The position numbers and the translations under genes are program-made. A stretch of 38,356 nucleotides of DNA from Nitriliruptorales bacterium (GTDB taxonomy: Bacteria > Actinomycetota > Nitriliruptoria > Nitriliruptorales > Nitriliruptoraceae): positions 1 through 38,356 of the forward strand of contig JAGXFT010000186.1 of the NCBI GenBank assembly GCA_024637135.1. Direction: 5' to 3'. This document shows, piece by piece, positions 1-38,356 of this stretch. How positions within the stretch are numbered: position 1 is the first letter of the stretch; each line of letters opens with the position of its first letter. A model generated the notes under the pieces. The model was not told the DNA's origin. It saw only the letters and a program-made list of their open reading frames with translations, and did not search any database.

Positions 1-817
1 CCCATGGGGTGACGGCGGTGAAGCCGGCCCGACCGGACCCATCCAGGACGACCTCGTGAGCCGCGAGGTCGGCCGCACCGGACCCGAGTGCGGACACGGT
101 CACGACCCTTCCGGGGGCGCGGTCGGCCATCGCGGCGACCCGATCGTCGTCGGCGTTGAGCACGGCGACGCCGCCCGGGTCCAGCCCCTCGACCAGTTCG
201 GCCTTGGCCTCGGCGACCTCGTCGAGGGTGTGGAACAGTTCGAGGTGGGCGCCGGCGACCATCGTCATCACGGCGACGTCGGGTCGCACCCAGCGCACCA
301 GGTCGGCGATGTGGCCCCGCCCGCGGGCGCCGAGTTCGACCACCAGCACCTCGGTGTCGTCGGTTGCGCGGCACACCGTCAGCGGAACGCCGACCTCGTT
401 GTTGTACGACCCGTGGGCGGCCACGGTCGTGCGCGATGCCCCGGCCGCGGCCGCGAGCAGGTCCTTGGTGGTGGTCTTGCCGACCGATCCGGTGATCCCG
501 ACCACGGTCGCGCCGGCCCGTGCCCGCACGATCGCGGCCAGCCGCACCAGGGCCTCCTGGGCATCGGGCACCACCAGCGTGGGGACCTCCAGCGCCCGCT
601 CGGCGACCACGGCCACGGCCCCCGCGGCCACCGCATCGGCGGCGAAGCGGGCGCCGTCGAGGTGCTCGCCCCGCCGCGCGACGTAGACGTCGCCGGGCGT
701 GACCTCGCGCGAGTCCGTCACGACACCGGTGACCCGCGCCACCCCGGTGGCGTCGTCCCAGCCTTCCCGGCGGGCGTCCAGGAGGGTGGCCATCGTCCCC
801 ACGTCGACCCGGATCAT
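1..817 (-). CDS. murF: UDP-N-acetylmuramoyl-tripeptide--D-alanyl-D-alanine ligase MurF (partial, C-terminus outside window)
   Basis: Reading the minus strand from an ATG at 817 gives an open frame that reaches the left edge without a stop, about 272 residues of a protein usually near 450-480. It carries the Mur-ligase ATP-binding loop GITGSVGKTTTKDLL (roughly residues 100-115), and further on SYNNEVGVPLT and VVELGARGRGHI, all typical of MurF. The enzyme ligates D-Ala-D-Ala to the UDP-MurNAc-tripeptide in the cytoplasm, the last cytoplasmic step before lipid I formation. The ATG overlaps the murE stop in an ATGA arrangement, so the two are probably translationally coupled in the mraZ-led division operon. 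The substrate-binding C-terminal domain is missing only because the window ends. Confidence 0.93.
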   Translation of the reverse strand, partial: MIRVDVGTMATLLDARREGWDDATGVARVTGVVTDSREVTPGDVYVARRGEHLDGARFAADAVAAGAVAVVAERALEVPTLVVPDAQEALVRLAAIVRARAGATVVGITGSVGKTTTKDLLAAAAGASRTTVAAHGSYNNEVGVPLTVCRATDDTEVLVVELGARGRGHIADLVRWVRPDVAVMTMVAGAHLELFHTLDEVAEAKAELVEGLDPGGVAVLNADDDRVAAMADRAPGRVVTVSALGSGAADLAAHEVVLDGSGRAGFTAVTPW

Positions 818-2295
818 CGCCGGCCCTTGTGGCGTTTCCAGCGTCGGAGCAGGACCTCGCGGTCGTCGAAGGGTCGGACCAACCCGCCAAGGTCCTGGCC
901 GGTCTCGTGGCCCTTGCCGGCGACGACCACGACGTCACCCGGTTCGGCCACGGCCAGGGCGCGGTCGATCGCGGCCTCGCGGTCGACCATGGCCTCGACG
1001 TGGCTGCGCGAACGAGCCTCGGTGGCCCCGGCGAGCAGGTCGTCGAGGATCGCCTGCGGCGCTTCGGTGCGGGGGTTGTCGGAGGTGAAGACGACGACGT
1101 CAGCGGCAACCGCCGCGCGCCCCATCGGACCGCGCTTGGCCCGGTCCCGATCGCCCCCCGCGCCCAGCACCAGGATGACCCGCCCCGACGTCACCGGGCG
1201 CAGGGTCTCGACCAGGGCCGTGATCGCGTCGGGACTGTGGGCGTAGTCGACCAGTCCCGTGACCTCGTCCTCGACCACCAGTTCGAAGCGGCCGGGGATG
1301 TCATCGGTGGCACCGATGCCGGTGGCAGCGGCCTCGGCGTCGACGCCGATCGCGATCGCCGCGACCAGGGCCTGGGCGGCGTTGCGGAGGTTGAACGCGC
1401 CGGCCAGTCGGGTGACCACCTCCAGTTCGTCGTGGCCTCCCAGCAGGTCGGCGGGTCCGCGCAGGACACCGCGGGTGCCGTGCAGGGTGGCCTCCAGGTG
1501 CTCGAGGACGATGTCGGCGTCGTCCTCGCCCACGGTCACGACGTCGACATCGGCCTCCTCGGCCAGTCGACGTCCCCACTGGTCGAACACCCCGACGATG
1601 CCGCGCACCGCCATGTCGGGTGTGAACAGGCGAGCCTTGGCGGCGAAGTAGTCGTCGAGGTCGTCGTGGAAGTCGAGGTGGTCCTGGCTGAGGTTGGTGA
1701 ACACCGCCACGTCGGCTCGCACCCCGTCGACCCGGTGCAGCGCGAGCCCGTGGCTGGACACCTCCATCGCGACCACCTCGACACCCTGGTCGCGCATGTC
1801 GCGTAGCAGTCGCTGGAGGTCGGTGCCCTCCGGGGTGGTGCGGACCGCCGGGAGCACGCTGCCGTGGATGCGGGTCGCCACGGTCCCGACCAACCCGGTC
1901 CCCCGACCGGCTGCGGCGGCTGCGCCCTCGACCAGGTGGCTGACCGTCGTCTTGCCGTTGGTCCCGGTGACGGCGATGACCTGCAGGTCGTCGGCCGGGT
2001 GGCCGTGGACGGCAGCCGCGACCGGGCCGACGGCCACGCGGGTGTCCGCCACGACGAGTTGGGGCAGGTCGACGTCGACCGCTTCCTCGACCAGTGCCGC
2101 GGCGGCCCCGGCCTCGGCAGCCGCGCCCACGTGGTCGTGACCGTCCGTCGTTGCCCCACGCAGGGCGGCGAACAGGGTGCGGTCCCGGGCCTGGCGCGAG
2201 TCGTGGACGACGTCGTCGACCACCGTCCCACCAGCATCGGACGGGACCAGTCGGGCCCCGTCCACCAGGTCGCGCAGTTCGGCCAGCGTGGTCAC
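814..2295 (-). CDS. murE: UDP-N-acetylmuramoyl-L-alanyl-D-glutamate--2,6-diaminopimelate ligase MurE
   Basis: This 493-residue protein has the three-domain Mur ligase layout. The N-terminal UDP-binding part contains VVHDSRQ, the ATP loop TGTNGKTT is at residues 110-117, and DNPR at 406-409 lies in the C-terminal domain. DNPR is the known signature for meso-diaminopimelate specificity, whereas lysine-adding enzymes differ there, so the peptidoglycan is inferred to be meso-DAP type. The enzyme adds the third residue of the stem peptide in the cytoplasm. Its ATG overlaps the ftsI stop by 4 nt and its stop overlaps the murF start. Length and motifs are normal for the family. Confidence 0.95.
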   Translation of the reverse strand: MTTLAELRDLVDGARLVPSDAGGTVVDDVVHDSRQARDRTLFAALRGATTDGHDHVGAAAEAGAAAALVEEAVDVDLPQLVVADTRVAVGPVAAAVHGHPADDLQVIAVTGTNGKTTVSHLVEGAAAAAGRGTGLVGTVATRIHGSVLPAVRTTPEGTDLQRLLRDMRDQGVEVVAMEVSSHGLALHRVDGVRADVAVFTNLSQDHLDFHDDLDDYFAAKARLFTPDMAVRGIVGVFDQWGRRLAEEADVDVVTVGEDDADIVLEHLEATLHGTRGVLRGPADLLGGHDELEVVTRLAGAFNLRNAAQALVAAIAIGVDAEAAATGIGATDDIPGRFELVVEDEVTGLVDYAHSPDAITALVETLRPVTSGRVILVLGAGGDRDRAKRGPMGRAAVAADVVVFTSDNPRTEAPQAILDDLLAGATEARSRSHVEAMVDREAAIDRALAVAEPGDVVVVAGKGHETGQDLGGLVRPFDDREVLLRRWKRHKGRR

Positions 2296-4481
2296 GTGGA
2301 CTCGTCCGATTCCCCGCCGTCGGTCGCGGTGGCGTCCCGGTCAGCAGGCTTCGTCGCGTCGTCGGCCGACCGGCGGGCGCGACGTTCGGCTGTCCGTTCC
2401 CGGGCGGCCTCGGCCGCACGGGCGGCCCGGGAACGCGAGGCCGCCACGCTGGCGGCCTCGCGTTCGCGGGCGCCGGCCAGGGCGTCGTCGATGCCCTGCT
2501 GGGGCGTACCGGGGACGACGTCCCGGTCGGCGAGCGCCTGGCCCATCACCCGGGAGAAGGTCGGCGCGGCCGCGGTGCCGCCGTAGATGGTCTCGGGCTC
2601 GTCGACCATCACGGCCACGACCAGTTCCGGTTCGTCCACCGGTGCCATGCCCACGAAGACCGCCGTCGTCTGGTTGGTGTAGCCCCGGCCGTCGGCACGT
2701 GGCTTGTCGGCGGTGCCGGTCTTGCCGGCGACGTCATACCCGACGACAGCCGCATTCTTGCCGGTCCCGTGCTCGCCGTCCACGACCCCTTGCATCAGGG
2801 TGCGCACCGAGCGGGCCGTGTCGGCGGACACGACCGACCGGCTGTCGGGGGTGGCGGCCGGTTCGAGTCGGCCGTCCTGGCCCACGGTCCCCCGCAGGAT
2901 CGATGGCTGGATCGCCACGCCGTCGTTTGCCAGGGTCTGGTAGAAGCTGGCGAGTTGGACCAGGCTGACGGCGACGCCATGGCCGATCGCGATGGTCGGC
3001 AGGGACGTCCCGGACCACTGCTCGTGCGGCAGCAGCAGGCCCGCGGACTCCCCCGGGAACCCCACGCCGGTGGGTTGGCCGTAGCCGAACCGCCGCAGCC
3101 ACTCGTCGAGCTTCTCCTCACCCAACTCGTCGGCGATCATCATGGTGCCGATGTTGGAGGAGCGTTCGATCACCTCGCTGACGTGCAGCTCCCCGGTCGC
3201 GCCGAAGGGCTCGGTCCACGTGCGGCCACCCACCGTCCAGGTGGGCGGAACCTCCATGACGGTGTCGCCGTCGATCAGTCCCTCTTCCCATGCGGCCGCG
3301 ATCGTGACGGCCTTCTGGACCGAACCGGGCTCGAAGGCGTCGGTGAAGTAGCGCGCCCGACGGTCGTCCCGGTCCGTGCCGTTGCGGTTGCTCGGGTCCA
3401 CCCCCGGGACCGAGGCGGCGGCCAGGATCTCGCCGGTCGTGGCGTCCATCACCAGCACGGAGGCGCCGTCGGCGCGGTTGTCGACCATAGCGTCGGTGGC
3501 GGCGGCCTCCGCCTGTGCCTGCAGGTCACGATCGATGGTGAGCACCATGTCCGTGCCCGGGACCGACGGCTCCAGTTCGCGGTCGGCGGACGCGATGTCC
3601 ATGTTCCCGGAGGCGGCGCGCTCGACCCGCAGTTGTCCGGGCTCGCCCGTCAGTTCGTCGTTGGCCAACGCCTCGAGGCCCTCGAGGCCAACGCCATCGA
3701 TGTCGGTGATGCCGATCAGCGAACTGGCGAGGGTGCCGCCGGGGTACCGGCGGCTGGGCTCCACCACGCGGTGGATGCCGGGCAGGTCCAACGCCATGAC
3801 CTCCTCGCCGACATCCCATTTCAGTTGGCGGGCGAGGTAGGTGAAGCGACCCTCCGAGGACAGCACGTCGACGAGGTCGTCGACCGACCGTCCCAGCACG
3901 GGCGCCAGCGCGATCGCGACGTCGCGGCGCGACACCTCGCCGGCGTCGCGGTCGATCTTCCCGTCGTCGGCGAACCTGTCGTAGGTGGTCGGATCGGTGT
4001 AGATCGCGGCCGCGTCGACGGTCGTGGTCAGCACGGCGCCGTTGCGGTCGATGATGCGACCCCGCTGGGCCGGGAGGTCGATGGCGCGCATGCTCTGCGA
4101 GTCCCCCCGCTCGGCGTAGGTCTGGGCATTGACGGCCTGCACCTGGACCAGCCGTCCGGCCAGCACGGTCAGGACGACGAGGTAGGCGGCCATCAGGAGC
4201 GCCGAGCGACGACGGGCCGTGCCCACCGGCAGGCGCCAGCGGTCGGGCGTGGCCAGCCACACGGGCCGGGCCGGCCGCAACCGCGCGGGCCACCGAGCGA
4301 CCAGCCGCGCCAGGCGGCCGTCCGCGCGCGTCGTGGCCGAACGCGACGGTGCCCGCAGCCACGACGGGCGCGACACCCGACCCAGCAATGCGAGGGCGAT
4401 CGCGAACACCTGGACGAGGACGGCACGCACCGCCCCCTCGCGCGCTGGCGGGGGCTCCGTCCGGTCTCGACGCTCCGCCAT
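2292..4481 (-). CDS. ftsI: Septal peptidoglycan transpeptidase FtsI (penicillin-binding protein 3 / class B PBP)
   Basis: This 729-residue class B penicillin-binding protein cross-links septal peptidoglycan as part of the divisome. A transmembrane anchor sits at about residues 93-113, followed by the dimerisation-type domain (QRGRIIDRNG at about 139-148). The transpeptidase domain has the serine motif SVQK at 387-390, SSN at 441-443 and KTGT at 587-590, so all three active-site motifs are present. The N-terminus is longer than usual, with an extra hydrophobic stretch at about 20-34 before an Arg-rich segment. The C-terminus ends in a roughly 60-residue Ala/Arg/Glu tail that is probably disordered. 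The start shares one base with the ftsL stop (TGATG), supporting coupling; a downstream start cannot be excluded. Confidence 0.93.
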   Translation of the reverse strand: MAERRDRTEPPPAREGAVRAVLVQVFAIALALLGRVSRPSWLRAPSRSATTRADGRLARLVARWPARLRPARPVWLATPDRWRLPVGTARRRSALLMAAYLVVLTVLAGRLVQVQAVNAQTYAERGDSQSMRAIDLPAQRGRIIDRNGAVLTTTVDAAAIYTDPTTYDRFADDGKIDRDAGEVSRRDVAIALAPVLGRSVDDLVDVLSSEGRFTYLARQLKWDVGEEVMALDLPGIHRVVEPSRRYPGGTLASSLIGITDIDGVGLEGLEALANDELTGEPGQLRVERAASGNMDIASADRELEPSVPGTDMVLTIDRDLQAQAEAAATDAMVDNRADGASVLVMDATTGEILAAASVPGVDPSNRNGTDRDDRRARYFTDAFEPGSVQKAVTIAAAWEEGLIDGDTVMEVPPTWTVGGRTWTEPFGATGELHVSEVIERSSNIGTMMIADELGEEKLDEWLRRFGYGQPTGVGFPGESAGLLLPHEQWSGTSLPTIAIGHGVAVSLVQLASFYQTLANDGVAIQPSILRGTVGQDGRLEPAATPDSRSVVSADTARSVRTLMQGVVDGEHGTGKNAAVVGYDVAGKTGTADKPRADGRGYTNQTTAVFVGMAPVDEPELVVAVMVDEPETIYGGTAAAPTFSRVMGQALADRDVVPGTPQQGIDDALAGAREREAASVAASRSRAARAAEAARERTAERRARRSADDATKPADRDATATDGGESDEST

Positions 4482-4918
4482 CAGTGGTCCGCCGAGAGCA
4501 CCGGCTTGGCCGGGTCCTCGACGTCTTCGGGCGCGCGGTCACCGGGCAACGGCTGCGCCGGCACCAGGAAGCGCTGCGGGGTGGGTTCCATGCCCATCTG
4601 TTCGGCCATCATGCGGATCCGAGCCGGATCCTCCAGCCCGGCCACGTCCGCGACCGACTGGCTCCACGTGCGCTCGGCCGTCACCACCTCGGCCTCGAGA
4701 CGCGCCAGTTCCACCGCGTCGCGGGCGGCCAGCGCGTTGAGCGACACCGCGCCCATCACGGCCGCGATGCCGACCAGCACGTACAGGCCGATGAACACCA
4801 GCGGGTGCCGGCGCGGGCGGTCGTCGATCGCGCGCAGGTGTCGGCGTTCGCGGCGGGCGCCCGAGCGGGCGGTGTCGCGGCGGCCGCTGGGCAGTGAATC
4901 GGTGGTGGCGACGCTCAT
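4481..4918 (-). CDS. ftsL: Cell division protein FtsL-like (short bitopic septum protein)
   Basis: The 145-residue product begins MSVATTDSLP, has a basic cytoplasmic segment, one membrane span at about residues 40-60 and then a helical, probably coiled-coil stretch (about 65-95, rich in Glu/Ala/Leu). This is the FtsL/FtsB layout, a scaffold that bridges FtsQ and the FtsW-FtsI synthase. The assignment rests on size, topology and its fixed position between rsmH and ftsI, because FtsL sequences diverge strongly. The ATG at 4918 overlaps the rsmH stop as ATGA. A longer in-frame start at 5092 exists but would lie inside rsmH and encode an implausible Pro/Arg/Cys-rich leader. Confidence 0.8.
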   Translation of the reverse strand: MSVATTDSLPSGRRDTARSGARRERRHLRAIDDRPRRHPLVFIGLYVLVGIAAVMGAVSLNALAARDAVELARLEAEVVTAERTWSQSVADVAGLEDPARIRMMAEQMGMEPTPQRFLVPAQPLPGDRAPEDVEDPAKPVLSADH

Positions 4919-5895
4919 GGGGTCTCCGGTCGGGGGCTGTCCAGTCGGGCGACCGCGCGGAGGCGCACGGCCGATGACCGGGGATTGCGGGCCACCTCGT
5001 CCGCACCGGGGCGACCGGCGCGGCGGACGAGGTGGGTCACCTGCGGCTGCGTGTCGCACGCACACACCGGCAGGTCTGGTGGGCAGGTGCAATCGCTGGC
5101 GGCCGCCCGGAAGGCCTGCTTGACGATGCGGTCCTCGAGGCTGTGGTAGGCCAGCACGACCAGCACGCCGCCCGGGACGAGCACGTCCAGGGACTGGTCC
5201 AGCACGCGCTCCAGCGCCTCCAACTCGCCGTTGACGGCGATGCGCAGGGCCTGGAAGGCACGACGTGCGGGATGGCCCCGGTCACGGGCGGCTGCCCCGG
5301 GCGGCATCGCGTCGGCAACGACCTCGGCCAGCCGGGTGGTGGACGTGAGCGGTCGGGCCGCAAGGATCGCGGTCGCCACGCGGCGAGCGTGTCGTTCCTC
5401 ACCGAAGCGACGCAGGATGTCGGTCAGTTCGTCGAGGCCGACCCGGTCCAGCAGTTCGGCCGCGGTCTCGGGGGCGTCCGGCCCCATCCGCATGTCCAAC
5501 GGCCCGTCGTTGCGGTACGAGAAGCCACGGTCGGCCCGGTCCAGGTGCATGGAGGACACGCCCAGGTCGAGCAGGATCCCGGCGACCCGGTCGATGCCGC
5601 GCGCGGCCACCACCTCCGCGAGGAGGTCGAAGCGGACCTGTTCGGTGGCGAACGTGACGTCGTCGAGGTCGTGCAGGCGGGCCGTGGCCAGCGCGATCGC
5701 GTCCGGGTCGCGGTCGATCCCCAACAGGTCGGCGCTGCCATCGCGCTCACGGCGGGCGATGGCGATCGCCTCGGCGTGGCCACCGGCGCCCAGCGTGGCG
5801 TCCACGATCGTGCCGGCCGGCGCAGGGGTGAGCAACGCGACGACCTCGTCGCGCATCACGGGCACGTGCGGTGCCGCCATGGCCACTCCCTTCAT
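4915..5895 (-). CDS. rsmH: 16S rRNA (cytosine(1402)-N4)-methyltransferase RsmH (MraW)
   Basis: This 326-residue SAM-dependent enzyme methylates N4 of C1402 in 16S rRNA. It shows the SAM-binding VDATLGAGGHAEA at about residues 31-43, the family hallmark LDLGVSSMHLDRADRGFSYR around 109-128 with GPLDMRM after it, and LAYHSLEDRIVKQAF in the C-terminal part. A Cys-rich loop (CTCPPDLPVCAC) near residue 275 resembles that of other actinobacterial RsmH proteins. The start MKGVAM at 5895 overlaps the mraZ stop by 4 nt; a second ATG 15 bases on (MAAPHVP) is the alternative. It is the second gene of the division operon. Confidence 0.95.
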   Translation of the reverse strand: MKGVAMAAPHVPVMRDEVVALLTPAPAGTIVDATLGAGGHAEAIAIARRERDGSADLLGIDRDPDAIALATARLHDLDDVTFATEQVRFDLLAEVVAARGIDRVAGILLDLGVSSMHLDRADRGFSYRNDGPLDMRMGPDAPETAAELLDRVGLDELTDILRRFGEERHARRVATAILAARPLTSTTRLAEVVADAMPPGAAARDRGHPARRAFQALRIAVNGELEALERVLDQSLDVLVPGGVLVVLAYHSLEDRIVKQAFRAAASDCTCPPDLPVCACDTQPQVTHLVRRAGRPGADEVARNPRSSAVRLRAVARLDSPRPETP

Positions 5896-6344
5896 GCGTG
5901 GTCATCCAGGCCGTCGTCGTAGCCGTCGCCGAAGATCTCGGTGGTCCGCTGCCGGTAGGCCGAGAAGCGGGCACGGTCCCAGATCTCGAAGTGGTCGCCG
6001 TTGCCCAGCAGGGTCAGTTCTCGGGTGAGCCCGCCGGCCACGCGCAGGGCCTGGGGCACCAGGATCCGCCCCTGGCTGTCCGGCGTGGCGATCTCGGCGC
6101 CGGTGATCGCGCGTCGGCGACGGCGACCCAGCTCCGAGCCGCGGGGCAACGCCATCGCCTCGCGCAGGGCGGTGCGGAAGCCGGTGAGGTCCCAGACCTG
6201 GACCGTGTTCTCGGGTCCCGTGGTCAGGTGGACGCCGTCGGCGAAACGATCGCGGTAGAGCGCGGGAAGGATGAGGCGACCCTTGGTGTCGAGGGTGTGC
6301 TCGTAGGTCCCGAGGATGAACTCCTCGAGGATGGCGTCCGACAT
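5892..6344 (-). CDS. mraZ: Transcriptional regulator / division cluster protein MraZ
   Basis: This 150-residue DNA-binding protein is the first gene of the division and cell wall cluster and, in other bacteria, represses its own operon. The two AbrB-like repeats are visible as DTKGRLILP (residues 19-27) and DSQGRILVP (89-97). The start at 6344 is chosen because GGAGGTGAG lies 6-8 bases upstream and MSDAILEEFILGTYEHTLD matches the usual N-terminus. A longer frame from 6428 has no such support and would overlap the repeat-rich leader. The stop overlaps rsmH. Likely operator repeats lie just upstream. Confidence 0.94.
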   Translation of the reverse strand: MSDAILEEFILGTYEHTLDTKGRLILPALYRDRFADGVHLTTGPENTVQVWDLTGFRTALREAMALPRGSELGRRRRRAITGAEIATPDSQGRILVPQALRVAGGLTRELTLLGNGDHFEIWDRARFSAYRQRTTEIFGDGYDDGLDDHA

Positions 6345-6375
6345 CTGGTGCTCACCTCCCCTCGAGGCCTGGCGA

Positions 6376-6409
6376 CAACGGTCCCCGACAACGGTTCCCC
6401 GGCAACGGT
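6376..6409. repeat. Three CAACGGT direct repeats in the mraZ leader
   Basis: CAACGGT occurs on the plus strand at 6376-6382, 6389-6395 and 6403-6409, with periods of 13 and 14 bases and similar flanks (C-rich on the right). On the mRNA strand this reads ACCGTTG three times between the MraZ-type repeats and the mraZ ribosome site. The same motif forms an inverted repeat at 6536-6555. No factor is recognised for it. Confidence 0.6.
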
Positions 6410-6422
6410 CCTCTGGTGCGCG

Positions 6423-6448
6423 CCCCACTCTACTCCACTTTGCTCCAC
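6423..6448 (-). promoter_or_regulatory. Candidate MraZ operator (three TGGRG repeats, 10-bp period)
   Basis: On the minus strand, in the direction of mraZ, TGGAG, TGGAG and TGGGG follow one another with exact 5-base spacers. MraZ of E. coli is known to bind TGGGN direct repeats with 5-base spacers in the same position, so this is very likely the autoregulatory site. It lies about 80-100 bases before the mraZ start. The promoter itself should be just upstream (6450-6520), but no convincing -35/-10 pair was picked out. Confidence 0.7.
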
Positions 6449-6519
6449 TTCGTCGAGGACCTCGGTCCCAGATGTCACATGCATGCGGTATTCACGGGAA
6501 AAGATCCACAGCAATGGCC

Positions 6520-6668
6520 GTGGAGCGAAGTGGAGGACCGTTGGAGTCAACGGTCGAAGCGCCGTGCCACGGGGCCGTTCAGCGGCTCCACGGGTGGTCG
6601 AGGGAACGGCGTGGATCGCCGTGGCGTGGCCGGGGGTGACCGGTGGGGCGGGGTGGAGCGCGGTGGGA
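6520..6668 (+). promoter_or_regulatory. Further TGG-phased arrays and a dyad upstream of mraZ
   Basis: On the plus strand, opposite to the operator above, TGGAG occurs at 6521, 6531 and 6542. A second array has TGGGG, TGGAG and TGGGA at 6644, 6654 and 6664, exactly 10 bases apart. TGGAT and TGGCG at 6612 and 6622 keep the same spacing. An 8-bp perfect inverted repeat GACCGTTG-GAGT-CAACGGTC spans 6536-6555. These could be distal MraZ contacts, but G-rich sequence gives some matches by chance. Confidence 0.45.
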
Positions 6669-6688
6669 GCCGGGTCGGTGTCCGGCCG

Positions 6689-7297
6689 TCACCGGTCCGA
6701 CGACATCCGGATCAGTCCGCCGACCCACAGGGTCGCGAGCGTGTGAACGGCCGACGAGCGGCCCTCCGATCCCGCCACGGCGAGGCGATCCACCGTGTAG
6801 CCCTCGACCATGGCGACCAGCGCGCCAGCCGCCACGCCCGGATCGTGTCGGGTGTCGGCCAGCACCGGGGCGAGGTGGCCGGCGACCGCCTCGGTGTACT
6901 GGCTGCGCACGATCCGCAGTTCGTCGCGGAAGTGCTGGTCGTTGGTCGCTGCCTCGATCCAGGCCGAGATGACGTCGCCCTCCTCGGCCAGGGCATCGAC
7001 GAAGCGCGCGATCACGTCGTGCACCGTCGCCCAGACGTCCTCGCCCTCCCACGACTCGTCCACGACGTGCAGGAGTCGCTCGGAGGCCAGCTCGACCAAC
7101 GAGTCCAGCACGGCCGACTTGTTGTCGAAGTAGGTGTAGAAGGTGCCGTGGCTGACCCCGGCGATCGCGGTGATGTCCTCGACCCGGGCCCCCACGAACC
7201 CCGTGGTCGCGAAGGCCTCGCGGGCGGCCATGCGCAGCCGGGCCGCCGTGCGCTCGCCACGCGTGGTTCGCGGGCCTGAGAGGTCCTGCTCTGCCAT
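6689..7297 (-). CDS. TetR/AcrR-family transcriptional regulator
   Basis: The 202-residue protein has a standard TetR helix-turn-helix near the N-terminus (about residues 25-60: AFATTGFVGARVEDITAIAG, then VSHGTFYTYFDNKSAVL). An all-helical ligand-binding domain follows. The ATG at 7297 is preferred because AAAGG lies 9 bases upstream. A GTG at 7315, which would add six residues, lacks a ribosome site. It stands alone on the minus strand, divergent from the moxR operon, which it might regulate. The ligand and targets cannot be told from the sequence. Confidence 0.88.
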   Translation of the reverse strand: MAEQDLSGPRTTRGERTAARLRMAAREAFATTGFVGARVEDITAIAGVSHGTFYTYFDNKSAVLDSLVELASERLLHVVDESWEGEDVWATVHDVIARFVDALAEEGDVISAWIEAATNDQHFRDELRIVRSQYTEAVAGHLAPVLADTRHDPGVAAGALVAMVEGYTVDRLAVAGSEGRSSAVHTLATLWVGGLIRMSSDR

Positions 7298-7490
7298 CCG
7301 CGTCCGCCTTTCCACCCCGGACCGTAGTCGTCGGCGGATGCCCGAGCCGGTCGCCGGCCCCGGGCAGCCGCCGTCGCCGGGCCGGCGAGGACGGCGCGCG
7401 CGGTGACCGCGCTCACGAGAACCCGGACCGGCATGGCGAGAGGGGGTCGGCGGTTACCCTGCACAACCAGCCGACCGGGACCAGACCGTC
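7298..7490. promoter_or_regulatory. Divergent TetR / moxR intergenic region
   Basis: This 193-bp stretch separates the TetR gene from moxR. A TACCCT hexamer at 7455-7460 fits an actinobacterial -10 element for moxR and would give a leader of about 24 bases. No matching -35 is seen. No clear TetR-type palindrome was found by eye. Confidence 0.35.
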
Positions 7491-8510
7491 GTGACCCAGA
7501 CGCCCACCGCCACCAATCACCCGCACGAGCGCGAAACCGGCGTCGGGGGGGGCGGGCCAGCCACCGTCGCCGACGGTGTCTTCGCCGTCACCCTCGACCG
7601 ACTCCGGGACAACATCGCGTCGGTGCTGATGGGCAAGGACGAGGTCATCGAACTGACGCTGGTGACCCTGCTGGCCGGTGGGCACCTGTTGATCGAGGAC
7701 GTCCCCGGCGTCGGCAAGACCTTGTTGGCCCGCGCACTGGGCGCCAGCATCGACGGCGAGGTCCGGCGCCTGCAGTTCACACCCGACCTGCTGCCGACCG
7801 ACGTCACCGGTGTCAGCGTGTACTCGCCCGCCGAAGGCACCTTCGCGTTCCGACCCGGACCGGTGTTCGCCAACGTGGTGCTGGCCGACGAGATCAACCG
7901 GGCGGGGCCCAAGACACAGTCCGCGCTGCTGGAGGCGATGGAGGAACAGACCGTCACCATCGACGGGGTCACCCGTGAACTCGCCAGCCCGTTCATGGTG
8001 ATCGCGACCCAGAACCCCATCGAACTCGACGGGACCTATCCGCTGCCCGAGGCCCAGCGCGACCGCTTCCTGGTCCGAACCAGCCTGGGCTACCCCGGCC
8101 GCGACGCCGAGCGCGCGATCCTTCGCGAGCACAGTGCCGGTGACCTCGTCCGGGGACTGCGCCCGGTGACGGACGCCGCTGCGATCGCCGCGATGGTGCA
8201 GGCCGTCACCCGGATCCGCGCATCCGAGTCGATCGAGGCCTACGTCCTGGACCTTGTGCACGCGACCCGCACCCACGACGCGCTGGCGCTGGGCGCCAGC
8301 CCCCGAGCCGGCCTCGCCCTGCTGTGCGCCAGCCGGGCCTCGGCGGCCCTGCAGGGTCGCGACCACGTGCTGCCCGACGACGTCAAGCAGTTGGCCGTCC
8401 CGGTCCTGTCGCACCGGCTCCAGGTCACCTCCCGCGCCCGCGTCGCCGAACACACGCCCATGTCGGTGGTCGCCGACCTCATCGAGTCCACCAACGCCCC
8501 GGTGTCGTGA
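7491..8510 (+). CDS. MoxR-family AAA+ ATPase
   Basis: This 339-residue ATPase has Walker A PGVGKT at about residues 72-77 and Walker B VVLADE at 129-134, followed by [18 protein letters not shown], the MoxR signature. A C-terminal lid domain follows. MoxR ATPases act as chaperone-like partners of neighbouring DUF58 and von Willebrand-type proteins. Here the next gene is DUF58 and the one after is a transglutaminase-like membrane protein, a very common three-gene set whose exact role is unsettled. The start is a GTG at 7491 with a weak GGGA upstream; the first 30 residues are low-complexity, so a later start is possible. Confidence 0.92.
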
Positions 8511-8511
8511 G

Positions 8512-9687
8512 GTGCTGACCCCGCGCGGTGTCGGCCTGCTCGCCGGGTCGGTCGCCTGCCTCGTGGCCGGTCGCCTGCTCGGAATCGCCGCACTGGACGT
8601 CCTGGCCGTGGCCGGGATCGGACTGGTCGTGGTCGCCACCGTGCTGGTCGTCCGTCGACCGCCGTTGCAGGTGGTGCGTCCCGACCAGTTGCCGGTCGTC
8701 GAGCACGGTGGCGCGATCGACGTCGCGCTGGTCCTGCGCAATGCCGGTCGCCTGGCCCTCGGGCCGATGCAGTTGACCGACACCACGCCGCAGGACCTGC
8801 ACACCGGGGCGAACGCGTCCCTGCGCGGCCTCGACTCGGGACGGCAGGTGCCACTGTCCTACCGCGCGGTCGGTCGCGCGCGCGGCCAGCACACCTTCGG
8901 TCCGCTGGGCGTGATGATGTCCGACCCACTGACGATCGCGCGGCGATCCGTGGACCTGCCCGGCAGCAGCCGGGTGCTGGTGCTGCCGCGCCACGTCGAC
9001 CTGCCCCGCGGCCCCCGGCCCATCGCCGGCCGTGTCCCCGGTGACCAGGGTGCGGGGACACCGCGCCCGACGGGCGACGACGTCGGGATGATCCGCGAGT
9101 ACGTGGTCGGCGACGACCTGCGCCGCATCCACTGGCCCGCGACCGCGCACCGCGGTGGACTGATGGTCCGCCAGCCCGAGTCGCGCCAGCGCCAGCGCGG
9201 CGTGGTCCTGCTCGACCGTCGCCCCTCCCCCGGCTTCGAACTGGTCATCGAGGCAGCCGCTTCCCTCGGCTGGTCGTGGCACGCGCGTGGCGCCTCGGTC
9301 CAGGTCGTCGACGACCCCGCGGAACTGCAGGGCTCGCCGCTGCCGTGGGAGGTCCAGTTGGAGGGCCTGGCGGTGCTGCAGCCCGAGCCCGGCTGGGACC
9401 TGCAGTCGCTCACGGCCCTGCTGGCCGGCGGTGCCGCCGGCAGCGGCACCCTGGTCGTCGTGTCGGCCGACCCCGATGGACTCGACGACATCCTCCAACG
9501 CCTCGGACGCCACTTCGATCGCCGGATCGTGGTCCTGGTCGAACGCGGATCGACCCCCCTGGCTCGCAACACCGCGGCCGAGGCGGCCCGTGCCCTGCGG
9601 TGGGAGGTCGTGCGGATCGAGACCCTCGAGGACCTCCCGGATGCCTGGGCGGCCGCCGACCGCCCCCGACGGATCGGTGCCGCCTGA
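8512..9687 (+). CDS. DUF58 domain-containing membrane protein
   Basis: The GTG at 8512, one base after the moxR stop, gives 391 residues. Two hydrophobic segments near the N-terminus (about residues 6-45) anchor it in the membrane. The DUF58 core has the diagnostic GDDLRRIHWPATAHRGGLMV around residue 200, followed by a von Willebrand-like fold region (VVLLDRRPSP). DUF58 proteins accompany MoxR ATPases and transglutaminase-like proteins. The stop overlaps the next ATG (TGATG), so the three genes form one operon. A longer upstream frame exists only inside moxR and is not coding. Confidence 0.9.
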   Translation: MLTPRGVGLLAGSVACLVAGRLLGIAALDVLAVAGIGLVVVATVLVVRRPPLQVVRPDQLPVVEHGGAIDVALVLRNAGRLALGPMQLTDTTPQDLHTGANASLRGLDSGRQVPLSYRAVGRARGQHTFGPLGVMMSDPLTIARRSVDLPGSSRVLVLPRHVDLPRGPRPIAGRVPGDQGAGTPRPTGDDVGMIREYVVGDDLRRIHWPATAHRGGLMVRQPESRQRQRGVVLLDRRPSPGFELVIEAAASLGWSWHARGASVQVVDDPAELQGSPLPWEVQLEGLAVLQPEPGWDLQSLTALLAGGAAGSGTLVVVSADPDGLDDILQRLGRHFDRRIVVLVERGSTPLARNTAAEAARALRWEVVRIETLEDLPDAWAAADRPRRIGAA

Positions 9688-11930
9688 TGGCTGACACGCG
9701 CACCACGCTGCAGACCACCCTGCTGGGCGGCCTGGTCGCCGTCCTGGTGGTGGCCGGGGCCACCATCGGGTTCCACGACCTGTTCCTCGACAACGGCTGG
9801 ATCCGGCCCGTGGCCGTCGCGATCGTCGGTGGCGCCGGACTGGGCACGCTGTGGCGGCTGCTGGGGCTGCCGACCGTCCCCCGCGTCGTGCTCACGCTGG
9901 GGCTCGGGATCGCCTGGTTGCTGGCCTGGTACCCACTGGCGACCGGGGTCGCCTGGTCGCGGCGCCCGGCCGTGCTGCTGGACGGGCTGACCCTGGCGCG
10001 CCAGGAGATCGCCCAGCAGGTCGCGCCCACCCCCTTCCTGACCGGCCTGTCGCTCGTCGTGGTCGCCGGCGCGTTCCTGGTCGCGCTGGTGGTGGCCGAG
10101 TTGCTGGCCCGCCGGCTGGTGCTCAGTGCCCTGATGGCCGGGATCGTGTTGTGGGTGGCGCCACTGACCATCCCACTGGAGGAGCGCAGCCTGGCCCTGT
10201 CGGCGCTGGCGTTCACCATTCCTGCGGTGTTGGCCCTGGCGTTGCTGGACGACCCGTCGACCGGAGCCGGTGGCTCGGCCTGGCCGCGGCGACTGCGCGG
10301 ACTCGCCGGTGCCCTGGCCGTGGTCGTCCTGGCGATCCCGCTGGCCAGGATCACCCCCGGGCACGGCGCGTCGCCGGTCTTCGACCTGCGTGGGTGGGGC
10401 ACCACGATCGAGGGCTACGAGCCGATCGTCGACGTCGGCGACCAGTTGCGCCTCCCGGAGCCACGACGGGTCATGGAGGTCACCACCGACCGGCCGGCCT
10501 ACCTGCGCACGGCCGCGCTGGAGGTCTTCGACGGGCGTCGCTGGCGGGTCGGCACGGGGCTGGAGGAGACCGACATCCCGGCGTCGGCCTACGACGACCC
10601 CAGCGACGGGATCGGGCGCCGTCGCGGCGCTGACGACCTCACCACCTACGAGATCAACGCGCTGGACCTGCCCAACGTCTACCTGCCGGTCCCCAACCGA
10701 CCGGTGCAGGTCACGACGACCGGCGGCCCGGCCGGCCTGACCTATTCCAGCGTGGGCGAGTTCGTCGCCACGGATTCCATGGATGCGCTGCTGGCGGCCA
10801 CGGGAGGCGCGGACTACGTCGCCCAGGTGGCGCTGCCCGCCCCCCAGTACGACGACCTGGTCGAGATGGGCGAGATCCCGCGCACCGGTACCTCCCTGAC
10901 CACCGACCTCCCGGTGCCCGAACCCGCGATCGCGGACCTCGCACGCGAGGTGGTCGCGGCGGCCGACGCCGCCACCACCATCGACGAGGTGCTGGCCGTC
11001 CAGGACCACCTTGCCGGACCCGACAGCGAGTTCGTCTACTCCACCGACGTTCCCGAACTCCGGGGCGACGATGCGCTGAACGACTTCGTGTTCACGACCC
11101 GAACCGGGTACTGCGAGTACTTCGCCACCACGATGACCGTGATGCTGCGCAGCCTCGACATCCCCAGCCGCGTCGCCACGGGGTACCTGCCGGGCGAGGA
11201 GATCACCCCGCCCGGCCCCAACGGCGAGCCGGGCGAGTACGCCGTGTCCAGCAGCGACGCGCATGCGTGGGTGGAGGTGAACTTCCCCGAGTTCGGCTGG
11301 GTGACGTTCGACCCGACCCCGCGCTCGGACACCGCCGGACTGCGACCTCAGGCCAGCGACCTGACCCCGTTCGGGGCCCTGCGTGGCGACAACCTGCCGC
11401 AGAACGACCCGCAGGGGTTCGCCGGCTTCAACCCGCTCGACCTCGAACCCACGAATGGGCCGGGCCAGTCGGCGGGCAACACCGGTGGCCTGCCCGTGCC
11501 GATCGGTGGACGTGTCGTCGGCACGGTGTCGTGGGTGCTGGTCGGGCTCCTGGCGCTGGTCGCGGCGGCCCTGGCCTGGTTGTGGTGGCGGGCCCGCACC
11601 GTCCCCACCGCCGAGGACCCGACCGAGTCGGGCCTGCTGGCACTGTCCCACCTGCTGGTGTCGGCGGCGGCACTGGGCGAGGGACGCCGCCGGTCGGAGA
11701 CCCTGCACGAGGTCACCCGACGATGGGTCGAGCGAGCCGGCGTGGATCGCGACGACGCCCTGGCCATCGCCGACCTCGGTGGACAGGCCGGCTTCGGTGG
11801 CCACCTGTCACCGGACGAGTCGGCCCGGTTGCGGTCCGCATGCGAGCGTGTGACGACCCACCTCCACGACCGCGCGACCCTGTCGGACCGGATGCTGGCC
11901 ACACCCCGCCGCATCCGATCCACCCCCTGA
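9687..11930 (+). CDS. TgpA-like transglutaminase-domain membrane protein (DUF3488/DUF4129)
   Basis: This 747-residue protein starts at ATG 9687, overlapping the DUF58 stop by one base. The first 240 residues hold about six membrane spans. A long extracytoplasmic part contains the transglutaminase-like core, with Cys476 (TRTGYCEYFATTM), His526 (SSDAHAWVEVNFPEFGW) and Asp542 (TFDPTP) forming the expected triad. A further membrane span (about 612-634) precedes a cytoplasmic C-terminal domain of DUF4129 type. It resembles Pseudomonas TgpA in architecture and probably acts at the cell envelope together with the MoxR/DUF58 pair. The substrate is unknown. Confidence 0.9.
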   Translation: MADTRTTLQTTLLGGLVAVLVVAGATIGFHDLFLDNGWIRPVAVAIVGGAGLGTLWRLLGLPTVPRVVLTLGLGIAWLLAWYPLATGVAWSRRPAVLLDGLTLARQEIAQQVAPTPFLTGLSLVVVAGAFLVALVVAELLARRLVLSALMAGIVLWVAPLTIPLEERSLALSALAFTIPAVLALALLDDPSTGAGGSAWPRRLRGLAGALAVVVLAIPLARITPGHGASPVFDLRGWGTTIEGYEPIVDVGDQLRLPEPRRVMEVTTDRPAYLRTAALEVFDGRRWRVGTGLEETDIPASAYDDPSDGIGRRRGADDLTTYEINALDLPNVYLPVPNRPVQVTTTGGPAGLTYSSVGEFVATDSMDALLAATGGADYVAQVALPAPQYDDLVEMGEIPRTGTSLTTDLPVPEPAIADLAREVVAAADAATTIDEVLAVQDHLAGPDSEFVYSTDVPELRGDDALNDFVFTTRTGYCEYFATTMTVMLRSLDIPSRVATGYLPGEEITPPGPNGEPGEYAVSSSDAHAWVEVNFPEFGWVTFDPTPRSDTAGLRPQASDLTPFGALRGDNLPQNDPQGFAGFNPLDLEPTNGPGQSAGNTGGLPVPIGGRVVGTVSWVLVGLLALVAAALAWLWWRARTVPTAEDPTESGLLALSHLLVSAAALGEGRRRSETLHEVTRRWVERAGVDRDDALAIADLGGQAGFGGHLSPDESARLRSACERVTTHLHDRATLSDRMLATPRRIRSTP

Positions 11931-12028
11931 GGGCACGGCCCGTCACACGGAAACGGCCCCGGACCCACGGCGCGGCAGTTCGCCCACACGGGAACCGACT
12001 CGAGGCAACGCGACGTGCGATCTGCCTG

Positions 12029-12042
12029 CGCGCTCCAGCGCG
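12029..12042. terminator. Small GC hairpin between convergent genes
   Basis: CGCGCT-CC-AGCGCG is a perfect short inverted repeat in the 123-bp gap between the convergent transglutaminase and DUF3040 genes, 11 bases past the DUF3040 stop. It has no T-tract. It could serve either strand but is short. Confidence 0.3.
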
Positions 12043-12053
12043 AGGACGGGCGC

Positions 12054-12419
12054 CTAGCGCAGGCCGTTGGAGAGGTCGTCGTCGCCGGTGGCAGCGGACG
12101 GATCGAGGCTGCCCATGGCGTCCATCGCCTCGCGACGGATCCGCAGGGCCCCGACCAGGTCGGTGATGGCCACGAGCAGGAGCACGAAGCCCGCGACGCC
12201 GAAGGCGATGTGGAAGGTCAGACCCAACAGGCACGCGAGGCCGACGACGATGCCGACCGTGGAACGACGGATCCGGTTGGACGTGCTCGTCAGCGGATGC
12301 CCAGCGCGATCGACGCGCTGCACGGCACGTTCCGTGCGGGCCACGAAGCGCGGGTCCTCGGCGACGAGACGTCGTTCCATCTCGGCGAGGACGCGTTCCT
12401 CGTGTTCGGACAACGGCAT
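12054..12419 (-). CDS. DUF3040 domain-containing membrane protein
   Basis: The 121-residue product opens with MPLSEHEERVLAEMERRLVAEDPRF, in pieces the typical DUF3040 N-terminus (MPLSE-HE, then AEDPRFV). Two adjacent membrane spans lie at about residues 53-90. DUF3040 proteins are small inner-membrane proteins almost confined to actinomycetes, and no function is established. A GGAG lies 10 bases before the ATG. A TAGCAT hexamer further upstream could be a -10. It is a single gene downstream of an enoyl-CoA hydratase-like gene on the same strand. Confidence 0.9.
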   Translation of the reverse strand: MPLSEHEERVLAEMERRLVAEDPRFVARTERAVQRVDRAGHPLTSTSNRIRRSTVGIVVGLACLLGLTFHIAFGVAGFVLLLVAITDLVGALRIRREAMDAMGSLDPSAATGDDDLSNGLR

Positions 12420-12497
12420 GTGGGACCGGCTCCTGAGGTCGTGCTTGACATGCTATCGATGGTGGTGGGGTCCGTCGCCCCCTCGACCGGACCAATA

Positions 12498-12514
12498 GGC
12501 CGTTGACTCCGGCC
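12498..12514 (-). terminator. Possible terminator after the enoyl-CoA hydratase-like gene
   Basis: GGCCG-7 nt-CGGCC, about 24 bases past the stop at 12538, is followed on the minus strand by TATTGG. The stem is only 5 bp, so it is a weak candidate. Confidence 0.3.
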
Positions 12515-12537
12515 GGCCCCGGGGACACGCCCGTGAC

Positions 12538-13341
12538 TCAGCGTCCGACGAACTCCGGCGGGCGTCCCTCGGCGGCGGCCCGGGCGGCCTCGGCCACGTC
12601 CGGGCCCGCCATGACCTCGAGTTGCGTCCGGGCCTCGGCTGCGAGCGCCTCCTCGCGGGGCCGGTCCAGGTTCTCGCGCAACAACGACGCGACCCGGCGC
12701 GTCGCACCCGGGGCCGTCGCCAGGTCACGCGCGAACACCACGGCCTCGTCGAGGCTCGTCACGCGGCCCTGGGCGAAGCCACTGGCGATGGCCTCGTCGG
12801 CCTCGATGGTCCGACCGGTCATGACCCAGTCGTTGGCCCGACCCAGCCCGATCAGTCGCGGGAGTCGGTACGTCCCACCCAGGTCGGGCACGAGCCCCCA
12901 GCGCCGTTCGGCGATCGCGATGCGCGCGTCGTCGGTCACCAGCCGCAGGTGACAGGCCGCTGCCAACTGGGCGCCACCGCCCAGGCACCACCCCTCGATC
13001 GCGGCGATGGTGGGCACGGCCAGGTCCTCGAACGCCGTGAATGCGCCCTGCAGCTTCGCGATGAAGTCGGCGTCGACCCCGTCGGGTCCGGCCGCGCCGA
13101 ACAGGCTGGTGTCGAGGCCGGACGAGAAGGTGCCGCCTGCCCCCGTCACGACCGCGGCGCCGACTCGGCCGTCGGCCGCGATCCCGGCCGCGGCCGCGCG
13201 CAGCCCGTCGAACATGGCCCAGTCCAGGGCATTGCGGCGGTCCGGACGGTCCAGCGTCACGACGGCGACGTGGTCGACGACCCGGACGGTGACGACGTCG
13301 GACGGCGACGACGCGGCGGCGGGAGGGGCGGGCGTGGACAT
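12538..13341 (-). CDS. Enoyl-CoA hydratase/isomerase family protein (crotonase superfamily)
   Basis: This 267-residue crotonase-fold protein shows the CoA-binding and oxyanion-hole segments SSGLDTSLFG (about 73-82) and GWCLGGGAQLAAACHLRL (117-134), then AERRWGLVPDLGGTYRL. In crotonase the first catalytic Glu falls in GGGxEL; here that place is Gln125, while the second Glu aligns with Glu145. It may therefore be an isomerase, thioesterase-like or otherwise altered member rather than a classical hydratase. It lies 31 bases after dinB on the same strand, probably by chance rather than by pathway. The ATG has a modest CAGG upstream. The substrate cannot be named. Confidence 0.88.
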   Translation of the reverse strand: MSTPAPPAAASSPSDVVTVRVVDHVAVVTLDRPDRRNALDWAMFDGLRAAAAGIAADGRVGAAVVTGAGGTFSSGLDTSLFGAAGPDGVDADFIAKLQGAFTAFEDLAVPTIAAIEGWCLGGGAQLAAACHLRLVTDDARIAIAERRWGLVPDLGGTYRLPRLIGLGRANDWVMTGRTIEADEAIASGFAQGRVTSLDEAVVFARDLATAPGATRRVASLLRENLDRPREEALAAEARTQLEVMAGPDVAEAARAAAEGRPPEFVGR

Positions 13342-13372
13342 CGACGGAACCTGTGGTCGCGGATGGTGGAGG

Positions 13373-14596
13373 CTAACCCTGGGGTGGCTCTTGCAGGCGG
13401 CGGTCGTCCCCGGTCTCGGACAACTCGACCACCTCGTCGTCCAGCAGCGAGGCGAAGGTGACGTCCATCCCGTCGAACCGTGCCCGGACCGCGTCGCCCA
13501 CCTCGTCGAGGTTGGTCCAGCGCTCGTCGGTGTCCAGCAGGAGTTGGTGCGCGGCGTCGCCGGAGGCGAGGTTGGTGACGCCGACGCCGACCAGGCGGAC
13601 CCGGACCCGTTCCAACCGCAACGCCGACAGCAGCCCGCTCGCCTCGTCGGCGATGGTGCGGGTCGAGTTGGTCGGCACGGCGAGGGTGGTGGACCGGGTG
13701 ATGGTCGAGAGGTTGGCGAACCGCAGCTTCAACGAGATGGTGCGACCGGACAGGTCGGACGACCGCAACCGTGACCCGACCTTGGCGGACAGCCGCAGCA
13801 GCACCCGCTGCAGTTCCGCCGGGTCGTCGACGTCGTGTTCGAAGGTGGTCTCGTTGGAGACCGACCTGGCCGGCTCGTGGGGCACGACTCGGCGTGGGTC
13901 ACGACCGTGTGCGAGGTCGTGGAGGCCCCGGCCGCGGTCGGTCCCCAGCAGTCGGATGAGCAGCCCGACGTCGCAGTCGGCCAGGTCACCGATGGTGTGC
14001 AGGCCGTAGTCCGTCAGGCGCTCGACCGTCTTGGGACCCGCACCCCAGAGGTGGCCGACCGGTCGGGGGCGCAGGAACGCCGTGACCTGGTCGACGGCCA
14101 GGTGGAAGACCCCGTCTGGCTTGGCGTGGTCGGAACACAGCTTGGCCAACGACTTCGTCGGCGCGACCCCGACCGACACGGCCAGGTCGAGCTCACCACG
14201 GACCCGCGCACGGAGGGCATGGGCGATGGTGACCGGCGACCCGAACAGTCGCACCGATCCACCGATGTCCAGGAAGGCCTCGTCGAGCGACAACGGTTCC
14301 ACCAGCGGCGTGAAGGAGGTGAAGATCGCCATCACGTCGTGGGAGACGTCCCGGTAGACGTCGAACCGTGGTGGGACGACGACCAGGTCGGCGCACAGCC
14401 GACGGGCACGGACCATCGGCATGGCCGACCTGATCCCGAACCGGCGCGCCTCGTAGCTGGCAGCCGCGACGACGCCACGACCGGAGGCGCCCCCGACCAC
14501 GACCGGGCGATCCCGGAGGTCCGGGTCGTCGCGCTGCTCCACCGAGGCGTAGAAGGCATCCATGTCGGCGTGCAGGATCGGTTCGGGCACCGCCAC
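13373..14596 (-). CDS. dinB: DNA polymerase IV (Y-family translesion polymerase DinB)
   Basis: This 407-residue Y-family polymerase has HADMDAFYASVEQ with the metal ligand Asp11, and SLDEAFLDIGGS with Asp105-Glu106, so it is predicted to be catalytically active, unlike ImuB proteins. Thumb and little-finger domains follow. It performs error-prone bypass synthesis at damaged DNA. The GTG at 14596 has GGAGG 7 bases upstream. No clear QLxLF-type sliding clamp motif is seen at the extreme C-terminus. A one-mismatch LexA box lies 22 bases before the start, so induction by DNA damage is expected. Confidence 0.94.
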   Translation of the reverse strand: MAVPEPILHADMDAFYASVEQRDDPDLRDRPVVVGGASGRGVVAAASYEARRFGIRSAMPMVRARRLCADLVVVPPRFDVYRDVSHDVMAIFTSFTPLVEPLSLDEAFLDIGGSVRLFGSPVTIAHALRARVRGELDLAVSVGVAPTKSLAKLCSDHAKPDGVFHLAVDQVTAFLRPRPVGHLWGAGPKTVERLTDYGLHTIGDLADCDVGLLIRLLGTDRGRGLHDLAHGRDPRRVVPHEPARSVSNETTFEHDVDDPAELQRVLLRLSAKVGSRLRSSDLSGRTISLKLRFANLSTITRSTTLAVPTNSTRTIADEASGLLSALRLERVRVRLVGVGVTNLASGDAAHQLLLDTDERWTNLDEVGDAVRARFDGMDVTFASLLDDEVVELSETGDDRRLQEPPQG

Positions 14597-14617
14597 GACC
14601 TCACCTCCATGCCTGGT

Positions 14618-14639
14618 CCGAACGCCTGTTCGATCCTAT
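14618..14639 (-). promoter_or_regulatory. LexA box and -10 element of dinB
   Basis: CCGAAC-GCCT-GTTCGA at 14618-14633 differs by one base from the actinobacterial LexA consensus TCGAAC-N4-GTTCGA. Directly upstream in the direction of dinB, TAGGAT (14634-14639) matches a -10 element and contains the stop codon of the preceding HAD gene. LexA bound here would cover the promoter start. No good -35 was seen. Confidence 0.7.
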
Positions 14640-15322
14640 CGCCGGCCGGGCCCCGACCCCACGTCGGCGATCCCCGTCCCGATGCCCGCGACCTCCAGCG
14701 CGTCGAGCAGGGTCGGGACCACCGGCGCCCCGGTCTCGCGGAGGTGGGCGGTCGGGTGGCTGCCACCGTCGAAGAGCACGACCCGTGCCCCCAGTTCACG
14801 GGCCGCCGTGGCGTCGTCGATCGCATCGCCGATCAGCACCACCTGGTCGGCCGCCGCCACCGACAGGTGGTCGAGGTGCGCCCGCAGCCACTCGGCCTTG
14901 TGGCCACCACCCACGCCCAGGACGCCGTCGACCCGGTCGAAGTTGTGCCCGAGGTCATGGTGGTCGACCATCTCGACCAGGTGGTCGTGCTGGGCCATCG
15001 ACAGCAGGGACTGGGTCCGTCCGCTGGACCGGACCCGTTCCAGTGCCGTTCGGGCCTGCTCGTCGAGGTCGACATGGCGCACGACCCGGAAGTAGGCCGC
15101 GTGGAAGTCGGCATCGATCCGCGCCCACAGGTGGTCGTCGATCTCGCGTGCCAGCAGTCGTTGGTAGAAGTGTCGCACCGGCCTCGTGTAGAGCCGGCGA
15201 TAGGTGGCCATGTCGGTGTTCGGATGGTCCATCCCGGCCAGCATCAGGTTCAGGGCATCGAGCACGGCCGACTGGTCGGCCAGCAACGTGCCGTTCCAGT
15301 CCCAGACCACGTGACGCACCAT
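14636..15322 (-). CDS. HAD-superfamily hydrolase
   Basis: The 228-residue product begins MVRHVVWDWNGTLL, with HAD motif I as D8-W-N10-G-T. Motif III Lys appears in GGGHKAEWL and motif IV as IGDAIDDATAA, which fits phosphatases of the phosphoglycolate phosphatase-like branch. The second motif I acid is Asn, a variant also common in other WDWNGTL-type HAD proteins. The ATG at 15322 is the first credible start, though its GGAGG is about 14 bases away. It lies immediately upstream of dinB. The substrate is unknown. Confidence 0.85.
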   Translation of the reverse strand: MVRHVVWDWNGTLLADQSAVLDALNLMLAGMDHPNTDMATYRRLYTRPVRHFYQRLLAREIDDHLWARIDADFHAAYFRVVRHVDLDEQARTALERVRSSGRTQSLLSMAQHDHLVEMVDHHDLGHNFDRVDGVLGVGGGHKAEWLRAHLDHLSVAAADQVVLIGDAIDDATAARELGARVVLFDGGSHPTAHLRETGAPVVPTLLDALEVAGIGTGIADVGSGPGRR

Positions 15323-15414
15323 GGCGGCGAGCGTAACCCTCCCCCCCGACGAACTCGCACCGAGGCGGGAGGGACCCTCGTCGGCCCGTCGGTCTCGCCA
15401 ACGCCCGTGAAACA

Positions 15415-15439
15415 ATTGCAGGGGTTGAACCCATGCAAT
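15415..15439. promoter_or_regulatory. 25-bp near-perfect palindrome (candidate operator)
   Basis: Arms ATTGCA (15415-15420) and TGCAAT (15434-15439) enclose GGGGTTGAACCCA. The whole is a dyad with one mismatched pair plus the centre base. The inner GGGTT-G-AACCC leaves no hairpin loop, so a dimeric regulator site is more likely than an RNA stem. It sits 33 bases before the ATG of the next plus-strand gene and is AT-richer than its surroundings. The binding protein is unknown. Confidence 0.55.
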
Positions 15440-15472
15440 ACGGGCCATGTCACCCCGAACCCGAGAGCTGCC

Positions 15473-16192
15473 ATGGCCCGTATCATCACCGCCACGATCG
15501 CCTCGCTGGTCCTGTTGGCGGCCTTGGTCCTCGTCATCGAACTGCCCGACCCCGTGCCGATCCACATCGCCTCGGACGGCACCGCCGACGGCTTCGCGAG
15601 CCCTGCGGCCGCGCGGCCGCTGAGCATCGCGCTGCCGGCCGTCGTGGCGCTGTTGTTGGCGGCGATCTCGTGGACCCGACGTCGGCCCCCGGCCGGCATG
15701 CGGTGGGCGCTGAGGCTCCGGGTGGGTGCCGTCTGGGGCGTCGGCGGGATCATGCTGGCGACCCCCGTGGGGCCGGACCAGTCCACCTTCTTCCACGGCG
15801 ACGAGGGTGACGAGGCCAGCGGCCGGGTGTCCAACACCACGACACGCGTGTGGAACATGGACGACCTCGACGCGCCCGTCCTGGCCGAGACCTTCGCCAA
15901 CGACACGACCTCGATCGACCACAACATGTACACCGAGGGCGACCTGATGTACCAGTCCAACTACACCACCGGGCTGCGCATCATGGACATCGCCGACGCG
16001 GTCGACGACGGCCCGGAGGAAGTGGCCTACTTCGACGTCTACCCCGGCAACGACAACCCGTCGTTCGAGGGTGGCACGTGGAGCAACTACCCCTACTTCC
16101 GCCAGAAGCACGTGGTCGCGGTCAGCAGCATCGACCGAGGCCTGTCCATCCTCCGTCCCTCACCGCGGCTGGCGTCACACCGCAACGGGTGA
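15473..16192 (+). CDS. Chimeric membrane protein: DUF1648-like N-terminus joined to a choice-of-anchor-B (LVIVD-repeat) C-terminus
   Basis: The 239-residue product has two unlike halves. Residues 1-100 carry three hydrophobic spans (about 4-24, 48-66, 82-98) and PDPVPIHIASDGTADGFASP, a DUF1648/SdpI-like signature. From about residue 103 the sequence (STFFHGDEGDE, then NTTTRVWNMDDLDAPVLAET, YQSNYTTGLRIMDIAD, YFDVYPGNDNPSFEG and DRGLSILRP) resembles the last third of secreted choice-of-anchor-B proteins, which normally have several hundred more residues and a signal peptide before it. The join is in frame, so the gene looks like the product of a deletion, or possibly a mis-assembly. No strong ribosome site precedes the ATG (GAGAG only). 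The function of the fusion is unknown. Confidence 0.6.
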   Translation: MARIITATIASLVLLAALVLVIELPDPVPIHIASDGTADGFASPAAARPLSIALPAVVALLLAAISWTRRRPPAGMRWALRLRVGAVWGVGGIMLATPVGPDQSTFFHGDEGDEASGRVSNTTTRVWNMDDLDAPVLAETFANDTTSIDHNMYTEGDLMYQSNYTTGLRIMDIADAVDDGPEEVAYFDVYPGNDNPSFEGGTWSNYPYFRQKHVVAVSSIDRGLSILRPSPRLASHRNG

Positions 16193-16200
16193 CTCGTCCA

Positions 16201-16257
16201 CCCGTCGGGTGTGCGGATGGCGTCGGTGATCCGGCGGTGATCCGCGCACTCGACGGG
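16201..16257. terminator. Long imperfect hairpin, probable bidirectional terminator
   Basis: CCCGTCG (16201-16207) pairs with CGACGGG (16251-16257), and GTGTGCGGAT (16209-16218) pairs with ATCCGCGCAC (16240-16249). With two G-T wobbles this gives an 18-bp stem. The 21-base loop holds a small CGG-TGAT-CCG hairpin. It lies between the convergent chimeric gene and the CPBP gene. There is no T-tract, as is common for actinobacterial terminators. Confidence 0.6.
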
Positions 16258-16282
16258 ATCGTCACTCGTCGCCGCCCTTCCG

Positions 16283-17005
16283 TCAGGCTGCCGTCCCCAG
16301 CAGGGGCGGCAGCACGAAGATCATCAGCGTCGACCACGTGACGTGGGTGATCATGGGTGCCAGGATCCCCCCGGTGACGCGGCGCTGGAGTCCGACCAGG
16401 ATGCCCAGCACGAGTGCGGCGAACACCAGCATCGCGTTGCCGGTCGCCAGCGTCGCGACGGCGTAGACGATGGCCGAGATCGTCACTGGCCGCCATCGGC
16501 CGATGGCGGCGAACAACGCACCGCGGAAGAACAACTCCTCGGCCACGCCGTTGAGGACGGTGATCGCCAGCACCACGGGCAGCCGGGCGAAACGGGCATG
16601 GTCGAGCACGTCGACCACCAGGTCACGCAGCAGGGGCAACTGGGCGACGAGCAGTGCCCCGACGGAGAAGACCGCGACGGCGACCAGCCCCACCAGCAGG
16701 GGCTGGACGATCGGACGCGTCAGCCGGTCGCCGTCGGGCAGTCGCATCCACCCGAGGTGCAGCGGCCCGGACGACAACGACCCGACGACCCACACCGCCG
16801 CCAGCGCGGACGTGGACCACACGAACGTCGGGTCGCCGGGCGGGAGACGGAGCGAGTAGCCGAGCAGGGCCGCACCGACGAGGACGGTGATGCCGGCCAC
16901 CACGCGCCGACGCCGGAACTCGTGGTCGGGCTGCTGGTGGTCGCGGGGGACGGATTCGACCAACGAGTTGCGGAGCAGCCGCTCGACCCGTGCGATGACA
17001 TCCAT
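16283..17005 (-). CDS. CPBP-family intramembrane protein (putative CAAX protease-like)
   Basis: This 240-residue membrane protein has about six to seven spans and the CPBP/Abi motifs: GVAEELFFRGAL with Glu156, Glu157 and Arg161, and PMITHVTWSTLM with His221. Motif 2 (usually FxxxH) reads YAVAT, so one expected metal ligand is Thr; related actinobacterial proteins show the same pattern. Activity as a metalloprotease is therefore uncertain. The ATG has no ribosome site but lies 6 bases after a TACCGT hexamer, suggesting a leaderless transcript. It is a single gene flanked by the hairpin above and an esterase gene. Confidence 0.85.
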   Translation of the reverse strand: MDVIARVERLLRNSLVESVPRDHQQPDHEFRRRRVVAGITVLVGAALLGYSLRLPPGDPTFVWSTSALAAVWVVGSLSSGPLHLGWMRLPDGDRLTRPIVQPLLVGLVAVAVFSVGALLVAQLPLLRDLVVDVLDHARFARLPVVLAITVLNGVAEELFFRGALFAAIGRWRPVTISAIVYAVATLATGNAMLVFAALVLGILVGLQRRVTGGILAPMITHVTWSTLMIFVLPPLLGTAA

Positions 17006-17011
17006 GCGACG

Positions 17012-17017
17012 ACGGTA
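17012..17017 (-). promoter_or_regulatory. -10 element for a leaderless CPBP transcript
   Basis: TACCGT on the minus strand ends 6 bases before the ATG at 17005, so transcription would begin at or next to the start codon. No -35 match is seen. The rest of the gap up to the esterase stop (17018-17166) shows no gene or clear site. Confidence 0.4.
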
Positions 17018-17166
17018 GCCAGCGGCTCCGGCCGGTCGTCCGCGCCGGTGGCCGCGGCCGGGTCAGCCCATGACGACCGCCGGAGAGCATGCTTCCTCCC
17101 CCACATCGTGCGCGGGACGAACGCATCGGGGTGCCACCGGGATCGCGGGTCCCAGGTCCGTCGAGG

Positions 17167-18195
17167 TCAGGGCTGGAGGCGCTCGGCGAGGTGGCGGATC
17201 GCCAGGGGGTAGCGGTACTCGATGCCGGAGTGGGTCGCGTCGAAGAGTTCGAAGTGGGTCGGTTCGACCCCGATGTCGACCAGTTCGTCGCGCACCGCGG
17301 TCGTCCCCAGGTCCAACCAGAACTGGTCTCGGGTCCCGGCGTCCAGCCAGATCGCCCGCAGCCCCCGCAGCGCGTCGGCGTGTCCGGCCACCATCCGGAC
17401 CGGATCCCACTCGAGCCACCGTGCCCAGACGTCGTCGACCAGCCGACCGTTGGCGTCGAAGGGCAGGTGGACGGTGCCGTCCGGATCGGCCGACCAGCAC
17501 GCCGCCATCGCCCAGGTCATCACCAGCATGTCGTCGTTGGGTCGGCTGCCGTGGGGGCGCGCGTTCCAGTCGGACCAGAAGTGCTCCCATGACCCCTCGT
17601 GGTCGTCGCGCAACGCTCGCGCCACCGATCGGAACTCGCCCGCGAAGCAGGTTTCGAAGAGCGAATCACCGGCGTGGCTGGCCAGTGCGCCGAACACGTC
17701 GGGGCGGAGCATCGGGGTGATCAGGGCGCCGTAGCCACCCGAGGACTTCCCGGCGATGCCACGGTTCGCGGCGTGGGGCAGCGTCGCGTGGTGGGCGTCG
17801 ACGAAGTCCACGACCTCGTCGCACAGGTAGGTGTGGTAGTCGCCGACCGCCGGCGAGTCGACGAACTGGCTGCCACCGAGCGAGGTGTGGCAGTCGACGA
17901 AGGCGAGCCGGACCGGCGGGTGGCCGTCGTCGACCATCGCCTCGTCGAAGCGTTCCAGGGCGCTCGGGCGCAGGGGCGGACGTGACCGCCAGCCCTCGAC
18001 CCGCCCCGTGAATCCCTGGATGACGTAGATCGTGGGCGTCGCCTGGTCGGGCTCGACGTGCGGCGGCGTCAGCACCCACAGCGGTCGCGCCGTCGGGTCC
18101 CCCAGCGGGTTGTCCGCGAGCACGTCGCTGGTGATCACGTGCTCGTCGAGACGACCGCGCAGCGGACCGCCCCACGGTGTCGTCAACGTCAGCAT
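17167..18195 (-). CDS. Putative esterase (esterase D/EstA-like alpha/beta hydrolase)
   Basis: This 342-residue alpha/beta hydrolase has the nucleophile elbow GKSSGGYGAL (Ser151 in G-x-S-x-G), a likely acid in LDAGTRDQFWLD and a likely His in ATHSGIEYRY near the C-terminus. It also has IYVIQGFTG near residue 57, as in PF00756 putative esterases. No signal peptide is evident. The ATG at 18195 is chosen because GGAGGT lies 5 bases upstream; a start at 18240 would overlap ctaG. It follows ctaG by 31 bases on the same strand and may be co-transcribed with the oxidase operon, but no functional link is apparent. The substrate is unknown. Confidence 0.83.
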   Translation of the reverse strand: MLTLTTPWGGPLRGRLDEHVITSDVLADNPLGDPTARPLWVLTPPHVEPDQATPTIYVIQGFTGRVEGWRSRPPLRPSALERFDEAMVDDGHPPVRLAFVDCHTSLGGSQFVDSPAVGDYHTYLCDEVVDFVDAHHATLPHAANRGIAGKSSGGYGALITPMLRPDVFGALASHAGDSLFETCFAGEFRSVARALRDDHEGSWEHFWSDWNARPHGSRPNDDMLVMTWAMAACWSADPDGTVHLPFDANGRLVDDVWARWLEWDPVRMVAGHADALRGLRAIWLDAGTRDQFWLDLGTTAVRDELVDIGVEPTHFELFDATHSGIEYRYPLAIRHLAERLQP

Positions 18196-18226
18196 CGTCA
18201 ACCTCCGAGCTCGATGTCGCGGGTGC

Positions 18227-19129
18227 CTACGAACCTCCACCGGAGTCGAGGGTGGCCAGCCGTGAAGGCCGACCGGGCACCGACCCCGGGCCGTCGTCGG
18301 TGGTGTCCAGGGCCTGCAGCCACCGGACCAACAGGGTCAGCGCGACCCCCACGTACACGACGCTGCCGGGGATCCACATGATCACCCCGGCGAGGTGCTG
18401 GTCGGCCAGCGCGGTCAGCCCCCACTGCTCCGTGGTGGTGTACGAGGGGTACCAGGGCTCGTTGGCGAAGGTCAGGAGCGCGGACAGGAACACGCCCTGC
18501 ATGGCCGTGGCGAAGACGACCAGCACGCCCAGTCCCGGGGCCACCCGATGGGCACCGCCCCGTGCGCCCACCACGACTCGCCACAGCACCACGCCGGTCA
18601 CGACGAATGACACGTGCTCGAGGACGTGGAGCGCCTCCGATGCCAACGCGGCCTCGTACAGCACCGCCGAGTGCCACCCCCACACCACCAGCAGGTGGGC
18701 GAGCCAGGCCACCACCGGTGCTCCCCACCATGCCAGCCGCCGACTGACCGGTCGGACCCCGCGACGCAGCGCCACGGTGGCACGTCGCAGTCCCGGCGGA
18801 CTGCCCCGCAGCAGCACGCTCGACGGTGCGGCCAACGCGAGCAGGGGCGCCACGACCAGCAGCAGCAGGACGTGCTGAACCATGTGTGCTGACGCCAACG
18901 ACCCGGCAACGGCCTCCAGGGGGGACACCAGCGCCACCAGCAGGACCACGAGGGCCCCGCCGAACAGCCGGTCGCGACGACGGTCCCGTGGTCGCCGCCC
19001 CGCCTCGCGGCCGCGCCGGTACGCCCACATCGTCGCAAGGAGCAGCCCCAGCAGCACGGGATCGACGTTCCACGCCTGCCACGCGTCGTGGGGGGCGACA
19101 GGTGCCCCGGCGTGGGCGACCACGAGCAT
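18227..19129 (-). CDS. ctaG: Cytochrome c oxidase assembly factor CtaG (Caa3-type)
   Basis: The 300-residue protein has about seven membrane spans and the features of the CtaG_Caa3 family: WNVDPVLLGLLLATMWAYRRG near the N-terminus in parts, SAHMVQHVLLLLVVAPLLAL, HVLEHVSFVVTGVVLWRVV, and LADQHLAGVIMWIPGS. These proteins help assemble the copper centre of caa3-type oxidases, which matches the upstream ctaC-ctaDE genes. Start 19129 has GAGG 9 bases upstream. An ATG at 19147, overlapping the stop of the preceding gene, is the alternative and adds six residues. Confidence 0.88.
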   Translation of the reverse strand: MLVVAHAGAPVAPHDAWQAWNVDPVLLGLLLATMWAYRRGREAGRRPRDRRRDRLFGGALVVLLVALVSPLEAVAGSLASAHMVQHVLLLLVVAPLLALAAPSSVLLRGSPPGLRRATVALRRGVRPVSRRLAWWGAPVVAWLAHLLVVWGWHSAVLYEAALASEALHVLEHVSFVVTGVVLWRVVVGARGGAHRVAPGLGVLVVFATAMQGVFLSALLTFANEPWYPSYTTTEQWGLTALADQHLAGVIMWIPGSVVYVGVALTLLVRWLQALDTTDDGPGSVPGRPSRLATLDSGGGS

Positions 19130-19140
19130 CGTGTCGAGCC

Positions 19141-19656
19141 TCAGCATCCGGTGAACCACAGCACGGGCAGGCCCACGAACAGCACCGACACGAACGACAG
19201 CAGGCCGAGCAGCACCCCGACGAAGGCCAACGGACGTTCGTCGCCGTCCAGGTCGGTACCTCCCGGCGGCGGACCGGGCTGCTCGAGTTCGTCCACGCGT
19301 CGGCCACCACGCCACTGCCGGTACTGCCACCTCGCCACCGCGAGGCAGCCCAGGGCAGCCACCACCGTCGCCGCGAGGGTCAGGACCACGGGTACCGGCG
19401 GGTCGAACAGCGACAGCCCGGTGCCACTGCCGGTGCAGCCCGCCTCGGCGACCAGGTAGACGAACATGAAGTGGACGAACCAGACCGTCGGCGCCGCGAC
19501 GAACATCGCCATCGCCCGCCGGGTCGCCGGGTCCGAGGCCAGGTCGACCGCCATCGGGGTGCCACTGGCCTGGGTCGTGCGACCGCCGTCCGTCTCGCCA
19601 GGGCGCGTCGCACCGTCGTCGTCGGGACGGTCGGGGTCGGACCGGTCGCTGGTCAT
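19141..19656 (-). CDS. Small membrane protein of the cytochrome oxidase operon
   Basis: This 171-residue protein has an acidic, hydrophilic first 35 residues and three hydrophobic segments (about 49-72, 88-107 and 144-168). The first includes TVWFVHFMFVYLVAEAGC. I do not recognise a named family, but similar small membrane proteins are often found beside caa3 oxidase genes. The ATG overlaps the ctaDE stop as ATGA and the stop lies next to ctaG, so it is surely co-expressed with the oxidase. A role as an accessory or subunit-IV-like protein is only inferred from position. Confidence 0.78.
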   Translation of the reverse strand: MTSDRSDPDRPDDDGATRPGETDGGRTTQASGTPMAVDLASDPATRRAMAMFVAAPTVWFVHFMFVYLVAEAGCTGSGTGLSLFDPPVPVVLTLAATVVAALGCLAVARWQYRQWRGGRRVDELEQPGPPPGGTDLDGDERPLAFVGVLLGLLSFVSVLFVGLPVLWFTGC

Positions 19657-22202
19657 GTGAGCACGGGTCCCGTGTACAGCACCCCGAAGCCGATCAGCCA
19701 CATGGCGACGGCCGCGACGTGGAACCGGACGATGTTGACCACCGGCGCGTGTGCCCGTCCGGTGTACAGGCCGCGGATCGACCAGAACAGTGCGAGGCCG
19801 AGCATGACGACCGCGGCCAGCACGATCGTCAGGTTGAACCCGGCCAGGGTCCACAGGATCGAGCCGTAGGCGTGCACGCCGCCGGTGACGTCGAGTGCGG
19901 CGATGTCCACGACCTGCACCACGACACCGGCCAGCGCGAGGCCGATCGCCGCGACCAGTCCCGCGAGGAACCGCGGTCGGGCGTTGTCGCCGAGGCGAGC
20001 GAGGGACCACCGCGCGGCCACGGCCGAGCCGGCGACCAGCGCTGCGGCGACCAGCGCCCGACCGAGCGGTGGGTCGGCCACCCCCGGCGGCGGCCAGACC
20101 GGGTTCTCCAGGCGCAGGTAGAAGTAGGACAGCAACAGGGTCGAGAACGCGATGGCGACGAACAGGATGATCAGTCCCATGCCCCAGGCGGCCACGACCA
20201 CGCTGCCACCGGCGTTGACTGGAACCCCGGTGTCGCGCTCGAACTCGGCCTCCTCCTCCTCGGTCATCGGGGCCGGGGACGGCCAGTTCCAGCCGACCAG
20301 GGCGACGACGGTGATGGCCAGTCCGATGGCGGCCCCCCACCGCAGCTTGACCAGTTCCGCCACGAAGATCAGCACGATGCCCCCGGACGCGACCAGCGGC
20401 CAGATCGAGGGACCAGCCACCCGGAAGACCTCCTGGGGGCGTCCGTCAGCGGTGCCGACGATCGCGGCCGCCCGCCAGTTCAGCGGCCAGTCGGCCAGGC
20501 GCTGGACGAAGTTCTCCAGTTCCGGTGGACCGGTGTGGAGGTCGTCCTGGTCCCACAACGGATGGCGGCTGCGCACGATCGGCAACTGTGACCAGCCATG
20601 CTCGGCGGGTGGCGACGGCACCGCCCACTCCAGCGAGTCGGCGCCCCAGGGGTTCGGGCCGGCTTCGTCCCCGTGGCGGCGGCTGCGGACCACGTTCCAG
20701 ACGAACACGCCCAAGCCGGGGATGATGACGAAGATCCCCGCGGTGGAGAGCAGGTTGAGGACGTCCCACCCCAGCCCCGCCTCGTAGGTCACCACGCGCC
20801 GGGGCATGCCGAGCAGCCCGAGCTGGTGCATGGGGAAGAAGGTGAGGTTGGTGCCGACGAACAGCAACCAGAAGTTCCACCGACCGAGCCGTTCGTCCAG
20901 CAGTCGACCGGTGAACTTCGGGAACCAGTAGTACACCCCGGCAAAGATCGGGAACGCGACGCCCCCGATCAACACGTAGTGGAGGTGGCCGACCACGAAG
21001 TAGGAGTCGTGGACCTGCAGGTCCAGCGGCACGGCCGCGGTCATGATCCCGGTGATGCCCCCGAGCACGAAGATGACCAGGAACCCGACGACGAACAGGA
21101 AGGCGGTCTTCCACTGGGGCCGGCCGAGCCAGATGGTCGACACCCATGCCACGACCTGGATGCCGGCCGGGATGCCGATGGCCATGCTGGCGGCCGAGAA
21201 GAAGGTCAACACGATCGGGGACAGGCCCGACGTGAACATGTGGTGTGCCCACAGCCCGAAGGACAGGAACCCGATCGCGACGAACGAGGCCACGATCCAG
21301 GTGTAGCCCGCGATCCGCCGCCGCGTCATGGCGGGGACGATCATGGAGACCACGCCGGTGGCCGGCACGAACTGGATGTAGACCTCGGGGTGCCCGAAGA
21401 TCCAGAACAGGTGTTGCCACAACAGGGTGCTGCCCCCGGCAGCGGTGTTGAAGAACTGGGTCCCGAACCCACGGTCGAGCTCCAGCAGCAGGTCGCCGAT
21501 GATCAGCGGGGTGAACCCGAACAGGATCATGAAGGCCATCACGAGCAGTGCCCAGGCGAACAACGGCAGTCGCGCCAGGGTCATCCCCGGGGCACGCATC
21601 TTGAGCACGCCGATGATGATCTCCAGCGCGGCGGCGATCGCCCCGATCTCGGCCACCGTCAACCCGATGATCCAGAAGTCCATCGCCTTGTCGGGCGAGA
21701 ACTCCGGCCCACTCAATGGGACGTAGGCGAACCAGCCCGCGTCGGGGACCATCTGGAACAGTGCACTGGAGTAGTACACGAGGCCGCCCAGGAGGAACGT
21801 CCAGTACCCGAGCGCTCCCAGCCGCGGGAAGGGCATCTCGCGGGTGCCCAGGATCAACGGCAGCACAAGGATCGCGAAGCCCTCGAAGATGGGCAGGATC
21901 ACGAGGAACATCGTCACGGAGCCGTGGTTGGTGAACAGTTCGTTGTAGAACTGCGGGCTGACCAGGGCCTGTTCGGGGAAGGCCAGCTGCAGGCGCATGA
22001 GGAACGAGTCGAAGCTTCCCCCCAGCAACAGGAAGAAGAACCCGGTCAGCATCAGGCGCACGCCGATCGCGTCGTTCTGGACGGCCCGCAACCTCCCCCA
22101 CAAGCCGGGCGGATCGGCCCACAGCGCATCCAGTTCCTCGTGGCTGCCGCCACGGGCGGCGGTGGGCGTGTCCCGCCGGACGCCGTCGTCGTCCATGCTC
22201 AC
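19653..22202 (-). CDS. ctaD: Cytochrome c oxidase subunit I+III fusion (CtaD-CtaE, caa3-type)
   Basis: The protein (849 residues from GTG 22202, or 847 from ATG 22196) fuses subunit I to subunit III. Numbering from the ATG, the haem a ligands are His91 (FTNHGSV) and His406, Cu-B ligands His269 with the cross-linked Tyr273 (FGHPEVY) and His318-His319 (WAHHMF), and the haem a3 ligand His404 (VGHLHY). Subunit III-like spans occupy about 600-847. It reduces O2 to water and pumps protons in the membrane. At the usual D-channel entrance GAPDMAFPRLNN this protein has GTREMPFPRLGA, so the Asp is Glu120. The GTG is preferred because GGGGA is 6 bases upstream and it overlaps the ctaC stop as GTGA. Confidence 0.92.
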   Translation of the reverse strand: MSMDDDGVRRDTPTAARGGSHEELDALWADPPGLWGRLRAVQNDAIGVRLMLTGFFFLLLGGSFDSFLMRLQLAFPEQALVSPQFYNELFTNHGSVTMFLVILPIFEGFAILVLPLILGTREMPFPRLGALGYWTFLLGGLVYYSSALFQMVPDAGWFAYVPLSGPEFSPDKAMDFWIIGLTVAEIGAIAAALEIIIGVLKMRAPGMTLARLPLFAWALLVMAFMILFGFTPLIIGDLLLELDRGFGTQFFNTAAGGSTLLWQHLFWIFGHPEVYIQFVPATGVVSMIVPAMTRRRIAGYTWIVASFVAIGFLSFGLWAHHMFTSGLSPIVLTFFSAASMAIGIPAGIQVVAWVSTIWLGRPQWKTAFLFVVGFLVIFVLGGITGIMTAAVPLDLQVHDSYFVVGHLHYVLIGGVAFPIFAGVYYWFPKFTGRLLDERLGRWNFWLLFVGTNLTFFPMHQLGLLGMPRRVVTYEAGLGWDVLNLLSTAGIFVIIPGLGVFVWNVVRSRRHGDEAGPNPWGADSLEWAVPSPPAEHGWSQLPIVRSRHPLWDQDDLHTGPPELENFVQRLADWPLNWRAAAIVGTADGRPQEVFRVAGPSIWPLVASGGIVLIFVAELVKLRWGAAIGLAITVVALVGWNWPSPAPMTEEEEAEFERDTGVPVNAGGSVVVAAWGMGLIILFVAIAFSTLLLSYFYLRLENPVWPPPGVADPPLGRALVAAALVAGSAVAARWSLARLGDNARPRFLAGLVAAIGLALAGVVVQVVDIAALDVTGGVHAYGSILWTLAGFNLTIVLAAVVMLGLALFWSIRGLYTGRAHAPVVNIVRFHVAAVAMWLIGFGVLYTGPVLT

Positions 22203-22867
22203 GGTTGGTCCCCGTCGGGACTGCGGGCATCCACCCACCGTTGGAAGTCGGCCGCGTCCTCGCTCACGACGGGCATCATCATGCGGGCGTGCTCGAGCCC
22301 GCAGAACTCCGCGCAGCGCATCTGGTGCTCGCCCTCCACGTCGGCTTGCAGGACCAGGGTGTTGACGCGTCCCGGCATCATGTCGATCTTGCCGCCCAAC
22401 TCGGGCACCCAGAAACTGTGGATGACGTCGTCGGAGGTCAGGCGCAGTTCCACCTCGCGCCCGACCGGCAGGTGCAGTTCGTCGGTGGTGCTGAACCCCT
22501 GCTCCGGATAGGTGACCTCGTAGGTCCACTGGCGCCCCACGACCTCCACGACCAACGGGTCGTCCGCGCTGGCCGCGGTGGGCAGGTCCACCATCGCGGC
22601 GATCGTGGCCCCGAACACCACGACGAGGACGATCGTGGGAGCGACCACCCCCCAGCCGACCAACCAGCGGCCGAGCCGGCGGTCGTCGGGGGCGGTGGTG
22701 GTCTCGATCGGGTCCGTGGGTTCACCACCACGTCGTCGCAGCCCGATCCCGAGCAGGACGACGAACACGCCGAACACGACCAGGCCGAGCCAGAACAGCA
22801 ACCACCACAGGTCGGCGATGGTCCCCGCGACCGGCCCCTGCGGATCCAGCGCACCGCCCGGGGTCAC
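22199..22867 (-). CDS. ctaC: Cytochrome c oxidase subunit II (CtaC/CoxB)
   Basis: This 222-residue protein has two N-terminal membrane spans (about 20-42 and 67-92) and a periplasm-side cupredoxin domain. All Cu-A ligands are visible: His150 (VIHSFWVPELGGK), Cys185, Cys189, His193 and Met196 in CAEFCGLEHARM. It accepts electrons from cytochrome c and passes them to subunit I. It has no fused cytochrome c domain, as the CXXCH motif is absent. The GTG at 22867 overlaps the stop of a possible 15-codon leader ORF. It is the first structural gene of the ctaC-ctaDE-small membrane protein-ctaG operon. Confidence 0.93.
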   Translation of the reverse strand: MTPGGALDPQGPVAGTIADLWWLLFWLGLVVFGVFVVLLGIGLRRRGGEPTDPIETTTAPDDRRLGRWLVGWGVVAPTIVLVVVFGATIAAMVDLPTAASADDPLVVEVVGRQWTYEVTYPEQGFSTTDELHLPVGREVELRLTSDDVIHSFWVPELGGKIDMMPGRVNTLVLQADVEGEHQMRCAEFCGLEHARMMMPVVSEDAADFQRWVDARSPDGDQP

Positions 22868-22911
22868 CCGACGTCTCGGGGCCGCGTGGCGGGGTTCGTG
22901 TGGTGGGCCAC
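22864..22911 (-). CDS. Possible 15-residue leader peptide upstream of ctaC
   Basis: A GTG at 22911 preceded by AGGAG at a 5-base spacing opens a 15-codon frame (MAHHTNPATRPRDVG) whose TGA overlaps the ctaC GTG as GTGA. The ribosome site here is better than any seen directly before ctaC, which suggests ctaC is translated by coupling to this short ORF. Alternatively the frame is a chance opening and the Shine-Dalgarno serves no peptide. It is too short to judge by codon use. Confidence 0.4.
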   Translation of the reverse strand: MAHHTNPATRPRDVG

Positions 22912-22939
22912 CGAGGCTCCTGTTCGATGTGGGAGGGCG

Positions 22940-22945
22940 AGCCTA
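22940..22945 (-). promoter_or_regulatory. Candidate -10 element of the ctaC operon
   Basis: TAGGCT on the minus strand fits the actinobacterial TANNNT -10 and lies 28 bases before the leader GTG at 22911. No good -35 is seen at 17-18 bases, so an activator or alternative sigma factor may be needed. Confidence 0.4.
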
Positions 22946-23231
22946 GGCAACCACGCGAACCCGGGGTGGACCGGCACGTCCAGGATCGGCTCCCGCAACA
23001 CCGGGACGTTGGCCACGGTCCCGGGCACCAGCGGTGATGACCGTCGCCAGCCAGGGCCAGTGGGTGGGAGGATCGGGCGCATCTGGCGACGAAACCGCCC
23101 GGGCGGCCGGCTCTCCTCGACGACGACCATCCACGCTCGCGTTGGGTGCGCCACGAGATCGGATGGCGCTCGGCGGGCATTGCAGGCGTCAACGTGGTTT
23201 CCTCACCTCGACCAAGCGTGGCGGTGGTGAC
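22946..23231. other. Intergenic region between ctaC operon and phosphate symporter gene
   Basis: About 290 bp separate the two divergent operons. Weak open frames run through it on both strands but have poor ribosome sites and no recognisable protein, so I treat it as non-coding control sequence. No PHO-box-like repeat or riboswitch fold was recognised. Confidence 0.4.
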
Positions 23232-24386
23232 GTGGGCAAGGACCACGCCGTGCCGCAGGCGATGGAGCCTGCGGCTGTCGGGCCACCACCGTGGCTGCGG
23301 GGGGGCCTGGTGGTCGGGTTGCTGTATGGCTTCCTGGTCGGCGTCTCCCTGCTCGAAGCCGCGATCGAGGCATTCGGTTCCGGCTTCCAGGACGGACTCA
23401 TCGAGTCGGTGAACACGCCGCTCGCCGGCTTGTGCGCCGGCATCCTGACGACCGTCCTCGTGCAGTCCTCGTCGGTGTCCACGGCCACGATCGTCGGCCT
23501 CGTCGGGTCCGGCACGCTGTCCGTGGAGGCGGCCGTGCCCATGGTGATGGGCGCCAACATCGGGACGACGGTCACGAACACCCTGGCCTCGCTGGGACAC
23601 GTGCGGCGCGTCGACGAGTTCCGACGCGCCTTCGCCGGTGCCACCGTGCACGACGTGTTCAACGTCATCACGGTGGCATTGCTGCTGCCGTTGGAGCTCG
23701 CCACCGGGGTGCTGTCGCGGACGGCCACGGTCCTGGCCGACGTGCTGGTGGACGCCGGCATCCAGGGAGGCAAGACCTCGAGCCCGATCAAGGAGGCGGT
23801 CGGGGCGCCCGCCGATGCCGTCACGGAGGCGATGTCGCGTGTGCTGAGCGGACTGCCCCTGGCCCTGGTGCTGGCGACTTCCGCCCTGGGGCTGCTGTTC
23901 GCCTGCCTGACCTTCATCACCCGCAACATGCGCCAGCTCGTGGCCCGCCGGGTCGAGGTGGCCATGAACAATGTCATCGGTCGTGGCGGTGGGCTGATGG
24001 GCATCGTCGTCGGGTTGATCGTGACGGTGCTGGTGCAGTCGAGTTCCATCACGACGTCGATCCTGGTGCCGCTGCTGGGTGCCGGTGTGCTGACCCTGGC
24101 CAACGCATTCCCGATCACCCTCGGCGCGAACGTGGGGACGACCGTCACGGCACTGTTGGCCTCACTCGCGGTGGACTCGTCCGCCGGGTTGGTCGTCGCC
24201 CTCGTGCACACGCTGTTCAACGTGGCCGGGATCCTGCTGATCTATCCTCTGCCGGCCGTCCGGCGCATCCCACTCGAGATCGCCAGACGGCTGGCCGACC
24301 AGGCGGTGCACCATCGCAGCCTGATCGTGGCCTACATCATCGGGCTGTTCGTGATCCTGCCGGTACTCGGGCTCGTGGTGTTCTGA
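23232..24386 (+). CDS. Na+/phosphate cotransporter family protein (NptA/PF02690)
   Basis: From GTG 23232 the product is 384 residues with about eight membrane spans. The two inverted repeats of the Na/Pi cotransporter family are clear, each with the QSSS motif: VQSSSVSTATIVGL at about 77-90 and VQSSSITTSILVPL at 268-281. GANIGTTVT and GANVGTTVT also repeat. It is predicted to import phosphate with sodium. The start is uncertain: ATGs at 23163 and 23262 are alternatives, and none has a strong ribosome site. A PhoU-like gene follows, and in many proteins the PhoU domain is fused to this transporter, which supports a joint role. Confidence 0.88.
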   Translation: MGKDHAVPQAMEPAAVGPPPWLRGGLVVGLLYGFLVGVSLLEAAIEAFGSGFQDGLIESVNTPLAGLCAGILTTVLVQSSSVSTATIVGLVGSGTLSVEAAVPMVMGANIGTTVTNTLASLGHVRRVDEFRRAFAGATVHDVFNVITVALLLPLELATGVLSRTATVLADVLVDAGIQGGKTSSPIKEAVGAPADAVTEAMSRVLSGLPLALVLATSALGLLFACLTFITRNMRQLVARRVEVAMNNVIGRGGGLMGIVVGLIVTVLVQSSSITTSILVPLLGAGVLTLANAFPITLGANVGTTVTALLASLAVDSSAGLVVALVHTLFNVAGILLIYPLPAVRRIPLEIARRLADQAVHHRSLIVAYIIGLFVILPVLGLVVF

Positions 24387-24442
24387 TGGCCGGTGACAAC
24401 ACCAGTCGACGCTGCAAGACTGACCTCGAAAAAGGCCCTGCC

Positions 24443-25135
24443 ATGCCACTGTTCGGATCTCGCTCGGAGCCCGAGGCGTTCGCGGCCGTCGAGCACACGT
24501 TGGCGGCGATGCTGGCCGACAACCAGACCTCGCTCGACCTCGTGCGCGCGACCCTGTTCGACGGAGCCCCGGTCGACCCTGCGCGCCAGGAGCTCCGCGA
24601 GACGGACCGCCGGGTGAACGAGGGCGAACGAGAAGTGCGGCGGTTGCTCGTCGTGCACATGGCGGTGATCGGACCGGCCGACTCGCCGGCCCTGTTGACC
24701 TACATGAGCATCGTGAAGGACATCGAACGGATCGGTGACTACGCCAAGAACCTGATGGACCTGGCGCGGATGGGGGTCGACTTCGCCGATGTCGAGGACA
24801 CGCCGGTGCTGCGACGTGACTTCGACGCCGCGGTGGACATCCTGCCCGACGCCACCGAGTCCTTCCTCGACCGCGACGGCGATCGTGCCCGTGACCTGTT
24901 GGCCCAGTGCGAGGACCTGCTGTCCATGTGCAACGACGGCGTGCGGGTCGGGGTCGGATCCGACCGCCCCGGCCACGAAGCCGTGCCCCGCGCCCTCATG
25001 TACCGCTACCTCAAGCGCGTGGTCGCCCACACGACGAACCTGCTGTCGGCCGTGGTGATGCCGGTCGACCGCCTCGACTACTTCGACGAGGCCCCCGAGG
25101 ACCGCGACCCTGAGGACGCGCCCGACCCGACCTGA
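24443..25135 (+). CDS. PhoU-like domain protein
   Basis: The 230-residue, mostly helical protein begins MPLFGSRSEPEAF with AAAGG 7 bases before the ATG. The central segment TYMSIVKDIERIGDYAKNLMD is the typical PhoU helix with the acidic/Asp metal-binding pattern (ExxxxD). It is likely a cytoplasmic regulator of the phosphate symporter encoded 56 bases upstream. An ATG at 24386, overlapping the symporter stop, would add 19 residues and cannot be excluded. Its C-terminus is acidic (DEAPEDRDPEDAPDPT). It converges on dnaE2, only 23 bases away. Confidence 0.82.
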   Translation: MPLFGSRSEPEAFAAVEHTLAAMLADNQTSLDLVRATLFDGAPVDPARQELRETDRRVNEGEREVRRLLVVHMAVIGPADSPALLTYMSIVKDIERIGDYAKNLMDLARMGVDFADVEDTPVLRRDFDAAVDILPDATESFLDRDGDRARDLLAQCEDLLSMCNDGVRVGVGSDRPGHEAVPRALMYRYLKRVVAHTTNLLSAVVMPVDRLDYFDEAPEDRDPEDAPDPT

Positions 25136-25158
25136 CGTGGTGGGCAATGCGCCCGCCC

Positions 25159-28100
25159 TCACCTCGAGCCGCGTCCCCACTCGGAGGCGTGGAGGCCGAT
25201 GGGCCGGGCGACCTGGCGTTCGTGGGCCTGCGGGGTGCCGGTCTCGGCGAGGGCGTCGTGCAGCCAGCCCTCCTGCCACGCCCGCCACAGCCGCGACAGG
25301 TCCCAGGCCTTCACCCCGGTGATGGTGGCGCCGCCCTCACCCGCGCCCCGACCACGACCGCGCGAGCCCAGGCCGCGGTCGGACACCGGCACCCGGGCAG
25401 CCCGACCCGACGGTCCTGACAGCGGGTGGTCGAGGTCGGTGGCCAGCCGGGTGGTCTCGGCCCGGACCCGGACGGCCGGACCGTCGGAACGGGACGGGAC
25501 GTCACCCCCGAAGGGTCGGGCGCGCCATGACACGCCGGCGTCGGAACGGGTCGAGGCGTCGCGGCGGCTGATGCGGCCCTCGGCCACCACCAGCCATGCG
25601 TGCAGCACCGTCCATGCACAGGCGGGCAACGCCGACGCGAAGTAGGTCACCTGCACGGACCCGGTCTGGTCGTCCAACGACAGGAACAGCACGCGGTTCC
25701 CGGACCGCTGCCCCGGCGACTGCACCGCGACCTTCACCCCGGCGACGCGGACCCGATGCTGGTTGGCCAGCCCGGAGATGGTGGACGCGTCGACCACGCC
25801 CAGCACCTCCAGCAGCGGTTCGTAGAACGACAGCACGTGGCGCGAGGTGTCCAGCCCGGTGGTGGCGATCTCGTCGCGCACCCGTTCGGCCTCGCTCTGC
25901 GCGGGCAGCGCGGGAGGCAACTCGCCACCGGTGACGTCCAGCGGCAACTGGGCGGGCTCGGACACGATCCCGCCCCCCGCCCCCGACCGCCGGGGCCGGC
26001 GACGGGCGTCCGCCCACAGTTCCTCCACGGCCAGCCGGATCTCGCGCCGGTCGCGGGCACCGTCGTGGCGGTGCAGGCCGGCGAGGTGGTCCAGCGCTCC
26101 GGCCCGGGCCAACCGCTCGGCCACCGGCCGGGACAGGGAGGTGCGGGCCCGCACCTCCAGCAACGACCCGTACGGACGGTTGTCGAGGATCGACCCGACC
26201 TCCTCGGTGGTGATCCCCTTGACCGACGACAGTGCCACCCGCACGCCGTAGCGGTAGCCGTTGCCGGCGTCACCCCCGTCGAAGCCGCCCGGCGGGACCG
26301 GGCGGCCGTCCTGCACCGTCCAGCCCCTGGGCAGCGCCAGCGCCGTGCCGGGGCGGCGGTAGATCCCCAACAGGTGCTCGGCCTGGCCGCGGTCGACCAC
26401 CTCGACGGTGTAGTCGGCGCCCGAGCGGTTGACGTCCAGGCCCAGCACCGCCACGCCGAACTGGCGGCACTCGTCCAGGATCAGCCGTCGCGGGTACATC
26501 CCGGGGTCGTGGGTCAACAGCCCGGCCATGAACTCGGGCAGGTGGTGGGCCTTCAACCACGCCGAGCGGTAGGTCGGCACCGCGAAGGCGGCCGCGTGGG
26601 CCTTGCAGAACCCGAAGGAGGCGAACGACGCCACCTGCTTCCACACCGATTCGGCCGCCTCGGTGGTGAACCCGCGGGTGCGCGCCCGTGCCAGCGCCCA
26701 CGGCTTGATGGTGGCCGCATCGGTCGACAGCCGCCGACGCAGCAGGTCGGCGTAGGCCATGTCGCAGCCGGTCAGCGCACACAGCGCCGCCATGACCTGT
26801 TCGTGGTAGACGACCACGCCGTGGGTCTCGCGCAGCACCGGTTCGAGGCTGGGGTGCGGGTACCAGTCGCCCTCGGACGCGTCGGGGTCGGTCGCGGCGT
26901 CGTCGCTGGTCGACACCGCCCCGCGGCCGTGTCCGGTGCGGTGTCGACGCTGCACGAACGGGGTCACCATGTCGGCCTTGACCGGACCGGGCCGGAACAG
27001 CGAGATCTCGGTGATGAGGTCGCCGAAGTGGTCCGGCTGCAGTCGCCCCAGCAACTCGCGCTGGCCCGGGGACTCGATCTGGAACACCCCGATGGTGTGG
27101 GCCGAACGCACCAGTCGGAAGGTCTCGGGGTCGCCCTCGGGGATCTGGGTCACGTCGAGGTCGTGGCCGCGCACGGTCGGGACCAGGTCCATCGCGTGGC
27201 GCATCGCCGACAGCATCCGCACGCCCAGCACGTCCAGCTTGAGCCAGCCCAGCGCGGCCACGTCGTCCTTGTCGAAGGCCACCATCGGGAAGCCCTGGGC
27301 GGACCGTTCGATGGAGGTGTGCGCGAGCAGGTCGTCGTCGGCCAACAGGATCCCGCACGGGTGCAGGGCGAGGTGACGTGGCAGCCCGTCGAGGCGTTCG
27401 ACCACGCTCAGCAGCCGTTCGAGCTGGCCGGCGTTGATGCGCGAGTGCTGCAACTCGGGCAGGTCGTCGACGACCGTGCGGACCTGGCGAGCACGGGCGT
27501 GGGTGATGGACTTCGCGACCAGGGAGATCTCGTCGGGGGGCAGGCCCAGCACCTTGCCGACCTCGCGGATCGCCATGCGGGCCTGGAAGGTCTCGACCAT
27601 CGCGACGCAGGCGGCCCGGTGCTGGCCGTAGCGCGCGATCACCAGGTCGTAGACGTCGGTGCGGCGGGCCGACTCGACGTCGATGTCGATGTCGGGGAGT
27701 TCGTCGCGGTAGGGGTTCATGAAGCGTTCGAACGCGAGGTCGTTGCCGACCGGGTCGACGTCGGAGATCCCCAGTGCGTGGCACACCAGTGACCCGGCCG
27801 CCGAGCCGCGGCAGGCCGCCAGGATTCCCAGTTCGTCACGCACCGCGGCCATGATGTCGGACACGGTCAGGAAGTAGTCGTGCAGCCCGAGCCGGTCGAC
27901 CATCGCCAGTTCGCGCTCGAGTCGTTCCCGGATCCGGGTGGTGACCCGCACGTAGCGGTCCGCCACGCCCTGCCAGCAGCGTCGGTGCAACTCCCCCGCC
28001 GCGACCTCGTCGCTCAGCCCGGTCAGGTGGGGCACCTGCACCTCGCCCAGGTCCAGGTCGACCTCGCAGGTCACCGCCAGGTCGTGGGCGGCGGTGACCA

Positions 28101-29241
28101 GGTCGGGGCGTTCGGCGAAGCGCGCGGCCATCTCGGCCCCGGTGGCGAAGTGGGCCTCGGCGGTGGTGCGACCGAGGTGGTGGGCGCCCAGCGGGACCTG
28201 TTGGCGCACGCACGCCAGCACGTCGGCGACGTGGACGTCGTCGGGTTCGAGGTGGCGCACGTCGTTGACCGCCACGACCTCGACCCCACTGCGCCGGGCG
28301 ACCTCCAGCAGGTTGCGGATCCGGACGTCGTCGCCGGGTTCGTCCAACACCCCGTCGGCACCGACCGCGGGGGCGCCGTCGGCGGTCAGGCGCACCGCGT
28401 CGCCCCGGCGCCGACCCGACGGCGGGACCAGGTGGTTGCGCACCGCGATCCGCAGCCGGTCCGGGCCGACCACGTCCAGGAACCGGCGCAGCTGGTCGGT
28501 GGCCGCATCCAGGCGTCCGACCGCGGCCAGCCGCCCCACCGGCGAGTCGTTGCCCAGCAGCACCCAGGTGTCGTCGTGCGCCGTCGCCACCCCCAGGTCG
28601 GTGAAGGACAGGTGGGGGCTGGAACGGTCGACGAGGTCGACCTCGTCACGCCACGACTCGCGGTCCAGCGAGGTGCCCGCGACCAGCCTGTCCAGCCCGT
28701 CGGGGCCGAGGTGGGCGGCGGTGATCGCCCGGCACAGGTCGCCGTACCCGGCGTTGGTGGCCGCGACCAGGGTGAGCCGCGCCGCGTCGTCCTCCAGCCA
28801 ACCGCCCCCGACGGCCGGACCCGAGCGGCCACCCCGGTCGCGCCCGACCCGCGGCGAGGACCAGCCCGGGTCGTCGGTGACCGCCAGCGCCAGGTCGGCC
28901 CCCAGGATCGGGGTGATGCCGGCCAGGGCAGCCGCCTGGGCCACCCGGACCGCGCCGTAGACACCGTCCCGGTCGGTGACCGCCACGTGGGTCATCCCGG
29001 CCGCCGCGGCCGCCGACACCAGTTCACCCGGACGGATCATCCCGTCCCGCAACGAGTACCCGGTCCTGGTGGTCAGGTGGGTGAACGCGGTGGTGGCACC
29101 GGCGTCGCCGTCGTCGCTGCCCGCCGCCAACCGGTCCCGGACCCGCGTCGCCGCCGCGGCCGCCCGCCGCTGGTCGACGTCGTGGTCCATCGCCGTGATG
29201 GCCACCTCGTCCGCGCTGAACGCCCGGCTACCCGGCACCAC
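25159..29241 (-). CDS. dnaE2: Error-prone DNA polymerase DnaE2 (ImuC-like, C-family polymerase III alpha)
   Basis: About 1360 residues from GTG 29241. An N-terminal PHP domain starts near residue 58 (FTHLTTRTGYSLRDGM, ALTDRDG-like VAVTDRDGVYGAVR). The palm carries PDIDID at about 516-521, with AACRGSAAGSLVCHALGISD just before it and WLKLDVLGVRML after it, supplying the catalytic Asps. Helix-hairpin and OB-fold regions (VRVAGVKVAVQSPG) follow near the C-terminus. The LexA-controlled promoter and actinobacterial context favour the damage-inducible DnaE2 over the replicative DnaE1. It is longer than mycobacterial DnaE2 (about 1080). GAGG lies 5 bases before the chosen GTG; a GTG three bases on or an ATG at the MDHDVDQRR site are alternatives. 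Confidence 0.88.
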   Translation of the reverse strand: MVPGSRAFSADEVAITAMDHDVDQRRAAAAATRVRDRLAAGSDDGDAGATTAFTHLTTRTGYSLRDGMIRPGELVSAAAAAGMTHVAVTDRDGVYGAVRVAQAAALAGITPILGADLALAVTDDPGWSSPRVGRDRGGRSGPAVGGGWLEDDAARLTLVAATNAGYGDLCRAITAAHLGPDGLDRLVAGTSLDRESWRDEVDLVDRSSPHLSFTDLGVATAHDDTWVLLGNDSPVGRLAAVGRLDAATDQLRRFLDVVGPDRLRIAVRNHLVPPSGRRRGDAVRLTADGAPAVGADGVLDEPGDDVRIRNLLEVARRSGVEVVAVNDVRHLEPDDVHVADVLACVRQQVPLGAHHLGRTTAEAHFATGAEMAARFAERPDLVTAAHDLAVTCEVDLDLGEVQVPHLTGLSDEVAAGELHRRCWQGVADRYVRVTTRIRERLERELAMVDRLGLHDYFLTVSDIMAAVRDELGILAACRGSAAGSLVCHALGISDVDPVGNDLAFERFMNPYRDELPDIDIDVESARRTDVYDLVIARYGQHRAACVAMVETFQARMAIREVGKVLGLPPDEISLVAKSITHARARQVRTVVDDLPELQHSRINAGQLERLLSVVERLDGLPRHLALHPCGILLADDDLLAHTSIERSAQGFPMVAFDKDDVAALGWLKLDVLGVRMLSAMRHAMDLVPTVRGHDLDVTQIPEGDPETFRLVRSAHTIGVFQIESPGQRELLGRLQPDHFGDLITEISLFRPGPVKADMVTPFVQRRHRTGHGRGAVSTSDDAATDPDASEGDWYPHPSLEPVLRETHGVVVYHEQVMAALCALTGCDMAYADLLRRRLSTDAATIKPWALARARTRGFTTEAAESVWKQVASFASFGFCKAHAAAFAVPTYRSAWLKAHHLPEFMAGLLTHDPGMYPRRLILDECRQFGVAVLGLDVNRSGADYTVEVVDRGQAEHLLGIYRRPGTALALPRGWTVQDGRPVPPGGFDGGDAGNGYRYGVRVALSSVKGITTEEVGSILDNRPYGSLLEVRARTSLSRPVAERLARAGALDHLAGLHRHDGARDRREIRLAVEELWADARRRPRRSGAGGGIVSEPAQLPLDVTGGELPPALPAQSEAERVRDEIATTGLDTSRHVLSFYEPLLEVLGVVDASTISGLANQHRVRVAGVKVAVQSPGQRSGNRVLFLSLDDQTGSVQVTYFASALPACAWTVLHAWLVVAEGRISRRDASTRSDAGVSWRARPFGGDVPSRSDGPAVRVRAETTRLATDLDHPLSGPSGRAARVPVSDRGLGSRGRGRGAGEGGATITGVKAWDLSRLWRAWQEGWLHDALAETGTPQAHERQVARPIGLHASEWGRGSR

Positions 29242-29311
29242 AGCCACCTCGCGTCGCGGCGGCGGACACGTCGGCGTGCCACCGTCGCGGTCGGTCGTCC
29301 TGGTCTCCCAC
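29228..29311 (-). CDS. Possible 27-residue upstream ORF in the dnaE2 leader
   Basis: A GTG at 29311 has GGAGG 4 bases upstream, the best ribosome site after the LexA box, and opens a 27-codon frame out of phase with dnaE2. Its TAG ends at 29228, so it overlaps the dnaE2 start by about 14 bases. It may couple or tune dnaE2 translation. The peptide (MGDQDDRPRRWHADVSAAAT and so on) matches no family I know. Confidence 0.35.
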   Translation of the reverse strand: MGDQDDRPRRWHADVSAAATRGGCGAG

Positions 29312-29325
29312 TGCGCCTCCGTCAA

Positions 29326-29373
29326 TCGAACAGGTGTTCGATCGACGGTACGCCTCCCCCTCGGACTCGTCAA
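29326..29373 (-). promoter_or_regulatory. LexA-controlled promoter of dnaE2
   Basis: On the minus strand TTGACG (29368-29373), a 17-base spacer and TACCGT (29345-29350) form a good promoter. A perfect LexA box TCGAAC-AGGT-GTTCGA occupies 29326-29341, over the predicted start of transcription. This is a textbook arrangement for SOS repression. Confidence 0.85.
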
Positions 29374-29647
29374 CGCGACGGGCGTGAAGCCGCTGGCGGT
29401 CCGCCGTCGACATGTCCGGCCCGCCGGAATGGTGACCGGAGGTGGCCCGTTGCGCGGGTGGCGATCGCGGACGAAGGAGCGCATGGCGTGGTGGCGTCGG
29501 CCCTGTTGTGAGTTGGTCCCGTTCGACGACGCCCTGCAGGCACTGGGCCGTGGCGCCGACCTGGGACGCCGACGCGACCAAGTCTCGCCTGCACCACGGC
29601 GTCCTGACGTCGATCGCGGTCGCGCTGCACGTCGACTGGAGGACGCG
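29374..29647. other. Region between dnaE2 promoter and acetyltransferase gene
   Basis: Two overlapping plus-strand frames run through it. One (from about 29442, or an internal start) ends at 29651 and overlaps the acetyltransferase ATG as ATGA. The other is in phase with the acetyltransferase, from an ATG at 29483 with AAGGAG 3 bases upstream. Neither peptide is recognised, so coding here is uncertain. Confidence 0.35.
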
Positions 29648-30178
29648 ATGACCGACGTCCCCCCCGAGGCCACCCGGCAGGTGCGGCCGGCCACCGGCGA
29701 GGACCGTCCGTTCCTGCTGGCGATGCTCGCCGAGGCAGCGGCGTGGCGAACCGGTGTGGATCGTCCCGTTGCGGAGATCGTCGCCCCACCCGACGTGGGC
29801 CACTACCTCCCACCGAACTGGCCTCGCGACGGCGAGGCCGGCGTGATCGCCACGGAGAACGGGACCGACCTGGGCGCGGCGTGGTGGACCCGGTTCACCA
29901 TCGACGATCCGGGACACGGCTTCGTCGCCGACGACGTCCCGGAACTGGGCATCGGGGTCGTGCCCGGCCACCGCCGCCGGGGTCTCGGACGAGCCCTGCT
30001 CGACGGGCTGTGCCGGATCGCGGATCGCCGGGACCTGCCCGGCCTGTCCCTGTCGGTCGAGCCCGACAACCCCGCGGTCGGACTCTACGAGGACACCGGG
30101 TTCGTCACGGTCGGCGACACCGGCGGCGCTCGCACCATGGTGCGTCGGCGACCCACTCCGGGAGGTGGTGGAACCTGA
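29648..30178 (+). CDS. GNAT-family N-acetyltransferase
   Basis: This 176-residue protein has the GNAT fold: beta-strand 4 ELGIGVV followed by the acetyl-CoA pyrophosphate loop HRRRGLGRALLDGL at about 108-121, and the C-terminal NPAVGLYEDTGFVTVG at 141-156, typical of the family. It transfers an acetyl group to an amine on an unknown substrate. GGAGG lies 5 bases before the ATG at 29648. An in-frame extension to 29483 is possible but would add an Arg-rich, unfamiliar leader. It is divergent from dnaE2; no link to mutagenesis is implied by the sequence. Confidence 0.88.
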   Translation: MTDVPPEATRQVRPATGEDRPFLLAMLAEAAAWRTGVDRPVAEIVAPPDVGHYLPPNWPRDGEAGVIATENGTDLGAAWWTRFTIDDPGHGFVADDVPELGIGVVPGHRRRGLGRALLDGLCRIADRRDLPGLSLSVEPDNPAVGLYEDTGFVTVGDTGGARTMVRRRPTPGGGGT

Positions 30179-30214
30179 CGGCCGACCCGGACGGCCGCCG
30201 TTCGTGGGACGGAT

Positions 30215-30260
30215 CGATTTCGCGGAAACCCCTCGATTTCGACCGCTGGTGGCATATCAT
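30215..30260 (+). promoter_or_regulatory. Candidate promoter with tandem CGATTTCG repeats
   Basis: CGATTTCG occurs at 30215-30222 and 30234-30241, 19 bases apart, about two helical turns. TATCAT at 30255-30260 fits a -10 element for the small gene at 30386, leaving a leader of roughly 120 bases. No classical -35 is seen, so the repeats may bind an activator or the repeats may take its place. Confidence 0.45.
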
Positions 30261-30385
30261 GGGGAGACTGACCGACCGACGTGGAGTCGACCTCGACCGA
30301 ACCGAGCCTGCCCGCCGGGCACCGGCACGAACGGCCCCACGACCGGGGCACCGGGCGACACACGTCCCGAGACAAGGTGCGGACA

Positions 30386-30568
30386 ATGGCGTCCCGATCC
30401 CTCTCCAAGCCCCTGCACGAGCCCCTGGGCACTCCGCTGCACACCGAGCTCCCAGGCCTCGCCACGCCGAAGCCCCCGCCACGGCCGCTCGCGGTGCCAC
30501 TGGCGAAGAACCTCCACCGGCCGCTGCACCGGCCGCTGCACCACCGTCCCGGTGACGACCGGGACTGA
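30386..30568 (+). CDS. Small Pro/Leu/His-rich repeat protein, function unknown
   Basis: The 60-residue product begins MASRSLSKPLHEPLGTPLH and is built of PLH/PLx units: KPLHEPLGTPLH, then RPLAVPLAKNLH and RPLHRPLHH, ending in an acidic GDDRD. AAGGTG lies 6 bases before the ATG, and a plausible promoter lies upstream. It has no signal peptide, Cys or membrane span. Seven His residues and many Pro suggest an extended metal- or protein-binding peptide, but that is speculation. The gene is convergent with DUF6504 and shares its terminator. A longer frame from 30281 has no ribosome site. I do not recognise the family. Confidence 0.55.
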   Translation: MASRSLSKPLHEPLGTPLHTELPGLATPKPPPRPLAVPLAKNLHRPLHRPLHHRPGDDRD

Positions 30569-30594
30569 TCCCGGCCACGATCGCGATCAGTCCC
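30561..30594. terminator. Bidirectional hairpin spanning two convergent stop codons
   Basis: GGGACTGATC (30561-30570) and GATCAGTCCC (30585-30594) are perfect 10-bp arms around a 14-base loop. The left arm contains the stop of the small Pro/Leu/His gene (TGA 30566-30568) and the right arm contains the stop of the DUF6504 gene. No T-tract follows on either side. Confidence 0.65.
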
Positions 30595-31069
30595 ACACGC
30601 GGTCGAGACGCCAGGTCGAGCCGCGACGGGCCAGTTCGTAGACCCCGCGTGCATCGGCCGAGGTCCCGGTGCCCCGAGCGGCCTCGACCCGCCACAGGTC
30701 GGACTGTTCGACCTTGATCGGCTCGCCGTCGGGGCGACGCCACCAGCCCTCCTCCTCGCGCCAGTGGCCCAGGATCCGGGTGACCTCGTAGTGGCGTCCG
30801 CGCCAGGCGAAGGCCAGGGGTTCGTCGGCGTCCGCGGGACCATTGCCCGGTCGCGCGGGGGCGGATCGCATCGTGACCGGGCGTTGCCCCACCGCGGTCC
30901 GAGCCGGGTCGGTGCGCGTGGGTCGCACCAGGGTCGCCACCCCGCCCCCGCCCACCACCGGGTCTGCCGGGTCTGCCGGGGGGTCGGACTCGGTGACGGC
31001 CACCTCGGCGGCACGACGGGTGGCGGGCGTCTCGACCTCCTCCAGTACTTCGCGGTAGCGCTTGCTCAT
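30587..31069 (-). CDS. DUF6504 family protein, SOS-controlled
   Basis: The 160-residue protein starts MSKRYREVLEEVE, with GAGGAG upstream of the ATG at 31069. Residues 15-85 are a Pro/Ala/Thr-rich linker. The conserved core is at 86-160 (FAWRGRHYEVTRILGHW, WRVEAARG, GVYELARRGSTWRLDRVWD). From memory, DUF6504 genes in actinomycetes often neighbour imuB and dnaE2. Here the gene lies 1.3 kb from dnaE2 and has its own consensus LexA box, which strongly suggests a damage-response role. Its biochemical activity is not known. No imuA or imuB is present in the window. Confidence 0.8.
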   Translation of the reverse strand: MSKRYREVLEEVETPATRRAAEVAVTESDPPADPADPVVGGGGVATLVRPTRTDPARTAVGQRPVTMRSAPARPGNGPADADEPLAFAWRGRHYEVTRILGHWREEEGWWRRPDGEPIKVEQSDLWRVEAARGTGTSADARGVYELARRGSTWRLDRVWD

Positions 31070-31125
31070 TCGCCTGCTCCTCGTCCGTCCCGGATCTCGG
31101 CCCCGGGCCCGCACCCTGCGAGTGT

Positions 31126-31181
31126 TCGAACATGTGTTCGAGTGAAGGACGAACCTACGGCACCCACGCGACACCGGTCAA
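31126..31181 (-). promoter_or_regulatory. LexA-controlled promoter of the DUF6504 gene
   Basis: TTGACC (31176-31181), an 18-base spacer and TAGGTT (31152-31157) form a good promoter on the minus strand. A perfect palindromic LexA box TCGAAC-ATGT-GTTCGA lies at 31126-31141, around the expected transcription start. The leader to the ATG is about 70 bases. Confidence 0.85.
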
Positions 31182-31225
31182 GCGAACGAACGGACTGGTC
31201 GTCGTCGCACCTCCCCTGCCGTGGC

Positions 31226-31247
31226 CCCGGTCGTCGCCGGGACCGGG
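31226..31247 (-). terminator. Hairpin directly after the AtuA-family gene
   Basis: CCCGGTC and GACCGGG form a perfect 7-bp stem with an 8-base loop beginning at the first base after the stop codon at 31248. It would insulate the DUF6504 promoter from the operon upstream. No T-tract is present. Confidence 0.5.
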
Positions 31248-33014
31248 TCAGGCCGGCGAACCGGACCCCCGGGCGTCGTCCTGGACCGGCCCCACCAGCC
31301 GGACGGGCGCCTCGACCAACCGACTGCGCAGGTACTCCCCGAGCCCCTTGGCCTGGGGGTCAGGACGGGTGGACGACGCCACGCCGTCGCCCAGCAGGCC
31401 GTGGACCACGACGTTGAGTGCGCGCAGGTTGGGCAACTCGTGGCGGTCGATCGGCAGGTCGGCGGCCTCGGGGCCAAGCAACGTCCGGACACGATCGACG
31501 GTCAGGGTGTCGCGCAGCCACGCGAACGACGCCTCGTCGCGCGTCCACAGCCCGACGTTGGCGTTCCCGCCCTTGTCCCCCGACCGGGCACCGCACACGG
31601 TCCCCAGCGGGACCCGTCGGGTGGGTCCGACCCCGGCGGCCGCCGGGGTCGGGGCGGGTGCGTCGTGGCCGGCTGCGGATCCGGCGTCCGACGACGTCGG
31701 CGGGTCGGCCACCACTTCGCGCGACCCGTCGGGCAGGACGACCACGTGCTCGACCGCCGCGCGTGGCACCGACGCCGGGGTGTAGATGCCGAAGGCCGAG
31801 GCGCTGCTCGGTGGCGTGGTGGTGTGGACGCCCGCGTAGCCGCCCAGGGCCTGTTCGACGACGGCGTTGGAGAAGGTCCGGCCGACCAGGTCGCGGTCGT
31901 CGCCCTTGACCGTGATGCGCAGGTGGGCGGTGGCCTGCGGGTTGGTGGGGGCGTCCGGGCGGTCGACGCGAAGCAGGTCGAACTCGACGTCGTCGAAGCG
32001 GTCGCGCCCGCCCAGGCGTTCGAGCAGCAGTTCCTCGGCCCGGGCCGCCTTCGCCTCGACGTCCAGCCCCGTGATCACCATGGTCATCGTGTTGCGGTAC
32101 CCGCCCGATGCCGTCAACGCGACCTTCAGCGTCGGTGGCGGGGGCGTGCCCCGTACACCGCTGATCGCGACCCGGTCGTCGCCGTCGGGAGCCAGCGTGA
32201 TGGTGTCGAAGTGGGTCGTCACGTCCGGGTTGAGGTACGCCGGCGGGCCGATCTCGTAGAGCAGTTGCGCCGTCACGGTGCCGACCGAGACCAGTCCCCC
32301 GGTGTCGGGGTGCTTGGTGATGGTCGACGACCCGTCGGCGGCGACCTCGGCGATCGGGAACCCGGGTGCGCGCCGGTCGGTGATCTCGTCCAGGAAGGCG
32401 TAGTTGCCCCCGGTCGCCTGTGGTCCGCACTCGATGACGTGGCCGGCGACGACCGCGCCGGCCAGCGCGTCCCAGTCGGTCGGCGACCAGTCGTGCCACC
32501 ACGCTGCCGGCCCGACCACCACCGAGGCATCGGTGACCCGTCCGGTGACCACCACGTCGGCGCCGGCCTGCAGTGCCCGCGCGATCCCCCAGCCCCCGAG
32601 GTAGGCGTTGGCCGACACCGGCTCGCGCCCGACCGGTGGGGAGATCGCCGACACGTCGCCACGCAGGTCGTCGCCCTCGACGTGGGCGACGGCGACGTCC
32701 AGCCCGAGTCGCTCGGCCAGGTCGCGCACGGCGTCGGCGCACCCGGCCGGGTCCAGCCCGCCGGCGTTGGCGACCACCCGGATCCCGTCGCGGACGCAGC
32801 GCGCCAGCACCCCCTCCAGTTGGGGCAGGAAGGTGCGCGCCCACCCGACACCGTCCGGACGCCCCTGCGCCTTGGCCAGGATCAGCATCGTCAGTTCGGC
32901 CAGCCAGTCCCCGGTCAGCACGTCGATGGGCCCACCCTCGACCATCTCGCGGGCCGCGCTGCGACGGTCGCCGTAGAAGCCGGAACAGTTCGCGATGCGG
33001 ATCGGTCGTCTCAC
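31248..33014 (-). CDS. Acyclic terpene utilization AtuA family protein (two-domain)
   Basis: The 588-residue protein opens with VRRPIRIANCSGFYGDRRSA in the typical AtuA pattern (read with GTG as Met). GGPIDVLTGDWLAELTM and ANAGGLDPAGCADAV also fit, as does ITGLDVEAKAARAEELL later in the PF07287 domain (about 1-450). A C-terminal AtuA-like ferredoxin-fold domain starts near GTVCGARSGDKGGNANVGLW (about 485). AtuA is needed for citronellol/geraniol use in Pseudomonas, but its reaction is unknown. The GTG at 33014 overlaps the TetR stop as GTGA. It is the last gene of the operon. Confidence 0.88.
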   Translation of the reverse strand: MRRPIRIANCSGFYGDRRSAAREMVEGGPIDVLTGDWLAELTMLILAKAQGRPDGVGWARTFLPQLEGVLARCVRDGIRVVANAGGLDPAGCADAVRDLAERLGLDVAVAHVEGDDLRGDVSAISPPVGREPVSANAYLGGWGIARALQAGADVVVTGRVTDASVVVGPAAWWHDWSPTDWDALAGAVVAGHVIECGPQATGGNYAFLDEITDRRAPGFPIAEVAADGSSTITKHPDTGGLVSVGTVTAQLLYEIGPPAYLNPDVTTHFDTITLAPDGDDRVAISGVRGTPPPPTLKVALTASGGYRNTMTMVITGLDVEAKAARAEELLLERLGGRDRFDDVEFDLLRVDRPDAPTNPQATAHLRITVKGDDRDLVGRTFSNAVVEQALGGYAGVHTTTPPSSASAFGIYTPASVPRAAVEHVVVLPDGSREVVADPPTSSDAGSAAGHDAPAPTPAAAGVGPTRRVPLGTVCGARSGDKGGNANVGLWTRDEASFAWLRDTLTVDRVRTLLGPEAADLPIDRHELPNLRALNVVVHGLLGDGVASSTRPDPQAKGLGEYLRSRLVEAPVRLVGPVQDDARGSGSPA

Positions 33015-33646
33015 GGCGCCTCCTGCGCCTCGGGCGGCGGGGCGTCGGGCCGCAGCCCCAGGCAGGCGTCGGCGACGGCTCGGAGGCGGGCCTCGACGTG
33101 GTCGCGGGGCTGGCCGCTGTCGTAGGTCGTCACGGACTGGATGGCGCCGATGCAGGCATGCACGGTGATGCGGGCGTCGACGTCGGTGAGGTCGGCCCGG
33201 ACCTCGCGCAGGGCATGGACCCATTCCTCGACGTACAGGCGCTGCGACCGCCGCAGTCGGCGCTGGGCGGGATCGGGCAGCGCGTGCAGTTCGCGGTGGT
33301 AGACCTGCAGGGGCAACCGTTCGTCCAGGGCGAAGTCGACCTGGCCACGGACCAGCAGCGCGAGCACCTCGACGGCGTCGTCGACCGTCGCCAGTTCCGC
33401 CTCGGTCCGGTCCAGCAGTCGTTGCAACGCCTCCTCCAGCATCGCGGTCACGACCGCCGCCTTGCTGTCGAAGTGCCGGTAGACGCCGGACCCGACGATC
33501 CCGGCGGCGGCACCGATGTCGGCCACGCTGACGCCGCCCAGGCCCCGCTGGCCGACCAGGTCGGCGGCCGCGTCAAGGATCCGTTCGCGCCGGTCCGGGT
33601 CCCGACGTCCGCGCGGACGCGGAGGGTCGGCGGCAGCCGCGCTCAC
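33011..33646 (-). CDS. TetR/AcrR-family regulator embedded in the catabolic operon
   Basis: This 211-residue TetR protein has the helix-turn-helix near residues 20-65 (RILDAAADLVGQRG, VSVADIGAAAG, GVYRHFDSKAAVVTAML). A ligand-binding helical domain follows. The GTG at 33646 overlaps the stop of the enoyl-CoA hydratase gene, and its own stop overlaps the AtuA gene, so regulator and enzymes share one transcript. By position it probably controls this operon in response to an acyl-CoA intermediate, as AtuR and LiuR-type regulators do. Its operator is expected before the first operon gene, beyond the right edge, so it cannot be seen. Confidence 0.88.
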   Translation of the reverse strand: MSAAAADPPRPRGRRDPDRRERILDAAADLVGQRGLGGVSVADIGAAAGIVGSGVYRHFDSKAAVVTAMLEEALQRLLDRTEAELATVDDAVEVLALLVRGQVDFALDERLPLQVYHRELHALPDPAQRRLRRSQRLYVEEWVHALREVRADLTDVDARITVHACIGAIQSVTTYDSGQPRDHVEARLRAVADACLGLRPDAPPPEAQEAP

Positions 33647-34413
33647 GGCCCTCCCCCGACGATGTCGCGGAACGTCGACGACCGGGACGCCATGGTCTGG
33701 TTGCGGTTCTCCAGGGCGATCGCGTCGGCCAGCGTGGTCGGCCCGGCGTTGGCGTGGACCACCTGCTTGGTCAGTTCCACGGCCAGGCTCCCCAGTCCGG
33801 CCAGCCCGGTCGTCACCTCCTGCACGGTGACGTCCAGGTCGGCCGGCTCCACGACCCGGCTGACGAGGCCGATGCGTTCGGCCTCGTCCACGTCGATCGT
33901 GCGACCGGTCAACAGCAGGTCGGTGGCCACCGACAACCCGACCAACCGCGGCAGCAACCAGGACGTGCCGCAGTCGCCCCCGCTCATGCCGACGCGCACG
34001 AACGCCGCGGCGAACCGTGCGCGCGGGGTGGCGATGCGGATGTCGGCCGCCAGCGCCAACGACAGGCCAGCACCGATGGCCGGGCCGTCCACGGCCGCCA
34101 CGACCGGTTGGGGCAGGCCACGCAGGCCCAGCACCATGCACCCGGCGCGCTCGGCCAGGTCGAACATGTCCTCGACCGACCAGTCCGGCAGGTCACGCGC
34201 GGTGGCGAGGTCCAGTCCGCTGCAGAAGGTGCCGTCCCCACCGGCCAGGACCACCACACGCGTGGAGCGGTCGATCGCGGCGATCGCAGTGTTCATGTCG
34301 TCGAAGGCGGCCGGCGTGAGCGAGCCCCGGGTCCGCGGCCCGTGGACGGTCAGTCGCGTGACGCCGTCGGCGACTTCGTCGACCAGGATGGTCGTGCGTG
34401 CGTCGTCGCTCAT
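33643..34413 (-). CDS. Enoyl-CoA hydratase family protein (possible AtuE-like role)
   Basis: This 256-residue crotonase-fold protein has FCSGLDLATA (about 63-72), GPAIGAGLSLALAADIRIA (110-128) and VGMSGGDCGTSWLLPRLVGL (141-160), a pattern common in actinobacterial enoyl-CoA hydratases of this branch. The usual first catalytic Glu position is not Glu; an acid (Asp147) lies in the second segment. In context it would hydrate the product of the carboxylase, as isohexenylglutaconyl- or methylglutaconyl-CoA hydratases do. The ATG at 34413 overlaps the biotin carboxylase stop. The substrate is inferred from neighbours only. Confidence 0.85.
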   Translation of the reverse strand: MSDDARTTILVDEVADGVTRLTVHGPRTRGSLTPAAFDDMNTAIAAIDRSTRVVVLAGGDGTFCSGLDLATARDLPDWSVEDMFDLAERAGCMVLGLRGLPQPVVAAVDGPAIGAGLSLALAADIRIATPRARFAAAFVRVGMSGGDCGTSWLLPRLVGLSVATDLLLTGRTIDVDEAERIGLVSRVVEPADLDVTVQEVTTGLAGLGSLAVELTKQVVHANAGPTTLADAIALENRNQTMASRSSTFRDIVGGGP

Positions 34414-36425
34414 GCAGGAACTCCGTCCGGCGGGTCGTCGGGATCGTGGGCCTCGACCACGGCCACGACCGTGCCGGTCGCGACCTGGTCGCCGGTGGTG
34501 ACGGTCACGGTGGTCACGACGCCGTCGTGCGGGGCCACGATCGCGTGCTCCATCTTCATCGCCTCGAGCACCACCAGCACGTCGCCCGCGGTGACGGTGG
34601 CCCCGTCGTCGACGGCGACCCGTACGACGGCACCGGGCATCGGGGCGTGCAACGAGCCGGCGACCTCGGTGTCCAGCGGGTCGGGGAACCGTGCGACCAG
34701 GTCGAACGACACCGACCCGGCCGGTCCGTCGACGTGCACCACGCCCGGGTCGTGGCGCACCCGGTGGTGCTGGCGGACACCGCCCACGACCAGGTCGACC
34801 CGGTCCGGCTCGGCCGCCACCACCCGGACGTCGTCGACCGGGTTGTCGTCCACCCGCACGCCGAGGCCGTCGTGGTGCCAGCCGCCGTCGACGGTGACGG
34901 CCAGTTCGCGGTCGGCGTGGCGCAGCACGACCGGCACCGTGCCCGTCGCGACGTTGCGCCACCCGGCCGGCAGGCTCGGGACCGCCTCCGCCGTCAGGCG
35001 GTTGCGCGCGCGAGCGGCCAGCACCGCCACGACGGCGCAGGTGTCGACGTCCACCTCGTTCACCACGAGGTCGGCCGGGGAATGGCGGTGCAGGTATCCG
35101 GTGTCGATCCGTCCGGCCAGGAAGTCGTCCTCGCCCAGGATGCCCACCAGCAGGTCCCGGTTGGTCACCACGCCGTGGATCCGGCTCGCGAGCAGCGCCC
35201 GACGGAGGCGCCGCGCCGCGATGTCGCGGGTCGGCCCGTGGGCAACGACCTTGGCCAGCATCCCGTCGTAGTTCGCGCCCACGACCGACCCGGTCTCGAC
35301 CCCGGCGTCGACCCGGACCCCGACGTCGGTGGGCACCTCGAAACAGGTCAGGGTGCCCACGGTCGGGACGAAGTCGGCGGCCGGGTCCTCGGCGTAGAGC
35401 CGCACCTCGATCGCGTGGCCGTCCAGGGTCGGCGCGTCACCAACCAGCAGGTCGTCGATGCGTTCGCCGTCGGCGATGCGGAGTTGCCACGCGACCAGGT
35501 CCAGCCCGGTGACCAGTTCGGTGACCGGGTGCTCCACCTGCAGCCGCGTGTTCACCTCCAGGAAGTGGAACTCGCCGTCGGTGCCCAGCACGAACTCGAC
35601 CGTGCCGGCCCCGACGTAGCCGAGCTCCTGGCCGGCGGTCACCGCGGCGCGGCCCAGCCGTGCACGCAGGTCGGCGTCCACGGCCGGTGACGGTGCCTCC
35701 TCGACGACCTTCTGGTAGCGACGCTGGATCGAGCACTCCCGTTCGAACAGGTGCAACACGCGACCGTGTTCGTCCCCCATGACCTGGACCTCGACGTGGC
35801 GTGGGTCGACCACCAGCCGCTCGAGGAAGACCGTGTCGTCGCCGAAGGTCGCGGCGGACTCGCGTCGTGCGGCCGCGACCGCCTCGACCAGGTCGCCCGG
35901 CTCGTGGACCGCCCTCATCCCCCGGCCACCACCCCCGAAGGCGGCCTTGACCAGGACCGGGAAGCCGATCTCGCGTGCCAGCGCATCCAGGTCGTCCGCG
36001 CTGGCATCGGCGTCCAGGGTGGCGCCGGGAAGCACCGGCACGCCCGCGCCCGCCATGCGCGCCCGCGCCGCCACCTTCGACCCCATCGCCGTGATGACCT
36101 CGGGTGACGGCCCGACGAACGTCAGCCCGGCGTCACCACAGGCCCGCGCGAAGTCGGCGTCCTCGGACAGGAACCCGTAGCCGGGATGGACGGCGTCGGC
36201 CCCGGTCGCCACCGCGGCCGCGACCAGCCGATCGGCGTCCAGGTAGGTGTCGGCCGTGGTCGTGCCCGGCAACACCACTGCCACGTCGGCCTCGCGCACG
36301 TGCGGCGCGTCGGCGTCGTCGGCCGCGTACACCGCCACGGTCGAGATCCCCAATGAGTGGGCACTGCGGAGCACGCGTCGGGCGATCTCGCCCCGGTTGG
36401 CCACCAACAGACGTCGCATCGTCAC
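34410..36425 (-). CDS. Acyl-CoA carboxylase biotin carboxylase/BCCP subunit (MCC/GCC alpha type)
   Basis: This 671-residue alpha subunit has the biotin carboxylase domain, starting MRRLLVANRGEIARRVLRSA, with the ATP-grasp glycine loop AAFGGGGRGMRAV near residue 165 and EVNTRLQVEHPVTE near 295. A middle linking domain precedes the biotinyl domain with LEAMKMEH, in which Lys624 is the biotin site. It carboxylates biotin with ATP and bicarbonate for transfer by the partner subunit encoded just upstream. The length and domain order match methylcrotonyl-CoA or geranyl-CoA carboxylase alpha. The GTG at 36425 gives a GTGA overlap with the carboxyltransferase gene; an ATG at 36419 is the alternative. 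Confidence 0.92.
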   Translation of the reverse strand: MTMRRLLVANRGEIARRVLRSAHSLGISTVAVYAADDADAPHVREADVAVVLPGTTTADTYLDADRLVAAAVATGADAVHPGYGFLSEDADFARACGDAGLTFVGPSPEVITAMGSKVAARARMAGAGVPVLPGATLDADASADDLDALAREIGFPVLVKAAFGGGGRGMRAVHEPGDLVEAVAAARRESAATFGDDTVFLERLVVDPRHVEVQVMGDEHGRVLHLFERECSIQRRYQKVVEEAPSPAVDADLRARLGRAAVTAGQELGYVGAGTVEFVLGTDGEFHFLEVNTRLQVEHPVTELVTGLDLVAWQLRIADGERIDDLLVGDAPTLDGHAIEVRLYAEDPAADFVPTVGTLTCFEVPTDVGVRVDAGVETGSVVGANYDGMLAKVVAHGPTRDIAARRLRRALLASRIHGVVTNRDLLVGILGEDDFLAGRIDTGYLHRHSPADLVVNEVDVDTCAVVAVLAARARNRLTAEAVPSLPAGWRNVATGTVPVVLRHADRELAVTVDGGWHHDGLGVRVDDNPVDDVRVVAAEPDRVDLVVGGVRQHHRVRHDPGVVHVDGPAGSVSFDLVARFPDPLDTEVAGSLHAPMPGAVVRVAVDDGATVTAGDVLVVLEAMKMEHAIVAPHDGVVTTVTVTTGDQVATGTVVAVVEAHDPDDPPDGVPA

Positions 36426-38017
36426 ATCCGGAACGTGCCGAAGCCACGACGGCCCCGGACCTCGGTGGCGGTGACCACGGCCAGGGCCATGCCCAACACG
36501 TCGCGGGTGTCACGGGGATCGATGACGCCGTCGTCATGCAGCCGACCCGACACCGACCGGGCGTCGGACTCGGCCTCGATCTGGTCGGTGATGGCCGCGG
36601 TGCGACGCGCGTCGGCGTCCTCGTCGAAGTCCCGCCCCCGCGCGGCGGCCGACTCGCGCGCCACGATCGACAGCACGCCGGCCAACTGCTCGGCGCCCAT
36701 GACCGCCAGCCTCGCGCCGGGCCAGGCGAACAACAGACGCGGGTCGAACGACCGCCCGGACATGCCGTAGTTGCCCGCGCCGAAGGACCCGGCCACGTTG
36801 ACGGTCAGGTGCGGGACGTCGCTGTTGGCGACCGCGTTGATCAACTTGGCACCGTCCTTGATGATGCCGCGCTGCTCGTACTCGGTCCCGACCATGAAAC
36901 CGGTCGTGTTCTGGAGGAAGACCAGCGGCGTGTCGTCGTGGTTGGCCTGGACCACGAACTCGGTGGCCTTCTCGGACTCCTCGTGCGACAGGACGCCGCG
37001 GTGGTTGGCCAGCACACCGACGGGATGGCCGTGGATCCGCGCCCAGCCGGTCACCAGCGCCGTGCCGTACTGGGCCTTGACCTCGTCGAACTCGGAATCG
37101 TCGACCACCCGGGCGAGCACCTCGCGGGGGTCGAAGGCCACCTTGGGGTCGGCGGGGACCACTGCCAGCAGGTCGTCGGGGTCCTCGCGTGGCGGCACCA
37201 CCGTGCCCACCGGCAGGGGGGCCGGGCGGGTCCGCGCCACCCGCGCCAGGATCTCGCGGCCGATCCGGATGGCATCACGGTCGTCACGGGCCAGGTGGTC
37301 GGACAGCCCGGACACGCGGGTGTGCATGGCGGCGCCACCCAGTTCCTCGGCGTCGGCCTCCTCGCCGGTGGCCATCTTCACCAGCGGCGGCCCGCCCAGG
37401 AACACCTTGGCCTGGCCGTCCACCATCACGGTGTGGTCGCACATCGCCGGCACGTAGGCCCCGCCGGCGGTCGCGTTGCCGAACACCAACGCCACCGTCG
37501 GGACCCCGGCCGCCGACAACGCGGTCAACTCGTGGAAGATCCGCCCGGCCGGGACGAACAACTCGGCCTGGCTGGGCAGGTCGGCACCACCCGACTCGAC
37601 CAGGTTGACCACCGGGAGGCGGTTGACGCGGGCGATCTCCAGTGCGCGCAGGGTCTTGCGCAGCGACCATGGGTTCATCGCCCCGCCCCGCACGGTCGCG
37701 TCGTGGCCGATGACCATGCACAGGCGGTCGGCCACCACCCCGATGCCGGTCACGATGCTTGCCCCCACGGTGAAGTCGCTGCCCCATGCGGCCAGGGTCG
37801 ACAGTTCGAGGAACGGGCTGTCCGGGTCGACCAGCAGGTCGATGCGCTCGCGCACCAACAGCCGCCCACGATCCCGGTGGCGCTGGACGTAGCGCTCCCC
37901 GCCACCGGCCGCCGCCCGCGCGAACTCGGTGCGCAGCTGGTCCAGCAGGGTGAGTTGGACCTGCCGGTTGTGGCGCGCGGCCTCGTCGGTGGGATCGAGG
38001 TGGGAGGTGAGGATCAT
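36422..38017 (-). CDS. Acyl-CoA carboxylase carboxyltransferase (beta) subunit, MCC/GCC type
   Basis: This 531-residue carboxyltransferase has two crotonase-like halves. Family features include RLLVRERIDLLVDPDSPFLELS near 52-73, VNLVESGGADLPSQ, GNATAGGAYVPAMCDH, HTRVSGLSDHLA, and LVFLQNTTGFMVGTEYE with SFGAGNYGMSGRSFDPRLLF in the C-terminal half. This is closest to methylcrotonyl-CoA and geranyl-CoA carboxylase beta rather than acetyl/propionyl-CoA forms. It transfers CO2 from biotin to the enoyl-CoA. The ATG at 38017 lies 10 bases after the dehydrogenase stop and the stop overlaps the alpha-subunit gene. Substrate choice between the two classes is not settled by eye. Confidence 0.92.
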   Translation of the reverse strand: MILTSHLDPTDEAARHNRQVQLTLLDQLRTEFARAAAGGGERYVQRHRDRGRLLVRERIDLLVDPDSPFLELSTLAAWGSDFTVGASIVTGIGVVADRLCMVIGHDATVRGGAMNPWSLRKTLRALEIARVNRLPVVNLVESGGADLPSQAELFVPAGRIFHELTALSAAGVPTVALVFGNATAGGAYVPAMCDHTVMVDGQAKVFLGGPPLVKMATGEEADAEELGGAAMHTRVSGLSDHLARDDRDAIRIGREILARVARTRPAPLPVGTVVPPREDPDDLLAVVPADPKVAFDPREVLARVVDDSEFDEVKAQYGTALVTGWARIHGHPVGVLANHRGVLSHEESEKATEFVVQANHDDTPLVFLQNTTGFMVGTEYEQRGIIKDGAKLINAVANSDVPHLTVNVAGSFGAGNYGMSGRSFDPRLLFAWPGARLAVMGAEQLAGVLSIVARESAAARGRDFDEDADARRTAAITDQIEAESDARSVSGRLHDDGVIDPRDTRDVLGMALAVVTATEVRGRRGFGTFRM

Positions 38018-38027
38018 GTCCAGGGAC

Positions 38028-38356
38028 CTAGTAGGAGCGGGGCAGGCCGAGGGTGTGCTGGGCCACGTGGTTGAGGATCATCTCGGAATTGACGGGCGCG
38101 ATGCGCAGGAGCCGGGCCATCCCCCAGTAGGGCAGCAGTCCGTACTCGCGGGACACGCCGTTGCCACCGTGGGTCTGGATGGCAGCGTCGATCGCGGCCA
38201 GCGAGGCCTCCGCGGCGGCGTACTTGGCCATGTTCGCGGCCTCGCCAGCGGGCTCGCCGTGGTCGTGTTGCCAGGCCGCCCGGTGGACCATCAGGGCGGC
38301 CGTCTCGACCTCGATGGCGGCCTTGGCCAGCGGATGGGCCACGCCCTGGTGGGCAC
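38028..38356 (-). CDS. Acyl-CoA dehydrogenase (partial, only the C-terminus in window)
   Basis: The frame runs in from the right edge and stops at TAG 38028-38030. The visible 109 residues show AHQGVAHPLAKAAIEVETA, then AANMAKYAAAEASLAAIDAAIQTHGGNGVSREYGL, written here in parts of the family pattern QxxGGxGxxxE(Y), and RIAPVNSEMILN. These belong to the C-terminal helical domain of acyl-CoA dehydrogenases. As the first visible gene of the operon it would supply the unsaturated acyl-CoA for the carboxylase, like citronellyl-CoA or isovaleryl-CoA dehydrogenase. The FAD-binding N-terminal part is outside the window. Confidence 0.9.
   Translation of the reverse strand, partial: AHQGVAHPLAKAAIEVETAALMVHRAAWQHDHGEPAGEAANMAKYAAAEASLAAIDAAIQTHGGNGVSREYGLLPYWGMARLLRIAPVNSEMILNHVAQHTLGLPRSY

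Follow-up and report, generated by a model that had tools for sequence, protein, structure and literature searches.

Does an open reading frame that begins like one protein family and ends like another encode a new protein, or is it what remains of two older genes? This question is raised by an uninterrupted frame of 239 codons plus a stop at 15473-16192 (forward strand) of the window, the 38,356-nucleotide stretch of a draft Nitriliruptorales genome analysed here. A preliminary description of this DNA had proposed an in-frame fusion between the start of a DUF1648-like membrane protein and the end of a choice-of-anchor-B protein, both truncated, and the open reading frame list and its translation contain the 239-residue frame just as it was described. 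Here we report that a sister species, Salsipaludibacter albus AS10, has both genes whole, so that the frame is most likely an unremarkable remnant of broken genes rather than a new protein family; that the fusion gene is a deletion scar we regard as probable.

Each half of the predicted protein has a recognizable parent, and neither match is due to chance. Residues 1-97 align to the beginning of a DUF1648 membrane protein, with 45-50% identity to the S. albus member, and residues 12-44 match Pfam PF07853 (E=7.7e-6) with 25.9 bits, below the curated gathering cut-off of 28.7, which the S. albus orthologue exceeds with 37.4 bits. Residues 99-239 align to the final quarter of a choice-of-anchor-B protein, with residues 102-228 falling on positions 240-363 of the 364-position TIGR04312 model (E=5.5e-39). 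The whole-protein score of 134.5 bits exceeds the curated TIGR04312 cut-off of 100, but the fusion covers only this last part of the full-length domain and has a DUF1648-like N-terminus, whereas the intact S. albus protein covers positions 1-363 with 409 bits. Identity of this half to S. albus is 81% in DNA (L021:3783-4165; L021 is the matching locus on S. albus contig C46) and 78% in protein. The fusion C-terminus can be described as a clear partial member of the LVIVD-type choice-of-anchor-B propellers, lacking the secretion region at their N-terminus as well as the first 240 positions of the model.

The proposed truncation of both halves is borne out as well. The 5' remnant (15473-15764, forward strand), delimited by a tblastn match to L021:649-948, PF07853 and DNA alignment, holds about the first 97 of some 326 codons of the DUF1648 gene, and the 3' remnant (15768-16192, forward strand), delimited by TIGR04312 and by DNA and protein identity to S. 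albus, holds about the last 141 of some 533 codons of the choice-of-anchor-B gene, including its stop.

Relatives were searched for both halves in 61 genomes, among which the isolate S. albus AS10 (G001) is the only additional member of the genus and hence the single congeneric genome for comparison. On its contig C46, residues 1-97 match L021:649-948 and residues 99-233 match L021:3777-4181 on the same strand, within two separate full-length genes that keep the order and strand of the fusion halves: a DUF1648 gene of 326 aa (L021:649-1629) and a choice-of-anchor-B gene of 533 aa (L021:2604-4205). Between them lie a gene for a YtrA-type GntR regulator of 119 aa, ending at L021:1985, and then a stretch without an assigned gene. 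The S. albus order is an operator-like palindrome, DUF1648, GntR, choice-of-anchor B, CtaG and CtaD, with the last two on the strand opposite to the choice-of-anchor-B gene. As the check on a deletion, the preliminary description had proposed to look in relatives for full-length homologues of the two halves as separate genes at the locus; S. albus has them, with both parents intact and syntenic, collinear flanks. A second S. albus choice-of-anchor-B copy, on contig C5, is a less likely counterpart of the C-terminal half (74% versus 81% identity, and no CtaG synteny).

Comparison with the S. albus sequence also identifies what is missing. In DNA alignments, homology on the left ends at window position 15764 (L021:949) and starts again on the right at 15768 (L021:3778), and the join therefore lies at 15765-15767 on the forward strand, about 8-10 bases to the left of the earlier placement near 15775; that the reading frame is kept across it was correctly recognized. 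Since these points map to L021:949 and L021:3778, about 2.83 kb (L021:950-3777) is absent from the window. Comparison of the two sides revealed no repeat at the join, and none of assembler-word length.

The surroundings of the fusion agree with those of the intact locus on both sides. To the left, the window up to 15340, comprising a DinB-type polymerase gene, an HAD hydrolase gene (14636-15322, reverse strand) and genes further left, runs collinear with the terminal part of S. albus contig C10; to the right, the window from 18287 onward is collinear with C46 downstream of the intact choice-of-anchor-B gene, with CtaG (18227-19198, reverse strand) followed by CtaD, the pair spanning 18227-22400 as the same pair found in S. 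albus. An ECF sigma factor gene closes contig C10 about 0.9 kb past the HAD gene, and a malectin-like fragment opens C46 about 0.57 kb ahead of the palindrome. The genes at these ends and the collinearity with the window suggest that the two contigs are probably neighbours in S. albus, with extra sequence between them that is absent from the window. The ECF sigma factor gene and the malectin-like fragment occupy L136:10699-11355 and L021:1-648, and in the window the HAD gene is followed directly by the palindrome. In the interval separating the fusion from CtaG, the window also encodes an Rce1-like (CAAX-type) protease and an esterase (16283-18240); the esterase has no match in S. albus and the protease only a weak one there, while another member of the class (G042) encodes an esterase 54% identical to that of the window.

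Just upstream of the DUF1648 start codon, both genomes carry a 25-bp imperfect palindrome, each as a single copy per genome: ATTGCAGGGGTTGAACCCATGCAAT in the window (15415-15439, forward strand) and ATTGCATGGGTTCAATCCATGCAAT in S. albus, differing at a base of the left arm. In GntR regulators of the YtrA type the effector domain is small (YtrASa of Sulfolobus acidocaldarius has 121 aa), the regulator gene shares an operon with genes for membrane proteins, and the DNA sites bound are typically 24 bp long (PMC6746942). Based on these traits and on its size, we suggest that the GntR protein encoded adjacent in S. albus probably binds the palindrome, which is thus a probable operator of the DUF1648 operon. 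The S. albus arrangement resembles YtrA-subfamily operons such as those of Bacillus subtilis YtrA and YtrASa in that a 119-aa GntR gene adjoins a membrane-protein gene, whereas the window keeps only the operator-like site, 25 bp as against the typical 24, and part of the membrane gene. The regulator gene itself belongs to what was deleted, and a search of the draft genome for the S. albus GntR regulator found only distant GntR genes, none of them a close homologue.

This pairing is not peculiar to S. albus; a DUF1648 gene is paired with a GntR gene there and at the loci of 6 of 10 further relatives. Relative to such pairs, the fusion shares the DUF1648 stretch at its N-terminus and the palindrome ahead of the gene but is truncated within the third membrane span, has lost the regulator gene and scores under the DUF1648 cut-off. 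At L038, L040 and L043-L046, from several relatives, DUF1648-type membrane genes adjoin GntR genes in both orders, and L038 has a weak palindrome, TTGATATGCTTGAACCATGTCAA, close to the start codon. A sigma-70 promoter scan found no promoter, and a literature search on DUF1648 with GntR, on choice-of-anchor B and on Salsipaludibacter found nothing relevant in the collection searched.

The same observations could arise if the true genome held both genes and an assembler or scaffolder had skipped 2.8 kb, particularly as the draft comprises 213 contigs, of which the window is contig 46, and the join is known from one assembly only. A repeat-driven misjoin was considered and rejected, as the draft genome contains a single copy of the 23-bp join sequence, with no second site even allowing 3 mismatches, and no repeat of assembler-word length is common to both sides. 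No string of N interrupts the join either, the frame is kept, and the flanks are collinear with S. albus. The skipped segment has not been left on another contig: the remainder of the DUF1648 gene, the regulator and the rest of the choice-of-anchor-B gene are absent from the draft except for distant paralogues, namely one on contig C170 that is 49% identical to the S. albus protein, and the distant GntR genes. The draft is 87.8% complete, so this absence is only moderate evidence against misassembly. Taken with the unique join sequence, it leaves an assembly error unlikely in our judgement.

A second alternative holds that the join is real and the product selected, with the DUF1648 spans displaying the end of a choice-of-anchor-B propeller outside the cell, where choice-of-anchor-B proteins are normally found. 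The topology would allow this: the R-rich loop after span 2, RRRPPAGMRWALRLR, is predicted by the positive-inside rule to be cytoplasmic, so a third span would place the C-terminal part outside. The frame is moreover intact and undecayed, and dN/dS of the C-terminal half is about 0.31, a value from one pairwise comparison that cannot separate the time before the deletion from the time after it. Of the three membrane spans proposed earlier, however, two are clear and the third is marginal, clipped by the join with loss of its last residues (best 19-residue hydropathy 1.30, versus 1.63 in S. albus); the S. albus orthologue has five hydrophobic spans in its roughly 326 aa, a number that the fusion does not reach. 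The propeller is likewise incomplete. AlphaFold places it at residues 139-529 of the S. albus protein, with matches to WD40-type propellers, and the retained fragment starts near S. albus residue 392, so that the break lies inside the propeller and about a third of it is left. The model of the fusion is poor (mean pLDDT 63.9, pTM 0.48, from an alignment that is shallow, especially for the N-terminal half), with 0 residues at pLDDT of at least 90 as against 185 in the intact S. albus protein, and it has no fold match at E<=0.001. A sequence search of the choice-of-anchor-B alignment against solved structures gave no match. Residue 225 is Ser, where 97% of relatives have a conserved Phe. A conserved fusion family is rejected, as no second fusion occurs among 66 genomes of the class or among the best 80 of 320 GTDB loci, and these 80 all match from residue 99 onward only. 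The earlier suggestion of a new surface protein thus finds no support, and a selected fusion appears very improbable; very improbable, too, is a newly born, expressed fusion whose DUF1648 spans would expose one third of a propeller at the surface of the cell, from a promoter freed by loss of the repressor gene.

Counting against the preferred reading, a deletion scar, decay of the coding sequence was sought as a sign of a pseudogene and not seen: there is no stop within the frame, unusual residue departures number 6 in the window versus 5 in S. albus, and the HMM profile score of the C-terminal half is 191.5 bits versus 198.9 for S. albus. Such an undecayed sequence fits a recent deletion, would equally fit a retained product, and is no proof of function. 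We suggest that the fusion is a fairly recent deletion scar, most likely without function. The ancestor would have carried, as S. albus does today, the operator, the DUF1648 gene, the YtrA-type GntR gene and the gene for a secreted choice-of-anchor-B propeller. Because both halves are truncated, the direction of change is inferred to be loss, in which about 2.83 kb from inside the DUF1648 gene to inside the choice-of-anchor-B gene would have been removed together with the regulator, the two stumps being joined with the frame kept by a one-in-three chance. No repeat was found at the junction, which points to illegitimate recombination with little or no microhomology as the likely mechanism. Should the promoter that was left in place, having lost its dedicated repressor, drive expression, the resulting protein would comprise two clear spans, a clipped third and roughly one third of a propeller, and would most likely be misfolded and degraded.

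The locus carries a caution for annotation, since automatic pipelines would call the fusion a choice-of-anchor-B or a DUF1648 protein when it is really a remnant of both. It is also a clear example of a deletion in which a regulator is lost while its probable operator still precedes a now truncated target; sequences from further strains could reveal the rate at which such an in-frame fusion decays. Elsewhere among choice-of-anchor-B genes, the protein match at three loci (L028, L029 and L034, including the second S. albus copy) is split, with about 430 bases separating the parts that correspond to S. albus residues 292 and 302, which suggests that these propellers contain an insertion of about 140 aa. 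At G053:C90:21759-22112 (L012), a choice-of-anchor-B match contains an in-frame TAG and is perhaps another broken copy.
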